Assembly: GCA_022508345.1 (NCBI GenBank)
Contig: JAFLVK010000003.1
Coordinates: forward strand, 1-64,000
DNA length: 64,000 nt
Direction: 5' to 3'
Source of the DNA: Clostridiales bacterium
GTDB taxonomy: Bacteria > Bacillota > Clostridia > Christensenellales > CAG-314
Under the pieces are notes generated by a model. That model saw nothing but the letters and a program-made list of their open reading frames with translations, made no database searches and was not told the DNA's origin. The first letter of the stretch is position 1, and each line of letters starts with the position of its first letter. Below, piece after piece: positions 1 through 64,000 of this stretch. The translations under genes were made by a program, and so were the position numbers.

Positions 1-104
1 GTCGGGCTTCGCCCTCGCCACGCTCGGCTGAACGGACCCGTCCGATTCCAAGAAGTTGATACCCTAAAAAAGAATCGACAGCCACACCATACCCGTTTCA
101 GTAA

Positions 105-178
105 TGGAGCGGGTGATGGGAATCGGACCCACGCGACCAGCTTGGAAGGCTGGGATTCTACCATTGAACTACACCCGC
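105..178 (-). tRNA. tRNA-Gly (anticodon TCC)
   Basis: The minus strand folds into a complete cloverleaf. The acceptor stem is GCGGGTG/CACCCGC, the anticodon stem CCAGC/GCTGG encloses the loop CTTCCAA, and the T-loop reads GTCCGATTC. The anticodon TCC decodes GGA and related glycine codons. The discriminator base is followed by an encoded CCA (105-107), so no CCA addition is needed. It has its own promoter and is transcribed away from the DUF3810 gene. The 104 bases downstream of it to the window edge are relatively GC-rich and hold no gene I can recognise. Confidence 0.95.
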
Positions 179-195
179 ACTTCAACAGCCTCTTT

Positions 196-224
196 ATTAT
201 AGCGTACAAGGCGTAAACTGTCAA
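196..224 (-). promoter_or_regulatory. Sigma-A promoter of tRNA-Gly
   Basis: On the minus strand a consensus -35 TTGACA (219-224) is separated by 17 nt from a consensus -10 TATAAT (196-201). The expected start site lies about 10 nt upstream of the tRNA 5' end at 178, which fits a stable-RNA promoter. Confidence 0.85.
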
Positions 225-263
225 CGGTTTGACATCAATTTTTACAACAAAATTGAACAATAT

Positions 264-1466
264 TTACAGTCTGTTTTCCTTGAATAGCTTGATAAGCAGA
301 TTTTGCGTGGCAGAAAATTTGATAATGTGTACTATTTCGAAACCGTCGTCGTCCTTTTCGCCTGTACCGACGTTTTCACCCGGTTTATTGTAGCTTCCTG
401 TGCCATCTTCCTGCTTGTTAAGCTTCAAATACAGGTCATTGAACCATTCGCCCACTCTGTCAAGTGTGTCGAACTGCCCGTAAAACTTACTGTAGTTTAT
501 TCTTTCTTTTGTGATACCGTCATCAATCATTGAAGACAGCCGCGAATACTCCGAACTGGAATTTGGGTATAGCCCAACAATACCTATTGCCGAATACAAA
601 CACTGCGTCAACGCACCGTATCGCAAATAGGGATTTTCACTTGTAATGCATATATACGACGCCAATAGGTTAGCCTCATATTCGCGCATAACGCCCTTAC
701 CGTGTGCCATCTCATGCGCCAACGTGTGTGGAAAATAAAAATTGTTTACTTCGTATCCATTTACGTTGGCTTCGCCGAATGGAGCGAAAAATACGCCCGT
801 TATGTGCATTTCGCTCATTATTGTCTTGTTGATTATTTTCTTTCCGCGCGGCGTATAGGGCGAAAAATAACTGCTTTCAAGGCGTTTGTACTCAGCCGAA
901 AGCAAGTCGGATATTTCCCTGAACGTGTACGGATACACAATGTTGCCGTCAGCGTCGTGGTTGGTTGCACGGTAGGCTTCGTTAGTTTGATTAACAATTG
1001 CTTCGGCAAGAGCAACGGCTTGCTCAAAGGTGAGATCATCGCCACTGTACTCACTGTACACTTCGTCGGGCAAGCTATCTCTACCGTAAGCAAAGGACGC
1101 GGATGCTGTGTAGATATTTAAAAAAGCAAATACCGAAATGGCAACAATAAGCACTGCGGAAAGCATCGACTGCCACTTGTGTTTTGCAAGAAATACAATT
1201 TCCAACACAATAAACACAACTATGCCCACAATTACCACAATCAAAAATAACTCGTAAAGGCTAAGTGGAATCCAACCAAGTGCATTGCCGAAAGCAAAAA
1301 TCCAAGCACGCGAAAAGGTCCTTGCAAAAAATTCACACACTTTTTGTGAATTTTTCAGCAAGATGAGCACAACGAAAAGTACAACCAGTGCGCCCAGTTC
1401 TATCAAGCGCCTGATATTGGTTCTCCTTGCACTTTTATTTTTGGTTGTGTTATTTGGGTTACTCAA
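264..1466 (-). CDS. DUF3810 family membrane protein with zinc-peptidase-like HExxH motif
   Basis: This 400-residue protein has hydrophobic segments near residues 22-38, 68-88 and 100-120, followed by a soluble domain. That domain carries HEMAHGKG followed by REYEAN, the HExxH...E arrangement seen in the DUF3810 family and in gluzincin-type peptidases. The function of the family is not established; a membrane-bound metallopeptidase facing the outside is an inference. The start is a TTG preceded by GGAG with 7-nt spacing. It follows hemZ on the same strand with a 55-nt gap and is probably the last gene of the recJ-relA-hemZ run. Confidence 0.8.
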   Translation of the reverse strand: MSNPNNTTKNKSARRTNIRRLIELGALVVLFVVLILLKNSQKVCEFFARTFSRAWIFAFGNALGWIPLSLYELFLIVVIVGIVVFIVLEIVFLAKHKWQSMLSAVLIVAISVFAFLNIYTASASFAYGRDSLPDEVYSEYSGDDLTFEQAVALAEAIVNQTNEAYRATNHDADGNIVYPYTFREISDLLSAEYKRLESSYFSPYTPRGKKIINKTIMSEMHITGVFFAPFGEANVNGYEVNNFYFPHTLAHEMAHGKGVMREYEANLLASYICITSENPYLRYGALTQCLYSAIGIVGLYPNSSSEYSRLSSMIDDGITKERINYSKFYGQFDTLDRVGEWFNDLYLKLNKQEDGTGSYNKPGENVGTGEKDDDGFEIVHIIKFSATQNLLIKLFKENRL

Positions 1467-1521
1467 CGCGTATCTCCGTTTTTTTTATATTACTTCTTTA
1501 AACCTTTTTGTATATATTCCA

Positions 1522-2919
1522 TCAACTGAAAAGCTTAAATTTCCTGTCGAGGTAGTCCTGATTACGTTCGATATACGTAATAACATCCTTAGCGTTAGCT
1601 GAGCGTTCAATGCGGTTTTCGCTGCACATTATGCGCTTGGATATTGCATTTGTTCCGCAAGCAAGAATATCGGATATTTCTTCCATGATACCGATATTGT
1701 ACAGACACGGCGTGTTCGGCTTGCAGTACCCCACGTTTTCAAGATTTTCCGCCATGTACTTTTGTCGGTACATATAGTACGGCACGTAACCTGCGTTGTA
1801 AAGCATATCGTGCGAATATTCCACCATTTGGGAAACGTCGTACGCACCTGCGTAATTCTGTTCTTTAAGCACACTGCCATGTTTTAACGCCAGTGTATGC
1901 ACTGTGATATTGTGGGGGGCTAGCGCAATTGCTTGGTCTACACTATGACAAAACATTTCGTATGTTTCGGTGGGCAAGCCCGCAATCAAATCCATATTGA
2001 TTGTAAAGCCGTAGCTCTTAGCCAATTCATATTTATCGTAAATGTCCTGCACAGTATGCCTGCGCCCTATTTCGTCCAATACAGACTGGTTAAATGTTTG
2101 TGGATTTATGGAAATACGGTGCACGCCGTGTTTACGCAATACGTCCAGCTTGTCCTTGTCAATTGTGTCGGGACGGCCAGCCTCTACAGTAAATTCAACG
2201 GGAGCAATGTCTATACATGACATCACTTCATCCAACTGTTTAGCAGTTAGTGACGTAGGCGTTCCTCCGCCAAAGTACACGTTGTTAATACGTATTCCAT
2301 TGGCTTTAGCAAAACTCAACGTCTGGGTTATATCTTGGCACAAAGCCGCAACGTAAGGTTCAACGTATTTTTTTAGACGTTCCAGTTCTCCGCTTGTAAA
2401 GGAACAGTAACTGCAACGGGTTACACAAAACGGTATCCCGACGTACAAATCTGCGCAACCGTCTAAGTGTTGCCGCAAGCTTCCCTGTGTACGAAGTATG
2501 TCTTCTACAAGTTTTGTTTTGCTTTGTGACACGCCCAACAGTTTTGTAAAAGCTTGCTTCCAATCCAAGCCCTCACGCGAAAGCTGGTCGGCTAATTTCG
2601 TAGGACGTATTCCCGTAAGACTGCCCCACGGCATGCTTTTTCCCGTAACGCTTACAAGTAGATTATATGTAGCAATTTTCGCAAAACGCTTACGCAAGCG
2701 AATTGCCTGCAGTTCATCAACACCGACGACATCAACGCTTTGCATTTCCGTTGCACCGTTAAATGATGCTTCGTACTTAAACACCGTCTGTGTAGCATTT
2801 TCCCCCACGCAGATATTTGCAACACTAATGTCGTCACAAAGCTCGACGTCATCAAAAAACAGCTTGACAACGTCGTGTATTTCTGTCGGATATGGAAAAT
2901 TTGTGTACAGCTTTTTCAT
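1522..2919 (-). CDS. hemZ: Coproporphyrinogen dehydrogenase-like radical SAM protein HemZ
   Basis: A 465-residue radical SAM enzyme. The cluster motif CVTRCSYCSF (CxxxCxxC) lies near residue 165, followed by the glycine-rich YFGGGTPTSL motif that contacts SAM. Its length, the roughly 150-residue N-terminal extension, and its place next to relA/spoT all match HemZ of Clostridia and Bacillus, an oxygen-independent coproporphyrinogen III oxidase-like protein. HemN-type activity of HemZ homologues is not always demonstrated, so the substrate is inferred from the family. The ATG has a good ribosome site (AAGGAAG) and lies 16 nt after the relA stop, so the genes are co-transcribed. Confidence 0.9.
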   Translation of the reverse strand: MKKLYTNFPYPTEIHDVVKLFFDDVELCDDISVANICVGENATQTVFKYEASFNGATEMQSVDVVGVDELQAIRLRKRFAKIATYNLLVSVTGKSMPWGSLTGIRPTKLADQLSREGLDWKQAFTKLLGVSQSKTKLVEDILRTQGSLRQHLDGCADLYVGIPFCVTRCSYCSFTSGELERLKKYVEPYVAALCQDITQTLSFAKANGIRINNVYFGGGTPTSLTAKQLDEVMSCIDIAPVEFTVEAGRPDTIDKDKLDVLRKHGVHRISINPQTFNQSVLDEIGRRHTVQDIYDKYELAKSYGFTINMDLIAGLPTETYEMFCHSVDQAIALAPHNITVHTLALKHGSVLKEQNYAGAYDVSQMVEYSHDMLYNAGYVPYYMYRQKYMAENLENVGYCKPNTPCLYNIGIMEEISDILACGTNAISKRIMCSENRIERSANAKDVITYIERNQDYLDRKFKLFS

Positions 2920-2935
2920 TTACTTCCTTTAAGTG

Positions 2936-5125
2936 TTAACCGTGCGTACGGTATACGTTAATAACCGCGGGAATTGTCAACAGCCTGTTCATAAGCTGGT
3001 TTGTTTGTTCGTGGTTGGATATTTCCACAGTGATTGTTGCAACGGCATTACCTTTGCGGTCTCTACGCGCGTTGATTGCCACAAATGACAACCCTTCGTT
3101 AGCAATAACCTTGGTTATATCGGCAAATACGCCGCCCTTGTCCTCAGCAATAATTTCAATAGTTACAGGGAATGTTGTTTTTTCTCCCGTGTTTACCCAT
3201 TCCGCTTTTACAATGCGTTCAGGCTCCATATTTTTCAGTGTTGGGCAATCGGCTCTGTGCACGATTACGCCTCTACCGCGGGATATAAAGCCTACAATTT
3301 CGTCGCCTGGGACAGGTGAGCAACAACGCGAAAAACGCACCAAAAGGTCGTCTACGCCCTTGATTATTACCGAATTTTCCTTGCGCCCTGACTGTTGCTT
3401 TTTGCGAGCGCTTTGTTGCGATCTAAGGCGCTCATATATTGCCTCATTACTGGAAATCAGCTTGACAACAACTTGATTTAACGAAAGACTGCCGTATCCT
3501 ACTGCCGCGTACATTTCGTCAACGCTAGCCAACATGTACCTGTCACAAGCAGCCTGTACCGCTTCCGCAGTCATTAGCTCGGCAGGATTGATTCCGCGGT
3601 GCTTGATTTCCCGCTCTATCATGGCGCGACCTGTGCGAATGTACTCGTCCTTCAGCTCACGCTTGAAAAATTGCCGTATCTTGGACTTAGCGGACGCCGT
3701 CTTTACAATCTTTAGCCAGTCGCGCGACGGGCCCTTGGCGTTGGGGTTGGTCATTACTTCCACCGTGTCGCCGGTGGTAAGAACTGTATCAAGCGGGACT
3801 ATCTTGTTGTTGATCTTGATACCTACGCACTTGTTACCCACCTGGCTGTGGATAAGGTAGGCAAAGTCAAGCCCCGTAGACTCCGCAGGCAAGCTTTTTA
3901 CGTCGCCGTTTGGTGTAAAGACATACACCTCGTTAGTGTTGGAAATATCCCTGCGGATAAGATCCAAAAACTCCGTGCTGTCCTTCAAATCGTCGTCATA
4001 TGAAAGCACCTCTTTAACCCAGCTGAGATTGTCGTCCATCGGCGTTGCGCCCTTGATACCTTCCTTATACTTCCAGTGCGCAGCGATACCGTATTCGGCT
4101 ATCTTATGCATTTCGTGAGTACGAATTTGCACCTCTATTGGGTATGTGTGTTTGTCCGACTCTATGATAACCGTTGTGTGCAACGACTGATACATGTTGG
4201 GCTTGGGAACGGCTATGTAGTCTTTGAATCGTCCTGGCATAGGCTTCCAGCGGGCGTGAATTGCGCCCAAAACGGCATAACAGTCCTTGATGGTGTCAAC
4301 AATCACGCGCACAGCAGTAAGGTCGTAAACCTGATCCAGCGTTTTGTTTTGCTTGCGCATTTTTTTGTAAATTGAGTAAAAGTGTTTGGTTCTGCCGTAT
4401 ATGTCGAAGTCCTCAATATTGGAGGCGCGCAGTTCCTTTTTGACCTCTGCAATGAACGCGTCAACAATCTCTTGACGGGTATTTTTTTTGAGAGCAATGC
4501 CATCGGAAATTTCCTGATAAGCGGCGTTGTCCAAATACTTTAAGCACAAATCTTCCAGCTCGCTCTTGATGGATGAAATACCCAGTCGTCCCGCGATTGG
4601 CGCAAAAATATCCAATGTTTCCTTGGCAATTACCTGCTGCTTTTCCTCAGATAAGTACATCAAGGAACGCATGTTGTGAAGCCTGTCGGCAAGCTTGATG
4701 AGCATAACGCGAACGTCTTTCGCCATGGCAAAAAACATTTTGCGCATGTTTTCCGCCTGCTCCTCTTCCTTGTTGTGGAATTGTATTTTATCCAGCTTCG
4801 TAACGCCTGCAACCAAGTCAGCAATTTCGTTTCCGAACTTTTCACGCAAATCACCGTCGGTGATATAGGTATCCTCAACGGTATCGTGCAGAAGCGCAGC
4901 ACATACGGTTGCAACGTCCAATCCCATGTCAATGAGAATGTCCGCTACAATTACCGGATGCGTAATATACGGGCGTCCGCTTGCACGAAATTGCCCCTGG
5001 TGCGCCTTGGCTGCCACCTCGTAGGCATTTTCTATTTGCCCCACTTCGTACGCATGGTAGTAATGCTTAACCTTTGATAAAAAGTTATTTATGGTTATCT
5101 CTGCTTTTTCCTGTTCAGTATTCAT
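2936..5125 (-). CDS. relA: Bifunctional (p)ppGpp synthetase/hydrolase, RelA/SpoT (Rsh) family
   Basis: This 729-residue protein makes and degrades the stringent-response alarmone. Domains in order are: an HD hydrolase (residues about 40-190, with HPVIVADIL and AALLHDTVEDT, so hydrolase residues appear intact); a synthetase (about 230-360, with GRFKDYIAVPKPNMYQSLHT); a TGS domain (about 395-460, EVYVFTPNGDVKSLP); a helical region; a zinc-finger-like stretch (FSRCCSPVPGD); and a C-terminal ACT domain. This is the usual long Rsh of Firmicutes. recJ ends 10 nt upstream. The apt gene commonly found between recJ and relA in this phylum is absent. Confidence 0.95.
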   Translation of the reverse strand: MNTEQEKAEITINNFLSKVKHYYHAYEVGQIENAYEVAAKAHQGQFRASGRPYITHPVIVADILIDMGLDVATVCAALLHDTVEDTYITDGDLREKFGNEIADLVAGVTKLDKIQFHNKEEEQAENMRKMFFAMAKDVRVMLIKLADRLHNMRSLMYLSEEKQQVIAKETLDIFAPIAGRLGISSIKSELEDLCLKYLDNAAYQEISDGIALKKNTRQEIVDAFIAEVKKELRASNIEDFDIYGRTKHFYSIYKKMRKQNKTLDQVYDLTAVRVIVDTIKDCYAVLGAIHARWKPMPGRFKDYIAVPKPNMYQSLHTTVIIESDKHTYPIEVQIRTHEMHKIAEYGIAAHWKYKEGIKGATPMDDNLSWVKEVLSYDDDLKDSTEFLDLIRRDISNTNEVYVFTPNGDVKSLPAESTGLDFAYLIHSQVGNKCVGIKINNKIVPLDTVLTTGDTVEVMTNPNAKGPSRDWLKIVKTASAKSKIRQFFKRELKDEYIRTGRAMIEREIKHRGINPAELMTAEAVQAACDRYMLASVDEMYAAVGYGSLSLNQVVVKLISSNEAIYERLRSQQSARKKQQSGRKENSVIIKGVDDLLVRFSRCCSPVPGDEIVGFISRGRGVIVHRADCPTLKNMEPERIVKAEWVNTGEKTTFPVTIEIIAEDKGGVFADITKVIANEGLSFVAINARRDRKGNAVATITVEISNHEQTNQLMNRLLTIPAVINVYRTHG

Positions 5126-5134
5126 TGTTCACCG

Positions 5135-7381
5135 CTAAATTTTTTGAAATGCGCGAAATATTGCAGAATTGCCTAGATCCTGCTTTACCGTCGTGTCAAA
5201 TTCCACGCTGTATTTGTCTATTATTTTGACAAGGTTCAATTCTTCAAAAACTCTTAGCGCCACAACGTACTGTGCATAAGACATCTTACTGCTCAGATAC
5301 TTGTCGTAAACGCCCTTTACGCTGTCGAATTTGTCCTTGTGCTTCAACGCTTGATATGCCTTCAAGCAATCTTCGCGTGTTAATTCAAGACTGTACAATT
5401 CCGTATTGGCAGGCGCAACTTCGATATATTTAGTGTTGTTTGGTAAATTCCTCACAATACCTTTGCGCGAAAAGCTCAGTACGTTTTGGTATTTGTCGAA
5501 ACAGTAGTTTTCCACAGGAGAAATAACCACTGTTTTACTTGCTACGCTGTTGTCAAAAAATATGTCGACGTAGTAGTCGGACAAATCGTACTTGTCGCAA
5601 TATGCCAGATATGTTTCGTAATCGTCAAACACTACAGCTACGCTTTCACCTGCCAAAATTTGCTTGACGTCCTTTTCACCGCTGAACACAACATCTGTTG
5701 CGGCAAAATTTTTGAGCAGGTTAAGACGGTAGAACTCGTCGAAACATACCGAATTACACAGGGTAAAATCTTCAATTATTCCGCAGATTTTCTTGGAGTA
5801 GCTGTCAATCTCTAGCGAACAAAGCAAATCCACATTTGCACCGTTGCGAATAAACGGAGCATATACGCCGTATTTGAAAAAGCCCTTTACCTCCAGTCCA
5901 CTGGACAGTGTCGCCGACAGGTGCGCATCATCCTTGCCGAAAGAATTGGCAAATTTCACATTGTCCGTTACACGGCAAATGATTTTGTCCTGAGGTAACA
6001 ACGGTTGCAATTTTTGAGTGATTTCCATCACTTCCATTGCGTCGCAATCTTTGCCAAGCTGTACGTCGTAGTAGAAAACTTTGTCAAATAGCGCACTATC
6101 CATTGCACACAAAGTTTCCGCCATTGCTTTGCGAAAATCGCTTAATTGTTGCTTGTGAACGCTAAACCCAACAGAAGCTTTATGTCCGCCGTATCTCAAA
6201 AGATGTTGTTTACACTTGGTAAAAATTTCAAACAAATCAATGGTTTCGATGCCGCGTGCGGAGCCCACATATTCGTCGCCATCCAAGGTCATGACAATTG
6301 CAGGAAGCTTGTATTTTTCCTTGTAGCGCGCAGCAACTATACCAAGCAAACCGTGTTGCCAGCTGTCGCTGTACAAAAACACCATACGCTCGCGGGTGAT
6401 GGTTTTTACATCGCACATCCCGTCCGACTGAGCAGTAATACTGTCCAGCATCTGCTTGCGCTGTTCATTGAGCTCCAACAGCTTGTTTATTTTTGTAATG
6501 TCTGCTTTGTCGCGACACAGTAGCACGGACAAGGCAACCTGCGGAGAGCCCACCCTGCCTGCGGCGTTGATTTTGGGAGCGATACGCATTGATATGTCAT
6601 TACATGTTGGCTCTACCGAGCAATTTGACTGTTCGGCAAGTTTAATCAGGCTTTTGTGTTTCCAATTGGCTAACCCCAGCCTGACAATAGAACGGTTTTC
6701 GTCCTGCATGGGCATGATGTCGCCAATGGTACCTATACACGCCAAGTCGCTGTACTTTGCAGCTGTGTCGCTGCCCGCTAACGCTTCCACTAGCTTCCAT
6801 GCAACCCCTGCGCCAGCAAGATACGGGAACGGATAGCCAAGCTTGGGGTTTACGCAAATGCAATCGGGCAAAACTTCAGGTAGCTCGTGGTGATCGGTAA
6901 CAATCACTTCTACTCCAAGCTCATTGACAATCCTTTCCACCTCGGTGGCGTTAGATATACCGCAGTCCACCGTTATAACCAAGTCGTAATATTTGTTTTC
7001 AAACGCGCGGATAACATTTTCTGCATGTAAGCCGTACCCCTCATCTCTTGTAGGTATAATAACGTCATTATCCACACCGTTGTCGGAGAAATATAACGAA
7101 AGTATACTTGCTGCAGTAAGACCGTCAGCGTCGTAATCGCCGTAAATGAGAACGCTGCCTCCACACTCAATAACGTAATTTATTGTTTCGACAGCTTGGC
7201 TCATATTTGCCATTTCGAAAGGCGAGTGAAATGTCAGTTGTCCCGCAATATCACCGTAGTTTTCCTCGCTGATTCCGCGTGCAGAAAGAGCTTGCGCGAT
7301 TTCTCGCGAAAACCCTTTACCAACTAGATATTCCACACTGTTTACGTCTTGATAAGGACGCTTTACATATCTACACTTCAT
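5135..7381 (-). CDS. recJ: Single-stranded-DNA-specific exonuclease RecJ
   Basis: About 748 residues. DHH-family motifs are clear: YGDYDADGLTAAS (metal-binding DxD), VTVDCGISN, VTDHHELP (DHH) and a DHHA1-type GGHKASVGFS motif. RecJ degrades single-stranded DNA 5' to 3' in recombination and mismatch repair. The long C-terminal part is typical of Firmicute RecJ. I prefer the ATG at 7381 (MKCRYVKRPY); a TTG at 7399 lies in the same frame but inside a strong hairpin. Neither has a good Shine-Dalgarno, so the start is uncertain. The gene follows the secD-like gene and precedes relA, as in many Clostridia. Confidence 0.92.
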   Translation of the reverse strand: MKCRYVKRPYQDVNSVEYLVGKGFSREIAQALSARGISEENYGDIAGQLTFHSPFEMANMSQAVETINYVIECGGSVLIYGDYDADGLTAASILSLYFSDNGVDNDVIIPTRDEGYGLHAENVIRAFENKYYDLVITVDCGISNATEVERIVNELGVEVIVTDHHELPEVLPDCICVNPKLGYPFPYLAGAGVAWKLVEALAGSDTAAKYSDLACIGTIGDIMPMQDENRSIVRLGLANWKHKSLIKLAEQSNCSVEPTCNDISMRIAPKINAAGRVGSPQVALSVLLCRDKADITKINKLLELNEQRKQMLDSITAQSDGMCDVKTITRERMVFLYSDSWQHGLLGIVAARYKEKYKLPAIVMTLDGDEYVGSARGIETIDLFEIFTKCKQHLLRYGGHKASVGFSVHKQQLSDFRKAMAETLCAMDSALFDKVFYYDVQLGKDCDAMEVMEITQKLQPLLPQDKIICRVTDNVKFANSFGKDDAHLSATLSSGLEVKGFFKYGVYAPFIRNGANVDLLCSLEIDSYSKKICGIIEDFTLCNSVCFDEFYRLNLLKNFAATDVVFSGEKDVKQILAGESVAVVFDDYETYLAYCDKYDLSDYYVDIFFDNSVASKTVVISPVENYCFDKYQNVLSFSRKGIVRNLPNNTKYIEVAPANTELYSLELTREDCLKAYQALKHKDKFDSVKGVYDKYLSSKMSYAQYVVALRVFEELNLVKIIDKYSVEFDTTVKQDLGNSAIFRAFQKI

Positions 7382-7397
7382 TTTATACGGATAGTAC

Positions 7398-7426
7398 AAC
7401 AGCCTTCTAAACTTAGAAGGCTGTTT
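7398..7426. other. Hairpin between secD-like gene and recJ
   Basis: A perfect dyad (AACAGCCTTCTAA / TTAGAAGGCTGTT with 3-nt loop) fills the space between the secD-like stop and the recJ start. There is no clear T-tract on the minus strand, so it may be a weak terminator, an RNA-processing barrier or a block on recJ translation rather than a full stop. Confidence 0.6.
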
Positions 7427-7439
7427 GTAGTTTTAGATG

Positions 7440-8720
7440 TTATTTTCTTGATTTTGCTTTTTTACCGCTCGTCTCATAGAAAGGAGCAATCACCAAAGTG
7501 AACAGTCTGTTCAGACAGAATGTCACAAGGAATGACAGCACTGCGCCGTAAACAAATACGCATCCCAGCGGAGTTGTAACGATACTGGGAATTACCCAAA
7601 GGATAATACCAAGTACAAGCAACGCACCGTGAGCAATGAGAGTTACAAGCATTGTATCCTTGAAGGCTGTGTGCTTAGCCCAAGAGAAGCTTTTGTTTTC
7701 AAGCATAGCGGAACGCATTCTTTCAAATACGTATACCGTGAAGAAAGTCATGAATGCGTAAACAAGAATTGCGCCGATAGCTGCTGCAAGGTTAAATATT
7801 TCAACATGAACAAGACCTGCAAATATTGTAAATATTACCACTGCGCACAGTTGCCAAATCATGGGAACAATGCCCAGAACCTTGTAGCGAACTGCAAAGA
7901 ATGCAAGTGAAGCAAGTACGATAATTCCAAACACAAGCAGATATATCCATGCCAAGCTGTTGGTGTTTTCTACAAGCTTGCCGTCAATTGTCAGCGTTGC
8001 GCCCAATGTATCGGTGTTGATGTAGCTTGCAATAACCTTTGCGTTTTCCTTGCTTTGATTTACATCGGAGTAAGCGTAGGTTATTTGAAGTTCCGAACCG
8101 GTGTAATATACCCATGTGTTTACTTCACCGTCAACTGCGCATGTGTACGGAGTGCTGGTTAACAACTCGTCAGCAGCAATCTTGGCACCTTCGCTGTTGA
8201 GCTTAACTCTGCAGATGTAAAGTGTTGTTTCGCCATTGATGTAGCTTCTTACAGTTGCGCGTTTGAAATGCTCTTGCGAAAGAACTACGCTGTCCTCGGA
8301 GTAAGAGGGTGAGCTGGTATAGCTAGCGCTTAGTATCTCCACCTTGCCGTTTGCGATAACGTGGGAAAGGATGTCCTTTGCGGAAGATTTCGCCTCGTTA
8401 TTGGTTTGCGGAATTTCTACTGTTACTGTACCCTTTTCTTCGTCGTAGTCAACCTTTACACCGTAGTAGCCGTAAGCCTTTCTAAGACGGGCCTTGATGA
8501 TATTTTGTGCATTAAAGCATTCAACGTCATCGTCCAGTTCAACAAGATAATTTGCCGTAACCGTATCGGTTAGCAGATTGCTCTTTTGTATCAAACCAAC
8601 AGGTGAATGATATTCATTGTACTCGCCGACTTCGAAATCGGGAATAAAACTGAAAACGCCTAAAAACAGTACAATCACTGTTACAATAGATAACAACACT
8701 ATTGCTGTAGTTTTAGTCAT
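7440..8720 (-). CDS. Divergent SecD-like protein translocase component
   Basis: 426 residues. TM1 (about 5-27) leads to an outside domain (about 50-250) with SecD P1-like features (AKVIASYINTDTLGATLTI at its end). Five further TM segments (about 256-412) follow, with the SecD landmark VFERMR. Its position next to yajC also indicates SecD, which with SecF uses the proton gradient to help proteins cross the membrane. Two things are odd. The TM4 motif, normally VDANVLIFER, reads TFFTVYVFER (325-334), so the key Asp is Phe326. No secF follows; recJ comes next. A strong Shine-Dalgarno (AGGAGG) precedes the ATG. Family assignment is good, activity uncertain. Confidence 0.75.
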   Translation of the reverse strand: MTKTTAIVLLSIVTVIVLFLGVFSFIPDFEVGEYNEYHSPVGLIQKSNLLTDTVTANYLVELDDDVECFNAQNIIKARLRKAYGYYGVKVDYDEEKGTVTVEIPQTNNEAKSSAKDILSHVIANGKVEILSASYTSSPSYSEDSVVLSQEHFKRATVRSYINGETTLYICRVKLNSEGAKIAADELLTSTPYTCAVDGEVNTWVYYTGSELQITYAYSDVNQSKENAKVIASYINTDTLGATLTIDGKLVENTNSLAWIYLLVFGIIVLASLAFFAVRYKVLGIVPMIWQLCAVVIFTIFAGLVHVEIFNLAAAIGAILVYAFMTFFTVYVFERMRSAMLENKSFSWAKHTAFKDTMLVTLIAHGALLVLGIILWVIPSIVTTPLGCVFVYGAVLSFLVTFCLNRLFTLVIAPFYETSGKKAKSRK

Positions 8721-8758
8721 TGTAAGCCTCCTTGACTTTTGCCTAACTTAACCATTCT

Positions 8759-8787
8759 ATTATAATAGTAGTTAACAAAATAGTCAA
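8759..8787 (-). promoter_or_regulatory. Sigma-A promoter of the secD-like/recJ/relA run
   Basis: Minus-strand -35 TTGACT (8782-8787), 17-nt spacer, -10 TATAAT (8759-8764), about 40 nt upstream of the secD-like ATG. The -10 sits inside the short dyad CTATTATAATAG. Confidence 0.85.
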
Positions 8788-8820
8788 TTATTTTTCAGTT
8801 TTTTTCGACAGTTAAAGTAA

Positions 8821-8849
8821 AAGGGAAACACAAAATTGCGTTTCCCCTT
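8821..8849 (-). terminator. Terminator of the yajC operon
   Basis: Minus-strand hairpin GGGAAACGC / GTGTTTCCC followed by TTTTACTTT, located after the TIGR04086 gene and just before the secD promoter. It separates yajC from secD, which are often co-transcribed in other bacteria. Confidence 0.8.
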
Positions 8850-8873
8850 GAATATAATCTACAAATATTTGTT

Positions 8874-9248
8874 TTATGCGGCTTTGCGGCTCTTAATGAT
8901 GGCTACCACTGCAGCAACTACCAAAGCAATGGCAAGGTCAAGCGCAATTTGTCCGAAATTGAATGCCCCGCCCAAAATTGCAAACAGAACAAAGGACAGC
9001 AACCAGAAGATTACAGCGCCGATAAGCGACTTTAACAAAAACTTTTCGTCCTTGACGGAAATAATAGTACCTAAAGCTACCGCAATAACCTTGAGAACTT
9101 GATTGATAATAGGCAGCGCGCCGTTGCCCATATTGCACAGCTTTGCAATCAAAGCCAACAAAAGCACTCCAATACAGGAGAATACCAATGACAAAATACC
9201 GGCCTTTAACGACTGCAATATTGTTGATTTTGTAACGCTTGCTTCCAT
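8874..9248 (-). CDS. TIGR04086 family small membrane protein
   Basis: This 124-residue protein is nearly all membrane. It has four hydrophobic segments (about 15-38, 45-65, 72-93, 97-118) with a short N-terminus and a basic C-terminus (KSRKAA). Size, topology and position directly after yajC match the TIGR04086/DUF3792 (YrzE-like) family of Clostridia. The function of the family is unknown. A link to the Sec machinery is suggested only by position. The gene starts 57 nt after the yajC stop and is followed by a terminator, so it forms a two-gene operon with yajC. Confidence 0.75.
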   Translation of the reverse strand: MEASVTKSTILQSLKAGILSLVFSCIGVLLLALIAKLCNMGNGALPIINQVLKVIAVALGTIISVKDEKFLLKSLIGAVIFWLLSFVLFAILGGAFNFGQIALDLAIALVVAAVVAIIKSRKAA

Positions 9249-9305
9249 AAAAAAACCTCCGAATAGTACTAAATTCTATTCGGAGATTTTGGTTATTATG
9301 TCAAA

Positions 9306-9704
9306 CTATTTAATTTCGTCCACTTCGTCAGCTTTTTCCTTTGCCTTAGCTGCAGCCTCTGCTTCGGGAGTGCCGGGAGCAGGTGCGATAGAATGGATTG
9401 CCTGACGTACAAATTGCATTGTAGTTTTGTTACCCTCAGTACCTGTAAGTAACCAGATGTGAGTGTCGTCCATCTCGACAACTTCGCCTACAATTCCGCC
9501 GATAGTAGTTACAACACTACCGATAGCAAGCTTGGACATCATTTCCTCTGCGCGTTTCTTTTGTCTTCTTTGCGGAATAATCATCAGCAAAATAAAGCCA
9601 ACAAACAGTACACCGAGAATAACCCACATTAACCAACCGTTATTGGCATTACCAGCCGCTGCACCGGTATCTTCCGCTTCGAAAAAGTTTAGTAATTCTA
9701 ACAT
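9306..9704 (-). CDS. yajC: Preprotein translocase subunit YajC
   Basis: 132 residues. One TM segment (about 24-42, WLMWVILGVLFVGFILLMII) is followed by the YajC hallmark PQRRQKKRAEEMM and a beta-rich domain (GSVVTTIGGIVGEVVEMDD). An acidic Glu/Ala-rich tail ends the protein. YajC binds SecDF in the membrane. The TM is preceded by about 22 residues, slightly longer than usual. It has its own sigma-A promoter and a clear ribosome site (AAGGAG). Confidence 0.95.
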   Translation of the reverse strand: MLELLNFFEAEDTGAAAGNANNGWLMWVILGVLFVGFILLMIIPQRRQKKRAEEMMSKLAIGSVVTTIGGIVGEVVEMDDTHIWLLTGTEGNKTTMQFVRQAIHSIAPAPGTPEAEAAAKAKEKADEVDEIK

Positions 9705-9739
9705 GATTATCTCCTTAGGGCAATACGCCTTTTTTAAAT

Positions 9740-9768
9740 ATTATATAAAAAAAACTGAAAAAAAGCAA
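9740..9768 (-). promoter_or_regulatory. Sigma-A promoter of yajC
   Basis: Minus-strand -35 TTGCTT (9763-9768), 17-nt T-rich spacer, -10 TATAAT (9740-9745), 36 nt before the yajC ATG. Confidence 0.75.
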
Positions 9769-9798
9769 TAGAAAACTGCTTAACGAAATGCTCTTTTT

Positions 9799-11924
<2,126 letters not shown>

Positions 11925-11938
<14 letters not shown>

Positions 11939-12980
11939 CTTTTTCGTCGCTGTCCACATATATTGACAGCATTTCCATGCGCTCTTTAGATATTTTTCTG
12001 CCTAGGTGCTTGTACGCATTGGGCATACAAACACGTCCGCGCGGCGTGCGCGCTATAAAGCCAAGCTGTAACAAATACGGCTCGTAAACGTCCTCGATTG
12101 TTGCCGTGTCCTCGCCTGTCGCTGATGCAAGCGTATCTAAGCCAACAGGTCCACCGCTGAATTTGTCTATAATTGTGGTGAGAATATTTTTGTCCACAGC
12201 GTCCAAGCCCAGTTCGTCCACTTCCATTACGTTCATAGCATTGAGCGTAACTTCGTAAGTAACCCTACCGTCCGCCAAAACTTCGGCAAAGTCGCGAACA
12301 CGCTTCAACAACCTGTTTGCAATACGCGGTGTGCCACGGCTTCTGCGAGCTATTTCGAATGCGGCTTTCTCTTCAATAACTGTGCCCAGCTTCTTAGCAG
12401 ATTTCAACACAATCCCTGTCAGCTGTTCAGGCGTGTACAATACAAGGCGCATTTGCACGCCAAATCTGTCACGCAAGGGTGCTGCAAGATTCCCCGCCTT
12501 TGTGGTTGCTCCGATAAGAGTAAACTTTTCCAGCTTGATGTTAACACTGGTTGCGCTGGGACCTTTACCGACGACAAAGTCCAGGCGGTAATCTTCCATT
12601 GCGGGATAAAGTATTTCCTCCAAGCTACTGTTTAGACGGTGAATTTCGTCAATGAACAGCACTTCGTTTGGCTTGAGCTTGGACAGTATTGCCGACAGGT
12701 CGAATTTACCGGGAATTGCCGAACCGCTTGTAACGGTGATAGGCACGCCCATTTCGTTGGCAATGATATGCGCAAGTGTAGTCTTGCCCAATCCCGGAGG
12801 ACCGTACAGCAGCACATGATCCAAGCTTTCACCGCGCGACAAAGCCGCCTTGATGTAAACGGACATGTTTTGCTTTACCTTCTCCTGCCCGACGTAGTCC
12901 TCAAAGCTCTTTGGACGAAGAATATTTTCCGTATCCCGTTCTTTTTCCGTTAGTGTACTTGTAAACAGTTGTTGATCCAT
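11925..12980 (-). CDS. ruvB: Holliday junction branch migration ATPase RuvB
   Basis: 351 residues. The AAA+ core has Walker [10 protein letters not shown] and Walker [10 protein letters not shown]; the sensor-1 region includes LIGATTKAG and an arginine finger region LRDRFG follows. The C-terminal winged helix includes [15 protein letters not shown]. RuvB powers migration of Holliday junctions with RuvA. The start lacks a closely spaced Shine-Dalgarno (AAGGG is 16 nt away). An unusual structured spacer of about 130 nt separates it from ruvA, where the two are normally adjacent. Confidence 0.97.
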
Positions 12981-13013
12981 AATTATAAAGTATAATCCCT
13001 TGCTGTGAAAATT

Positions 13014-13143
13014 ATTTGGAAGTACAGTCGCGGCTCAGACGGGCAACAGGTGGCAACTGACCGACAGGAGTGTACACAGACGTACACGACTGAGGCAGCT
13101 TGACACACGTAGCCTGTATCAGCCGATGAATGTACTTTCAAAT
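13014..13143. repeat. Long imperfect inverted repeat / structured element between ruvA and ruvB
   Basis: The spacer begins at the ruvA stop and is bounded by inverted arms ATTTGGAAGTACA (13014-13026) and TGTACTTTCAAAT (13131-13143), 12 of 13 paired. Inside, nested helices continue: GGCT/AGCC-type pairing next to the arms, CCTGT/ACAGG, CAGTTG/CAAGCTG, and a perfect GTGTAC/GTACAC hairpin at the centre. The whole spacer could fold as one long branched hairpin. It has no open reading frame of note. It could be a structured RNA, an RNA-processing site, or a palindromic mobile repeat; the single copy does not decide. Confidence 0.6.
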
Positions 13144-13736
13144 TAGTTAATTCTAAACGCCATGTTGATTAGCTCTTCGGTTGTTGTAGCGCCCAGCTGA
13201 GCAGCCGCTTCAATCAGTTTTTCCGCATCTGCCTGGCTTTTACCAAGCGAACAAAGCACTGCTATGGCGTTGCTCATTTCCTTGCTCATTGGGCTGTCTA
13301 CGTTTTGCGTGATGGGCAGCACCATGTTCTTTGCTTCCACCACAACCTTTTCTTTCAGCTCCAGCACAAGGCGCTCGGCGGTCTTTTTGCCCAAGCCCTT
13401 TACCTTGGTAAGCAGACGAATATCCTCATTGAAAATTGCTATCGCCAAGCTGTCGCTGTCAATGCCCGACAATATGGACAACGCAACCTTGCAACCTATT
13501 CCCGACACGGAAATCAGGTGCATAAACATGCTTTTCTCTTCCAAAGTGGAAAAGCCAAACAAAGATATGTCGTCTTCCTTGACGGACATATAAGTGTACA
13601 GTTTTTGCTTTTTACCCAACTCACAGTCTGCCATTGTGTAGCCCGATACGGACAGCTCAAAGCCAACGCCGTTAACATCCACAACAACGGCAGAATTTCC
13701 AAATTCCACTATTTCGCCGTAAATATAATTGAACAT
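13143..13736 (-). CDS. ruvA: Holliday junction DNA-binding protein RuvA
   Basis: 197 residues. It has an N-terminal OB fold (MFNYIYGEIVEFGNSAVVVDVNG is the start region), two helix-hairpin-helix motifs (VSGIGCKVAL and VKGLGKKTAERL) and the C-terminal RuvB-contacting three-helix domain. RuvA holds Holliday junctions for RuvB. It lies downstream of ruvC; a 67-nt gap separates them. Confidence 0.96.
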   Translation of the reverse strand: MFNYIYGEIVEFGNSAVVVDVNGVGFELSVSGYTMADCELGKKQKLYTYMSVKEDDISLFGFSTLEEKSMFMHLISVSGIGCKVALSILSGIDSDSLAIAIFNEDIRLLTKVKGLGKKTAERLVLELKEKVVVEAKNMVLPITQNVDSPMSKEMSNAIAVLCSLGKSQADAEKLIEAAAQLGATTTEELINMAFRIN

Positions 13737-13803
13737 TTATACCTCATAAGTATCGTTTTTCTTTCTTTAGATACTACTATGCGTAACATAGCATGCCTTT
13801 TTC

Positions 13804-14304
13804 TTACTTAATATAAAATTTATCCGTAAAGCCACCCGTTTGAATATGTGTTAGCGCAACCGCCAATGCGTCCGCTGCGTCGTCGGGGCGGGGAACCTTG
13901 GAAAGCCCCAAATACACCTTGACCATTTCCTGAATTTGCTTTTTGTCCGCCCTGCCGTAGCCTGTCATAGCTTGCTTTATCTGTAGCGGCGTGTACTCGT
14001 ACAGTCTCCCGCAATGATGTATTGCAGCAAGCAACAGTACGCCTCTTGCGTGAGCCACGTTTATGCCCGTTGTAATATTTGTGTTGAAGAACAACTCCTC
14101 AGCGGCAATTTCGTCCGGTTGATACTTTTCAATCAATTCCGTAACAGCCTTGTAAATAAGCGCAAGACGTACGGGAAAGCTCTCCTCCTTGGGGGTGTTG
14201 ATTACGCCGTAGTCTACAACCGTTTTGTGGTTGAAATCATCAAAGTCTAACACGCCGTAGCCCACTATTGCCAGTCCTGGGTCAAAGCCGATAACTCTCT
14301 TCAT
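13804..14304 (-). CDS. ruvC: Crossover junction endodeoxyribonuclease RuvC
   Basis: 166 residues from the ATG of MKRVIGFDPG. RuvC cuts Holliday junctions. Catalytic acidic residues are seen in GFDPGLAIVGYG, AAEELFFNTN and the C-terminal PDDAADALAVA motif. The ATG at 14304 is chosen because of AGGAGA 10 nt upstream; the 21 codons before it precede the ribosome site. It is the first gene of ruvC-ruvA-ruvB-queA-tgt. Confidence 0.95.
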   Translation of the reverse strand: MKRVIGFDPGLAIVGYGVLDFDDFNHKTVVDYGVINTPKEESFPVRLALIYKAVTELIEKYQPDEIAAEELFFNTNITTGINVAHARGVLLLAAIHHCGRLYEYTPLQIKQAMTGYGRADKKQIQEMVKVYLGLSKVPRPDDAADALAVALTHIQTGGFTDKFYIK

Positions 14305-14329
14305 ATGTTTACATAATCTCCTACCATAT

Positions 14330-14358
14330 ACTATAATGCAACACAGCCCAAAAGTCAA
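14330..14358 (-). promoter_or_regulatory. Sigma-A promoter of the ruvCAB-queA-tgt operon
   Basis: Minus-strand -35 TTGACT (14353-14358), 17-nt spacer, -10 TATAGT (14330-14335). It directly follows the yebC terminator. Confidence 0.8.
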
Positions 14359-14367
14359 GTAATACAA

Positions 14368-14399
14368 AAAATGAGTTCACCGTAATGGCGAACTCATTT
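14368..14399 (-). terminator. Terminator after yebC
   Basis: Minus-strand stem AAATGAGTTCGCC / GGTGAACTCATTT followed by a T-run (TTTTTTG). Confidence 0.9.
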
Positions 14400-14415
14400 C
14401 ATTAAACTGAATAGA

Positions 14416-15156
14416 TTATTCTTCATCCTCGTCGGGCAACACTACGTTGTGGTAAACCTCCTGAACGTCGTCGTTGTCCTCAAGTAAGTCCAACATCTTT
14501 TGGAAACGTACAAGATTGTCGCCGTCAAGCGTAATCATGTTTTGGGGTATCCACTCCATTTCCGCCGATACAAGGTTAAGCCCCTTTGCAACAACTGCGT
14601 CACGAACAGCACCCAGCATTGACACGTCGCAAGTCATTTCTACCATTCCGTCTTCTACGGATACGTCGTCTGCGCCCGCTTCGATAGCCAGTTCAAATGC
14701 AGTGTCGTCGTCAAGTCCAACAGTATTTTCCGCAACGACAACACCGCGCCTGTCAAACATGTAACTCACGCAGTTGGTACCGCCAAGGTTACCGCCGTTT
14801 TTGTCAAATGCGTGACGCACGTCGCCTGCCGTACGGTTTTTGTTGTCGGTAAGACATTCAACAATAACTGCGCTACCGCCGATACCGTAACCCTCGTAGG
14901 TGATTTCAACGTAGTCAACTGCCGACAGTTCACCGCTAGCCTTTTTTATGCTGCGTTGAATGTTGTCGTTAGGCATGTTGTTAGCCTTAGCCTTTTGGAT
15001 GATGTCGTACAGCTTGCTGTTGGAGTTGGGATCTGCACCGCCAGCCTTTACTGCTACTGCAATTTCACGGCCGATTTTTGTAAAAATCTTGGAGCGAGCT
15101 GCGTCGCCCTTTGCCTTTTTGTTCTTAATATTGTTCCATTTACTATGACCGGACAT
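14416..15156 (-). CDS. yebC: YebC/PmpR family protein
   Basis: 246 residues with the family N-terminus MSGHSKWNNIKNKKAKGDA and the motif GYGIGGSAVIVECLTDN. Members are described as DNA-binding transcription regulators, and some (YebC-type) as translation factors that relieve polyproline stalling; the sequence alone does not choose. An acidic C-terminal tail is present. It starts 2 nt after the TrmH-family gene's stop, so the two are one operon. Confidence 0.93.
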   Translation of the reverse strand: MSGHSKWNNIKNKKAKGDAARSKIFTKIGREIAVAVKAGGADPNSNSKLYDIIQKAKANNMPNDNIQRSIKKASGELSAVDYVEITYEGYGIGGSAVIVECLTDNKNRTAGDVRHAFDKNGGNLGGTNCVSYMFDRRGVVVAENTVGLDDDTAFELAIEAGADDVSVEDGMVEMTCDVSMLGAVRDAVVAKGLNLVSAEMEWIPQNMITLDGDNLVRFQKMLDLLEDNDDVQEVYHNVVLPDEDEE

Positions 15157-15158
15157 AT

Positions 15159-15923
15159 TTACCTCCGCATATTACTGTTTTGTGAGTAAATTTGATACAT
15201 TATCACGCTACCTGCCACTGCGACGTTTAATGACTCAAAGCCGTTTTCCATAGGGAGCGCCACTGTCTTTGTTGAGTGCTTCAGCGAAAAATCTGACAAG
15301 CCGTTGCCCTCATTGCCCAGTATCAACGCAACGCGTTTGCTAAACTGCGCGGAAAATACGTTTTCGCCCTCCATATGCGCCGAAACGGTCTGCACATTTT
15401 CAAGCAGGGAAAAAGCTTGCTCTATGCTGTCCAACTCGTGTAGCTTCACACAAAAATGAGCCGACATTGCGGAACGTATTACCTTGGGGGAATACAAATC
15501 TACAGTATTTACAGCGTAAATATCCGTAAAACCGCACGCAACTGCGCAACGTATGAGCGTTCCGACATTGCCGGGATCCTGCAAGCCGTCCAACACCAGG
15601 CAGTTGCCCGTTGGCTTGGTCAATTCGCTTTCGCTCCTTTCCACGACGGCAAGTACCCCTTGACTGTTGACAGTGTCGCACATCTTTGCAAAAACCTTGT
15701 CCGACACCACCGTTTGAATGTCGCTGTCAAGAAATGCGAAATCGTAATCTTGCGCATTGCTTTCTCTGACGTATAACGAAACAAGCTTCGCCCCGTGCTT
15801 AATTGCATCAGTCACAAGCCTTGCGCCCTCAATAACATAGCGGTTTGTAAGCCTGCGATATTTTTTGTCGTAAAGCTTGGTTACTTCCACAATTTTGGGG
15901 TTGGTAAGCGAACTAATAACCAT
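15159..15923 (-). CDS. TrmH/SpoU family RNA 2'-O-methyltransferase
   Basis: 254 residues. An N-terminal substrate-binding domain (ISSLTNPKIVEVTKLYDKKYRR, about 1-95) is followed by a SPOUT methyltransferase fold with its three motifs: LVLDGLQDPGNVGTLIR, LILGNEGNGLS and LPMENGFESLNVAVA. The family methylates ribose 2'-OH in rRNA or tRNA; the target here is unknown. The ATG at 15923 (second codon of a TTG-ATG pair) has GAGG at proper spacing. It lies downstream of the rplT terminator, a common place for this gene. Confidence 0.92.
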   Translation of the reverse strand: MVISSLTNPKIVEVTKLYDKKYRRLTNRYVIEGARLVTDAIKHGAKLVSLYVRESNAQDYDFAFLDSDIQTVVSDKVFAKMCDTVNSQGVLAVVERSESELTKPTGNCLVLDGLQDPGNVGTLIRCAVACGFTDIYAVNTVDLYSPKVIRSAMSAHFCVKLHELDSIEQAFSLLENVQTVSAHMEGENVFSAQFSKRVALILGNEGNGLSDFSLKHSTKTVALPMENGFESLNVAVAGSVIMYQIYSQNSNMRR

Positions 15924-15945
15924 CAAATTACCTCAAAAGCAAAAA

Positions 15946-15979
15946 TTCGAGCCTTGTGTAGCAACACTAGGCTCGAGAA
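15946..15979 (-). terminator. Terminator of infC-rpmI-rplT operon
   Basis: Minus-strand stem TTCTCGAGCCTAGTGT / ACACAAGGCTCGAA followed by TTTTTGCTTTT. Confidence 0.9.
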
Positions 15980-15983
15980 TGCA

Positions 15984-16337
15984 TTAGTTCAAGTGGGCTT
16001 TTGCCGTTTCTGCAAGTTGAGCAAAAGTTGCAGCATCGCTTACTGCGATTTCAGCGAGAGACTTTCTGTTAAGGTCGATATTAGCAACCTTCAAACCGTG
16101 CATAAGCTTGCTGTAAGACAAACCGTTTGCATGAGCTGCTGCGTTGATACGTGCAATCCACAGGCTACGCATATCGCGTTTGCGAAGACGTCTACCTACA
16201 TATGCGTATTGACCGCTCTTCATTACCGCTTGACGTGCAATGCGGTAGTTGGTGGATTTAAGACCGAAGTAACCTTTGGCTGCTCTAAGTATCTTTCTAC
16301 GTTTTTTAACTGCGTTAACACCACGTTTAATTCTCAT
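15984..16337 (-). CDS. rplT: 50S ribosomal protein L20
   Basis: 117 residues, standard length, with the L20 N-terminus [20 protein letters not shown] and the conserved core [10 protein letters not shown]20 helps assemble the 50S subunit and represses its own operon through the leader upstream of infC. The gene follows rpmI by 17 nt. Confidence 0.98.
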
Positions 16338-16354
16338 AATTCACGACCTCCCTC

Positions 16355-16549
16355 TTAGTACGGCAACATGCTCTTGATAGTTCCCTCTTGCGTCTTGTTT
16401 ACGTAAGCGGTACTACGCAGATTGCGTGTTCTCTTGGTTGTCTTTTTGCCAAGCTTGTGGTTTTTGTTACATTGCGCGCGCTTTACTTTGCCGCTCTTCA
16501 ATACGACAAATCTTTTCTTAGATGCGCTATGTGATTTTTGTTTAGGCAT
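16355..16549 (-). CDS. rpmI: 50S ribosomal protein L35
   Basis: 64 residues from MPKQKSHSASKKRF, a small basic protein with the conserved KSGKVKRAQCNKNHKLGKKT stretch. The ATG at 16549 is used rather than an ATG five codons upstream, because the mature family start is MPK and GGAGG lies just before it. Confidence 0.97.
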   Translation of the reverse strand: MPKQKSHSASKKRFVVLKSGKVKRAQCNKNHKLGKKTTKRTRNLRSTAYVNKTQEGTIKSMLPY

Positions 16550-16580
16550 ATATTTGTCCTCCAATGAATTATTTACTACT

Positions 16581-17090
16581 TTATTTTAACGGAGCAAGAA
16601 ACATACTGATGTTTCTACCTTCCGTTACAGGCTGTTTGTCAACTTTAGACACGTCACTAAGAATTTCGGCAAACTTATTCATAACTTCAACGCCTTGGTT
16701 TGCGTACGCCTGCTGTCTGCCACGCATACGTATTGTTGCCTTGACCTTGTTGCCGTCCTTCAAGAACTTGCGCGCGATATTAGCCTTGGTGTTCAAGTCG
16801 CCAATATCAATGGTCATCGAAAGCCACACTTCCTTGATTTCGATAACCTTTTGGTTACGCTTCATTTCCTTTTCTTTTTTGTTTTGTTCGTACTTGTACT
16901 TGCTGTAGTCCATCAACTTACACACGGGCGGCTGAGATGTAGGCGCAATCTTTACCATGTCCAAACCTTGCTCGTCGGCGATACGTTGACCCTCGTACGC
17001 TGATACAATACCGTACTGTTGTCCATCACTTCCAATAAGACGAATTTCTTTGTCTCTTATTTGACCGTTGATTTGAAGTTCTTTAATAAT
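16581..17090 (-). CDS. infC: Translation initiation factor IF-3, with ATT start codon
   Basis: 169-170 residues. IF-3 keeps ribosomal subunits apart and checks the start codon. The N-domain reads IKELQINGQIRDKEIRLIG, then DMVKIAPTSQPPVCKLMDY, and the C-domain IRMRGRQQAYANQG. The full reading frame has no ATG, GTG or TTG at the expected place; it opens with ATT ATT AAA at 17090, 5 nt after GGAGG. AUU start codons are established for infC in Escherichia coli and Bacillus, where IF-3 discriminates against them and so controls its own synthesis. A TTG at 16964 would remove the N-domain and is rejected. Confidence 0.95.
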   Translation of the reverse strand: MIKELQINGQIRDKEIRLIGSDGQQYGIVSAYEGQRIADEQGLDMVKIAPTSQPPVCKLMDYSKYKYEQNKKEKEMKRNQKVIEIKEVWLSMTIDIGDLNTKANIARKFLKDGNKVKATIRMRGRQQAYANQGVEVMNKFAEILSDVSKVDKQPVTEGRNISMFLAPLK

Positions 17091-17237
17091 TGTGTCCTCC
17101 CAAACAAATGAAAAAGTGCGGTATCAAACATAATACCACACCACAATAGTCTACGCGCTTTTACGCGTTATTTTCTATTAGATGACCGACAAACTCAATT
17201 ATTTGGCGGTGAGAAATGGTATTTCTGCTTGATTACG
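17091..17237 (-). promoter_or_regulatory. L20 leader (autoregulatory attenuator of infC-rpmI-rplT)
   Basis: A leader of about 145 nt lies between the promoter and infC. It contains a small hairpin (ACGCGTAAAAGCGCGT) and then an intrinsic terminator, GTGTGGTAT/ATACCGCAC (17116-17141) followed by TTTTT, directly before the infC ribosome site. This matches the L20 leader arrangement of low-GC Firmicutes, in which excess L20 stabilises the terminator form. The position and terminator are seen; the L20-binding fold is inferred. Confidence 0.8.
17116..17141 (-). terminator. Attenuator hairpin in the infC leader
   Basis: Minus-strand stem GTGTGGTAT / ATACCGCAC with 8-nt loop, followed by TTTTT (17111-17115), 20 nt before the infC ribosome-binding site. 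Confidence 0.8.
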
Positions 17238-17243
17238 AGAGTT

Positions 17244-17273
17244 AGTGTATCACATTATAAGCATTTTTGTCAA
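17244..17273 (-). promoter_or_regulatory. Sigma-A promoter of infC operon
   Basis: Minus-strand -35 TTGACA (17268-17273), 18-nt spacer, extended -10 TGATACACT with hexamer TACACT (17244-17249). Confidence 0.75.
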
Positions 17274-17364
17274 CACTTTTTGTAAACTTATTAAAAATAT
17301 GCTGCAATTTTCGAGTTGCAATGAATTAAAAGCACATATGTAATGTCTTCTTGATTAAAAAGTC

Positions 17365-17397
17365 ATAGGTGATTGCGGTTATCCCGCAACCACCTAT
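17365..17397 (-). terminator. Terminator after thrS
   Basis: Minus-strand stem ATAGGTGGTTGCGG / CCGCAATCACCTAT followed by GACTTTTTAA. The rest of the 330-nt space between thrS and infC is the infC promoter and leader. Confidence 0.9.
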
Positions 17398-17418
17398 ATT
17401 TAATATTGACTTAATTGT

Positions 17419-19335
17419 TTACATTTCATCCGACTTACTGGAAATTTCCGTAAGCAGCTTCTTAATGAACTCACCTTGGCTCATTACGCCCAGGTCGCCC
17501 TTCTTTCTGTTACGCACGGCAACTGTTTTGGCTTGTTTTTCGTTTTCACCAAGCACAAGCATGTAAGGAACCTTTTGCAATTGTGCTTCACGAATACGGT
17601 AGCCCATTTTTTCGTTGCGGTCATCCACCTCTGCGCGGATACCCTTTGCAACTAGCTTTTTGCACACTTGATGAGCGTACTTCGATTGATTTTCCGAAAT
17701 AGGAACAAGCTTAACCTGTACGGGAGCAAGCCACAGGGGGAATGCACCTGCGTAGTGCTCGGTAAGTATTGCAATGAAACGCTCGATACTGCCAAATACA
17801 ACGCGGTGAATCATTACAGGACGGTGCTTTTCACCGTCTTGACCGACGTAGGTGAGGTCAAAGCGTTCGGGCATTTGGAAGTCTAGCTGAATTGTTCCGC
17901 ACTGCCAAGTTCTACCAATGCTATCCTCAAGGTGGAAGTCAATCTTCGGTCCGTAGAACGCGCCGTCGCCTTCGTTTATTTCGTAAGCCTTGCCAAGCTT
18001 GTCAAGCGCATTTTTCAAAGCGTTTGTAGCCATTTCCCACTGCTCGTCGGTTCCCATGCTGTTTTCGGGTCGGGTGGACAGTTCAAGGTTGTACTTGAAA
18101 CCAAACACCTTGTAGAAGCTGTCAATTAGGCGCACTACGCCTTCGATTTCCTCTTCAATCTGTTCGGGAGTCATGAAGATGTGAGCATCGTCCTGTGTGA
18201 AACAGCGTACGCGCATAAGTCCGTGTAACGCACCGGAAAGCTCATGACGGTGAACAAGACCAAGCTCCGCCATGCGCTCGGGCAAATCGCGGTAGCTGTG
18301 AGGCTTGCGCTTGTATACAAGCATTCCACCGGGGCAGTTCATGGGCTTGATTGCAAAGTCGGCGTCGTCAATCTTTACAACGTACATGTTATCCTTGTAG
18401 TGATCCCAGTGTCCGCTGCGGTGCCACAAATCTTGGTTGAGGATAATGGGCGTCTTGATTTCCTGGTATCCTGCCTTGGCATGCTCTTCACGCCAGTACT
18501 CTTCAAGCAGGTTACGAAGCACCATTCCCTTGGGGAAGAAGAATGGGAAGCCTGGACCTTCGTCGAGAATGTCGAACAAATCAAGCTCCTTGCCCAGCTT
18601 TCTGTGATCGCGGCGTTTCGCCTCTTCCAATCGAAGCAGGTACTCGTCAAGCTCTGCTTTCTTTTCAAATGCTGTTCCGTAAATACGGGTCAGCATCTTG
18701 TTTTTTGTATCACCGCGCCAGTATGCGCCTGCAATGCTTGTAAGCTTAAACACCTTGAGCTTGCCTGTCGAACTCATGTGCGGTCCGCGACACAAATCAA
18801 CGTAGTCCCCTTGGCGGTACAGCGACACAGTTTCCACATCCAGCTCGGAGAGTATCTCTACCTTGTAGAAGTCGCCGTGTTGCTTGAAAAATTCGATTGC
18901 GGCTAACCTGTCCATCTCTTCGCGAACAATTGGCAAATCTTGCTGAACAATCTTGCTCATTTCTGCTTCGATTTTTTCCAAATCTTCGGGAGCAATCACT
19001 GCACCCTCGAAGTCGATATCGTAGTAGAAACCGTTTTTGATTGCGGGACCGATTGCAAACTTAGCGTCCTTCCAAATGTGGGAAATTGCCTGAGCCATAA
19101 GGTGCGCTGTTGAGTGACGAAGCACTTCCAGCCCTTCGTCGTTTTTAAGCGTAAACACCTTGAAATCACAGTCGCCGTCGATTACTCTTGACATTTCGCA
19201 CAGTGCACCGTTAACCTCTGCGCATACAGCGTTGCGGGCAAGACCTGCTGATATGCTCTCAGCAACCTCAAGGCAAGTTACTTGCTTATCAAATTCCTTT
19301 ATACTTCCGTCGGGAAGCTTTACTTTAATAGACAT
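17419..19335 (-). CDS. thrS: Threonyl-tRNA synthetase
   Basis: 638 residues. In order: TGS domain (1-60), editing domain (about 60-220, with HSTAHLMAQA and the CRGPH zinc-like motif), class II catalytic core (about 240-535, with KPMNCPGGMLVYK, MRVRCFTQDDAHIF and GRTWQCGTIQLDF) and anticodon-binding domain (ending near 630). It charges tRNA-Thr. The zinc-binding Cys and His of the core are visible. Expression is controlled by the T-box leader upstream. Confidence 0.98.
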   Translation of the reverse strand: MSIKVKLPDGSIKEFDKQVTCLEVAESISAGLARNAVCAEVNGALCEMSRVIDGDCDFKVFTLKNDEGLEVLRHSTAHLMAQAISHIWKDAKFAIGPAIKNGFYYDIDFEGAVIAPEDLEKIEAEMSKIVQQDLPIVREEMDRLAAIEFFKQHGDFYKVEILSELDVETVSLYRQGDYVDLCRGPHMSSTGKLKVFKLTSIAGAYWRGDTKNKMLTRIYGTAFEKKAELDEYLLRLEEAKRRDHRKLGKELDLFDILDEGPGFPFFFPKGMVLRNLLEEYWREEHAKAGYQEIKTPIILNQDLWHRSGHWDHYKDNMYVVKIDDADFAIKPMNCPGGMLVYKRKPHSYRDLPERMAELGLVHRHELSGALHGLMRVRCFTQDDAHIFMTPEQIEEEIEGVVRLIDSFYKVFGFKYNLELSTRPENSMGTDEQWEMATNALKNALDKLGKAYEINEGDGAFYGPKIDFHLEDSIGRTWQCGTIQLDFQMPERFDLTYVGQDGEKHRPVMIHRVVFGSIERFIAILTEHYAGAFPLWLAPVQVKLVPISENQSKYAHQVCKKLVAKGIRAEVDDRNEKMGYRIREAQLQKVPYMLVLGENEKQAKTVAVRNRKKGDLGVMSQGEFIKKLLTEISSKSDEM

Positions 19336-19344
19336 ATATGCCTC

Positions 19345-19590
19345 CTAAATAATTTTCAATTAAAAATAAAAAGACCTTACAAGCGTATTTGCTCATAAGG
19401 ACGATATAAACCGTGGTTCCACCTTATTTGACGGGAAAACCCGCCCACTCATTAACCCTACTGTCGCAAGGGCAAGCGCGCCAAGCAAAGTGGTATTTTA
19501 CAATTTCATTTGCGACAATCTCAGCGCCTGTCACTCTCTGTGAAACTACCTTTGTAAAACGTGTCTTTACCTATAGCGTATTGATACTCA
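19345..19590 (-). promoter_or_regulatory. T-box leader of thrS
   Basis: The minus strand contains the T-box sequence TAAGGTGGAACCACGG (19411-19426), an upstream Stem I region, and a terminator next to thrS. In the 3' side of the presumed specifier loop the sequence AATACCACTTT offers ACC (19492-19494), a threonine codon, followed by a purine. Uncharged tRNA-Thr would pair with it and with the T-box bulge, favour the antiterminator, and allow thrS transcription. The T-box and terminator are direct readings; the specifier is inferred from the fold. Confidence 0.92.
19375..19400 (-). terminator. T-box terminator before thrS
   Basis: Minus-strand stem CCTTATGAGC / GCTTGTAAGG followed by TCTTTTTATTTTT. 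The 3' half competes with the T-box antiterminator. Confidence 0.85.
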
Positions 19591-19591
19591 A

Positions 19592-19620
19592 ATTGTAGTC
19601 CCGTTGTGCCAACTTGTCAA
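19592..19620 (-). promoter_or_regulatory. Sigma-A promoter of thrS
   Basis: Minus-strand -35 TTGACA (19615-19620), 17-nt spacer, -10 TACAAT (19592-19597). It places the T-box leader start near 19585. Confidence 0.85.
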
Positions 19621-19645
19621 CTGGTTTTACGAAAAAATTTCAACA

Positions 19646-20398
19646 TTACTGCACTTCAATATATTCCGCTTGGAACAGCGCATCCAACATATCACAAAAA
19701 TCTTTGCCCAGGCTACGGCTGTGATAGACCTTTACCGAGCGCGGTTTTAACCACAGTATATTGAGCATGATTTCCTCTTCGCAGGAAGAAATTTTCGCCA
19801 TGGAGAGCGTAGGTTCAATAACCTTGTCTCCACTGCCGTACAGCACAAATCTGTCGCCGTCTACGCTAATTGAAAGCTGCTTACACTTGCTGGGAGTGGA
19901 CTCCAACAGATACTGTAAAAATTCTACAATTAGCGTATTGTCGGACAGTACGTAGAAATTGTCGCTGACAAGCTTTGTTATTTCCTGCCATTTCTTCTTG
20001 ATTGCGCCCAAGCGGAAATTGTAGTAGCCGTCCAAGCACAGAGTTTTGTCCACGTCGACAACTCGGGAAACAATCTGCTTGTCGTATTCGTTATCGAAGA
20101 TACAAATTGTGTTGACAAGTACGTTTTGATAAAAATTGTTTTTGTCAATTTTGAGTAGCTTGCGAACAAAAATATTCTTATATCCCAATGTTAACGCCTG
20201 CGAAACAGCGTCGGACAGCTTCCGTTGCACCTGAAAACGGTAGGTATCGGCACACGCCAACGAAAAATAATTTCTGTCACGCTCGTCCAGTTCGCTAACG
20301 ATACCGTCAACTTCACCCATACAAGGGGTAAGCTGTTCCTTTACGTAATCTAGCAGATGTCCGTTAACTTTTTCTACACTTACTGTTGCTTCGTACAT
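19646..20398 (-). CDS. ytxC: YtxC-like putative sporulation protein
   Basis: 250 residues without TM segments or catalytic motifs I know. The stretch LDGYYNFRLGAIKKKWQEI (about 127-146) resembles the conserved centre of the YtxC family (sporulation protein of unknown biochemical role), and ytxC lies upstream of thrS in many Clostridia. A sigma-E-like promoter immediately upstream supports mother-cell expression. The ATG at 20398 has no Shine-Dalgarno, and the promoter would start transcription almost at the ATG, so translation may be leaderless or begin further in. Similarity is weak, hence moderate confidence. Confidence 0.6.
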   Translation of the reverse strand: MYEATVSVEKVNGHLLDYVKEQLTPCMGEVDGIVSELDERDRNYFSLACADTYRFQVQRKLSDAVSQALTLGYKNIFVRKLLKIDKNNFYQNVLVNTICIFDNEYDKQIVSRVVDVDKTLCLDGYYNFRLGAIKKKWQEITKLVSDNFYVLSDNTLIVEFLQYLLESTPSKCKQLSISVDGDRFVLYGSGDKVIEPTLSMAKISSCEEEIMLNILWLKPRSVKVYHSRSLGKDFCDMLDALFQAEYIEVQ

Positions 20399-20404
20399 AG
20401 TGCT

Positions 20405-20433
20405 AGTTTATGCAACTTGATGTACTAATATTT
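20405..20433 (-). promoter_or_regulatory. Sigma-E-like promoter of ytxC-like gene
   Basis: Minus-strand AAATATT (20427-20433), 14-nt spacer, CATAAACT (20405-20412). The sigma-E consensus is KMATATT, 13-15 nt, CATACAnT: six of seven -35 and six of seven specified -10 positions agree. Confidence 0.55.
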
Positions 20434-20456
20434 AATGCCGACAATAAACGCCAAAT

Positions 20457-21140
20457 CTAAACCATTTTCATTGTGTATGTCCACTGCTTATCTTCGGCGG
20501 ACACACGGAATGATTCGCGCATTTTTTGCAACGCCTTGTTGTAAGCGAATTTGTTGAGAACTTGTCTGCCTTCACCTTGCATATACGCTATCGTCTTGTC
20601 GCGACACTTCGCCATTGCCGTTGCCACTAGCCAAGCTACGCCCATATCAACGTAGTAATGTCCCCACTGTGTGACGGTTACAAGCGCAGAAAACACTTTG
20701 TCTATGTGCACATCATCAAGATAGCCGGACATCAGGTTTACCACCCCGTAACGGCATACAAAGGGCTGAGCATTGGGTAGCAAATTGCAGAAAAACTCAA
20801 AGTATAGATCACTTTCCGCCTTGGGAACCTTTACAGTAGCACAGTCGCACACAGCCCAATTCTCGATAGTTTCCGCAAATTCAAGCAAATGCGTAGACTT
20901 TTGCTCAAAATTAAGTTTGCTCGTGGACGCCACTATTCCACGCAACAAATCCACTTCAAAATATTGATGCACGGGAAAGTTCTCCACTTCCGATAACGTG
21001 AACTGCTTTGCCAGCTTACGCACAAATGGCACTTTGCAGCCGATTGTTGCCACACCGCTGTTGATAATTTTGTTGTTGAATTCGTCAAACTGTTTGTTGC
21101 TGTTTTCCTTTAGCGTTTGAATAAGTGATTCGTAATTCAT
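20457..21140 (-). CDS. DNA alkylation repair protein, AlkD-type HEAT-repeat family
   Basis: 227 residues, all helical. The features IENWAVCDCATVK, RYGVVNLMSGYLDD and YYVDMGVAWLVATA match the AlkD-like DNA alkylation repair family, in which HEAT repeats wrap alkylated DNA and an Asp/Trp pair assists base excision. The WAVCD segment holds the equivalent Trp and Asp. It stands alone between the ytxC-like gene and the acpP terminator; the substrate is inferred from the family. Confidence 0.85.
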   Translation of the reverse strand: MNYESLIQTLKENSNKQFDEFNNKIINSGVATIGCKVPFVRKLAKQFTLSEVENFPVHQYFEVDLLRGIVASTSKLNFEQKSTHLLEFAETIENWAVCDCATVKVPKAESDLYFEFFCNLLPNAQPFVCRYGVVNLMSGYLDDVHIDKVFSALVTVTQWGHYYVDMGVAWLVATAMAKCRDKTIAYMQGEGRQVLNKFAYNKALQKMRESFRVSAEDKQWTYTMKMV

Positions 21141-21183
21141 GTATAAATTATAATTATTTAATCACTGAATTGTCAAGACAAAA

Positions 21184-21210
21184 AAAACGAGTGTTCGAAA
21201 CACTCGTTTT
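21184..21210 (-). terminator. Terminator downstream of acpP
   Basis: Minus-strand stem AAAACGAGTGTTTCGAACACTCGTTTT followed by more T residues. Confidence 0.9.
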
Positions 21211-21211
21211 A

Positions 21212-21347
21212 AAATTTTAACAAAAGCGAGAAAACTTGCTTGCAAGGGTTTTCGAGCTTGCTGGCAGAACATAAACGGCGTTTTGCGTTAGCAAAAAACA
21301 ACGTAAGTTGTTGACGAGAACGCAAGTTTTCGTTGCCGTCTTATGTT
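21212..21347 (-). other. Structured 3' untranslated region of acpP
   Basis: Between the acpP stop and its terminator lie 135 nt that fold strongly on the minus strand. Arms AACATAAGACGGC (21335-21347) and GCCGTTTATGTT (21268-21279) pair over 12 bp with one bulge. Inside, TTGCGTT/AACGCAA and CAAC/GTTG pair. A second hairpin, CGAAAACCCTTG/CAAGTTTTCTCG, follows. No reading frame is evident. Confidence 0.5.
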
Positions 21348-21579
21348 ATTTACCTTGAGTTTCAATGTACTTCACAATAGCTTCCACAGTCACAAGTTCA
21401 TTTGCAACTTCGTCGGGTACTGTGATGCCGAAATTGTCTTCAAGGGACATAAGCAATTCCACCATGTCAAGACTGTCTGCACCAAGATCCTGAACGATGT
21501 TGGACTGCATTGTAATTTTAGCGGGATCGTCAATATTAAGTGCTTCTGCAAGAAGTTTTTGTACTTTTTCAAAAATCAT
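21346..21579 (-). CDS. acpP: Acyl carrier protein
   Basis: 77 residues. The phosphopantetheine attachment site is the Ser of GADSLDMVELLM (about residue 36), and the rest is the acidic four-helix ACP sequence. It carries growing acyl chains in fatty-acid synthesis. The gene stands alone, not in a fab operon, with its own promoter and a strong ribosome site AGGAGG. Confidence 0.96.
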   Translation of the reverse strand: MIFEKVQKLLAEALNIDDPAKITMQSNIVQDLGADSLDMVELLMSLEDNFGITVPDEVANELVTVEAIVKYIETQGK

Positions 21580-21603
21580 TGTAATTTCCTCCTGTATGGA
21601 TAC

Positions 21604-21632
21604 ATTATATTACACAACTGTTAAACTTTCAA
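21604..21632 (-). promoter_or_regulatory. Sigma-A promoter of acpP
   Basis: Minus-strand -35 TTGAAA (21627-21632), 17-nt spacer, -10 TATAAT (21604-21609). Confidence 0.85.
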
Positions 21633-21672
21633 GTATTTTAACCAAAATTGTACACTAGGCATACAATTTAGT

Positions 21673-21915
21673 ATGAAGTGTTGCTCAAACGGAAGGTTTC
21701 TAAACGAACAGACATATTTGCGAACTGTATGCTGTCAACGTCAACCCTGCAAACCGCGCAAAAAACGCGATTGCAAATGCCAGGACGAACCGTATATGGA
21801 ATATACCTATTGCGGCAGGTGCGGAAAGTTGACACTGCGTTGCGACAAACATTCTACAGGAATATGCATGGATATCAAGCACTGCTGTGAACAGGATAAA
21901 TGCGAAAAAAGGTAA
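21673..21915 (+). CDS. Small cysteine-rich protein of unknown function
   Basis: 80 residues with 14 cysteines, including pairs CC at 3-4, 20-21 and 70-71 and a zinc-ribbon-like CGRCGKLTLRC. Such Cys spacing suggests metal binding. I do not recognise a family. It is the only plus-strand gene in this stretch, divergent from acpP, and ends at a bidirectional terminator. Against it: no Shine-Dalgarno precedes the ATG and no good promoter is seen. It may be a real small gene or a chance frame. Confidence 0.45.
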   Translation: MKCCSNGRFLNEQTYLRTVCCQRQPCKPRKKRDCKCQDEPYMEYTYCGRCGKLTLRCDKHSTGICMDIKHCCEQDKCEKR

Positions 21916-21918
21916 TAA

Positions 21919-21946
21919 AAAGGCTGTTGCCCATGCAACAGCCTTT
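21919..21946. terminator. Bidirectional terminator
   Basis: Perfect stem AAAGGCTGTTGC / GCAACAGCCTTT with 4-nt loop. On the minus strand it is followed by a T-run, ending the 22181-21951 gene; on the plus strand it follows the cysteine-rich frame. Confidence 0.85.
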
Positions 21947-21950
21947 AGTT

Positions 21951-22181
21951 TTACAGATCGTCCGCGTCTTGGACGGGTTCTGCGTATTTACCCCAACCTA
22001 AGGGGTTGCCTGTGTAGCTCCCAAATGGGTCGCTTTCGTCTTCTTGAGACGAATTTTTGGAATTTCTTGCTCCGCCGGACTTCTTGGAAGAGCAATTACT
22101 TGTTTTCTTTGCGCTGGAGTTGCAGCAACCCTTTGCGCTCTTAGCTGACTTTGTGCTTGTACTGTTTTTTGTAGATTTCAT
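21951..22181 (-). CDS. Small Ser/Lys-rich protein with conserved C-terminal tail
   Basis: 76 residues. The first 45 are low-complexity Ser, Lys, Thr with a few Cys. The C-terminus DPFGSYTGNPLGWGKYAEP then QDADDL looks conserved: I recall similar SYTG...QDADDL endings in small proteins of gut Clostridia, of unknown function. Translation is well supported by AGGAGG 9 nt before the ATG. It lies downstream of nothing on its strand and upstream of a terminator, so it is a single-gene unit. Confidence 0.75.
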   Translation of the reverse strand: MKSTKNSTSTKSAKSAKGCCNSSAKKTSNCSSKKSGGARNSKNSSQEDESDPFGSYTGNPLGWGKYAEPVQDADDL

Positions 22182-22262
22182 TTCTTCTACCTCCTGCTCT
22201 AAGTTTGTCCATTACAGCAGGAAATATGCAAGCAGTCATTACGATTTTCAATAAATATATAT

Positions 22263-23441
22263 TTATTTCTTAAATGTTTCCAAAATTTCGTCGTATTTAT
22301 CTTCCACTTCTTCAACGACGTTTTTCCAGCTACGGTAAACGTGTTTTTTAGCGTTTTGGCTCACTTCACGGAGCAAGTCCTTGTCGTTGACGATACTGTG
22401 CAATTTGTCCGCCCACTTAACAGCAGAACACGTCTCTGTAAAGCCTGTGTAGTTGTCAACAACAATTTCACTAGTTGGACTGCCCTCCATCAACAGGGTC
22501 GGAAGTGAAAAGGTAGCTGCCTCTATCGGACACAGCGACGCCGTGTCAAATGACGATGGGAACAGAAAAACATCTGCCCTGAGGTAGAATGCCTGCAAAA
22601 AGTGTCTGTCCGTTATCATGCCCGTAAACAACACGTTGTCGGCAAGCCCCAGTTCCTTTACCAAAGTTTTGTAGCCATCAAGATCTTCGCCGTCTCCAAC
22701 CACAATAAACTTGAAATTGACGCCACGCTCTTTCAATATGTGCATTGCATCAAATGCAAAGGGTAAGTTTTTGACAGATACAATACGTCCGACAAACAAA
22801 AAAACATTTTCGCAGTCCGTCAATGCGTACTTTTCGTTAACTTCTTTGATTAGCTTTTCCGCTTCATCTGAAGAAGGCATTTGCATGTCCGTTCCGTTGC
22901 GGATAATTGTTATATCTTTTTCGTAGCCGTATTCGCGCAAGGTATCAGCCGCGCCCTCGGATACAGTAAACACGTAGTCGACGGAATTGATTGCTTTCAT
23001 AATGCGCTTCATCATAAATTCCGTCAAGGTGCTCGATTTAGTTATCCGTTCAAACTCATCTTTGAATTTGGTATGAAAGGTTAGTATTGATGGGGCTCTG
23101 TATTTTTTTCCCAGTTCGGCAAAACGGCTGCACAATGCAAACGGAGAGTGCGCGTGAAATATATCCGCACCGTTTTTTGCTTCCTTGGTAAGCTCATGAC
23201 TCCATCTCGGTACACCGTTCCTGAACCCACCAAACGGGATATATACTGACGGAATATGACTTACCTCGACGTTAGCAATTGTATTCTTTTTGTCTGTACT
23301 TTTGCCATAGGTCGGCACAAAAATTTTGCATTCGTTTCCGCTTTCGGTCAGATACTTGTAGTAATTGCTAACAACTACATTTGGACCGGCAACCTGCGGA
23401 TACCAACTATCAAGACTCAGTAAAATCTTCTTTTTAGACAT
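22263..23441 (-). CDS. Glycosyltransferase family 4 protein
   Basis: 392 residues from MSKKKILLSL. GT-B fold: an N-terminal acceptor domain (with YPQVAGPNVVVSNYYKYL and FHAHSPFALCSRFAELGKKY) and a C-terminal nucleotide-sugar domain (NVFLFVGRIVSVKNLPFA, then FLFPSSFDTASLCPIEAAT, the EX7E-type region). It resembles glycolipid-making GT4 enzymes such as diacylglycerol glucosyltransferases. The donor and acceptor cannot be read from the sequence. The ATG at 23441 has GGAGA at good spacing. It follows glf by 27 nt. Confidence 0.88.
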   Translation of the reverse strand: MSKKKILLSLDSWYPQVAGPNVVVSNYYKYLTESGNECKIFVPTYGKSTDKKNTIANVEVSHIPSVYIPFGGFRNGVPRWSHELTKEAKNGADIFHAHSPFALCSRFAELGKKYRAPSILTFHTKFKDEFERITKSSTLTEFMMKRIMKAINSVDYVFTVSEGAADTLREYGYEKDITIIRNGTDMQMPSSDEAEKLIKEVNEKYALTDCENVFLFVGRIVSVKNLPFAFDAMHILKERGVNFKFIVVGDGEDLDGYKTLVKELGLADNVLFTGMITDRHFLQAFYLRADVFLFPSSFDTASLCPIEAATFSLPTLLMEGSPTSEIVVDNYTGFTETCSAVKWADKLHSIVNDKDLLREVSQNAKKHVYRSWKNVVEEVEDKYDEILETFKK

Positions 23442-23468
23442 ATTATCTCCACTGTGCAAATACTTAGT

Positions 23469-24566
23469 TTATTCAAATTCCTTTTTGATGTCGTTTAGCG
23501 CTTTGGCAATGACTTTGTCCATGTCGTAATACTTGTAGTCGCCCAGTCTTCCCCCAAACAAGACGTTTTTTTCAACAGCCAGCTGTTTGTATTTGGCTAG
23601 TAATTTTTCGTTTTTGTCGTCATTGATTGGGTAATACGGCTCCAAATCAGGGGTCCATTCAACAGGATACTCTTTCGAAATTACCGTAACTGGGCTAACA
23701 GCGCCCTCAAAGTGTTTGTGTTCGATTATCCTTGTATATGGGATTTCTCTTTCGGTGTAGTTTACTACGGCGTTACCCTGGTAGTTTTCACAGTTCAATA
23801 CTTCCGTTTCAAAGTGTACTGTTCTGTACTCCAAACGTCCCAAACAAAAGTCAAAATACTCATCTATTGCACCCGTGTAAACAAGCCGTTTCGCCAGCGT
23901 TTGCCAACTGTTTTTGATTTGATTGAAATCAAAATTCAGCCTGACATCGCAACCGTCGAGCATTTTTTCGGCAATCTGGGTATAACCGCCCACAGGGATA
24001 CCTTGATATCTGTCATTGAAATAGTTGTTGTCAAAGGTAAAACGCAATGGCAATCTCTTTATAATAAATGCAGGAAGGCTGTCGCAGCTTCTACCCCATT
24101 GTTTTTCCGTATAGCCCTTTACAAGCTTTTCGTAAACATCACGCCCCACCAAGCTGATTGCTTGCTCTTCAAGGTTGCTTGGTATTTTTCCGTGTAGCTC
24201 ACTCTTCTGCTCTTCAATGCGTTTTTTTGCGTCGTCGGGAGTTACTACATCCTGCCAAAGCTTGGTAAATGTGTTCATGTTAAAGGGCAAGTTGTACAAC
24301 TCGTTACGGTAACGGGCAACGGGTGAGTTAATGTAATTGTTAAATTCGCAAAACTGATTGATGTAGTTCCAAACACCTGTATCGCTTGTATGGAAAATGT
24401 GCGCACCGTATTTGTGAACATTGATACCGTTCACGCTTTGTGTGTAAATATTTCCACCTATGTGGTCACGACGGTCAATTACAAGACATTTTTTGCCATG
24501 CGCAGTCGCTTCATGCGCGAACACACAGCCGTACAGACCTGCGCCAACAATTAAATAATCGTACAT
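23469..24566 (-). CDS. glf: UDP-galactopyranose mutase
   Basis: 365 residues. An FAD-binding Rossmann motif VGAGLYGCVFAHEA opens the protein, followed by DRRDHIGGNIYT and KYGAHIFHTS; VKGYTEKQWG, conserved in Glf, is near residue 150. Glf turns UDP-galactopyranose into UDP-galactofuranose. It sits between a GT4 glycosyltransferase and a flippase-like protein, which suggests a small galactofuranose-containing envelope glycan or glycolipid pathway. Confidence 0.96.
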   Translation of the reverse strand: MYDYLIVGAGLYGCVFAHEATAHGKKCLVIDRRDHIGGNIYTQSVNGINVHKYGAHIFHTSDTGVWNYINQFCEFNNYINSPVARYRNELYNLPFNMNTFTKLWQDVVTPDDAKKRIEEQKSELHGKIPSNLEEQAISLVGRDVYEKLVKGYTEKQWGRSCDSLPAFIIKRLPLRFTFDNNYFNDRYQGIPVGGYTQIAEKMLDGCDVRLNFDFNQIKNSWQTLAKRLVYTGAIDEYFDFCLGRLEYRTVHFETEVLNCENYQGNAVVNYTEREIPYTRIIEHKHFEGAVSPVTVISKEYPVEWTPDLEPYYPINDDKNEKLLAKYKQLAVEKNVLFGGRLGDYKYYDMDKVIAKALNDIKKEFE

Positions 24567-24602
24567 AAAACCTCACTGCAATATCTTCATTTGATTACGT
24601 TT

Positions 24603-25865
24603 TTATAACGATTTCAAAGTATTTTTTTTCTTTATGTGGTCGGATACCTTTGAAATGATCAGCACAATCAGTCCCAATATCAGATACATGTAGAAACTGA
24701 ATATACGCCACACCATCATGCAGGTAAAGCTTGCGCCTGCTACCGCTATCAATACATTGCGGAACAGTCCGTAGAACGTGCCGTCTGCCGCGCCCGAATT
24801 GCCCGGAGTAGGTACGAAGGTTATTGCGCAGTAAATAAAAAACGTGATGCGCGTAACTTCAAACCACAAGCCCCAAGACGGTACCAAATTTTTAGCTTTT
24901 AGCGCGTCTGAAAACAGCAACAGTGAAAAGTACGGCAACGAACACTGTGCAATGACATACGCAAAGGACAGCAACGTGCACACTATCAACACTCGTTTCG
25001 ACTTGAACAGTATTGCCATATTCGTCCTGTTGTTATCTATCGCTCGATTGCCCTTTGCTATCCACTTTTCAGGTTTTTTGCAAAGGCGCAATTTTGTAAG
25101 AACCTTTACGCCCCACGCAATTACCTTGTACCCTGCCTTGGGGAAGAAAGAGAATATCACCAAAAACAGCGGAACAGCAATGTAAAATACCGCGCCGAAG
25201 TACGCAACTATTTGGATATACAACGGTACTATTTCCACACTTACTCCGAAGCTAAAGGACACAATCGCGCATATAAAAAAGGAAAACTGAGTCAAAAACA
25301 GCGTCCCTATGGGTATTGCGCTAGCAGGTCCCGACGGTACCCCGTGCTTTGCCAAATAATACATTTGGAAAGGTTGACCGCCTGAGCCGAGCGGAGTTAC
25401 ATAGTCGTAAAATTTACCAAGAGATGCACAATTGAATGCCGTACCGAATTGATAGGTGTGGGTAGTTTTGCGAATCATCAAAAATACCTTGAACGCTTCC
25501 AAAAGGATAGTGAGAAAAAACAACCCCAAAAGAACAAGCAAATAGTACCAGTTCTCCCCTATCATTTCCACTACTCTAGCTAAGCTTACGTCTTCACCCG
25601 AAAAGTCGTTAAATGCGGTATAGACAATGATACCCACTATCGCCACAATGAAAAACACAGTGAACAAAATCTTCGCGATACGTTTTTTACGCGAAGATTG
25701 AGCTCCATTGCTATCCTGACCGTTTAATTGTGACGAAGTGTTTTCAGCATTACTAACTGAAGCCGTATCACGTACAATCACGACTTCCGTTACATTTTGC
25801 GAGCTTACTGTATCCGTACTGTCAACGCTCATCGATTCAGTTGTGTTTGTGCTTTCGTCTTTCAT
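24603..25865 (-). CDS. Lysylphosphatidylglycerol synthase TM region / flippase-like (UPF0104) membrane protein
   Basis: 420 residues. A Ser/Thr-rich polar N-terminal tail of about 65 residues is followed by about eight TM segments (first at 68-90). The motifs NCASLGKFYDYVTPLGSGGQPFQMYYL and FVPTPGNSGAADGTFYGL (given from residues about 143 and 348) are those of the UPF0104 / MprF flippase-type family, without the aminoacyl-transferase domain. It may move a lipid-linked product of the neighbouring enzymes. It is the first gene of the three-gene glf cassette and has a sigma-A promoter; the Shine-Dalgarno is poor. Confidence 0.85.
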   Translation of the reverse strand: MKDESTNTTESMSVDSTDTVSSQNVTEVVIVRDTASVSNAENTSSQLNGQDSNGAQSSRKKRIAKILFTVFFIVAIVGIIVYTAFNDFSGEDVSLARVVEMIGENWYYLLVLLGLFFLTILLEAFKVFLMIRKTTHTYQFGTAFNCASLGKFYDYVTPLGSGGQPFQMYYLAKHGVPSGPASAIPIGTLFLTQFSFFICAIVSFSFGVSVEIVPLYIQIVAYFGAVFYIAVPLFLVIFSFFPKAGYKVIAWGVKVLTKLRLCKKPEKWIAKGNRAIDNNRTNMAILFKSKRVLIVCTLLSFAYVIAQCSLPYFSLLLFSDALKAKNLVPSWGLWFEVTRITFFIYCAITFVPTPGNSGAADGTFYGLFRNVLIAVAGASFTCMMVWRIFSFYMYLILGLIVLIISKVSDHIKKKNTLKSL

Positions 25866-25880
25866 ACTTTATATGCTCAA

Positions 25881-25909
25881 ATTGTATGCTATATTTAATA
25901 AGATGTCAA
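25881..25909 (-). promoter_or_regulatory. Sigma-A promoter of the flippase-glf-GT4 operon
   Basis: Minus-strand -35 TTGACA (25904-25909), 17-nt spacer, -10 TACAAT (25881-25886). Confidence 0.85.
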
Positions 25910-26000
25910 CAATATTTAATATTTGTTTAATATTTATTAACATAAATTATTTTAATATAATTAAACATTATATTTTACGCATATTTTATCTACAAATATC

Positions 26001-26092
26001 ACATTAAGTAAATAAACAGCCTTGACATTGCCACAGATGTTTAATGCATGAACGTATAATAACCCCTTGCGTTCAATACATTTACTTAATGC
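26001..26092. repeat. 92-bp nested inverted repeat
   Basis: Perfect 12-bp arms CATTAAGTAAAT (26002-26013) and ATTTACTTAATG (26080-26091) enclose a second dyad TGAACG (26049-26054) / CGTTCA (26070-26075). It lies between the asnS terminator and the flippase promoter. It could be an operator, a small structured RNA or a short mobile repeat; nothing in it codes for a protein. Confidence 0.5.
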
Positions 26093-26099
26093 TTGTAAA

Positions 26100-26126
26100 A
26101 AATCCTGCTTGAAAAAAGCAGGATTT
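26100..26126 (-). terminator. Terminator after asnS
   Basis: Minus-strand stem AAATCCTGCTT / AAGCAGGATTT followed by a T-run. It ends the ftsQ-ftsA-ftsZ-asnS transcript. Confidence 0.92.
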
Positions 26127-26137
26127 ACACATACATA

Positions 26138-27532
26138 TTAAAACTGCGCGTTGCCCACTGTACGCGGGAAGGGAAGTACGTCGCGGATATTTGATACTCC
26201 TGTAAGGTACATTACCAGACGTTCAAAGCCAAGACCGAAGCCTGCGTGCTTTGTACCGCCGTACTTGCGGAGTTCGATGTACCACCAGTAATCTTCCTCT
26301 TTAAGCCCCAGCTCTTCCATACGCTTTAGCAGCACATCCATACGCTCTTCTCTTTGACTTGCACCGATAAGCTCGCCCACACCGGGAACAAGCATATCCG
26401 TTGCCGCAACTGTCTTGCCGTCGTCATTCAAGCGCATATAGAAAGCCTTGATTTCCTTGGGGTAATCGGTTACAAACACAGGACCGCCTACTATCTTTTC
26501 CGTCAAGTATCTTTCGTGTTCGGTTGCAATGTCGCAGCCCCACGATACGGGAAATTCGAACTCACTGTTGTGCTGTGCAAGCAACTCTATTGCTTTGGAG
26601 TAGCTCATACGCTCAAACTTGGATTTTACAAGCTTGTTAAGCCTTTCTTTTAAACCGTTATCTACAAAGTTATTGAAAAATTCAATCTCGTCAGGACAAA
26701 CTGTCAAGATGTGTTTGACAACTGATTTAATCATTTTTTCCGCCAACTTCATGTCATCCGTAAGATCGGCAAAAGCAATTTCCGGCTCTATCATCCAAAA
26801 CTCTGCAGCGTGGCGTTGAGTGTTGGATTTTTCTGCACGGAATGTTGGTCCAAAGGTGTACACCTTGCCAAATGCCATAGCATATGTTTCAACATTCAAC
26901 TGCCCCGAAACGGTGAGGTTGGCAGGCTTACCGAAAAAGTCCTTGCTGTAATCGACGTTGCCTTGTTCGTCCACAGGCAAAGCCGCAGGGTCCAGCGTTG
27001 TTACGCGGAACATTTCGCCTGCGCCCTCGCAGTCGCTGGCGGTAATTATCGGTGTGTGCACGTAAACAAAGCCCTCACCGTGGAAAAAATTGTGCAACGC
27101 AAATGCCGCTTCACTTCTTACGCGCATAGTTGCGGAAATAAGGTTTGTACGCGGGCGCAAATGCGCGATTTCACGCAAAAATTCCACCGTGTGACGTTTC
27201 TTTTGCAAGGGATAGTCGGGAGTTGACTTTCCCTCAATTTCTATATGTGTTGCCTTGATTTCAAGCGGTTGCTTGTTCTCAGGAGTCAGCGCTACAGTAC
27301 CTGTAACTACAAGCGCGCTGCCGACGTTGAGATGTGCAATTTCGTCGAAATTGTCCAGCTTACTTTGCTCAAAAACTATTTGTAAGCTTTTGAAACAGCT
27401 GCCGTCGTTAAGCTCGATAAAGCCGAAAACCTTGGAGTCTCTTATGGTTTTAGCCCAACCGCACACTGTTACAAGCTTACCGTCAAACTTCTTGCCATTG
27501 GCAAGCAGTTCTTTGATTACTACTCTTTTCAT
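26138..27532 (-). CDS. asnS: Asparaginyl-tRNA synthetase
   Basis: 464 residues. An N-terminal OB-fold anticodon domain ([24 protein letters not shown] at 22-45) is followed by a class IIb catalytic core with [21 protein letters not shown] and [15 protein letters not shown]. The motifs (for example [13 protein letters not shown] and no aspartate-specific insertion) point to AsnRS. It charges tRNA-Asn. It starts 4 nt after ftsZ; no terminator separates them, so it is the last gene of the ftsQAZ transcript, an uncommon partner. Confidence 0.95.
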
Positions 27533-27536
27533 TTAA

Positions 27537-28736
27537 TTAGCCTCTCATTTTGCGAAGAAAGGGTGGGATTTTGGGATCTTCTTCAATAGAAACATTACCA
27601 CTCAAATGGCTGCTTTGCTGAGCAGGCTGTTGCGGAACATACGTTGGAGTGGGTTGCGGACGTTCAACAGCAGGCTGTGTTGCACCAATAGGGCTTTGCA
27701 AGCTGGGTTGGTTAACCGCATTGCTACGCTGAAGATTGGTTGCTGCAACGTGAGTTGCCGCTTCGCTACTGAAAAATGCTGCTTTACCGCTGTTTTCCTT
27801 GCCCGAAAAACCTGTAGCAATAAGCGTTACCTGAACTTCGTCTTTCATATTTTCGTCAATACCAACGCCGAATAATACGTTAGCATCGGGAGAAATAACC
27901 TGACGTACAAGATCAACGCCTGTGGTAACTTCGTCTAGCGACATATCTTCGCCACCGCGGAAGTTGACAATCAAGCTGGATGCGCCCTGAATTGTAGTTT
28001 CAAGCAAGGGTGAGTACACTGCCTTGCGGATAGCATCGATGGTCTTGTTTTTGCCTTTACCTTCGCCAACGCCCATGTGAGCCATGCCGCTGTTGCGCAT
28101 AACACATTTGATGTCAGCAAGGTCAAGGTTGATACGGCCGTCCTGAACCACGATATCCGTGATACCGCGGATACCCTGCAACAATATTTCGTCTGCCTTG
28201 GCAAACGCGTCCATGATGGAGAAGTTCTTGTCGCGGTTGAGCTTTTCGTTTTGAACGATTACAAGTGAGTCAACATTGCCCTTCAATGCTTCGATACCAA
28301 GCTCGGCATTCTTCATACGGCGAGTACCCTCAAAGTTAAAGGGCTTGGTAACTACTGCAATGGTCAAAATTTCCAATTCCTTAGCAATTTGCGCAACGAT
28401 AGGTGCAGCGCCTGTTCCGGTTCCGCCACCCATACCTGCGGCAATAAACAACAAATCTACGCCTTGCAAAGCAGCTTGAATCTTCTCCTTGCTTTCAAGA
28501 GCTGCCGCTTTACCGATTTCGGGGTTTGCGCCTGCGCCAAGGCCTTTTGTAAGCTTTTCGCCGATAGGCATCTTCTTGGCAGAGAGCTTTGACAGCGCCT
28601 GTTGGTCGGTATTAAGCGCAAGGTACTCAACGCTGCGGATACCTGCTTTCATCATGCTGTTAACAGCGTTACCGCCGCCGCCACCTACGCCTACTATCAA
28701 AATTCTTGCTACATTACCGTTTAAATCGTATTCCAT
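27537..28736 (-). CDS. ftsZ: Cell division GTPase FtsZ
   Basis: 399 residues. Tubulin-like GTPase with GVGGGGGNAVNSM, the signature GMGGGTGTGAAP and the T7 loop NLDLADIKCVM. A variable Gln/Pro-rich linker (about 320-380) leads to the C-terminal peptide DPKIPPFLRKMRG that binds FtsA and SepF. It forms the Z ring. Its ATG overlaps the ftsA stop (TAATG). Confidence 0.98.
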   Translation of the reverse strand: MEYDLNGNVARILIVGVGGGGGNAVNSMMKAGIRSVEYLALNTDQQALSKLSAKKMPIGEKLTKGLGAGANPEIGKAAALESKEKIQAALQGVDLLFIAAGMGGGTGTGAAPIVAQIAKELEILTIAVVTKPFNFEGTRRMKNAELGIEALKGNVDSLVIVQNEKLNRDKNFSIMDAFAKADEILLQGIRGITDIVVQDGRINLDLADIKCVMRNSGMAHMGVGEGKGKNKTIDAIRKAVYSPLLETTIQGASSLIVNFRGGEDMSLDEVTTGVDLVRQVISPDANVLFGVGIDENMKDEVQVTLIATGFSGKENSGKAAFFSSEAATHVAATNLQRSNAVNQPSLQSPIGATQPAVERPQPTPTYVPQQPAQQSSHLSGNVSIEEDPKIPPFLRKMRG

Positions 28737-29899
28737 TATTTATCTCCTTTGCCGATTTTGCCCAAAAATGAGAAGAAACCGCCCTTATTCTTATTTGTAC
28801 ATATTGCTTCATATATCAGACCGTAGCTTGAAGTATATTCATTACGGTTTGTTTGCGGGTTAACGCTTGCGTGTAGCTGCACGCGCTTGCCAAGATGTTG
28901 AGCCAAGCAATCAACGCCACCGCGCAGATACGCCAAACCGCCACCTGTCACAATTACCGGAGTGTTGGAGGGAATTTCCTTGTCGCACATCTGGAAGCTC
29001 TTGATTATGTAATTGGCAATCTGACCGATACGCTCCTTTACAACGGCGTTAGCCTGGCTGGCGTCGATAACACGTCCGCCGATTTGGTAAGCATCGCCCG
29101 CTTTAACTTCAAGATTGAGATTTATCTTATCCAAAGTGGACATAGCAAAGTCGAAGTCGCAACCGATAACAAGACTTAGGTCGCTTGCGAAATATCCACT
29201 ACCTAAAGCAAACGTCTTTTGGAACAGCAAGCCCTTGCCACCGCACAGCATCACATTGGTTGTTATGTAACCGATATCGATAATAATCGAATATCCGTCG
29301 CGCAAGTTGGCATTGGACAAATATCCCGCTTGCGCTTCACAGGCATTGAGGTAATACACCTTGTTTATGCCCTTATCCATAAGGATTGGCGCAATTGCGT
29401 TGCGGAAAGACCTTTTCATAAAGGAGAAGGACACCAGCGCTGTGAGCTTGTTTGCAATAGCTCCAACAGGATTGTATGTTTTGATTGCGCCGTCCAAGAT
29501 GAAGTACACAGGCTTTCCTGTAAGAGGAACGAAGTCGTCGCCGCCCTTGTAGATATCCGCCTTTTTGACCAGTTCGTCAATGTCATCCTGCTCAATCTTC
29601 TTTCGCGAGTGATAGGTTGAAGATGCCTCACTTGTAGTCAATGCGCAAAACGCTCCGGGTACGCCGATGTACAGCTCCTTTACGTCGCATTTCATCTTGA
29701 CTTCTACCTGAGAGATAGCATGTCCGATGGCAGTTGCAAGCATATTAGGTTCGAAAAAGCCACTGTCGTCAAAGCCGCTGTAATTGGCTTGTCCCACTGC
29801 TTTTATGATAAATTCACCGTTGTCCGACAGTCTGGACGCCGCCATGCAAGTAACCTTGCTTGAGCCGAAATCCAAAATCGCCACAAAATTGTTTTTCAT
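28736..29899 (-). CDS. ftsA: Cell division protein FtsA
   Basis: 387 residues, actin-like ATPase fold: phosphate-1 LDFGSSKVTCM, the SHS2 (1C) domain region about 80-160, phosphate-2 IIDIGYITTNVML and adenosine motif VIVTGGGLAYLRG. The C-terminus GGFFSFLGKIGKGDK is a plausible membrane-targeting amphipathic helix. FtsA tethers FtsZ to the membrane. Confidence 0.93.
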   Translation of the reverse strand: MKNNFVAILDFGSSKVTCMAASRLSDNGEFIIKAVGQANYSGFDDSGFFEPNMLATAIGHAISQVEVKMKCDVKELYIGVPGAFCALTTSEASSTYHSRKKIEQDDIDELVKKADIYKGGDDFVPLTGKPVYFILDGAIKTYNPVGAIANKLTALVSFSFMKRSFRNAIAPILMDKGINKVYYLNACEAQAGYLSNANLRDGYSIIIDIGYITTNVMLCGGKGLLFQKTFALGSGYFASDLSLVIGCDFDFAMSTLDKINLNLEVKAGDAYQIGGRVIDASQANAVVKERIGQIANYIIKSFQMCDKEIPSNTPVIVTGGGLAYLRGGVDCLAQHLGKRVQLHASVNPQTNRNEYTSSYGLIYEAICTNKNKGGFFSFLGKIGKGDK

Positions 29900-29920
29900 A
29901 TGTTCCTCTGTAAGTTGATA

Positions 29921-30745
29921 TTACTTTTTGTTAGGATCGGCTGTCTTTATCCGACCGTTCTTGTACACAGTGATTACCCACTTGTCGCTTTGTAAATTTA
30001 CGCTCGAGTTGAAGTAAACTCCGTAAGCCTTTTGAAGTCTCACTGACAGATCCGTTTCGGGAGACTGCAGTTCGATTGTACCGCCCTGGCTTGGTCTGAC
30101 AAGCAAGCAACCGTGCTCGTCGAACGTGAAAGCGTTAGTCGGGCGCAAAACATCGTCCATTTCGTCAATCTCAACGTAGCATTGCCATGTTGCCAATATC
30201 GCTTCCAAAACGTATTTCAGACGCGTGTTGCTTTCAGCGGACACGAATTTGAACGTGCCGTCTGCAGGTTGCTCTGCTGCCGGGTCTGTTGCGTTAAAAG
30301 CAGACGTGATATCGATACACTGCCCGTCTTCGGGTATTTCGGTCACTCTGCAACCGAACGAATCGATATATATCGTCTCTGCTGTAGTAGAAAGGCTAAA
30401 CTTTGCAATAGCAGTACGCTTTACCAAGTGAACTTCCAATTTGTTGGGGAAGTTCCTGACAACGGCAAAGGCATGCCACTGCGAATAATCAGAGTTAGCC
30501 TGTAGCTTTGCATTTACCTGCGCCAAGAAATTAGCTTTGGACAGGAATATTGCACTTTTACCCCTAGCGATACTCTCGATTACTTCCGTAGGAACACCGC
30601 CGTCGGGAGCTGTGGTAAGGTCGCCGTTAAACATGTGGTAACTGAGATACACGTGTCTGACGGAAAAAACAGACGCCATCACAACTATGACTACTACTAC
30701 GACTGCAACTATCGCCAATAATACAAGAAGTTTTTTGTTTTTCAC
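29921..30745 (-). CDS. ftsQ: Cell division protein FtsQ/DivIB
   Basis: 274 residues from a GTG start. One TM segment (about 5-27) is followed by a FtsQ-type POTRA region (FSVRHVYLSYHMF...) and a beta domain with VVRNFPNKLEVHLVKRTAIAKF, the FtsQ/DivIB hallmark. It belongs to the FtsQLB divisome complex outside the membrane. I choose the GTG at 30745 because AGGAG lies 7-8 nt upstream, while the ATG 12 codons earlier has no ribosome site. It is the first gene of a new transcript. Confidence 0.88.
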   Translation of the reverse strand: MKNKKLLVLLAIVAVVVVVIVVMASVFSVRHVYLSYHMFNGDLTTAPDGGVPTEVIESIARGKSAIFLSKANFLAQVNAKLQANSDYSQWHAFAVVRNFPNKLEVHLVKRTAIAKFSLSTTAETIYIDSFGCRVTEIPEDGQCIDITSAFNATDPAAEQPADGTFKFVSAESNTRLKYVLEAILATWQCYVEIDEMDDVLRPTNAFTFDEHGCLLVRPSQGGTIELQSPETDLSVRLQKAYGVYFNSSVNLQSDKWVITVYKNGRIKTADPNKK

Positions 30746-30802
30746 TTGTAACTCCTCTGACTGAAATGTTGATAAACACACTACGCCAATTATTATATCA
30801 AG

Positions 30803-30831
30803 ATTATACTACTATTCACATAGTTAGTCAA
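30803..30831 (-). promoter_or_regulatory. Sigma-A promoter of ftsQ-ftsA-ftsZ-asnS
   Basis: Minus-strand -35 TTGACT (30826-30831), 17-nt spacer, -10 TATAAT (30803-30808). Together with the murA terminator just upstream it splits the dcw cluster into two transcripts. Confidence 0.88.
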
Positions 30832-30915
30832 TAAATTTAAGTTATTGAATGAAATTTTTCCGTCAAAAATACGGATAAAATTACAAAGAAAAATAGGCAA
30901 CTTTGCATGAAAAAA

Positions 30916-30945
30916 GCTCCATTGCCACACAAATGGCAACAGAGC
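30916..30945 (-). terminator. Terminator after murA
   Basis: Minus-strand stem GCTCTGTTGCCA / TGGCAATGGAGC followed by TTTTTTC. Confidence 0.9.
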
Positions 30946-30963
30946 GTAATTTTAGTTGAAATA

Positions 30964-32205
30964 TCACGGACTGACGGTTATGTCTGCCCCCAGCGAACAA
31001 AGATTTTGCGCCAGTCGAACGTAGCCGCGGTTTATATGTTCTATTCCGCTGACAGTGCTTACACCCTCAGCATTTAATGCGGCAATCACCAAGCCGGCGC
31101 CACCGCGCAGGTCGTTAGAAGCTACGCTTTCGCCGTGAAGTTTGCTGCCCTCCACTGTTGCAACGTCATCGTTAACGGCAATGTGCGCACCCATTTTGTT
31201 GAGCTGCTCCGCATTGTGTAGCAGGCGGTTTTCAAACAGTTTTTCGCGTATTTCCGTATCACCGCTACTGCATGCGGCTAAAGTTAGAACAAGCGACTGC
31301 ATATCCGTGGGGAACAACGGATAGGGCGCGGTAACAATCTTGCCGTAGCCGTTTGGCGACTTGTCTGCCACTACATGTATGGCGTCGGAATACTGCTTTA
31401 TGTAAACGTGAGGCGAAAGCACGTCCAAAAATGCTTGCATATGTAACGGGTTGCAATTGGTTACCGTAACGTCGCCCAATGTTGCGACCGTAGCCGCTAT
31501 GTACGTTGCGGCAACTATCCTGTCGGGAATGACGTCAAATTCAGCACCGTGAAGTTTGTCCACGCCAACAAGCCTCACAGTTGACGTACCTACGCCGTAA
31601 AGCTTGGCGCCCATTTTCACGAGCAGCTCCTCTAGCGCAGTTACCTCCGGCTCTGTAGCGCAGTTTGTGAGCACACTTTCTCCTTTAGCCAAAGCGCACG
31701 CGCACAAAAGATTTTCCGTTGCGCCCACACTTGCAAAACGCAGATTGTAAGGCGCACCTATCGGCTTTCCCTGGCAAACTAGCTCGTCGGTGTTTTCGTC
31801 TACTGCTATGCCCAAAGCCTCAAGCCCTTTCAGGTGGATATCCATTGGTCGCGCACCTATTGCGCAACCACCGGGAAGCGGCAGGCAAATCTTGTGATAT
31901 CTTGCAACGGTACTTCCCAATATCAATGCAGAGCCGCGCAGCAAGTTGGCAAGAGACCGTGGCGCAGATGTGGTATTTAATCCACCGCTTACCGATACCG
32001 TATTTCCACGCCTGTTTATCCGTTTGCCCATGGCGGACAGCAACAGTAGCATATTTTCCACGTCCACAATGCTGGGACAATTGCGTAGCACTATCTGTTC
32101 GTCCGTCAGCACCGTTGCGCCCAACAGCGCCAAAGCGCAGTTCTTTGCGCCGTAATCGGCAATTTCTCCGCGAAGTCTCATTCCGCCGTTAATTATGTAA
32201 TCCAT
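30964..32205 (-). CDS. murA: UDP-N-acetylglucosamine 1-carboxyvinyltransferase
   Basis: 413 residues, with the double inside-out alpha/beta barrel sequence of MurA. The catalytic Cys sits in LPGGCAIGARPMDIH (about 115); the conserved Lys is in DYGAKNCALALLG (22) and the Arg in NDLRGGAGLVIAAL. MurA adds enolpyruvate to UDP-GlcNAc, the first committed step of peptidoglycan precursors; a Cys (not Asp) at the active site predicts fosfomycin sensitivity of the enzyme. Its ATG overlaps the ftsW end. It stands where murG is normally found before it. Confidence 0.96.
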   Translation of the reverse strand: MDYIINGGMRLRGEIADYGAKNCALALLGATVLTDEQIVLRNCPSIVDVENMLLLLSAMGKRINRRGNTVSVSGGLNTTSAPRSLANLLRGSALILGSTVARYHKICLPLPGGCAIGARPMDIHLKGLEALGIAVDENTDELVCQGKPIGAPYNLRFASVGATENLLCACALAKGESVLTNCATEPEVTALEELLVKMGAKLYGVGTSTVRLVGVDKLHGAEFDVIPDRIVAATYIAATVATLGDVTVTNCNPLHMQAFLDVLSPHVYIKQYSDAIHVVADKSPNGYGKIVTAPYPLFPTDMQSLVLTLAACSSGDTEIREKLFENRLLHNAEQLNKMGAHIAVNDDVATVEGSKLHGESVASNDLRGGAGLVIAALNAEGVSTVSGIEHINRGYVRLAQNLCSLGADITVSP

Positions 32206-33305
32206 AGCTTTACTCCGAACCCGTTTTCGTAAACCTTACTTGATAGATTGAGCAACACACCCATTGCCGTCATGAATACCACCAGCGACGTACCGCCGTA
32301 GCTTATGAACGGTAACGGCAACCCCGTAGGCGGTATGCTGCCTGTTACTACCGCGAAATTTAACAGCGATTGCACTGCAACTACCGCGGATATTCCCCCT
32401 GCCAGGTAACAGCTGAACTTATCCTTGCTGTTGACGGCAATGCGCACTCCGCGCAGAATTACCACCAGGTACAGCGCAAACACAATCAAACAACCGAACA
32501 GCCCAAATTCCTCGCCGATAACGGAAAAGATAAAGTCGCTTTCGGCAAAGGGTAAAAACCGATACTTCTGCCTGCTGTTGAACAGTCCCACACCAAACCA
32601 ACCGCCACTTCCCAGGGCGTACAAGGATTGAATGAGCTGATATCCCTCGTCCTTAGGTGAAGCCCATGGGTCGATAAATGCCAACAGGCGCTGCAAGCGG
32701 TACGGCTCCATGATTATTAGCAAGGGAACAGCAAGCACCACGGGAATAAGCATTAGCAAAAAGTATTTCCATTTCATTCCGCCAAGGTACAGCATGATAA
32801 TCATGAGCATCGCCACACACATGGTTATCGACATGTTCGGCTCGGCAATTATCAGCGCGCAAAAGATGACGCCCACGGCAATTTGCGGCAAGAAACTATG
32901 AAATTTGGACATATCCAGCTTGGACATTATTGCCGCGCAAAACAGTATGTAGGCGAACTTGGCAATTTCCGACGGTTGCATGGAAAAGCTACCCACGCCA
33001 ATCCAACGCCGTGCACCGTAGTTTTCAATGCTTATCCCTGGCACAAACACCAGCGCCAACAGCACTACGGACAGCACCACGCCCACAATCCACAGCTTGC
33101 GGATAAATTCCAGCTTGACGCGCGAGGCAATCAGCATAGCAATCAAACCTACGACCGCACCAATTGCCTGCTTCGTTACGAAAAAGTATTTGTTGCCGTA
33201 GCTAATCTCCGCCGAGTAACAGCTGGCGCTGTACACAAACAGCAAGCCAATAAGCACCAAAGATATTACCGCGCCAAACAATATGTAATCAATCCGCCGT
33301 TTCAC
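32193..33305 (-). CDS. ftsW: Lipid II polymerase / division protein FtsW (SEDS family)
   Basis: 370 residues with about ten TM segments. SEDS landmarks are YGARRWIGVGSFSMQPSEIAK, AGGISAVVAVQSLLNFAVV and GLPLPFISYGGTSLVVFM. FtsW polymerises septal glycan with its partner PBP. The GTG start at 33305 has GGAG at 7-nt spacing and overlaps murD by 17 nt. Confidence 0.95.
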   Translation of the reverse strand: MKRRIDYILFGAVISLVLIGLLFVYSASCYSAEISYGNKYFFVTKQAIGAVVGLIAMLIASRVKLEFIRKLWIVGVVLSVVLLALVFVPGISIENYGARRWIGVGSFSMQPSEIAKFAYILFCAAIMSKLDMSKFHSFLPQIAVGVIFCALIIAEPNMSITMCVAMLMIIMLYLGGMKWKYFLLMLIPVVLAVPLLIIMEPYRLQRLLAFIDPWASPKDEGYQLIQSLYALGSGGWFGVGLFNSRQKYRFLPFAESDFIFSVIGEEFGLFGCLIVFALYLVVILRGVRIAVNSKDKFSCYLAGGISAVVAVQSLLNFAVVTGSIPPTGLPLPFISYGGTSLVVFMTAMGVLLNLSSKVYENGFGVKLWIT

Positions 33306-34578
33306 AACTTAACTCCGCAACCACCTTTTGAAAGTATTCGCCACGTTCCTTGTATCCGCTAAATTTATCAAAGCTAGCGCAAGCGTTGGACATCAGCACT
33401 ATTCCGCCCACTTGCTTGATTGTTTCGTAACAGAAATATGTAGCTTGCCGTATGTCTTCAAACTGCTTGACATCCTTGCCGTATCTTGCGCCACACTCGT
33501 GTATTTTCAATGCTGTTTCCCCTGTTGCCGTTATCAGCTTGACATTGGGCTGCAAGCCGTCGAATAACGCGTCGAAATCTTCGCCTTTATCCGACCCACC
33601 GAGAATGACTGCAACATTGTCCGAAAAGCACTTCAATGCACTGACAGTTGCTGCAACATTTGTTGCCTTGCTGTCGTCAACAAACGTCACTCCGCCTACA
33701 GTTGCTACCTTTTGCAATCTGTGCGGAAGGAACTGATAGCTTTCCATCGCTTTCACCGCAACATTGGGAGATACGCCCACTGAGCAGCATGCCAGCACAG
33801 CCCCCAACGCATTGCTTAGGTTGTGCCTAGCCAACTGAGAAAAATAGTGCGTTTCTACCTGTGTCCTTTTCACGGAATCCTGCAAAATTACACTGTGTCC
33901 GTCGTAATAGCAATTGGCGTGTGCATTGTCTATGGAGTAAAACAACTTGTTGCAACTACACTTTCCCGACAACTCCACAACAGCTTTGTCATCAAGGTTA
34001 AACAAAGCGTACCCTTGCTTTTGATGAACAAAATTGTTAACCTTTGCATTAGCGTAGTCGGCAAAGCTTGCGTGATAGTTTAAGTGATCAGGTTGCAGGT
34101 TGGTAAATACGCTGACGTAAGGTGCAAAGCTTGCGCAATCTGCAAGCTGAAAGCTGGAGCTTTCAAGCACTACTGTTTCGTTCTTTTCAATATCCAATAC
34201 CTGTGAGCAAAAGGGAACGCCACCGTTTCCAAGCAAACGTGATTTTACTCCGCTAGTTTGCAAAATGTGATAAATCATTTCGCATGTTGTAGTCTTGCCA
34301 TTGGTGCCTGTGACGGATATGCATCTACCCTTGCAATATGGAAAACAAAATTCCAATTCTCCCACTAACCTTGCACCCTTTAGCTTGGCCTGATGCACAC
34401 CTTTTGCATGTGGCGGCACACCAGGACTAAGCAAAACTGTCGTATCCGAGGTGAACTCAGCATTGCCGTCGAAACCGCTAGCGTCATCGTACATAACGGC
34501 GCTTTTGCCCAGTTTTTCAAGCATTTTCACCAGATTTTGCCCAGTTTTGCCCTTTCCGTACACTATTATGTCTGACAT
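33289..34578 (-). CDS. murD: UDP-N-acetylmuramoyl-L-alanine--D-glutamate ligase
   Basis: 429 residues. Mur ligase motifs: Rossmann N-domain (IIVYGKGKTGQNL), P-loop SVTGTNGKTTTCEMI, LQPDHLNYH, and C-domain FVDDSKATNVAATVSAL, the MurD-type DDSKATN motif. It adds D-Glu to UDP-MurNAc-Ala. The ATG at 34578 is preferred to one four codons upstream because the GGAG of the mraY 3' end is well placed for it; the mraY stop is 1 nt away. Confidence 0.96.
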   Translation of the reverse strand: MSDIIVYGKGKTGQNLVKMLEKLGKSAVMYDDASGFDGNAEFTSDTTVLLSPGVPPHAKGVHQAKLKGARLVGELEFCFPYCKGRCISVTGTNGKTTTCEMIYHILQTSGVKSRLLGNGGVPFCSQVLDIEKNETVVLESSSFQLADCASFAPYVSVFTNLQPDHLNYHASFADYANAKVNNFVHQKQGYALFNLDDKAVVELSGKCSCNKLFYSIDNAHANCYYDGHSVILQDSVKRTQVETHYFSQLARHNLSNALGAVLACCSVGVSPNVAVKAMESYQFLPHRLQKVATVGGVTFVDDSKATNVAATVSALKCFSDNVAVILGGSDKGEDFDALFDGLQPNVKLITATGETALKIHECGARYGKDVKQFEDIRQATYFCYETIKQVGGIVLMSNACASFDKFSGYKERGEYFQKVVAELSCETAD

Positions 34579-34579
34579 A

Positions 34580-35572
34580 TTATTCTCCAAGACACATCAA
34601 AATGAAAGTAATGAGCACTGTAACCGTGCAATACAGCACGCAGATACGCGTTTCACTCCATTTCTTCTTTTGTAAGTGATGATGGAACGGAGCCATCAAG
34701 AAAATACGTTTTCCTTTGGTCGCCTTGAAGTAAACGACCTGCATAATTACCGACACGCTGGACAGGACAAACATTATTCCCAGTATCGGAATGAACAAAC
34801 TCATGCGGGTGAATATTGCGATACACGCCACCATTGCACCCAGGGCAAGCGAACCCGTGTCACCCATAAATACCTTAGCATCGTTGCAGTTAAACAACAG
34901 AAAGGCAACCAGCGCCCCACAGCAGATGTAGCACAGTGTAATTAAGTCCTGTGTTTGCTTGTATGCGTAGGTATCGCCGATACTTTCAAGCACATTCAGT
35001 TCACGGTACAGCAACGCAATCATTCCCGCCATGAAGCATATCGTTGTGCTTGTGGCAAGCCCGTCAATGCCGTCTGTTAAGTTTACGCTGTTGGTACAGG
35101 CAAGGTAGATAAAGATAACAAGCGGAATTATCCAAAAGCCTATCTTCACCTGCTTGTCCGTAAACGGAATACGCAGCTTGTCGCCAATGGCAATGTCGCC
35201 GTACACGAATATCGCCACCAACACCGCTATAGCAAGCTGAACAATTATTTTTTGATAAGCGTGCAACCCCATGTTGCGCTTGAAACGAATTTTGATAAAG
35301 TCGTCCAAGAACCCCACAATGCCGTACGCAACAAAAACAGCCACCGCTACTGCCGTTGCGCGGTTGGACCAGCTACAAAATATTGACGAAACAAGGGTGA
35401 TTGCCAATATGAATGCAATACCGCCCATTGTGGGCGTACCCTGCTTGCTACTGTGTTCGGTAACATATTCCAATATTTCCTGTCCTGCTTTTAGACGCCT
35501 CAACAGTGGTAAAACCATACCGCACAGCAGCATACACAGCGCAAAGGCAACCAAAAATGATAACGCTTGCAT
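34580..35572 (-). CDS. mraY: Phospho-N-acetylmuramoyl-pentapeptide transferase
   Basis: 330 residues with about ten TM segments. Motifs: QGTPTMGGIAF, GFLDDFIK (DD pair), NSVNLTDGIDGLA and MGDTGSLALGA, then APFHHHLQKKKWSE (HHH). It makes lipid I at the membrane. murF, which supplies its substrate and usually lies directly upstream, is not in this cluster. Confidence 0.97.
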   Translation of the reverse strand: MQALSFLVAFALCMLLCGMVLPLLRRLKAGQEILEYVTEHSSKQGTPTMGGIAFILAITLVSSIFCSWSNRATAVAVAVFVAYGIVGFLDDFIKIRFKRNMGLHAYQKIIVQLAIAVLVAIFVYGDIAIGDKLRIPFTDKQVKIGFWIIPLVIFIYLACTNSVNLTDGIDGLATSTTICFMAGMIALLYRELNVLESIGDTYAYKQTQDLITLCYICCGALVAFLLFNCNDAKVFMGDTGSLALGAMVACIAIFTRMSLFIPILGIMFVLSSVSVIMQVVYFKATKGKRIFLMAPFHHHLQKKKWSETRICVLYCTVTVLITFILMCLGE

Positions 35573-35599
35573 AACTCTCCTTAACTTTTAATATGTACC

Positions 35600-37027
35600 T
35601 TACTCTATCCTAAGCAAATTGCGCACCACTTCCACATCGGAATACGGGAATTTACGTCCGCGTATTTCCTGATATTCTTCCGCACCTTTGCCGAGAATTG
35701 CCACGGTATCTTCGCCCGTTGCAATGGACAGGGCGTATTCCGTTGCCTGTGAGCGATTGAGTACAATCTTGTACTTGCACGTCAATCTTTCGGATACGTC
35801 CTGTGCAATAAGCTTGGGATCTTCGTAACGCGGATTGTCGTTTGTTAAAATTGCGAAATCTGCAAACTGTGACACCCTCTCTGCCATCAATGGACGTTTG
35901 AATTTATCTCTGTTTCCACCGCAACCGAACACAACGATAAGCTTGCCTTGCGTTGTGCGGCGCAGAAAGGACAATATGTTTTGTATTCCGTCGGGAGTGT
36001 GCGCAAAGTCCACCACAATTCGCGCGCCGTCCGAACGTATCAGCGTTTCGTTGCGACCGCTAACGCACTGAACCTCTTCGATTGCTTTTGCTATCGTATC
36101 GATATCCACACCAAGTACGGACGCACAAGTTGCCGCTGCTAGCGTGTTGTATACGTTGAAAATGCCCGCTAGGTGCGTTGTAATGACTGCAGACTGCCCA
36201 AATAGCTCAACGCGGTACGTTGACTTGTCATTGTCTATCTGCACGTCCGTAGCCACAACGTCGGCGTGTCCGTTAACGGAGTATGTCGCTGTGGGCATTA
36301 ACGTCGCAATTTCTTTGCCGAGGCTGTCGTCAACATTTGCAACTACATTTTTGACATATTTTTGAGTAAAAAAACTCTTTTTAGTGTTGGCATAGTTTTC
36401 CATTGTGTGGAAAAAGTCCAGGTGATCCTGCGAAAAGTTAGTAAAAATAGCCACTTCGGACAGTATACCTTGCATCTTGTGGAGCGCAATTGCGTGCGCG
36501 GATACCTCCATTATCACAACGTCCACCTTGTTGAGGTACATTTGCCTAAACCAATAGTGAAGCTCGATGGGATCGGGTGTTGTAAGCGCGCTTGCATGGC
36601 GTTGACCGTTGAAAAACACTCCGTTTGTACCCACTACAGCCGTTTTGTAGCCCGCCTTGGACAGTATTGCTTCCAGCACATACGACGTGGACGTTTTCCC
36701 GTTTGTGCCCACTATGGAAATTACCTTCAACCTATCCACCGCGCTTGCGTAAAAATTTTTTGCCGCGATAGCCATCACACTGCGCACGTCGTCTACAACA
36801 ATTTGCAATGCCTGTGTTTCCAGCGGTTTTTCGCAAACAATTGCTACCGCGCCGTCGCCAATCGCCTTGCGAAAGAAATCGTGACCGTCGAACTTTTTTC
36901 CTTTCAGGCAAAAGAACAAACATCCCTGCTTTACCTGCGACGTGTCACAAGCAAGCGAGGTTACTTCGGGATTGTTTTCGCCAATCATGCGGTAGCTTAC
37001 GCCGTTTAGTATTTGTTGAAGGTACAT
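35600..37027 (-). CDS. murE: UDP-MurNAc-tripeptide ligase, meso-diaminopimelate type
   Basis: 475 residues. N-domain about 1-90, central ATPase with ISIVGTNGKTSTSYVLEAIL, the carbamylated-lysine region ANTKKSFF, and C-domain with VVDFAHTPDGI. The substrate motif reads DNPR (in LTNDNPRYEDP), which marks meso-diaminopimelate addition, as against lysine (DNPA-like). The cell wall is therefore predicted to be A1-gamma type. Confidence 0.96.
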   Translation of the reverse strand: MYLQQILNGVSYRMIGENNPEVTSLACDTSQVKQGCLFFCLKGKKFDGHDFFRKAIGDGAVAIVCEKPLETQALQIVVDDVRSVMAIAAKNFYASAVDRLKVISIVGTNGKTSTSYVLEAILSKAGYKTAVVGTNGVFFNGQRHASALTTPDPIELHYWFRQMYLNKVDVVIMEVSAHAIALHKMQGILSEVAIFTNFSQDHLDFFHTMENYANTKKSFFTQKYVKNVVANVDDSLGKEIATLMPTATYSVNGHADVVATDVQIDNDKSTYRVELFGQSAVITTHLAGIFNVYNTLAAATCASVLGVDIDTIAKAIEEVQCVSGRNETLIRSDGARIVVDFAHTPDGIQNILSFLRRTTQGKLIVVFGCGGNRDKFKRPLMAERVSQFADFAILTNDNPRYEDPKLIAQDVSERLTCKYKIVLNRSQATEYALSIATGEDTVAILGKGAEEYQEIRGRKFPYSDVEVVRNLLRIE

Positions 37028-37117
37028 AGCTTACTCCAAAAAAATAATCCATACGGGTTGTCCGTATAGATTATTGTATTTGTATTGGTTATTATTTATG
37101 ATTGACGGGCTATGCAA

Positions 37118-38854
37118 TCACTCCAACGGGGCAATGTTTTTGTAATTTATTATTTCGCGGAAAACAAGTCCTGCGTAAGGTGCGGCAACTATTGAACCAT
37201 AGCTTTGCCCCTCAGGCTCGTCAACAATCATCAAAACAAGATACTTGGGACTGCTTGCCGGGAAAAACCCTATGAACGAAGATACGTACTTGCCCGTTGC
37301 CAATGCTCCGTCAACGAACTTTTGCGCCGTTCCCGTTTTGCCGCCTACCTGGTAGCCGGGCACATTTGCGTTTTTACCGCCGCCTTCCGCTACGACGCGC
37401 TGTAACATAGTAGCTATCTGCTTGCTGGTTTCTTCACTAATTGCGCGGTTTACCACCGTTGGCGAAAATCTCTTCACCACCTGTCCCGTTGTTGGGTCGG
37501 ATATTTCCTTTACCAAGTACGGTTGCATAAGCAATCCGCCGTTTACAGCCGCTGACGTCGCCATACACAGCTGTAAAGCCGTAACAGCAATCGTCTGACC
37601 GAAGCCTATACGCGCCAAATCTCCGTTGGTAACAGCGCTCTCAGGCACAAGTATGCCTGCCTGTTCGCCTGCAAAGTCAATGCCCGTAGTACTTCCGTAA
37701 CCGAATTTGTACAGGTAATCGTACATCGTATTTTTGCCAAGCGACAAGGCGATGTCGGTAAATATCGGGTTGCAGCTGTTGTTTAACGCATCGGAAAGGT
37801 TTTGATTGGAGTGCTTACCGTTTGCGTGCTTTGTCCAACAGCTGATTTTCGAACCGTCGATAATGCGCGTACCTGCGGAGTTTCCAAATATGTGCTCGGC
37901 GGAAAATGCTTTGCTGTTGCCATTGCGGTACTCCTCAAGACAAGCCGACGCAGTAAGTATCTTGAAGGTTGAACCCGGTTCGTACACGTCTGTCAACAAC
38001 GTGTTTTTGGAGTATTTCATCAGGTAATCAAGGTTGTCGCGCGGCAGATTGTTGAGGTCAACACTGGGCTTAGATGCCATTGCAAGGATTTCACCCGTGG
38101 TTACATCAAGCACAATGCAACGCGCTGCCTGAGGCTTTTGCTGATACATTGCAAGCTGCAATACGTTTTCCACTACAGTCTGAATTACAGCATCAATTGT
38201 CAATGTTACCGTCAAGCCGTTGACCGACGGTATGTATGTCATTGAGCCTTGCTCAAGTTCGTCGCCTACCAGGTCCGTTTCGGTAAGCAACATGCCGTTG
38301 ATACCCTGCAAATACTTGTCGTAGTAGGCTTCTATGCCAGTCTGTCCCACACCGTCAGAGGATACAAAGCCCAGCACCTGCGACAGAAAATCGCCATACA
38401 CATAGCTACGCAACCCCTCCGAAGAAAGATATACACCCTCCAGGTTGTAGCTACGCAGCTCTTCCGCCTTGGCAGTGTCAATTTGGCGCTTTATTGTAAC
38501 TTCCGATACCCCGCGCTTTACCAGCTTGTCGTACACAGTTTGATAGTCTAACTCAAGCACCTCCGCAATAACCCTTGCGCATTGCTCGGGTTCGTCCACA
38601 CTTTGCGGACGCGCGTACACACTGTAGCCCGTTTCCGTTGTTGCTATCAAATTACCGTTGGTATCCACAATGTCACCGCGGTAGGCTTTTATCGGCAAAT
38701 CGCGCTGCCATTGATCGGCGGCTTTTGCCTGCAGGTCTTTACCCCAAACTACTTGTATATACGCCAAACGTAAAAATATGCCTGACAATAAAAAAATTGC
38801 CGCCACAATAAGTGTCAGCAATCTCTTTTTTGTTATGTAATAATTGTGTTGCAA
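37118..38854 (-). CDS. ftsI: Class B penicillin-binding protein (FtsI/SpoVD-like transpeptidase)
   Basis: About 578 residues. One TM near the N-terminus (KRLLTLIVAAIFLLSGIFL), a PBP dimerisation domain (about 60-230) and a transpeptidase domain with SxxK in EPGSTFKIL, SxN in NNSCNPIF and KTG in VGGKTGTAQKF. It cross-links septal peptidoglycan with FtsW. The protein ends soon after the KTG region and has no PASTA domain, unlike SpoVD. The start is probably a TTG at 38854, preceded by GGGGGC and the ftsL-like stop; an ATG frame opening upstream at 38917 would lie deep in the preceding gene. Confidence 0.93.
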   Translation of the reverse strand: MQHNYYITKKRLLTLIVAAIFLLSGIFLRLAYIQVVWGKDLQAKAADQWQRDLPIKAYRGDIVDTNGNLIATTETGYSVYARPQSVDEPEQCARVIAEVLELDYQTVYDKLVKRGVSEVTIKRQIDTAKAEELRSYNLEGVYLSSEGLRSYVYGDFLSQVLGFVSSDGVGQTGIEAYYDKYLQGINGMLLTETDLVGDELEQGSMTYIPSVNGLTVTLTIDAVIQTVVENVLQLAMYQQKPQAARCIVLDVTTGEILAMASKPSVDLNNLPRDNLDYLMKYSKNTLLTDVYEPGSTFKILTASACLEEYRNGNSKAFSAEHIFGNSAGTRIIDGSKISCWTKHANGKHSNQNLSDALNNSCNPIFTDIALSLGKNTMYDYLYKFGYGSTTGIDFAGEQAGILVPESAVTNGDLARIGFGQTIAVTALQLCMATSAAVNGGLLMQPYLVKEISDPTTGQVVKRFSPTVVNRAISEETSKQIATMLQRVVAEGGGKNANVPGYQVGGKTGTAQKFVDGALATGKYVSSFIGFFPASSPKYLVLMIVDEPEGQSYGSIVAAPYAGLVFREIINYKNIAPLE

Positions 38855-38855
38855 A

Positions 38856-39470
38856 TTAGCCCCCGAAAACGCCACATAACCAATCGCACAAGGAGTCGAA
38901 CCAGTTGGATTCAACATGGAAATTTTGTGCGGGTCTTGTTTCTAACTCGGTGTACTCCATTGTGTTGGACTTTGCAGCATCAATGTAACCCAAATCTGCT
39001 GCGCGTTGTGCCAAGTCCGCAAAATCTTCTTCCTGTGTAGCTGCTAAGAGGCCTTCCACTGCGGAGGACACTTCGGAATACTCTGCGTTGAGCAATGCCG
39101 CCGAACCAAATGCTCCGCTAACAGATACAGAGCACAGTGTTACTGCGATAATCAATGCCAATACAACAACTGCGTAGCTAGCTATAGCCACCTTTGTTTT
39201 GGTGTTAAGCCTTGTTGCTGTCTTTGTGCTTGAAGCGGCGTATTCGCGTTGATAGCTCATTCTGAGGGTCTGTTCGGACGGTCTCAAATCAGCTGAAGTA
39301 ACCGAATCCTGTTCGTCAATAGTATTCCACTCACCCAGTCTTTCCTGAATACTGGACAGTGAAAATTCGTCTTGATTTTCCTGACCGAAGCCAGCGGAAT
39401 AAGACGTTCTTATATCTGCATAAACGTCGCGTTCAGTTTGTTGTTGAAATTCAGAATTATTCCATTGCAT
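38856..39470 (-). CDS. FtsL-like single-pass membrane protein (divergent)
   Basis: 204 residues. A long polar N-terminal part (1-88, Gln/Ser/Glu-rich) precedes one TM (about 94-116) and an 85-residue outside part. It occupies the place of ftsL between rsmH and ftsI, and the topology (N-in, one TM) fits FtsL. Similarity in sequence is not evident: the outside part has no clear coiled coil and the cytoplasmic tail is unusually long. Position is the main evidence. The ATG at 39470 has AGGTGG upstream. Confidence 0.6.
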   Translation of the reverse strand: MQWNNSEFQQQTERDVYADIRTSYSAGFGQENQDEFSLSSIQERLGEWNTIDEQDSVTSADLRPSEQTLRMSYQREYAASSTKTATRLNTKTKVAIASYAVVVLALIIAVTLCSVSVSGAFGSAALLNAEYSEVSSAVEGLLAATQEEDFADLAQRAADLGYIDAAKSNTMEYTELETRPAQNFHVESNWFDSLCDWLCGVFGG

Positions 39471-39495
39471 TATATTTACCACCTTGGTTAAATAT

Positions 39496-40425
39496 TCACT
39501 TTTTTACAAATACTCTTAGCTTTGCGCTTTGTGAGCGGGGGTTTTCCGTTTGCTCGCTAGGCGAGGGTACAATCGGTTTTTTGTTTACCAGCATCCCCTG
39601 CGAACGGTGATTGCACACACATACAGGTAAGTTCGGGGGACATATGCAATCTGTTGCAAGATCGCTAAACGTGTGTTTTACTGCTCTATCTTCCAGCGAG
39701 TGGAAGGTTATCACTGCCAGCCTACCGTTTGGCTTTAGCCTGCCAACTGCGCAGGATATGAACTCTTCAAGACCTTCAAGCTCACGGTTGACTTCAATTC
39801 TTAGTGCCTGAAATGTGCGTTTTGCAGGATGACTTCCCTTTTTTCTTGCACTGTGCGGTACGGCTTTATCGATTATCTCAACCAGCTGACCGCATGTCTC
39901 AAGCGAGCACTTTTGCCTTGCGGAAACGATGTTTCGCGAAATTGATTTAGCAAACTTTTCTTCACCGTAATCACGGATGATGCGAGTAAGCTCTTGCTCG
40001 GAGTAGTTATTCACAATTTCCTTTGCCGTGAGTTCCTGCTCAGCATCCATGCGCATATCCAGCGGAGCGTCACTTGTCATGTAGGAAAAACCACGTTCGG
40101 GATTGTCTATCTGGTAGGAACTAACTCCCAAATCTGCCAGTATTCCGTCCACCTTGTCAATGTTGAGTTCGTCAAGAACTTGACTTAGATTTTTGAAATC
40201 GCTGTGAACGAACTGCACATTTCCCTTTGTTAAGCGGCTGCGGCACACCGAGAGTGCCTCTTCGTCCTTGTCTATTGCTATCAGCAAGCCCGTCGAAAGC
40301 TTGTCCAAAATTTTACTCGAGTGTCCACCGCCACCTGCTGTGCAGTCAACGTATATTCCGTCCGGCTTTATGTCAAGCCCGTCGATACACTCTTCAAGTA
40401 ACACTGATTTATGTGAGAAAATCAT
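39496..40425 (-). CDS. rsmH: 16S rRNA (cytosine-1402-N4)-methyltransferase
   Basis: 309 residues. SAM-binding motif YVDCTAGGGGHSSKIL, then DGILADLGVSSYQID, ERGFSYM, and ITFHSLEDRAVKH. RsmH (MraW) methylates C1402 in the ribosomal P site. It overlaps the mraZ stop by 4 nt, the usual second gene of the dcw cluster. Confidence 0.97.
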   Translation of the reverse strand: MIFSHKSVLLEECIDGLDIKPDGIYVDCTAGGGGHSSKILDKLSTGLLIAIDKDEEALSVCRSRLTKGNVQFVHSDFKNLSQVLDELNIDKVDGILADLGVSSYQIDNPERGFSYMTSDAPLDMRMDAEQELTAKEIVNNYSEQELTRIIRDYGEEKFAKSISRNIVSARQKCSLETCGQLVEIIDKAVPHSARKKGSHPAKRTFQALRIEVNRELEGLEEFISCAVGRLKPNGRLAVITFHSLEDRAVKHTFSDLATDCICPPNLPVCVCNHRSQGMLVNKKPIVPSPSEQTENPRSQSAKLRVFVKK

Positions 40426-40868
40426 TTGCTCATCGATTTGTGAAATTCCATATACAGCTCGTCAACAGCTTGAGAGGATTCGTCATTTGCGTTGCGACGT
40501 TGAACGTAAAGCTCTTCACTCCAGATTTCAATTCTGTTAATAGCGCCCACGATGCGAACGTCTTTGTCTATTTTGGCAAAGTTCAACAGCTCCATCGGTA
40601 ACATAAATCTACCTTGCGAGTCAGCATCAACTGTTGCCGACATTTCAGCAATTCGTCTGATAGTTTCAGCACTCTTCGTGTTGAATTCGCCTATATCCTC
40701 AACTGCTTTGTAGAACTTCTCTTCCGCTTCGGCAGGATACAGGAAAATACAACCGCCAATACCCGGCATAAGAATATAATCGTTGCCGAGCTTTTCGCGA
40801 TATTTCGCTGGAAGTCGTATTCTGTTTTTGTCGTCCAACGAATGTTGGAAATTACCGAGCAGAAGCAC
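40422..40868 (-). CDS. mraZ: Transcriptional regulator MraZ
   Basis: 148 residues with two SpoVT/AbrB-like MraZ repeats: LDDKNRIRLPAKYREKL (first) and DADSQGRFMLPMELLNFAKI (second), each with the DxxGR/DxxNR-type loop. MraZ forms rings and represses the dcw cluster by binding repeats in front of its own gene; such repeats are present here. The GTG start is preceded by AGAGGTG. Confidence 0.95.
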   Translation of the reverse strand: MLLLGNFQHSLDDKNRIRLPAKYREKLGNDYILMPGIGGCIFLYPAEAEEKFYKAVEDIGEFNTKSAETIRRIAEMSATVDADSQGRFMLPMELLNFAKIDKDVRIVGAINRIEIWSEELYVQRRNANDESSQAVDELYMEFHKSMSK

Positions 40869-40899
40869 GAAATTACACCTCTAGATTTTTGGTACTTAG

Positions 40900-40928
40900 A
40901 TAATAGCATACTTACAGTCCAATTTCAA
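40900..40928 (-). promoter_or_regulatory. Sigma-A promoter of the dcw cluster (PmraZ)
   Basis: Minus-strand -35 TTGAAA (40923-40928), 17-nt spacer, extended -10 TGCTATTAT with hexamer TATTAT (40900-40905). Confidence 0.82.
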
Positions 40929-40941
40929 CCATTTTTAACCA
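40919..40941 (-). promoter_or_regulatory. MraZ-type operator boxes
   Basis: On the minus strand TGG occurs at 40939-40941, 40929-40931 and 40919-40921, exactly 10 bp apart, as TGGTTAAAAA, TGGTTGAAAT and TGGACTGTAA. A fourth TGGTTA lies 31 bp further upstream (40972). Direct TGG-type repeats with 10-bp period are the known form of MraZ sites, and these overlap the -35 element. Repression by MraZ is inferred. Confidence 0.6.
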
Positions 40942-41075
40942 AAATCTTTAAAAAAATTTTTAATTCTAACCAAAACAGGGGAAAAAGCCGAAATATACTT
41001 CAGCGAGCCTAGTAATAAAAAATTACGCATGTGCAATTTTCATTTTTTGACACTATTTTTCATCATACTACAAAA

Positions 41076-41105
41076 AAACGGCTACTCAACGAGGAGTTGC
41101 CGTTT
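41076..41105 (-). terminator. Terminator after metallophosphoesterase gene
   Basis: Minus-strand stem AAACGGCAACTC / GAGTAGCCGTTT followed by TTTTG. Confidence 0.9.
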
Positions 41106-41121
41106 GTGTTTTATTGTTCTG

Positions 41122-41817
41122 TTACAGTATTTCCGTAAGCTTGTTGCCAACCAGATCGCAGCTTGTTAGGTAGAAATCTATACCGAATTTTTTCATATGC
41201 AGGTTCGCCCTGCAGTCCTTGCCGTGAAGATGTCCGTACACTACCGTGGTAATGCCCGCCTCGATAAACTGTCGTGTAAAATCACTGTCGTCATATCTAC
41301 CGTTAAAGGGCGGGTAATGCATCACTGCAATTACCTTATCCGTTGGCTTGCGCATCTTTTGCATAGCTGCAATGGACAGCTTTAACCGTTCTGTTTCACG
41401 CAGATATATTTTTTTATCTTCAGCAGACAAATTGTCTCCGTCGGGAACCACCCAACCGCGGGTACCGCACACAAGCACGTCGCCGAAGCGCATACAGTCA
41501 TTTTGCAAAGCGTAAAAACCGTTCGGTATGGCATTCCGCACTTGCGACAGGGTATTCCACCAATAGTCGTGATTACCCCGTAATATAACCTTTTTGCCGG
41601 GCAGCCTTGCCACCAGCTCGAAATCCGGTATTGCCTCATCCATGCGCATTGCCCAGGAAAAGTCACCGGCGAGTATCACCAGGTCGTCTTCTTTAACTTT
41701 GACATTCCAATCGGCAGAAATAATCTCGAAATAGTTTTCCCACGACTTACCGAATATGTCCATGGGCTTTTCTACCACAGTGGACAGATGCAAATCGCTT
41801 ATTGCAAATACTTTCAT
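41122..41817 (-). CDS. Metallophosphoesterase
   Basis: 231 residues. Calcineurin-like phosphoesterase motifs: FAISDLHL (DxH), ILAGDFSW (GDxxx), LRGNHDYWW (GNHD), MHYPPF and VYGHLHG (GHxH). All metal ligands are present, so it should be an active di-metal phosphatase or phosphodiesterase. The substrate is unknown. Single gene, between mraZ's promoter region and a small zinc-ribbon gene. Confidence 0.92.
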   Translation of the reverse strand: MKVFAISDLHLSTVVEKPMDIFGKSWENYFEIISADWNVKVKEDDLVILAGDFSWAMRMDEAIPDFELVARLPGKKVILRGNHDYWWNTLSQVRNAIPNGFYALQNDCMRFGDVLVCGTRGWVVPDGDNLSAEDKKIYLRETERLKLSIAAMQKMRKPTDKVIAVMHYPPFNGRYDDSDFTRQFIEAGITTVVYGHLHGKDCRANLHMKKFGIDFYLTSCDLVGNKLTEIL

Positions 41818-41864
41818 ACAAGATATTGTAGCATAAGCGTAAACATTTGTCTAGTCTAGTGTTG

Positions 41865-42089
41865 TTACACGTCGCCGCCCACTTTGCTGCGTTTTGCCCT
41901 GCACTGCGCACACATGATATCGTCAATACCCATAGTGTTTTTTTCACAGTAGGGACATATCAGCTCAGTAAAGCTTTCCTCGTCAAATATGCTCTTTTTG
42001 CCCTCTATCTCGTCCATGCAAACCCTGCACAGCTCTTCATCTATCAATATATAGTTTAGTCCACAGCGCGGACACCTTTTGTATTTCAT
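41865..42089 (-). CDS. Small zinc-ribbon protein
   Basis: 74 residues from MKYKRCPRCG, with four CxxC knuckles: CPRC, CRVC, CPYC and CAQC, consistent with two zinc ribbons. The function is unknown. The ATG at 42089 has GGAG 8 nt upstream; a second ATG five codons earlier overlaps that site. It precedes the metallophosphoesterase by 47 nt on the same strand, so they may share a transcript. Confidence 0.75.
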   Translation of the reverse strand: MKYKRCPRCGLNYILIDEELCRVCMDEIEGKKSIFDEESFTELICPYCEKNTMGIDDIMCAQCRAKRSKVGGDV

Positions 42090-42196
42090 AGCAGTATACT
42101 CCATTCTATACTCAACCTATGAAACATTTACAGTAAGTGTTACACGTACAAACTACTATTTTATTGATTATTTTTATTTTCTATTCCACAATAAAA

Positions 42197-42220
42197 AAAC
42201 CGTGGCGTTGTGCCCGGTTT
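42197..42220 (-). terminator. Terminator after the sigma-K-promoter gene
   Basis: Minus-strand stem AAACCGGGC / GCCACGGTTT followed by a T-run. Confidence 0.85.
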
Positions 42221-42240
42221 TTTAATGAGCTTGTTTGCGT

Positions 42241-42888
42241 TTAGGTATTGCCGCCGTTGTTGGTCGTGCGTCCACCGGGGTACAGCGGTAGCTCAAAGTA
42301 GCCCGAGCACACTTCCTCGGTGTACTCCTGACAGGGCGGGATTACAGCATAGCCGTAGCTGGGTATGATAAGCTCAACATTCATTGTAACCTTGAGTATT
42401 GCCGTAACACAGCAATTGATTACAAAGATGTAGTACGTTACGCCGTCGATTTCCTGCGTTTGGCTGTACTGTCCCTCGGGGCTCACTGCCGACACGCTTG
42501 CTTCAATCGTGTAGGGAATGATAGACGGTTCGGGTAAGAACATTACTACGTCTACGGGAACAGTAACTGTGCCCATGCCGCTACCTTCTTCGTTGTTGCT
42601 GTCTATGTACACTACTTCAACGGGGACTACTACGTCTGCCTGCACTCTACCGTACTTGGGGCGCTCGGTTAAACGCTCTACAACAAGATTTTCGATAATT
42701 CCCTTTGTGGTTGTGCTCTTAGCGCTTACAAAACGCAGAGGCACTGTGGGATTAGCGGGATTAACGTCCGAAACGCTTACGGTAATCTGCTGTAATGTTG
42801 TTTGTTTTACGCACGCATCAAAGACCTTTTTGCCTTGAATGCAAATTTTTTCACTGCAATTGTTGCCATCCATATTATTGACCGGCAT
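42241..42888 (-). CDS. Conserved hypothetical protein, possible spore-surface component
   Basis: 215 residues from MPVNNMDGNN (AGGAGG 6 nt upstream). No TM or signal peptide. The N-terminal KICIQGKKVFDACVKQ resembles the opening of a clostridial family of unknown function that I cannot name. The rest is predicted beta strands rich in Val and Thr, with a Cys pair (NCCVT) and a Tyr/Pro/Gly-rich end (PLYPGGRTTNNGG). A sigma-K-like promoter suggests late mother-cell expression, so a coat or exosporium protein is an inference. Confidence 0.65.
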   Translation of the reverse strand: MPVNNMDGNNCSEKICIQGKKVFDACVKQTTLQQITVSVSDVNPANPTVPLRFVSAKSTTTKGIIENLVVERLTERPKYGRVQADVVVPVEVVYIDSNNEEGSGMGTVTVPVDVVMFLPEPSIIPYTIEASVSAVSPEGQYSQTQEIDGVTYYIFVINCCVTAILKVTMNVELIIPSYGYAVIPPCQEYTEEVCSGYFELPLYPGGRTTNNGGNT

Positions 42889-42913
42889 TGTTAACCTCCT
42901 ATGATAGTCAATA

Positions 42914-42941
42914 TATTGTATGTAAGCAGTGTTCAAAATGT
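42914..42941 (-). promoter_or_regulatory. Sigma-K-like promoter
   Basis: Minus-strand AC (42940-42941), 17-nt spacer, CATACAATA (42914-42922). The sigma-K consensus is AC, 16-17 nt, CATAnnnTA: all positions agree. The same -10 also fits sigma-E (CATACAnT), with a weaker -35. Confidence 0.6.
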
Positions 42942-42989
42942 GCGCCTCGCCGACAGGGCGATTAAAAATTGTTTTTTACAACAAAAAAA

Positions 42990-43007
42990 CTCACCTAGAT
43001 AGATGAG
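42990..43007 (-). terminator. Terminator after tetR-family gene
   Basis: Minus-strand stem CTCATCTA / TAGGTGAG followed by TTTTTTTG. Confidence 0.75.
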
Positions 43008-43069
43008 CTTTAAAAAAAATTTATGGATATTTCTTAATTGAGGTGGTCAGAAGCATATCACCGCCTCAA

Positions 43070-43657
43070 TCAATCGACATCAAAGTGTTGGAAGCGGTCC
43101 TTCATATGTCCGAAGTAGAAAGTGATGAGCTCTCTTGCCTTGCGCTCCTGCACTTCCTTAGAGTCGCTGTTGCTCAAGATCTTGAAAAAGCTTGTCAAAA
43201 ATCCCTCTGCAACGGCGGAATAGAATTCGGGGTTTTGAATTTTACTGTCTATCTCGGGGAATACGCTTTGCACCAGTTCCTTTATCTTGGTTGCCATCAC
43301 GTCCGTTATGTACTGCATGAAGGTGTCATGGTGAACGGAATTTCCCTTGAAGATAATGAGCAACTCGTCGTTGTATTGCATTATGAAAGCAATGAGCGTT
43401 TCGGAAAGCTCCTTCATGGTTTTGTTGGTGAAGCTGAAATCGTTGTCAACGAAATTTCTCACGCTCTCCATGAACGGCTTGATAATTGCAAAGTACAGAT
43501 CTTCCTTGTTGACATAATATCTGTAAATATTACCCAATGAAATTTCCGCATTGTCGGCAATATTGCGGATGGAAGCGTCGGCATAACCCTGCGCCTTGAA
43601 TTCCTCTACTGCCGCAACAAGTATTCTATCTCGAATTTCCTTCTTTAGATATTGCAT
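43070..43657 (-). CDS. TetR/AcrR family transcriptional regulator
   Basis: 195 residues. N-terminal helix-turn-helix (about 8-55) with RDRILVAAVEEFKAQGYADASIRNIA and ISLGNIYRYYVNKEDL, the classic TetR pattern. The C-terminal ligand domain is variable. It probably represses a target in response to a small molecule. No transporter or obvious target is divergent to it; the gene is monocistronic with its own promoter. Confidence 0.92.
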   Translation of the reverse strand: MQYLKKEIRDRILVAAVEEFKAQGYADASIRNIADNAEISLGNIYRYYVNKEDLYFAIIKPFMESVRNFVDNDFSFTNKTMKELSETLIAFIMQYNDELLIIFKGNSVHHDTFMQYITDVMATKIKELVQSVFPEIDSKIQNPEFYSAVAEGFLTSFFKILSNSDSKEVQERKARELITFYFGHMKDRFQHFDVD

Positions 43658-43688
43658 CGTTGCTCCAGATCGTTTCTAATGTGTTATT

Positions 43689-43717
43689 ATTTTAACATAT
43701 TTAACAGATGTGAGCAA
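43689..43717 (-). promoter_or_regulatory. Sigma-A promoter of tetR-family gene
   Basis: Minus-strand -35 TTGCTC (43712-43717), 17-nt spacer, -10 TAAAAT (43689-43694). A TGTTAAATATGTTAAAAT repeat spans the -10. Confidence 0.65.
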
Positions 43718-43766
43718 CTTATTTCGCTAAAAAATTTTGAGATTTTTTCATTTTTGCAAGGGTGCA

Positions 43767-44495
43767 CTAGTATGCGCACTCCAGTAGCATTTTGTCCGCC
43801 AAAAGAGCAATAAATTCACCGTTTGTGGGCTTTTCGGAGGAGTTGTACACCTTTACACCAAAGATATTGTTGATATTCTCTATCTTACCCCTGTTCCAAG
43901 CTACTTCGATTGCATGGCGGATGGCGCGCTCCACCTTGCTGGAGGTTGTATTGAACCGCTTTGCAATGGACGGATACAGGCTCTTGGTAATAGCGTTGAT
44001 GATGGGAGGATTGTCCACAGCAAGCTTGATACCCTCACGCAAAAATTGATAACCTTTGATATGTGCGGGGATACCTACGCTGACAAATATGCTGCTTATA
44101 CGCTCGTCAAGGGTTTTTTCGGAAACGCTCTTTTTGCGCACTACCTTTCCACCCAGACGTTCGCCCTCGTAGACGTTTAATATACGCTGTTCCAATACGC
44201 TGTACTCCACGGGCTTTACCAGGTAGTACTTTGCGCCAAGGTCCAACGCTTTTATTACAAAGACTTCGCTTTTCAGCTCGGAAGCAACAATAAACTTGGC
44301 ATCGTGGTATTTTTCCATCAATGCGTAGCCATCTTCACCGCCCATTACCAGCTCGGTTATTACTACGTCGGGGACATTCTCGTCTAGACACCTGCGGGCA
44401 TCCCTTCCGTCTACGTCAAAAAGCACTTGAAATTCGTCATTTTCTTCCAATTTTTCCTTCAATCCCGATTGTCCAATCAAACCTATTGTAATCAC
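43767..44495 (-). CDS. spo0A: Stage 0 sporulation protein A, with degenerate receiver domain
   Basis: 242 residues from a GTG start at 44495 (AGGAG upstream). The C-terminal Spo0A domain (about 135-242) is intact: VGIPAHIKGYQFLREGIKL, SLYPSIAKRFNTTSSKVERA and IRHAIEVAWNRGKIENIN. The N-terminal receiver (1-120) keeps its fold but not its chemistry: the phosphoacceptor Asp is Glu48 (DVVITELVMGGEDG), the acidic pair is Gly8-Gln9 (IGLIGQSG), while the Ser (ASELKSE) and Lys (YYLVKP) remain. Spo0A normally needs phosphorylation to dimerise and switch on sporulation. This one may be regulated another way. A 0A box lies in its promoter region. Confidence 0.92.
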   Translation of the reverse strand: MITIGLIGQSGLKEKLEENDEFQVLFDVDGRDARRCLDENVPDVVITELVMGGEDGYALMEKYHDAKFIVASELKSEVFVIKALDLGAKYYLVKPVEYSVLEQRILNVYEGERLGGKVVRKKSVSEKTLDERISSIFVSVGIPAHIKGYQFLREGIKLAVDNPPIINAITKSLYPSIAKRFNTTSSKVERAIRHAIEVAWNRGKIENINNIFGVKVYNSSEKPTNGEFIALLADKMLLECAY

Positions 44496-44526
44496 AATAC
44501 AATCTCCTTTTGCTCTTAGTGCGTCT

Positions 44527-44532
44527 ATTGTA
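44527..44532 (-). promoter_or_regulatory. Candidate -10 element of spo0A
   Basis: Minus-strand TACAAT, 32 nt before the GTG, preceded by GTGT (TG at extended position). No good -35 hexamer is found 16-18 nt upstream, so activator dependence or another sigma factor is possible. Confidence 0.4.
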
Positions 44533-44585
44533 ACACGACACAACCTGTTGTATTCGAAAAGAAAAGGGGGATATAGCACAAAAAT

Positions 44586-44592
44586 TGTCGAA
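44586..44592 (+). promoter_or_regulatory. Candidate 0A box upstream of spo0A
   Basis: TGTCGAA, the Spo0A-binding consensus (extended TTGTCGAA), lies about 54 bp upstream of the candidate -10. Suggests autoregulation. A 7-bp match can occur by chance. Confidence 0.4.
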
Positions 44593-44634
44593 AAATTAAT
44601 TTATTTATTCGGTAAATATCACATTCGAAAAATA

Positions 44635-44656
44635 AAGAGCCGTTGTTGCGGCTCTT
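44635..44656 (-). terminator. Terminator after the 45087-44701 gene
   Basis: Minus-strand stem AAGAGCCGCA / TGCGGCTCTT-type (AAGAGCCGCAACAACGGCTCTT) followed by TATTTTT. Confidence 0.85.
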
Positions 44657-44700
44657 GTTAAATACGTTAAATATCGACAAATTACTGTTGTAAATATATG

Positions 44701-45087
44701 TTATTCTTCGGTATTTTCTGCTTCTGTTGGCTCTTGTTGGTCTTGTTGCGGCGTTGATTCTTCGGGAAGTTCCAGCTCCACAACTTCGTAGGTGGGTTCA
44801 CGTTTGGTTGCTGCCCTGTACTGTCGTATGTCCGGCAAAATGCAGATGTAGAAAGTTGAACAGAAAAGGGTTATTAACACCTTGCAAAGCACCATTACGA
44901 CAACATTCAATACCGGTATCCAGCTGAACAGCATGTTGATGGCTGTCAGCACCATTTCCATAACAAAGGAAACCGCGTAAATGGGCACGCCAACTATTAA
45001 GCACAGCGTCTTTACAATGTAGTACCACCATGCTTTACGGGTGTAGTTGAATATCCAATGAAGTCTTATTAAATAATATTCTTTCAT
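44701..45087 (-). CDS. Hypothetical membrane protein
   Basis: 128 residues. Two or three hydrophobic segments (about 20-48, and 52-85 in one or two passes) and an acidic Gln/Glu-rich C-terminal tail (PEESTPQQDQQEPTEAENTEE). No family recognised. AGAGG lies before the ATG, and a clean promoter and terminator frame it, so it is a real single-gene unit. Confidence 0.7.
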   Translation of the reverse strand: MKEYYLIRLHWIFNYTRKAWWYYIVKTLCLIVGVPIYAVSFVMEMVLTAINMLFSWIPVLNVVVMVLCKVLITLFCSTFYICILPDIRQYRAATKREPTYEVVELELPEESTPQQDQQEPTEAENTEE

Positions 45088-45113
45088 AAGTAAAACCTCT
45101 GCAATTAACTTAA

Positions 45114-45142
45114 ATTGTACTATACAGCCATCAACTTGTCAA
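45114..45142 (-). promoter_or_regulatory. Sigma-A promoter of the 45087-44701 gene
   Basis: Minus-strand -35 TTGACA (45137-45142), 17-nt spacer, -10 TACAAT (45114-45119). Confidence 0.85.
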
Positions 45143-45249
45143 CATATGTAAGTGGCAAGTATTTTGATGTGGGCGTAGTATGTTAGTGAAAGTTTTGCAC
45201 GTTGCTGCGGCGAATTTGACATAATAGTCAATAAATGCCGTCAAAACGA

Positions 45250-45278
45250 TTGACATCACAGCAAAACAAAATTACAAT
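45250..45278 (+). promoter_or_regulatory. Sigma-A promoter of mgtE
   Basis: -35 TTGACA (45250-45255), 17-nt spacer, -10 TACAAT (45273-45278), just upstream of the M-box. Confidence 0.85.
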
Positions 45279-45289
45279 AAATATATATA

Positions 45290-45520
45290 ATAAATCCGGT
45301 AGGTGAGGCTACCATGGGGATACGGATTGCTACCGACCAAACGTGGAGACACGTCAAGTCTGGTAAGCAGGGTTTGTCGAAAACAAGGCTCATCCTAATG
45401 CAATTTCATCGCCCCATGATGCTAAAACTTGTAATGGTTGGGCGTTAGTTTCCGTCATGAAAGAAACACATTTTGTCTGCACTGTTACAGGATGCAGATT
45501 TTTTTTACGCTATCTGCCAC
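45290..45520 (+). promoter_or_regulatory. M-box (ykoK) magnesium riboswitch
   Basis: The leader opens with GGTAGGTGAGGCTACCATGG, GGGATACGG and TTGCTACCG, the conserved first helix region of the M-box. Later come GTGGAGACACG and GATGCTAAAACTTG, also M-box landmarks. An intrinsic terminator follows and then mgtE. In the M-box class, high Mg2+ stabilises the fold that ends transcription. This 457-nt stretch between genes holds the promoter, riboswitch and terminator. Confidence 0.93.
45476..45506 (+). terminator. M-box expression-platform terminator
   Basis: Stem TCTGCACTG / CAGGATGCAGA with 3-nt loop, followed by eight T residues (45499-45506), 38 nt before the mgtE ATG. Confidence 0.9.
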
Positions 45521-45544
45521 ACGAAACTACCAAAGGAGGTACAA

Positions 45545-46933
45545 ATGGAATACGAAGAACTGCAAGAATTAACGGAAAAAACGCTGGAGCTACTTCAGGC
45601 GAAAAACTTCCGCGAAATCAAAAGCCTGATAAACGACTTGCAGCCCATTGACTGCGCTTCACTGCTTGAGGAACTGAGCGACAAGGATATTTTGCCAGTA
45701 TTTCGACTTCTCAGCAAGGAAAACGCTGCCGAAACATTTGTTGAAATGACTAACGACAGTCAGGAGCTGTTGCTGAACAAATTTTCCGATGCCGAACTAA
45801 AGGCAGTGTTCGACGAGATGTTCCTTGACGATACGGTCGACATCATTGAAGAAATGCCTGCAAATGTTGTCAAGCGCATAATCAAGCAATCGGACGCAGA
45901 AACGCGCGCACAGATAAACGAAATACTGAAATACCCACGCGACTCCGCCGGCACTATCATGACCGTCGAGTACGTGAGCCTCAGGCAGAATTGGACGGTA
46001 AAAGAGTGCTTCGACCGCATACGTAAGGTTGCCGTTGACAAGGAGACAATTTACAACTGTTACGTTACCGACGACAAGCGCAAGCTAATCGGCACTGTTA
46101 CCGTAAAGGATTTGCTGTTGCACTACTACGAAACGGTAATTTCCGAATTTATGGAAACGGACGTAATTTCCGTAGAAGCTACCGACGACAAGGAATTTGT
46201 TGCTCAGCAGATTTCAAAGTACGACTTGTCCGCCCTGCCCGTTGTAGACAGTGAAAACCGCATGGTCGGTATCATTACCGTCGACGACGTATTGGACGTC
46301 ATGGAAGAGGAGGCTACCGAAGACATCTCCATCATGGCGGCAGTAACGCCTTCTACCGACACGTATATGGAGCAAAGCATCTGGCAGATTTGGAAAAACC
46401 GTATTCCTTGGCTGTTGATATTGATGGTTTCCGCAACCTTTACAGGGCTTATTATCAACACCTTTGAAGCTACGCTCAACGCCTTGAGCCCACTACTGTT
46501 TGCTTGCATACCAATGCTGATGGACACAGGCGGAAACGCAGGCAGCCAGGCATCCGTTACCATTATCCGTGGTTTGGCATTGGACGAAATCCGTCCGCGT
46601 GATGCCGCAAGGGTACTGTGGAAAGAAATACGTGTATCTGTGATGCTTGCATCCTGCCTTGCCGTTGTTTGCTTCGGAAAGCTGTATCTGCTTGACGGCT
46701 TGGCATTTGGATACAACTACACTTGGGATATTTGTTTAGCAGTATCAGTAGCATTGTTTGCAACAGTTGTTATTGCAAAAATGGTAGGTTGTTTGATGCC
46801 GTTACTTGCTAAAACATGCAAGCTTGACCCCGCAGTTGTTGCAAGTCCTTTCATTACAACTATCGTTGACGCATTGTCATTGATAATATACTGCTATATT
46901 TCAATGTTGATATTGGGCTCCATACCCGGTTAA
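45545..46933 (+). CDS. mgtE: Magnesium transporter MgtE
   Basis: 462 residues from MEYEELQ. Domains in order: the superhelical MgtE N domain (about 15-115), a CBS pair (about 125-245, with VVDSENRMVGIITVDDVLDV) and five TM helices (about 275-460) containing PLLFACIPMLMDTGGNAGSQA, the ion-pore signature. It takes up Mg2+ and closes when inside Mg2+ is high. The ATG at 45545 has AAAGGAGG 5 nt upstream. A longer frame that starts at 45473 would run through the terminator of the riboswitch and is rejected. Confidence 0.97.
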   Translation: MEYEELQELTEKTLELLQAKNFREIKSLINDLQPIDCASLLEELSDKDILPVFRLLSKENAAETFVEMTNDSQELLLNKFSDAELKAVFDEMFLDDTVDIIEEMPANVVKRIIKQSDAETRAQINEILKYPRDSAGTIMTVEYVSLRQNWTVKECFDRIRKVAVDKETIYNCYVTDDKRKLIGTVTVKDLLLHYYETVISEFMETDVISVEATDDKEFVAQQISKYDLSALPVVDSENRMVGIITVDDVLDVMEEEATEDISIMAAVTPSTDTYMEQSIWQIWKNRIPWLLILMVSATFTGLIINTFEATLNALSPLLFACIPMLMDTGGNAGSQASVTIIRGLALDEIRPRDAARVLWKEIRVSVMLASCLAVVCFGKLYLLDGLAFGYNYTWDICLAVSVALFATVVIAKMVGCLMPLLAKTCKLDPAVVASPFITTIVDALSLIIYCYISMLILGSIPG

Positions 46934-46946
46934 TCAATCAAATAAC

Positions 46947-46984
46947 AAAAGCACTTGTGTGAAATTCCACTACAAGTGCTTTTT
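46947..46984 (+). terminator. Terminator after mgtE
   Basis: Stem AAAAGCACTTGT / ACAAGTGCTTTT followed by TT. It may also serve the opposing DUF218 gene. Confidence 0.88.
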
Positions 46985-47022
46985 TGATGTTTTTATTAGA
47001 ATGACGAAATTGTTGTGAACCA

Positions 47023-47445
47023 CTACTTGCTGAATGCAGATAGTTTTATGTTGGAATACGCTGCAAGCTCCTTTTGAAATAGCTTTATTGGATTGAGAAA
47101 ATTTCGTGACATGTGCTCAAGTGACGTACACAGTAAAATTTCCGTTGCACCCAATTTCGCACATATTGGTACACTAAATTCGGCGTTTTGCTTGGTTGTG
47201 AGCGATTGGTCTTCCATTACTATTTTATCCGACGCAATACCGCACTTGACCAAGTAATCACGCATAGTTTCCGCTTCGCTAATACCTGCTTTTTCATTGG
47301 CAACGCCGCCCGAAACCACAATAAACTGCGGCTTAAAAAGTTGGTTAATTTCCAAGGCAGATTTCAGTCTGCATTCCATAATATCCGTTATGCTACCGTC
47401 GTCATTCAGACGGTTTCCTAAAATTACCGCTACTAACATATCCAT
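47023..47445 (-). CDS. DUF218/YdcF family protein
   Basis: 140 residues. The DUF218 features are VAVILGNRLNDDGS (VxLG), RLKSALEI, FIVVSGGVANEK (SGG), SEAETMRDYL (EA) and a later T/S-rich strand (LCTSLEHMSRN). The family is linked to envelope metabolism (for example vancomycin-resistance SanA), but the reaction is unknown. It is shorter than usual and has no TM segment. The ATG overlaps the AAA gene's TGA by one base. Confidence 0.82.
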   Translation of the reverse strand: MDMLVAVILGNRLNDDGSITDIMECRLKSALEINQLFKPQFIVVSGGVANEKAGISEAETMRDYLVKCGIASDKIVMEDQSLTTKQNAEFSVPICAKLGATEILLCTSLEHMSRNFLNPIKLFQKELAAYSNIKLSAFSK

Positions 47446-49466
47446 CAATTACCGAAACCTATCTTGTTGGTTTTCTTTTTGTTAAATTGAAATTCCTTGT
47501 CTGCTACTGCGCGAACAAAGTCTTCCTTGTTTAGTGTTACCTGAATTTCACCTGCAAGCTGTGTACGCATTGCTGCCTTGGCACACACCCTCTCGTAGAG
47601 GTTGCGCACAAAACGCGCATTGCTGAATTCCTTGGAATTTATGAAAGCGTCTTCCATGTTCAGGAAATATGCCTTTGCTTCCGCAAGCAAATCTTTAGTG
47701 TGGGGGATGTTGTTTTTGCACATGGACAGGAATATTTCGTACAGCTGTTCGCGTGTAAAATTGGGGAACTCAATTGTATAGGGCATACGGCTTGCAAGCC
47801 CCGAATTTCCACGGAGTAGCCTGTTCATATCCTCGGTGTAGCCAGCCATTATCACCACAAGGTCGCTACGGTGGTTTTCCATTTCCGCAATGAGGGTATC
47901 CAGCGCTTCTCTGCCGAAATCTTTGGTGTCCTCATCTCCCCTGTACAGCGAATATGCCTCGTCAATGAACAGCACCGAGCCGTAAGCTTCTCGGCAAATG
48001 GACAACGTCTTGGGCGCAGTTTGACCTATGTATCTACCACAAAAATCTCTGCCTGCGTGTTCGTAAAATTCCCCTACACGCAATAGGTTTTTCTCTTTGA
48101 AAATTTTACCTATTATGCGTGCGACCGTTGTCTTGCCCGTACCGGGGTTACCCACAAATCTCATATGCAAACAGGGCTTTCCAAGCGACGGGGTTTGCTT
48201 TACCAATTCTATTTGAGATATTATTTCCAATATACGTTGCTTTATTGCCGCAGTGCCCACCATTTTGTCCAGCATATCCAATCCGCTGACGTCATCGGCA
48301 AACTCCACGTTACACAGCTTTTCAGTATCGCACAGGGTAATAACCTTGCTACTATTTTGCTCTTTGGCGTTGGTCAGCTGCTTGTTGTACAGCAATTCGC
48401 CCACCACCTTGGATACCGTGTCTTCACCGTAGAAACGTCCGTCGCTGCTCTCTTCGCGTATGCGGTCGTAAAAGCCTTTCCATGCCGATTGTTCAATGGT
48501 AAAGCCGTATTCCTGAAGCTGCCTTTCGGCAATTTGCCCTATTTGCTCGTTAGTATAGGGTGGGAATGACAGCGCGCGTATAAACATAATGTCGTTGAGT
48601 GCACGCGCAACACTGTTCATAACTTCCTTGTCTACAAATGGGATACGGAACACCACTACCGAACCTTCGCACTTGTCCTTTAGCAATGTCAGAAATTCAT
48701 TGAACTCCACATTGTTCACTTCATTCATCCATTCGCTGATGTCTATGCACACCAGGTACTGACCTGACTTGCGTTCCAATTTGCCTATAAGGTCCATGCG
48801 CGAATCGCTACTTGCCTGGCGCGCTTGCAGCTTGAGATTTACCACCTGTCGGCTAAGACTGCATATGTTCAGTTCGTTGATTAGTGTCACCAGTTTGTTG
48901 AGATAGTTATCCAACCCGCAACCGTCATTTATTGCAAAAAGATAGCGCTGATCTACAAATATCTTTTGTGTTTTGTTGGCTTTGAGCTGTGGCGCAAGTA
49001 GCGCTATTTCGTGAGCAAGCGCCTTGAAATCATCGCCGGCAATGATGTTGTCAATATCCTTCAACACAAGTTGCCAATTTTCAACCGTTATGGGGTCGTG
49101 TAAAGGCTGAGAGAGTGACTTTTCGCCAAACAGCTTGTCAAACTGCGCCTTGACAGCTTCTACTGATGCAAACTGAGCCTCTGCTGCTGCAACATCACGC
49201 GACATTTCTTCGTAGACAACCATGCTTTCGTCAAAGTCGCTGTACTCACTGCGCAAAAACGTGCAAATTTGCTCCTTGACCTTTTCTGCCGAAATGTCCG
49301 CAACTAGTTGCAGTTCCAATGAATTGCTCGTTAAGCGGCTAACGACAACGGCACCTGTTAGATTGCCATCCAGATATGCACGAACATTGGTAATAATTGA
49401 AGTATCTTCCATGCGGTGTGCTAACAGCCATTCCCAGGAAAACATATACACTACAGTCCTACCCAT
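47445..49466 (-). CDS. Tandem AAA ATPase of the CbxX/CfxQ (SpoVK-like) group
   Basis: 673 residues. The C-terminal AAA+ module (about 395-655) is complete: Walker A VGNPGTGKTTVARII, Walker B VLFIDEAYSLYRG, sensor and arginine region SGLASRMPYTIEFPNF, lid FSNARFVRNLYER. The region about 220-385 is a second, degenerate copy: VVVFRIPFVDKEVMN...LSFPPYTNEQI parallels LVVIMAGYTEDMN...IEFPNFTREQL, and GRFYGEDTVSKVVGELL parallels the lid, but no P-loop is visible. The N-terminal 200 residues are unassigned. CbxX proteins remodel partner proteins; the target here is unknown. Confidence 0.85.
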   Translation of the reverse strand: MGRTVVYMFSWEWLLAHRMEDTSIITNVRAYLDGNLTGAVVVSRLTSNSLELQLVADISAEKVKEQICTFLRSEYSDFDESMVVYEEMSRDVAAAEAQFASVEAVKAQFDKLFGEKSLSQPLHDPITVENWQLVLKDIDNIIAGDDFKALAHEIALLAPQLKANKTQKIFVDQRYLFAINDGCGLDNYLNKLVTLINELNICSLSRQVVNLKLQARQASSDSRMDLIGKLERKSGQYLVCIDISEWMNEVNNVEFNEFLTLLKDKCEGSVVVFRIPFVDKEVMNSVARALNDIMFIRALSFPPYTNEQIGQIAERQLQEYGFTIEQSAWKGFYDRIREESSDGRFYGEDTVSKVVGELLYNKQLTNAKEQNSSKVITLCDTEKLCNVEFADDVSGLDMLDKMVGTAAIKQRILEIISQIELVKQTPSLGKPCLHMRFVGNPGTGKTTVARIIGKIFKEKNLLRVGEFYEHAGRDFCGRYIGQTAPKTLSICREAYGSVLFIDEAYSLYRGDEDTKDFGREALDTLIAEMENHRSDLVVIMAGYTEDMNRLLRGNSGLASRMPYTIEFPNFTREQLYEIFLSMCKNNIPHTKDLLAEAKAYFLNMEDAFINSKEFSNARFVRNLYERVCAKAAMRTQLAGEIQVTLNKEDFVRAVADKEFQFNKKKTNKIGFGN

Positions 49467-49661
49467 AATGCCTCCTTTACAGAAAACAGTTCACAGTAAT
49501 TGTAACATATTACACACAGTATTTCAAGTATCTGATGTCGGGCGTATAGGAAAACTGCTAAGCAAACTTACTCCGTGATTACAATAAAATAAGTAAGTTT
49601 CCTCTTTTGTCATAATATTTGCATTATTTGTACACAATAAGTTACAAAAGGAGTTTTAAAT

Positions 49662-49874
49662 ATGACAGGTACAGTTAAATGGTTTAATGCAGTAAAAGGT
49701 TACGGCTTCATCGTGAACGATGAGGGTGGCGAGGATATATTCGTGCACTATTCCGCCATTATCAAGGACGGGTTCAAGACGCTACGCGACGGTCAAAAGG
49801 TAGAATTCGACTTGGAGAATGACACGGAAAACGAAAAACTGCGCGCTACAAATGTGACACCGATAGAAGGCTAA
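49662..49874 (+). CDS. csp: Cold-shock domain protein
   Basis: 70 residues, a single cold-shock domain. RNP1 is KGYGFIV and RNP2 is DIFVHYSAI. Such proteins bind single-stranded RNA and DNA and keep RNA unfolded. AGGAG precedes the ATG. It is monocistronic. The annotation as a general Csp is firm; cold induction is not implied by the sequence. Confidence 0.95.
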
Positions 49875-49907
49875 TTGAAATCTATTGTATAAGTACAACT
49901 AAAAAAG

Positions 49908-49936
49908 AACCGAGGCAATGTGCCTCGGTTTTTTTC
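49908..49936 (+). terminator. Terminator after csp
   Basis: Stem AACCGAGGCA / TGCCTCGGTT with 3-nt loop, then TTTTTT. Confidence 0.92.
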
Positions 49937-49963
49937 ATTCGTTTGTATTGAAGCATTTGCAGA

Positions 49964-50803
49964 TTAAACTACAGTGCCTGAATCGAGCTTTTTCACTGTC
50001 AGGTAGGTGTTTACATTGTCGCTGGGTGTAAGCGATGTTGTTGCGCTACCTTCTGCAGTAAGCGTTACAACGTCGTTTTCCGCAAGCGATACAATCGTGC
50101 TACCGTTCATTGAACGGTCTGTTCCTGTAATGAAGTCCTGCATTATGATACCCGAAGTAATCGGAGTACCGTTAACATTAACGGACAATGTTATTGTTGA
50201 TGCAGGATTAACGTCGCCAAGCAGACCGTAGTTGATTTCGTAGTCGCCCGCGTTTTCAATCGTGATATCGTTTGTGCCGTAGGTTACGTTGAGATTGGGC
50301 ATTTGTGAGCCAAGCGTCAATGCTACGGGCGTTCCTGCCGTCAAAGCAACAGGAGTGGTATCTGTGGAATACAATCCGCCGTATGCCGACAAACCGTCCG
50401 TTGCAGGGCCTGTTTCACCCGTTGCGCCTGTGGGACCCACTTCGCCTTGGATACCCTGCGGACCTGTAGGACCTACGGGACCGGTTGCGCCTGTAGCTCC
50501 AGTTGCACCTGTTGCACCAGTTGGACCAACACCACCGACTTCACCTGCCAAGCCTTGAGGTCCGGTAGCTCCTGTAGCTCCAGTCGGACCTGTCGGACCC
50601 GTGGGACCCGTTACACCGGGGATACCTTGAGGTCCGGTAGCTCCCGTTGCGCCTGTTACACCGGTATTCCCGTGATTGCCTTGAGCGCCCATGATACCTT
50701 GCGGACCTGTGAAACCTCTCGGACCTCTTGGACCGCGTTCGATTATTATAATTCTGTTTTGATCACTTTCGTTGTGACAACAATTACTTCTACAACAAAA
50801 CAT
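49964..50803 (-). CDS. Collagen-like triple-helix repeat protein with BclA-type C-terminal domain
   Basis: 279 residues. A Cys-rich N-terminus ([14 protein letters not shown]) precedes about 38 Gly-X-Y triplets (about 24-138, many GPT, GAT and GPQ), then a 140-residue C-terminal beta domain ([28 protein letters not shown]) like the trimeric C1q/TNF-type end of BclA. Proteins of this build coat spores (exosporium hair) in Bacillus and Clostridia. There is no signal peptide, which fits delivery from the mother cell. No convincing sporulation promoter was found upstream, so the spore location is inferred. Confidence 0.85.
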
Positions 50804-50944
50804 TTTTTTCTCTCCTTGTACTTTTTTAGGGCTGTGCCCTACAAATATACTATTAAAAATTTACAAACTGTGTTACGTTGTGAGCTTTTACACCGCTTTT
50901 TGTAAATAATTGTAGAATTGCAAGAAATATTTTCAGTAAAAGGG

Positions 50945-50973
50945 TTGACTTTTTATAAATAATGGCATAAAAT
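50945..50973 (+). promoter_or_regulatory. Sigma-A promoter of the metal efflux operon
   Basis: -35 TTGACT (50945-50950), 17-nt spacer, -10 TAAAAT (50968-50973). Confidence 0.85.
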
Positions 50974-50976
50974 AAT

Positions 50977-51002
50977 AACAGTTGAACAATTATTCAACTG
51001 TT
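50977..51002 (+). promoter_or_regulatory. ArsR/SmtB-type operator
   Basis: A perfect dyad AACAGTTGAA-CAATTA-TTCAACTGTT directly after the -10. Its core TGAACAATTATTCA (50983-50996) is the recognised 12-2-12 form of SmtB, CzrA and CadC operators. The product of the next gene is the expected ligand, giving metal-relieved autorepression. Confidence 0.85.
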
Positions 51003-51027
51003 TCAACATAACAAGGAGAACAAATCA

Positions 51028-51384
51028 ATGCAAGATAAAGACTTGATGTGCAAGGCTACGCATGTGCATGACGAAGTGTGCGAACAGGTAGTTGTGGACA
51101 TGCCGGACGAGAATGCGCTTTACGACGTGGCAGAGCTGTTCAAAATATTTGGCGACTCTACTCGCATACGCATACTGTCGGCATTGGCGCAGGCGGAAAT
51201 GTGCGTGTGCGATATCGGCGTTGTGCTCAACATGACCAAGTCGGCTGTGTCACACCAGCTACGGATACTGCGCCAGGCAAAGCTTGTCAAAAACAGGCGC
51301 AGCGGCAAGGAAATATTTTACAGCCTGGACGACGATCACGTCCTGAGCATAATTAAATTGGCACTAGAACATATACAGGAGTAA
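51028..51384 (+). CDS. ArsR/SmtB family metal-sensing repressor (CadC-like)
   Basis: 118 residues. Winged helix-turn-helix with LFKIFGDSTRIRILSAL, the metal motif MCVCDIG (CVC in the recognition region), MTKSAVSHQLRILRQAKLV and C-terminal DDDHVLSIIKLALEH (DxH...H, the alpha-5 zinc site). Extra Cys and His near the N-terminus (C12, H16, H18, C22) fit CadC-like Cd/Pb/Zn sensing. It represses the operon through the dyad upstream. Confidence 0.93.
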   Translation: MQDKDLMCKATHVHDEVCEQVVVDMPDENALYDVAELFKIFGDSTRIRILSALAQAEMCVCDIGVVLNMTKSAVSHQLRILRQAKLVKNRRSGKEIFYSLDDDHVLSIIKLALEHIQE

Positions 51385-51388
51385 ACTT

Positions 51389-51607
51389 ATGAAAAAAGTA
51401 ATAGCAATGCAAGACCTCGATTGCGCAAACTGCGCAGCAAAAATGGAACAGGCAATAAGAAAAATTGACGGCGTAAGTAGCTGCACCATCAACTTCATGC
51501 TACAACGCATGACGCTGGAGCTGGACGATGCACGCTCGGCTGAAATCATCGAGCAAGTAAAGGCTGCGGTTAAAAAGGTTGAGCCCGATTGTCGGTTAAA
51601 AATTTAG
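51389..51607 (+). CDS. Heavy-metal-associated (HMA) domain protein
   Basis: 72 residues, one HMA domain with the metal-binding loop MQDLDCANCAAKME (CxxC). It would pass Zn2+ or Cd2+ to the ATPase encoded next, which itself lacks an N-terminal HMA domain, so the usual ATPase has been split into two proteins. It starts 4 nt after the repressor's stop. Confidence 0.9.
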   Translation: MKKVIAMQDLDCANCAAKMEQAIRKIDGVSSCTINFMLQRMTLELDDARSAEIIEQVKAAVKKVEPDCRLKI

Positions 51608-51613
51608 CACATT

Positions 51614-53473
51614 ATGACAAAAAATAAAAAATCACTGATACGCATAATTGTTGCGTTAGTTGTCAGCGTTGTTACACTAATACTTAAATACACCATCGAC
51701 CTAAACGAATGGATACAGCTTTCGCTGTTTGCCGCAGCGTACCTGGTTGCAGGCTACGACGTGCTGTGGAAGGCTGTCACAAATATCTTCCACGGCAAGG
51801 TATTTGACGAGAACTTCCTTATGACGGTTGCAACCATTGGCGCGTTTGCTATCGGCGAATATGCCGATGCTGCCGCTGTCATGATACTGTACCAAATTGG
51901 CGAACTGTTCCAACGCTACGCCGTGGGAAAAAGTCGCAGAAATATCGCCGCTTTGATGGATATCCGTCCTGAGGAAGCAACGGTTGTACGCAACGGCGAA
52001 GAGGTAACTGTACATCCGTCGGAAATTGAAGTGGGCGAAACATTCGTCGTAAAGGCAGGCGACAAGATTGCACTTGACGGCACGGTACTAAAGGGCGAAT
52101 GTAACATTGACACTTCCGCTATCACAGGCGAAAGCTTGCCACGCCACACCGAAGCTGGACAAACGGTACTGTCGGGCTGTATCAATCTGGACGGCGTAAT
52201 TTACGTTACAGCTACAGGCACTTACGACGACAGCACGGTTGCAAAAATATTGGACCTGGTGGAAAACGCAACTTCCTCGAAATCCCCTGCGGAAAACTTT
52301 ATCACAAAGTTCAGCAAATACTACACCCCCGTGGTTGTTGGCTTGGCGCTGCTGCTTGGCGTTCTTCCGCCGCTAGTTACAGGGCAGTTCGCTAGCTGGA
52401 CAGTGTGGAGCATGTGGCTAAAACGCGCAATGATGTTCCTGTTTGTGTCCTGCCCATGCGCACTGGTAATTTCCGTACCGCTAGGGTTCTTTGGCGGAAT
52501 TGCCGCCGCAAGCAAACGCGGAATTTTAGTAAAGGGCAGTAACTATCTAGAGCTGCTGGCAAAGGTCAACACCGTTGCTTTCGACAAGACGGGAACGCTC
52601 ACAAAGGGTAACTTTGCTGTTACGGTTGTTTATCCCGAGGACAAACGTCAACAAGTTTTGGAGCTTGCTGCCATTGCCGAACAGTACAGCAATCACCCCA
52701 TTGCACTGTCTATCAACAGGGAAGCCAAGGCAAAGGTTGAAGCCAAGGTAACGGAAATTGCAGGCAAGGGCTTACAGGCGCAAACGGACAACTGCACCAT
52801 TTTGTGCGGTAACGCGCAGCTAATGAAAGATAACGGAATTGAACACCCAGTTGCAACTGGCGGTACGGTAGTTTACGTTGCTGAACAAGGTAAATTTGTG
52901 GGTTACATCGTGATTGCAGACGAAATAAAGCCCGATTCGGAAACTGCAATAAAGCAGCTTCAACAAAGCGGTTGCAAAACGGTTATGCTAACCGGCGACA
53001 ATGCACAAACGGCAGAAACTGTTGCGCACAAGCTTTCTATCGACAGCTACTACGCCGAACTGTTACCGCAGGACAAAGTTAGTAAGCTGGCAGAGCTCAA
53101 GAACAAAAACACAACGGTTGCGTTCGTTGGAGACGGTATAAATGACGCGCCCGTACTTGCAACGGCAGACGTTGGCATTGCAATGGGAGCAATGGGTAGC
53201 GACGTTGCAATAGAAACTGCCGACGTTGTGCTTATGCAGGACAATCCCACCGCTATTTCGTCAGCTAAGCGCATTGCGAAAAAGACACTGACAATAGTAC
53301 GCGAAAATATTATATTGTCACTGCTAATCAAGTTCGCAGTGCTTGTACTTTCCGCAGTAGGCGTGTTGGATCTCATATCCTTTGGTTTGATAATTGCTAT
53401 CCTTGCCGACGTAGGCGTTTGCGTGATTGCAATACTCAACTCTATGCGATCTATGTTAGTAAGTAAAAAGTAA
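51614..53473 (+). CDS. P1B-type Zn/Cd/Pb-exporting ATPase
   Basis: 619 residues. TM pair at about 8-45, actuator loop TGES (in AITGESLPRH), the CPC motif SCPCALVIS in TM6, phosphorylation site DKTGTLTKG, SNHPIA (HP), TGDN and GDGINDAP, and TM8 ADVGVCVIAILNSMRS whose Asp marks the P1B-2 (Zn/Cd/Pb) subgroup. It exports divalent soft metals. No Shine-Dalgarno precedes the ATG, so it may be coupled to the HMA gene, 6 nt upstream. Confidence 0.95.
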   Translation: MTKNKKSLIRIIVALVVSVVTLILKYTIDLNEWIQLSLFAAAYLVAGYDVLWKAVTNIFHGKVFDENFLMTVATIGAFAIGEYADAAAVMILYQIGELFQRYAVGKSRRNIAALMDIRPEEATVVRNGEEVTVHPSEIEVGETFVVKAGDKIALDGTVLKGECNIDTSAITGESLPRHTEAGQTVLSGCINLDGVIYVTATGTYDDSTVAKILDLVENATSSKSPAENFITKFSKYYTPVVVGLALLLGVLPPLVTGQFASWTVWSMWLKRAMMFLFVSCPCALVISVPLGFFGGIAAASKRGILVKGSNYLELLAKVNTVAFDKTGTLTKGNFAVTVVYPEDKRQQVLELAAIAEQYSNHPIALSINREAKAKVEAKVTEIAGKGLQAQTDNCTILCGNAQLMKDNGIEHPVATGGTVVYVAEQGKFVGYIVIADEIKPDSETAIKQLQQSGCKTVMLTGDNAQTAETVAHKLSIDSYYAELLPQDKVSKLAELKNKNTTVAFVGDGINDAPVLATADVGIAMGAMGSDVAIETADVVLMQDNPTAISSAKRIAKKTLTIVRENIILSLLIKFAVLVLSAVGVLDLISFGLIIAILADVGVCVIAILNSMRSMLVSKK

Positions 53474-53486
53474 GCGTAATTGAATA

Positions 53487-53514
53487 AAAGCCCGATTGCT
53501 AATGCAGTCGGGCT
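53487..53514 (+). terminator. Terminator after the metal-exporting ATPase
   Basis: Stem AAGCCCGATTGC / GCAGTCGGGCTT with 4-nt loop, weak T-tract (TCATAATTTTC). Confidence 0.75.
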
Positions 53515-53561
53515 TCATAATTTTCATATAGAACTATAAATTGAAATTTATCGTTCAATCA

Positions 53562-53900
53562 TTATTTATTCTGTTCGTTAAAACAATCTGTGCAAAGCCA
53601 TGTACTACCATCTTCCGAAACATAGCATTCTTCTGTATTTTTGTCGATACTAACCCAACATTCCATACAATGCTCATGCCATATCTGTGAAAAATCGTCA
53701 TTTGTTTTAATTATAAATTCATCTGCTACCGATTTTGGACTTATTACCCCATACCATTTTTCTGGATGATTTGAATATTCTTCTTTTAATTTAAGAGCAT
53801 ATTCTTTTGGTATAATTTTCACAAATTTTTCTTCCATGCTAAATATTCCTTCACTAAATAACTGTTTATATTTCTTATCAAGCTTGAATTCTGCCATCAT
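53562..53900 (-). CDS. Orphan AT-rich gene, unknown function
   Basis: 112 residues. No family recognised. Charged N-terminal half (MMAEFKLDKKYKQLFSEGIF), then SNHPEKWYGVISP and a C-terminal part with two Cys pairs (HEHCMEC and CTDC) that could bind zinc. Base use is clearly more AT-rich than neighbours (AAA, TTT, ATA, AAT codons are frequent), which suggests gain by transfer. A ribosome site (AAGGGGTGGGAT) that is part of an inverted-repeat region precedes it. Confidence 0.6.
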   Translation of the reverse strand: MMAEFKLDKKYKQLFSEGIFSMEEKFVKIIPKEYALKLKEEYSNHPEKWYGVISPKSVADEFIIKTNDDFSQIWHEHCMECWVSIDKNTEECYVSEDGSTWLCTDCFNEQNK

Positions 53901-53904
53901 ATCC

Positions 53905-54005
53905 CACCCCTTAAAGAATAAGGGGCTGGGGGTTTTGAGGAGTTTTCAAGTAACGGGTTGTTAAGGGGTGTAGGGCGGAATCGGAAAACAGCCCTCACCC
54001 CTTAA
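53905..54005. repeat. Three copies of a 10-bp sequence forming a strong hairpin
   Basis: CACCCCTTAA occurs at 53905-53914 and 53996-54005, and its complement TTAAGGGGTG at 53961-53970. The last two extend into a hairpin TTAAGGGGTGTAGGGC / GCCCTCACCCCTTAA (one bulge, 15-nt loop). The first copy overlaps the ribosome site of the orphan gene. This is downstream of the ABC genes. No T-tract is present. Confidence 0.65.
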
Positions 54006-54028
54006 ATAAATTACTGTTTATCTAACGA

Positions 54029-55915
54029 TTACTTTTTCGCTAATTGTTCTTTGTTGTACTGGAGCATATACAGCTCGTAGTAACGTCCACGCTGTTTCAA
54101 CAGCTCGTGGTGATTGCCTTGCTCTACTATCCGACCGTCGGATACAACGATAATGTTATCGGCGTGCTGAATTGTAGACAGACGGTGCGCGACAATCAAC
54201 ATTGTGCCGATATTCATCATTTTGGTAAGGCTGTCCTGGATGAGCAATTCCGTTTCCGTGTCGATGTTAGCGGTTGCCTCGTCCAAAATCATAACCTCGG
54301 GCTTGTGAATAATCGTACGCGCAAAGGACAGCAGCTGCCGTTGCCCTGCGGAGAAGTTGTTGCCGCGTTCGCGCACTTCTTCATCTAAGCCCTTGCCAAG
54401 ACGGTCAATGAACTTGTCGGCATTGACGTACCTGCACGCTTCCAAAACCTGCTCGTCGTCGAACTCGTCGCGCAACACGATGTTGCTGCGTATTGTACCG
54501 GCAAATAGGAAAACGTCCTGTAGCATTTGCCCGAAGTGCTTGCGTAGAGAGGAAATCTTGATGTGGCGGATATTTATTCCGTCAAGCAGTATTTCGCCTT
54601 GCTGAATGTCGTAGTTGCGGCAAAGCAGCGACAGTATTGTTGTCTTTCCGCTACCCGTTGCGCCCACAAATGCAACAGTGTCCTTGGCGTTTACGTGGAA
54701 GCTGACATCCTTTAATATCCACTCGCCCTCGTTGTAGGCAAACCACACGTTTTTAAATTCAATTTCACCGCGCACAGTTTCCAGCTCGATTGCGTCGGGC
54801 TCGTCCACCACGTCGGGCTTGATATCCATGATGGTAAATATCTTTTCCGCCGAAGCAAACGCCGATTGCAGACGGTGGAACTGCTCCGCCAAGCCCTGTA
54901 TCGGGTTGAAGAAGCGAGAAATGAACATGTAAAATACAACTATCGTTTCGCCGGAAATTACCTGCCCCAATATCTGGTGACCGTCCAGTGCGCCCTTTGC
55001 GCCCAGGAAAAACAGGCAAAGCACCGACGATATGTACAGCATGTACACAATAGGACGGAAAATACCGAATACGAATATTTGTCCGCGTTGTGCCTTGTAC
55101 AGCTTTTCGTTTTTGACGTCGAACTCGTCCATTTTGCGTTGTTCGCGGTTGAATATTTGGATAATCTTCATGCCCGACAGGTGTTCGGACAAATAGGTGT
55201 TGATGTCCGTTGTGCCGTTTTTTACCTGACGGTAAGCTCGGCGGGAAAATTTGCGGAACATCACCGTAAACAGCACCACAAACGGAACGAAACACAGCAC
55301 CATTAGCGACAGCAGATAGTTTACACACAGCATTGCAACAAGCACGCCCAGTATAACAAATATGTTCTTGGCAAGGTTTACAAGCATGCCTGTAAACATC
55401 ATGGAGATGGCGTTTGTGTCGTTGGTAACACGCGTAACAAGGCGGCCAACGGGCATCTTGGACAGCTGTGCGTGCGACAGGCTTTCAATGTGGGTAAAAG
55501 CATCCTCACGCAGCTTGGAAATTATCTTTTGTCCCGTCTTTTGTAGCACAATCGATTGAACATATGTGCCTAATAGCGACACTGCCAATATCCCTGCATA
55601 CAGCAGCACTCGCCACAGCACGTCGTTGTACTCAAAGCCCTCTTCGGCAATTATGCTTTCGATATTTCCCACAAGTATAGGGGAAACAATTGTGTAGGAT
55701 ATGGACAGCAGCATTACAAGCCCAACTATCACAAAGTTAAACCAGTAGGGCTTGGCGTAACGTAAAAGCCTCTTCATTAGCTCGCCGTCTTTCATGTTGC
55801 GCTCAAAGCCCATGGCTTCCTTTTTGTCCTTGACAAGCGCATACGCCAGTATCAACGCTGCTGTAAATACACCTACTATTGCGCCAACGATAAGAAGTGG
55901 TAAATATGCTTTCAT
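54029..55915 (-). CDS. ABC exporter half-transporter (ATPase-permease fusion), canonical subunit
   Basis: 628 residues. An extra N-terminal TM (KAYLPLLIVGAIVGVFTAALIL) is followed by six TM helices (about 70-330) and a nucleotide-binding domain: Walker A VGATGSGKTTILSLL, signature FSAGQRQLL, Walker B VMILDEATANID with catalytic Glu, and H-loop VAHRLSTIQ. It forms a heterodimer with the next gene's product. The ATG at 55915 overlaps the partner's end. Substrate unknown; multidrug or lipid export is typical. Confidence 0.93.
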   Translation of the reverse strand: MKAYLPLLIVGAIVGVFTAALILAYALVKDKKEAMGFERNMKDGELMKRLLRYAKPYWFNFVIVGLVMLLSISYTIVSPILVGNIESIIAEEGFEYNDVLWRVLLYAGILAVSLLGTYVQSIVLQKTGQKIISKLREDAFTHIESLSHAQLSKMPVGRLVTRVTNDTNAISMMFTGMLVNLAKNIFVILGVLVAMLCVNYLLSLMVLCFVPFVVLFTVMFRKFSRRAYRQVKNGTTDINTYLSEHLSGMKIIQIFNREQRKMDEFDVKNEKLYKAQRGQIFVFGIFRPIVYMLYISSVLCLFFLGAKGALDGHQILGQVISGETIVVFYMFISRFFNPIQGLAEQFHRLQSAFASAEKIFTIMDIKPDVVDEPDAIELETVRGEIEFKNVWFAYNEGEWILKDVSFHVNAKDTVAFVGATGSGKTTILSLLCRNYDIQQGEILLDGINIRHIKISSLRKHFGQMLQDVFLFAGTIRSNIVLRDEFDDEQVLEACRYVNADKFIDRLGKGLDEEVRERGNNFSAGQRQLLSFARTIIHKPEVMILDEATANIDTETELLIQDSLTKMMNIGTMLIVAHRLSTIQHADNIIVVSDGRIVEQGNHHELLKQRGRYYELYMLQYNKEQLAKK

Positions 55916-55916
55916 A

Positions 55917-57665
55917 CTATTTGCCCTCCTCGTCTTCAAGCGCCTGCAAGGCAACCATGTTTTGGTATTCGGCACACCTTGACATAAGCTCGGCGTGAGA
56001 ACCTACGTCCACTACCTTGCCGTTGTCAAGCAGTATTATCTTGTCCAGGCTTTGAACGGTAGAAATACGGTGCGCAATGAGAATAGTCGTCTTGCCCTGA
56101 CGTGTTTGGCGCAGGTTATGCAGTATTGTTTTTTCCGTGTCGGTGTCGACAGCAGATACGGAGTCGTCCAATATCAATATGGACGCGTCCTTCATGAGCG
56201 CGCGGGCAATGGAAATACGTTGCTTTTGCCCGCCGGATACAGTTATGCCACGTTCACCCAGTACCGTTTCGTAGCCGTTAGAAAACTTTTGAATGTTGCT
56301 GTCAATGTCGGAGAGTTTCGCTGCCTCTACAACCTGCTCCATTTCGCCTGTGTCGCTTGCAAAGGAGATGTTGCGCGCAATCGTATCGGAAAACAGGAAG
56401 TTATCCTGCGGCACATATGCTGAGAAACGTCGCAAGCTCTTTATCTTAATGTTGTTGACGTCATTGCCGTCTACAAACAGCGCGCCGTCATCGACGTTGT
56501 AACAGCGCAGTATCAAATCGGCTACCGTAGTTTTGCCTGAGCCGGTTTTGCCGATAATACCGACGTTTTCACCTTGGTTGATTGTAAACGATACGTCTTC
56601 AAGCGCGTTGTAATCTGCACCGGGATAACGGAATGTGAGGTGATTGAACTGTACGGTACCGCCGACATTATCCAATTCGATTGCCCCGTCTGTATCTGCA
56701 ACGGCTTGCTTTGTGTCCAGCAAATCGGATACGCGCTTGAGCGAAGCCTTGCCTCGCGACACCATTTCGATAAGCTCGGTAATTGCCATCATGGGCCACA
56801 CGACGGAGTTGAAATAGCCGATGAATTCCATAAGCTGCCCCGCAGTGAATACGCCGTTGGAAACAAGATAGGAGCCGTAGCCCAGAACAATACAGATAAC
56901 CGACTCCACAAACAGCGTAACAAACACGTTCAAGAGGGTGCTTATCTTGGTGTAAGCCACGTTGGCGTTTTCATTCTTTTTGTTTAGCCAACGGAACGCA
57001 AGCAATTCCTTGAATTCCTTTACAAACGCCTTGATTACCGCAATACCGGAAAAGCTCTCCTGCGAAAAGTCCGAAAGGTCGGAAAATGCCTGCTGGCGAA
57101 CATCCCACTTCATGGTCATGTACTTGCCGACAAGCAAGCTTATACCAACCATAAACACCATGGGTATAAGTGACAATAGCGTCATGAGCCAATCCATCAC
57201 AAACATCTTGTAAAGCGCCAAACCGCCCAAAAAGGCTGCGTCGAAGGTCATCATTATTCCACTACCGAAGCAGTCCTGGACAGTTTCCAGGTCGTTGGTG
57301 AACAGCGACATAAGATTGCCGATTTTTTCGTGTGAGTAGAACTCGCAACTGAGCTCTTCGCAGTGGGCAAACATCCGTCTCCTCAAGTCGCGCTCTACCC
57401 GTATGCCCGATCCAAACAGGCATATACGCCACAGAAATCTGCCGAAAACAAGCGCCACAATAATGAAGAACATCGGTACGCAGATGTCCTTCCACAAGAT
57501 GTCAAGGTCAAACGGAATTGTTCCGTTTACGCCGTCGATGACGGTGCGGTACATTTCGGGAATTACCAACTGCGCGTAGTCCACGGCAATAAGCGCGACA
57601 AGACCGATAACAATCATTAGCGCGTATTTCAAATAATATTTGTTTATGTATTTGCCGAAAATCAT
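55917..57665 (-). CDS. ABC exporter half-transporter, degenerate-site subunit
   Basis: 582 residues. Six TM helices (about 12-320) and a nucleotide-binding domain: Walker A GKTGSGKTTVADLI, signature VSGGQKQRISIARAL, Walker B ILILDDSVSAVD and AHRISTVQ. The catalytic Glu after Walker B is Asp, a mark of the subunit carrying the degenerate site in heterodimeric exporters of the BmrCD/YheIH/TM287-288 type. Promoter lies directly upstream. Confidence 0.94.
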   Translation of the reverse strand: MIFGKYINKYYLKYALMIVIGLVALIAVDYAQLVIPEMYRTVIDGVNGTIPFDLDILWKDICVPMFFIIVALVFGRFLWRICLFGSGIRVERDLRRRMFAHCEELSCEFYSHEKIGNLMSLFTNDLETVQDCFGSGIMMTFDAAFLGGLALYKMFVMDWLMTLLSLIPMVFMVGISLLVGKYMTMKWDVRQQAFSDLSDFSQESFSGIAVIKAFVKEFKELLAFRWLNKKNENANVAYTKISTLLNVFVTLFVESVICIVLGYGSYLVSNGVFTAGQLMEFIGYFNSVVWPMMAITELIEMVSRGKASLKRVSDLLDTKQAVADTDGAIELDNVGGTVQFNHLTFRYPGADYNALEDVSFTINQGENVGIIGKTGSGKTTVADLILRCYNVDDGALFVDGNDVNNIKIKSLRRFSAYVPQDNFLFSDTIARNISFASDTGEMEQVVEAAKLSDIDSNIQKFSNGYETVLGERGITVSGGQKQRISIARALMKDASILILDDSVSAVDTDTEKTILHNLRQTRQGKTTILIAHRISTVQSLDKIILLDNGKVVDVGSHAELMSRCAEYQNMVALQALEDEEGK

Positions 57666-57695
57666 TTGCGCCTCTAAATAAAATTATTAACTAAA

Positions 57696-57724
57696 AGTAT
57701 ATCACTGTTCACGATTGCCGTCAA
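57696..57724 (-). promoter_or_regulatory. Sigma-A promoter of the ABC exporter operon
   Basis: Minus-strand -35 TTGACG (57719-57724), 17-nt spacer, -10 TATACT (57696-57701). Confidence 0.8.
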
Positions 57725-57733
57725 ACAAAATAA

Positions 57734-57749
57734 GGCGACAAATGTCGCC
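57734..57749 (-). terminator. Terminator after recO
   Basis: Minus-strand stem GGCGACA / TGTCGCC followed by TTATTTTGTTT, about 120 nt beyond the recO stop. The -35 of the ABC promoter lies right after it. The intervening stretch also holds a dyad ATACTAT / ATAGTAT (57812-57832). Confidence 0.75.
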
Positions 57750-57868
57750 TGCAGTAATTGGTTTTATGTAGTACTCTATATGAAATTTCAATAAAAATAA
57801 GCCATTTTTCGATACTATGTGTGAAATAGTATATTATATTTGCACCAAAATCAGTTATGTTTAGCCAT

Positions 57869-58594
57869 TTATGCCAAGTTTGTGAGCTCGTTGAGGCTGC
57901 GGAGAGGTGAAAAGCTGTGAGAAACATATCTGTAACAAACGTGCAAAGCGTCCTTCAAAATGTCCAGCGAAAAGTTGAGGTTTTGCAGCTTTTCATATGG
58001 CATGCCATCCAGCATTTGGCAGGCAGCCACCGCCCTGGGACTGACAGGTGAGCTATCTACACTACGGCAGGCATCGCACACAAGGCTACCGCGCTGCAAG
58101 TCCAAAAATAACTTTCTCGACTTCTGTCCGCAAACAGAACAGCGGTCAAACTCCAGCTTGAAGCCTTGGAGCTCCAAAAACTTAAGGATAAACCTCAGCA
58201 CAACCGTTAACGGTTCTACACCGTTTATCAACGCTTGCAATGCTTTCAATGTTTCCACAAACACCTGCGGTTCCGACTGCCCCTCTTCCGTGTAATTCAT
58301 CAGACACTCGGCAACTGTACACGCTGCGTAGTAGGTCACAACATCTTCACGCAACGCAAAAAAGCTTTCCAGCTGGTCGCAGGTTTTGAGTGTGTAACGG
58401 TCGTCAATTTTTGCAAGCTCGTACTGTCCAAAGCAAAATTGATCGGCTGCAAACTTCAGCTTTGCCGAACTCTTGCGTATACCTTTTCCGTGAACAGTAA
58501 TTTTGCCGTATTCCAGTGAATACAGCAAAATCAATTTGTCATTTTCCTTGTAGTCCGTCGCCTTTAGAGCCAGGGCTTTCGTCGTTACGTCCAT
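57869..58594 (-). CDS. recO: DNA repair protein RecO
   Basis: 241 residues. N-terminal OB fold (LALKATDYKENDKLILLYS, GKGIRKSSAKLKFAADQF) and a helical domain with a zinc site CSVCGQ...CDAC. RecO loads RecA in the RecFOR pathway. The start overlaps the 3' end of a short yqzL-like gene by 56 nt, suggesting coupled translation. The gene follows era, as in Bacillus. Confidence 0.94.
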   Translation of the reverse strand: MDVTTKALALKATDYKENDKLILLYSLEYGKITVHGKGIRKSSAKLKFAADQFCFGQYELAKIDDRYTLKTCDQLESFFALREDVVTYYAACTVAECLMNYTEEGQSEPQVFVETLKALQALINGVEPLTVVLRFILKFLELQGFKLEFDRCSVCGQKSRKLFLDLQRGSLVCDACRSVDSSPVSPRAVAACQMLDGMPYEKLQNLNFSLDILKDALHVCYRYVSHSFSPLRSLNELTNLA

Positions 58595-58673
58595 CTTTGG
58601 TCAGTTCCTTGTACAGCATGTAATATGCGGGGTTTCCGGTTTCTTTAAACAGTTTCCAAACAGTATCTTTCAC
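58539..58673 (-). CDS. yqzL: YqzL-like small protein
   Basis: 44 residues from a GTG start: the opening MKDTVWKLFKETGNPAYYML and YKEL match the YqzL family (short proteins of the form MxxxxWKxFxxTGxxxAYLLYKE found between era and recO). AGGAGG lies 6 nt before the GTG, the best ribosome site in this area. The C-terminal half (TKDGRNDESPGSKGDGLQGK) overlaps recO in another frame. The function is unknown. The family match is from memory, but length, position and sequence agree. Confidence 0.8.
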   Translation of the reverse strand: MKDTVWKLFKETGNPAYYMLYKELTKDGRNDESPGSKGDGLQGK

Positions 58674-58752
58674 ATCAAACCTCCTAGCAATATAAGCTAA
58701 TTTAAGTTTGTGTAAAATCGACAGGTTGTATACTGAAAAACTTTATTTGCAA

Positions 58753-59643
58753 TTATTTGCGGCGATTTGTGTAGCCCAATTCGTTGAGCATTGAGGGGTT
58801 GTTGCGCCAGTCCTCCTTGACCTTTACCCACAGGGTGAGAAACACTCGCGCATCAAGCAATTTTTCAATGCTTTCTCTTGCGTGTGTGCCTATGCCCTTG
58901 ATCATTGCACCGTGCTTGCCAAGGACAATGGGCTTGTGTGACGCCTTTTCCACTATTACCGTCGCATCGATGTCCCAAGCGTTACCCTCAATTTGCATTT
59001 TGTTTATTGCAACGCCAATGCCATGGGGAATTTCGTCTTCACACGCAATCAGCACCTTTTCGCGGATAATTTCGCCCACGATAAAGCGTTGACTTTTGTC
59101 GGTAACGTCGTCTTCCTCAAAATACATCTCGCTGCCCTTGAGATACTTTTTGAGAGCTTGCTTCAGCTCCTCCACACCGCGATTACGCTTGGAGGATACA
59201 CAGTACACCTCTGCAATGCCGTCGATACCGTTGAGTTTGGCAAGCTCGGGCATGAGCTTTTCCGGCTGGGTGATGTCAATCTTGGTAACGGCAACAACAA
59301 TGGGCACACCTTGCTTGCGGTACTTGTCTATCTGCGCCAGCTCCCGTTCGGTGATACCGTTGTGTCCGTCGATTACCAACAATATGCAATCTACATCCTT
59401 AACGGCGTTGTCGATGCTCTTGAGCATGTAGTCGTTCAATGCGTTTTTACTTTGCAAAAATCCCGGTGTATCCACAAACACCATTTGGCTGTCCTCATCC
59501 GTCCACACACCCATGATGCTGTCACGCGTGGTTTGCGGCCTGGGGGAAACGATAGACACCTTTTGCTTGATAAACGCATTCAACAACGTGGACTTGCCTG
59601 CATTGGCTTGTCCAACTATAGCAATAAAACCTGTTTTTCTCAT
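58753..59643 (-). CDS. era: GTPase Era
   Basis: 296 residues. G1 is GQANAGKST (normally GRPNVGKST), G2 region TTRDSIMGV, G3 DTPGF, G4 TKID, and a C-terminal KH domain with VLGKHGAMIKGIGTHARESIE. Era binds the 3' end of 16S rRNA and helps 30S maturation. The Gln-Ala in G1 is a mild departure from the consensus. It overlaps ybeY by 4 nt. Confidence 0.96.
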   Translation of the reverse strand: MRKTGFIAIVGQANAGKSTLLNAFIKQKVSIVSPRPQTTRDSIMGVWTDEDSQMVFVDTPGFLQSKNALNDYMLKSIDNAVKDVDCILLVIDGHNGITERELAQIDKYRKQGVPIVVAVTKIDITQPEKLMPELAKLNGIDGIAEVYCVSSKRNRGVEELKQALKKYLKGSEMYFEEDDVTDKSQRFIVGEIIREKVLIACEDEIPHGIGVAINKMQIEGNAWDIDATVIVEKASHKPIVLGKHGAMIKGIGTHARESIEKLLDARVFLTLWVKVKEDWRNNPSMLNELGYTNRRK

Positions 59644-60125
59644 TTGTTCCTCGTGATACCGCAGCTATCCAATATTTCTTCCTGCAAGGCGTTCATTTCC
59701 GCCTCGTCCTGCGGTTCGATATGGTCATACCCCAGCAAATGCAACAGCCCGTGCAACGACAGGAAGCACAGCTCACGCTTCAAACTGTGGCCGTATTCCG
59801 TTGCCTGCTCTTGGGCTCTGTCAAGGCAAATAATCACGTCGCCAATGTTCAGCTTGCCCGTCTTGGGGTTGATTGCGTCCTGCGGAAATGTGTTGACGTC
59901 CAGCACACCGCGCTCGGGGTTGTCCACCGTTGGGAAGGACAGCACATCCGTCACTGTGTCCACGCCGCGAAATTGCTTGTTAAGCGCCTGTATTTCGCTC
60001 GGAGTCACAATGGACAGGGACATCTCAATGCCCTTCACAGGCTGCCCTAAACGCTTCAAAGCGCCTTCTAAAAGGCGCTTAATTGTAAATTTCTGTATTC
60101 CTAAATTGGTAAAGTAAATTTTCAT
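59640..60125 (-). CDS. ybeY: Endoribonuclease YbeY
   Basis: 161 residues. The zinc motif HGLLHLLGYDH (HxxxHxxxxxH) is present, with TDVLSFPT earlier. YbeY takes part in 16S rRNA 3'-end processing and quality control. The ATG at 60125 (MKIYFTNLGI) is used; the open frame extends 38 codons upstream into the next gene without a ribosome site. Confidence 0.95.
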   Translation of the reverse strand: MKIYFTNLGIQKFTIKRLLEGALKRLGQPVKGIEMSLSIVTPSEIQALNKQFRGVDTVTDVLSFPTVDNPERGVLDVNTFPQDAINPKTGKLNIGDVIICLDRAQEQATEYGHSLKRELCFLSLHGLLHLLGYDHIEPQDEAEMNALQEEILDSCGITRNK

Positions 60126-61549
60126 TTGTTTCCTTGCAAACGTACGTCGGGGTAAGAAATACGGTTGTGTCTGATTCCCGCAAAGGTGGTGACAATGGTA
60201 CCCTTTATGATGTCCAGCTCCTTCATGGAGATGTCGCACTCGCTAAATTGCTCAAAAGCCAGGCGTTCGGATATGATGTCGCCGACAATTTTTTCAGCGT
60301 TACTCCTGTTACCGCTTGCACGCAATGCCGCTTCCGCCGCGTCGCAAATCATGAGTATTGCGGAAATCTTGTTGGACGGCTTGGGTCCGTCGTAGCAATA
60401 TCCGTCGTAAGGCAATTCGCCATCTGTGTACTTTTGTGCTTTGAGATAGAAATACTTGATGGGCATTGTGCCGTGATGTTCCATGATTGCCGCCTGCACT
60501 TCCTTGGGAAGCCCGTATTCCTTTGCAATGGCAAGACCGTTCAAGGTGTGATACTTAATCATGTTTACGCTTGCTTCGGGTGTCATGCTGTCGTGCGGAT
60601 TGACACCGTCAAATTGGTTTTCCACGAAGTAGGACGGGTTCTTCATCTTGCCAATATCGTGATAATATGCCGCTGCACGCGCTAAAACTGCGCTTTGCCC
60701 TATTGCCGATGCGCACGCTTCAACATAGGTTGCAACTGTCAGACAGTGGTTGTACGTACCGGGAGCTTTTTCAAACAGCTTGCGCATGAGGTTGGAGTCG
60801 GATGTTGCGATTTCGGAATATCTGAATACCGAAGACACGTTGAAAATTCTTTCGATAAGCGGAACAAGTACGAACATAAACATTACGCATATAATACCGC
60901 TACTAAAAGAACAACCTACCTTTATGCCGTACACATCCCACGCCCAAGCGTCTTGGAACATTGCGTAACTGATAGTTGCGCATGCCGTCGAGATTGCACC
61001 AAGTGCAACACCTACAGCCAAGTAACGCGCGCGACGGTAATGTTTGCCCAATACGAATGCCACGAACACCGCTTCGATAACACCGCTAAACAGCAGATAG
61101 AAAAAGCTTTCCGAAATCACCGGCGAACCGGCCTGCCAATTTACGTGCTGTGTAAAGCAATACAGTATTACTATGAAGTTTGCAAAGAATGCGCATCTGC
61201 TTGAAACTATCAATGACAAAATGAGTGAGCACAGCGCAAAAGGTACGAGATAAATTACGTACGTCCACAATGGTTGAAGCTGAATAAGTGCGTACACTAT
61301 TATCATGGCTGTAAACATTGCCCAGGTTTTGCGAGCGCTTTCAATTACTGTAACTTCGGAAAAGAAGATATACAGTGCCAAAGTAAATAGCAGTATGGCA
61401 AGAGAGGCAATTTGCACCGCAAAGTCAGCCCATCTAAAATTCTTCAAATTAGGCAAAATTGAAATTAGCGCAAATAAAACATAAAAAGCAATGTAATTGA
61501 TTACAACCTGCTTCCACTTGATATTTGTAATTTTTTTAGTTTTGTTCAT
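60122..61549 (-). CDS. 7TM HD-domain phosphohydrolase, short PgpH/YqfF-like
   Basis: 475 residues. About seven TM segments occupy 15-245 and a cytoplasmic HD domain follows (AAAYYHDIGKMKNPSYF, MIKYHTLNGLAIAKEYGLP, IMEHHGTM, DAAEAALRASG). PgpH breaks down cyclic di-AMP. Typical PgpH/YqfF has about 700 residues, with a large extracellular 7TMR-HDED domain between TM1 and TM2. Here that domain is missing: TM1 runs almost directly into the TM bundle. HD residues are intact, so activity is likely, but extracellular sensing would be lost. The position between phoH and ybeY is standard. Confidence 0.88.
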   Translation of the reverse strand: MNKTKKITNIKWKQVVINYIAFYVLFALISILPNLKNFRWADFAVQIASLAILLFTLALYIFFSEVTVIESARKTWAMFTAMIIVYALIQLQPLWTYVIYLVPFALCSLILSLIVSSRCAFFANFIVILYCFTQHVNWQAGSPVISESFFYLLFSGVIEAVFVAFVLGKHYRRARYLAVGVALGAISTACATISYAMFQDAWAWDVYGIKVGCSFSSGIICVMFMFVLVPLIERIFNVSSVFRYSEIATSDSNLMRKLFEKAPGTYNHCLTVATYVEACASAIGQSAVLARAAAYYHDIGKMKNPSYFVENQFDGVNPHDSMTPEASVNMIKYHTLNGLAIAKEYGLPKEVQAAIMEHHGTMPIKYFYLKAQKYTDGELPYDGYCYDGPKPSNKISAILMICDAAEAALRASGNRSNAEKIVGDIISERLAFEQFSECDISMKELDIIKGTIVTTFAGIRHNRISYPDVRLQGNK

Positions 61550-62499
61550 TACTTATCCTCTGTTTCGTAAGCCTTGACGATTTTTTGCACCAATGGATGG
61601 CGCACTACGTCTTTTTCATTTAGACGAATTATTCCTATATCGTCTATATCCTTTAGTATTTTTATTGCATGTTTTAACCCCGAGCTTAAACCTTTGGGCA
61701 AATCTATTTGCGTAAGGTCGCCCGTGATTACCATTTTACTGTTTTCTCCCAATCTTGTCAAAAACATTTTGATTTGTTCGCGCGTGGTATTTTGCGCCTC
61801 GTCCAAAATTACGTACGCGTTTGAAAGTGTACGTCCGCGCATATACGCTAACGGAGCAATTTCAATAGTTCCGCGCTCCATCATCTTGGCGTAGGTTTCC
61901 AACCCAAGCATTTCCTGCAAGGCGTCGTACAGCGGGCGAAGATAGGGGTTGACCTTTTCCTGTAAATCTCCGGGCAAAAAACCCAGCTTTTCGCCTGCTT
62001 CCACAGCGGGACGGGTGAGAATAATCTTTTCCACCTGCTTGGCTTTGTAGGCGTTGACGGCTATCGCTACCGCAAGATATGTTTTACCCGTACCTGCAGG
62101 ACCGACGCCAAACGTGATTGTATTTTTCTTCATCAAGTCGACGTACTTTTTCTGTCCGACCGTCTTGCACTTGATGGGCTTGCCGCGGCTTGTGATTGCC
62201 ACGATGTCACCCAGCAGCTCGTCCACGTCATCCAGCAAGCCCTGCTTGGCAAGGTCGCACAGGTAATTGACCCTGCCGATATCTACGCTATCGTCGCTGT
62301 ATATGAAGCTTTTGATCTTGTCCACCACAGACATAGCCTTGCTGACGTTTGCCTCTTCGCCTAACAGACTGCTTTGTCCGTCCTGCATAACAACCTTGAC
62401 GTCAAATGCCGCGCATATCGTCTTGATGTTTTCGTCAAACGGTCCAAAAAGCTTCATCAGCTCATCCATGGACTCCACTTCGATTTTTTTAGAAATCAA
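61549..62499 (-). CDS. phoH: PhoH family ATPase
   Basis: 316 residues from a TTG start at 62499, chosen since AAGGAGG lies 5 nt before it; the ATG at 62520 lies upstream of this site. An N-terminal KH-like part (about 10-80) is followed by the PhoH ATPase domain: Walker A GPAGTGKTYLAVAIAV, TRPAVEAGEKLGFLPGD, Walker B VILDEAQNTT and GDLTQIDLP. PhoH-like proteins are linked to RNA metabolism along with YbeY. Operon member. Confidence 0.92.
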   Translation of the reverse strand: MISKKIEVESMDELMKLFGPFDENIKTICAAFDVKVVMQDGQSSLLGEEANVSKAMSVVDKIKSFIYSDDSVDIGRVNYLCDLAKQGLLDDVDELLGDIVAITSRGKPIKCKTVGQKKYVDLMKKNTITFGVGPAGTGKTYLAVAIAVNAYKAKQVEKIILTRPAVEAGEKLGFLPGDLQEKVNPYLRPLYDALQEMLGLETYAKMMERGTIEIAPLAYMRGRTLSNAYVILDEAQNTTREQIKMFLTRLGENSKMVITGDLTQIDLPKGLSSGLKHAIKILKDIDDIGIIRLNEKDVVRHPLVQKIVKAYETEDK

Positions 62500-62522
62500 T
62501 TTAGCCTCCTTAATCGGCATGG

Positions 62523-63605
62523 CTACTCTATTTGTGCTTCTCCGTACAGAATAGCCGTTACTCCGTTAGATTGCGTTGTGTACTGAGTGTCAATTACGGT
62601 AAAGTCGCAGTTGGCTTTGGCTTGTTCAAGTGCCAACGCTTGCAACTCCTGCAAACATTCCTCAATGGGCGCAGACACCTTAACCGTGGTTATTTCGCGG
62701 TATACGTTTTTGCGCACTTCCAAATTGAGCGGATAAATGAACTTCGAAACGGACTGCAACGTGTACTGCTCAAAGGGGCACGCTCTGCCGTATTCCTTGC
62801 CGAAAAGTACCACGCCCGTCGAAGTGAAAACATTGCCCGTTTCAACCGTCTCACTTTTAAAGCCTGTGTACTCGGCAAAGCCTGTAGCAGTTATTTGCAG
62901 CGTTACCCTACCCAGTGCATAAACGCTGTCGTATGTACCGTCGTTATAGATGCGCTTGCCCTCAATAAGTACGTCGCCGACATTCACCTTGTCGCCAACG
63001 CTAACTAGGGCGTTACCTTGTTCACACAATACCGACGTGACCACACCAGCGCGGGTTGCCACAATGTCGCGGCTTTTGGTCATGTCGATGGGCGGCTCAA
63101 TTTGCTTTTTTGCAACTACGTTGACATACAGCACGCTACCAGAACGTGTGACAACCGCGTACATGGCATTCATTTTGTTAGCGAGGGTATTTTCCAATAC
63201 GTCTACGTTTAGCTTGGACATATCGCAACCGATTGTTACGCCCACTTCCGTTAATGCCTCTTGTACGAGTTGACGGTCGAAATCTCCGCTTATCTCGATT
63301 TTGAGACAAAAACGCGGAGAAATTACCAGTACGGCTACAATTAACAAGCAAAATATCGGCAAAACAAACCGTTTTTTGACGAATTTTGCCGCTGCGGTAA
63401 TACCGAAGTATTTTATACCGATTATATTATAGCACCTTTCCTGTAATAATGCAATAGTATGTTTGGCCCGTGTTGCAGGAACGCGTATTACACACCTTTT
63501 GCCATCGCGCTCCACCTTGTAAAGCGTGATGTTGGATTTGCCCAGCAACGACAGGAGTCTGCCGACGTTTAGCCCCTCAAAGGTGATTTCGCAGCTATTT
63601 TTCAT
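62523..63605 (-). CDS. yqfD: Sporulation protein YqfD
   Basis: 360 residues. A cytoplasmic N-terminal part (1-75), one TM (about 78-97, RFVLPIFCLLIVAVLVIS) and an outside region with the YqfD features (VEISGDFDRQ-like start: KIEISGDFDRQLVQEALTEVG, later ARAGVVTSVLCEQGNALVSVGD-like ATRAGVVTSVLCEQGNALVS). Family members are mother-cell (sigma-E) sporulation proteins of unknown function. It overlaps yqfC by 11 nt. Confidence 0.9.
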   Translation of the reverse strand: MKNSCEITFEGLNVGRLLSLLGKSNITLYKVERDGKRCVIRVPATRAKHTIALLQERCYNIIGIKYFGITAAAKFVKKRFVLPIFCLLIVAVLVISPRFCLKIEISGDFDRQLVQEALTEVGVTIGCDMSKLNVDVLENTLANKMNAMYAVVTRSGSVLYVNVVAKKQIEPPIDMTKSRDIVATRAGVVTSVLCEQGNALVSVGDKVNVGDVLIEGKRIYNDGTYDSVYALGRVTLQITATGFAEYTGFKSETVETGNVFTSTGVVLFGKEYGRACPFEQYTLQSVSKFIYPLNLEVRKNVYREITTVKVSAPIEECLQELQALALEQAKANCDFTVIDTQYTTQSNGVTAILYGEAQIE

Positions 63606-63873
63606 TGCCCTTCACCTCGACGGATGTTATTTTGCCTACCACGACGGCAAAGCGTTTTTCCAGACACTTGATGTGTAGGTTGCTGCCGTTGACACGCAGT
63701 GTGCCCTTTTTGACGGCAAATGACACTGTGTCCGTGCCGTACTCGGCAATACCGTTGTGCCCCTCTATTACCGCCGTGTGACCGCCAAATATCGAATACT
63801 TGTAGTCATTGATCAGCGTTGCAAGCTCCAATCCGCATATATCTGCTACACATTGAGAAAAAGAATTGTTCAT
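63595..63873 (-). CDS. yqfC: Sporulation protein YqfC
   Basis: 92 residues, with the beta-rich pattern of the YabP/YqfC family (YSIFGGHTAVIEGHNGIAEY, VSFAVKKGTLRVNGSNLHI). YqfC and YqfD are usually adjacent and expressed in the mother cell. First gene of the operon that runs to recO. Confidence 0.9.
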   Translation of the reverse strand: MNNSFSQCVADICGLELATLINDYKYSIFGGHTAVIEGHNGIAEYGTDTVSFAVKKGTLRVNGSNLHIKCLEKRFAVVVGKITSVEVKGNEK

Positions 63874-63937
63874 ATCTCTAATATATGAGAGATTTCACAA
63901 TTCTTTCGTTTGGCACTATATCTTTTTATTTACAAGG

Positions 63938-63966
63938 CTTTTATGCGTGCTATGTCTGACATATTA
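63938..63966 (-). promoter_or_regulatory. Weak sigma-E-like promoter of yqfC
   Basis: Minus-strand TAATATG (63960-63966), 14-nt spacer, CATAAAAG (63938-63945). Six of seven -35 positions fit KMATATT; the -10 fits CATACAnT less well. It overlaps the sigma-A-type promoter. Confidence 0.3.
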
Positions 63967-63994
63967 TTATACAAAATACATGATTTCACAACAA
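63966..63994 (-). promoter_or_regulatory. Sigma-A promoter of the yqfC-to-recO operon
   Basis: Minus-strand -35 TTGTTG (63989-63994), 17-nt spacer, -10 TATAAT (63966-63971). A vegetative promoter is expected, since era, ybeY and recO are needed in growth. Confidence 0.7.
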
Positions 63995-64000
63995 CTTGTC

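Follow-up and report, generated by a model that had tools for sequence, protein, structure and literature searches.

Sporulation is generally held to start with the phosphorylation of Spo0A. A 2024 review recounts the hypothesis of a universal clostridial start by orphan-kinase phosphorylation of Spo0A, with a relay noted in some members (PMC11210211), and Davidson et al. (2018) reported at least one orphan kinase in 47 of 48 spore-formers (PMC6136694). Pseudo-receivers as a class are already well known. ChxR, HP1043, RitR, GlnR and JadR1 are receivers by sequence that have lost residues of phosphotransfer, and in the aspartate-less group the second acid is lost more often than the first (PMC4395418, PMC12632262). 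Glu is the commonest substitute for the missing Asp (26%; PMC4395418), and Bourret et al. call the idea that such a Glu mimics phosphorylation an attractive hypothesis for pseudo-receivers and note its failure in some cases (PMC12632262). According to one of these sources, the Glu of the pseudo-receiver ChxR is dispensable for activity, and Asp-to-Glu alone did not make Bacillus subtilis Spo0A constitutive (PMC4395418, citing Green 1991). No natural Spo0A of the pseudo-receiver type was described in the top-ranked open-licence full texts that we consulted.

Here we describe such a protein, encoded in a contiguous stretch of 64,000 nucleotides (the window; Table 1). It scored 210.8 bits against the Spo0A orthologue model TIGR02875, above the curated cut-off of 200, and its Spo0A_C domain matched with 135.5 bits (E 7.9e-40, residues 133-235), which bears out the earlier note in calling it a Spo0A with a good DNA-binding half. 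The GTG start is backed by relatives, in which MIKIGLIG begins at the equal position. The closest solved structures were the DNA-binding domains 1lq1 and 1fc3 and the Spo0A receiver 1dz3; on alignment with the latter, Glu48 matches the Asp within 'lllDiimphldg'. All of the residues singled out in that note (Gly8, Gln9, Glu48, Gly52, Ser72 and Lys94) were read as it gave them, with Gly52 replacing the Pro of the D+4 position. Measured against a canonical response regulator, the phosphoacceptor Asp and both acidic metal ligands are absent; the domain, which matched Pfam Response_reg with 44.8 bits over residues 11-105 and is missing D, DD1 and DD2, is accordingly classed as a pseudo-receiver.

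Table 1. Features of the spo0A locus and of related loci discussed in the text.
Feature	Position	Strand	Details and basis
spo0A, pseudo-receiver type	43767..44495	minus	242 aa, GTG start; TIGR02875, Spo0A_C and Response_reg matches
Receiver domain, residues 1-112	44160..44495	minus	Response_reg match and alignments
Gly8-Gln9 codons, replacing two metal-binding acids	44469..44474	minus	alignment
Glu48 codon GAG, phosphoacceptor position	44352..44354	minus	alignment, including 1dz3
Ser72, Thr/Ser switch position, retained	44280..44282	minus	alignment
Lys94, conserved Lys, retained	44214..44216	minus	alignment
Spo0A_C DNA-binding domain, residues 127-242	43770..44117	minus	PF08769; 92/115 positions invariant across the genus
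0A box TGTCGAA in antisense orientation, about 95 nt before the start of spo0A	44586..44592	plus	exact sequence match
TGTTACAAT, putative -10-like element of the spo0A promoter	44527..44535	minus	by eye; similar in most of the genus
TetR-family regulator	43070..43657	minus	PF00440, 48 bits; own promoter-like element (intergenic region, by eye)
Membrane-like protein, upstream of spo0A	44701..45087	minus	128 aa; no Pfam match
Receiver-less Spo0A_C paralogue	L002:1468-1914 (own genome C1:596950-597264)		148 aa
Long, mostly hybrid kinases with no separate regulator motif nearby	L249-L252, L255, L256		

In common with canonical Spo0A of Bacillus and Clostridium, the protein has the usual domain order and DNA-binding domain and a TIGR02875 score above the cut-off, and 0A boxes precede both its own gene and an early sporulation operon. 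It lacks the phosphoacceptor, the metal-binding acids and the D+4 Pro, and no orphan kinase was found in its own genome by PF02518. As with the direct route in Clostridia, for which a Spo0F-Spo0B relay is not expected in most of the class (PMC11210211, PMC6136694, in the sections cited), no relay is expected here; in contrast to the orphan-kinase route, the site itself cannot be phosphorylated in the normal way. With other pseudo-receivers it has in common a receiver recognisable by sequence that has lost residues of phosphotransfer, and Glu as the most frequent substitute and a more frequent loss of the second acid than of the first are likewise features of both groups. It differs from them, since its output is Spo0A_C, a developmental switch of sporulation, and since Ser/Thr72, Lys94 and the aromatic residue are all kept, compared to about 65% of pseudo-receivers keeping each of D, T and K in the cited part of PMC12632262.

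We looked for a second, canonical spo0A in the genome and for Asp at position 48 in relatives, the two findings that the earlier note had set against its own reading. No second Spo0A with a receiver was detected in the window's genome (94.9% complete), and among the genus matches listed (down to E ~7e-8), no genome had more than one full-length Spo0A. The sole other Spo0A_C protein of the window's genome is a receiver-less paralogue (63 bits), which could compete for 0A boxes; many of the order's genomes contain similar receiver-less matches.

Relatives were drawn from a sample of 101 genomes, the window's own and 100 others, of which 25 belong to the window's genus. Full-length Spo0A was found in 21 of these 25. 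Asp48 occurred in none of the 21; Glu48 and Gly8 were present in all of them and Gln9 in 20 (G017 has Glu9), while Pro52 was found in 0/21. The Glu48 codon was GAA in 11 and GAG in 10. The other four genomes (G001, G003, G008 and G016) gave no full-length match, probably because of assembly gaps, since in G001 only 204 bases separate the gene that normally adjoins spo0A from the start of its contig, and in the other three this neighbour was likewise not found. A true loss of spo0A in G001, G003 and G008 was set aside as probable assembly gaps, and G003 and G008 retain perfect 0A boxes upstream of spoIIAA.

For 19 other genus members and one member of the sister genus g11, the spo0A DNA was identical to named records. 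These were Clostridiales or Clostridia metagenome-assembled genomes (MAGs), many labelled 'Lapin' (rabbit, by name), and included one sheep colon MAG, one goat colon MAG and Candidatus Fimimonas merdipullorum (G007). NCBI taxonomy places Candidatus Fimimonas under Myxococcota, probably in error, given that the spo0A stretch of its record L125 matches exactly the one in G007, a member of this Clostridia genus. As far as we looked, no spores have been seen in these MAG-only bacteria.

Across the genus the receiver is under purifying selection. Its median dN/dS was 0.065, compared to 0.015 for the more slowly evolving DNA-binding domain; saturated pairs were left out, so that the two medians are based on 63 and 58, respectively, of 210 pairs. 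Within the receiver, 50 of 111 positions were invariant over the 21 genomes, and mean dN was 0.094 in the loop and 0.093 in the alpha4-beta5-alpha5 part, compared to 0.242 in the N-terminal part. Glu48 in 21/21 genomes together with this selection ruled out a sequencing error or a pseudogene. A gradual decay, in which the receiver is being lost and either sporulation has gone as well or the DNA-binding half triggers it unaided, would account for the missing acid pair and Asp, and would fit with both the receiver-less paralogue and the strongly degenerate Spo0A receiver of G088 (f24; L182), which has Tyr at 48 and has lost Lys94. We consider it improbable, given the low dN/dS, the invariant positions, the retention of Lys94, Ser/Thr72 and aromatic residue 91, the 0A boxes that hold fixed places amid diverged DNA, and the presence of SpoIVA in 24 of the 25 genus genomes. 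The selection on the receiver and the conserved boxes support the view, already taken in the earlier note, that this is not just a decaying gene.

The boxes themselves were located by exact matches to TGTCGAA. One lies no more than 300 nt upstream of spo0A, on either strand, in 18 of 21 genus members, and at -93 to -106 in 17 of them (16 of one set of 19, plus G024), within intergenic DNA that has diverged except for the TGTTACAAT-like -10 (by eye). The whole window holds 11 exact sites. Besides the one at spo0A, an exact 0A-box-like site at window position 45375, some 98 nt ahead of the start of mgtE, may be due to chance. Six of nine genus genomes (G000, G003, G008, G009, G010 and G021) carry the exact box in the same orientation before spoIIAA, at -82 to -85; G005 and G011 have a one-mismatch box at the same position and G017 a weaker one (by eye). 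In both genomes of g11 and in one of two of g4, an exact box lies nearer the spoIIAA start (-61 to -63), and no box was found before spoIIAA in G026, G030 and G031 of the window's family. Putative 0A boxes are thus kept at spo0A and early sporulation promoters in the genus. The regulon evidence is weaker in another family, f28, because boxes there are sparse: an exact box precedes spoIIAA in 0/17 genomes and spo0A in 5/17 rows of genus g38 and 0/3 of g104.

The spoIIAA-spoIIAB-sigF genes and spoIVA of the window's genome lie outside the window. The claim of the earlier note that other sporulation genes are present inside it is a weak point, as matches to SpoVD, SpoVE, YtxC and Lon-type models fell below their cut-offs in an NCBIfam scan of 20 window proteins, in which Spo0A was the sole sporulation-named match above cut-off.

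A TetR-family gene adjoins spo0A in all 20 named loci (19 from the genus and 1 from g11), including L113 and L124, whose other neighbours lie elsewhere; in L125, tetR is cut by the contig end. A palindrome in the gap between spo0A and tetR was considered as a TetR operator but rejected, as it is present in the window yet in 0/18 relatives compared. The membrane-like protein encoded upstream of spo0A is present in 18 of the 20 loci and absent from L113 and L116. In G029, from the window's family, spo0A and tetR have been lost from an otherwise recognisable locus, and SpoIVA was not found.

To place Glu48 in a wider context, we aligned 119 Spo0A proteins, one per genome, from 61 genera of the order; the set is non-random, consisting of the closest matches and all f28 genomes among the matches listed. 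At residue 48, 69 rows from 51 genera have Asp, 46 rows from 8 genera have Glu, 2 rows from one genus have Gln, and Cys and Tyr occur in one row each. The eight Glu48 genera are g1, g2 and g8 of family f1, g20 of f10, g49 of f15, g38 and g104 of f28, and g46 of f6, the last of which contains both Asp48 and Glu48. Both metal acids were retained in 0/46 Glu48 receivers compared to 49/69 Asp48 receivers. Ser/Thr72, Lys94 and Tyr/Phe91 were each retained in 46/46 Glu48 rows, and in 69, 67 and 66 of the 69 Asp48 rows. The K+2 residue was Ala, Ile, Leu or Val in 42/46 Glu48 rows compared to 33/69 Asp48 rows, although by genus the fractions were only 0.67 and 0.51; since rows are related, the eight genera are the fairer unit. 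Of 11 genera in which Asp is replaced, 8 have Glu, an excess over the 26% given for aspartate-less receivers generally in PMC4395418 (binomial 0.0016; 0.043 with only 4/6 independent events).

We then mapped residue 48 onto a tree of 118 rows, built with G088 excluded as degenerate and with columns 8, 9, 48 and 52 left out. Glu48 required 7 changes, at least 4 of them forced by supported branches. A single Glu48 clade was rejected (p-AU 2.4e-09, thinned set of 85 rows), and tests on smaller sets supported two origins in the family to which the window belongs (p-AU 0.003) but did not reject one origin for the two f28 genera (p-AU 0.093). Glu48 arose several times in the order. A pairing test of pocket loss against residue 48 yielded too few pairs for significance. 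The pockets of sister genera (GQ/D in g7, EQ/D in g10 and g11) indicate that the acid pair was lost before Asp, and the window's genus may represent the end point of a stepwise change in which loss of the acid pair was followed by Asp to Glu.

Judged from these alignments, the residues of phosphotransfer are gone, while those that read the phosphoryl group (Ser72, Lys94 and aromatic residue 91) and the DNA targets are kept. Because the phosphate site has been lost yet Spo0A and its targets persist, these bacteria probably decide on sporulation without the usual phosphate signal. The sequences lend good support to the proposal of the earlier note that the switch may operate without the phosphorelay. 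We favour, with moderate confidence, a pseudo-receiver Spo0A that works without Asp phosphorylation and is controlled by its abundance together with a second permissive signal, rather than by a kinase. Weighing against this reading are the failure of Asp-to-Glu alone to make B. subtilis Spo0A constitutive, the dispensable Glu of ChxR, the faster evolution of the receiver relative to the DNA-binding half, and the kinase findings given below. Loss of the two acids would remove repulsion, so that Glu48 could pair with Lys94 and Ser72, and this pairing would keep the receiver active-like and able to dimerise. Residues of the Ala, Ile, Leu and Val class at K+2 shift CheY towards active states (PMC12632262). 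Unlike Asp-to-Glu alone, Glu48 here is accompanied by further changes, in the acid pair and at K+2. Were newly made Spo0A already active, the decision would fall to its abundance: the amount of Spo0A would set sporulation by autoregulation through its own 0A box, the linked TetR regulator might feed into this level, and a second permissive signal would be needed in addition.

Sad67 is the name given to a laboratory constitutive Spo0A. Induction of constitutively active Spo0A in B. subtilis led to sporulation given a second, extracellular factor (PMC4689505), which shows that such a design can work. The laboratory form and the present Spo0A would share kinase-free activity, so that level and a second signal decide, but the former is a laboratory mutant, while the variant described here is a natural and conserved set of substitutions.

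The same receiver might instead act as a sensor, with a small molecule or a partner protein at the altered pocket or dimer face switching Spo0A on or off, as in JadR1, RedZ, ShkA and CikA. Ligand-regulated pseudo-receivers are described in the cited part of PMC12632262, purifying selection on the receiver and the stronger conservation of its loop and alpha4-beta5-alpha5 part relative to its N-terminal part are consistent with such a role, and a possible partner exists in sister genus g7, where the gene immediately 3' of spo0A encodes a single-domain pseudo-receiver. We regard this as doubtful, since we have no candidate ligand and since a new ligand site would not require the phosphorylation readout residues, which are kept in 46/46. 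Another covalent mark on Glu48 or on nearby Ser, Thr or Lys residues (Glu phosphorylation or methylation, Ser/Thr phosphorylation, or acetylation) is known or proposed for other atypical regulators such as GlnR (PMC12632262, PMC4395418, parts cited); nothing in our data points to a modifying enzyme, and we consider such a mark very improbable. The g7 single-domain genes (L198:981-1340 and L199:913-1275) perhaps represent a split-off copy of the Spo0A receiver.

A natural, genus-wide Spo0A that cannot take phosphate normally breaks the rule of phosphorylation as the general start of sporulation, and provides ready-made variants for asking what phosphate does for Spo0A. It also opens questions of sporulation timing by abundance or ligand, and of how signalling is rebuilt as genomes shrink. 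Tests of sporulation by the mere presence of spo0A, as in the cited part of PMC11536998, are blind to the difference between canonical and pseudo-receiver forms.

The earlier note had also suggested a check for orphan kinases, and we surveyed histidine kinases using PF02518 (HATPase_c), which AgrC-type kinases can escape (one in G081 matched only at 4.6e-4). The window's genome encodes six HATPase_c proteins, named from their sequences as two histidine kinases, ParE, GyrB, SpoIIAB and MutL, and both kinases adjoin their own response regulator. Across 11 of the 25 genus genomes, the window's own and 10 others mostly picked for few kinase matches, 23/23 kinase matches (E <=1e-18) lay within 1.6 kb of a response regulator; one further HATPase_c match, in G010, is not a kinase. 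No orphan kinase was therefore detected by PF02518 in these 11 genomes. Eight long kinases from G001, G002, G012, G013, G014 and G018 were spot-checked with a crude regulator-motif pattern over about 9 kb around each, and 6 had no separate regulator motif. These six, of 602-1111 aa, are from G001, G002, G014 and G018; five of them carry a receiver motif fused to the kinase. They may be orphans because no such motif lies nearby, so that in these four genomes the absence of orphan kinases does not clearly hold. No kinase as long was matched in the window's genome. G002, G014 and G018 have Glu48, and the G001 assembly is without spo0A.

An idea that orphan kinases vanish together with Asp48 was not supported. 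Strong kinase matches were all paired in G027, G035 and G040, which belong to the window's family and have Asp48 with a full Asp-Asp-Asp pocket, while G205 (f6) has Glu48 and 5 strong kinase matches; together with the possible orphans, these genomes indicate no close link between kinase content and residue 48. A reading of G049 and G077 as kinase-free from best E-values proved wrong, each having one kinase.

Family f28 has genomes of 0.8-1.4 Mb that are 96-100% complete. Of 32 examined, 30 had no recognised histidine kinase by PF02518, with common matches judged by size. The exceptions were G386, with a HisKA kinase beside a regulator-like gene, and G154, with a 116-aa ATPase fragment. Matches in the other 30 had the size and span of GyrB, ParE, MutL and SpoIIAB, and doubtful ones checked by Pfam were HATPase_c_3, HSP90 or SpoIIE proteins. 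Two of the HATPase_c_3 proteins (G090 and G286) also carry a C-terminal HATPase_c domain, and for that reason may have kinase activity of a new kind. These kinase-poor genomes nevertheless have spo0A. SpoIVA was found in G067 and G090, a spoIIAA relative in 17/17 genomes, and a SpoIIAB-sized match in nearly all. Recognised kinases are lacking in both the Asp48 and the Glu48 genera of f28, and G205 combines Glu48 with its five strong matches; kinase loss and Glu48 are thus separate events. We think it rather likely that sporulation was uncoupled from Asp phosphorylation several times in genome-reduced gut Clostridia, by loss of the acid pocket and then of Asp to Glu, with one whole family keeping Spo0A and sporulation genes and almost no histidine kinases.

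Large HATPase_c_3 proteins are encoded at L184:910-3075, L242:800-2899 and L244:1547-3535, two of them with a strong C-terminal HATPase_c match. By eye, the L244 protein lies beside a methyltransferase-like gene and the L242 protein beside a receiver-like gene, and the three loci look like defence islands.
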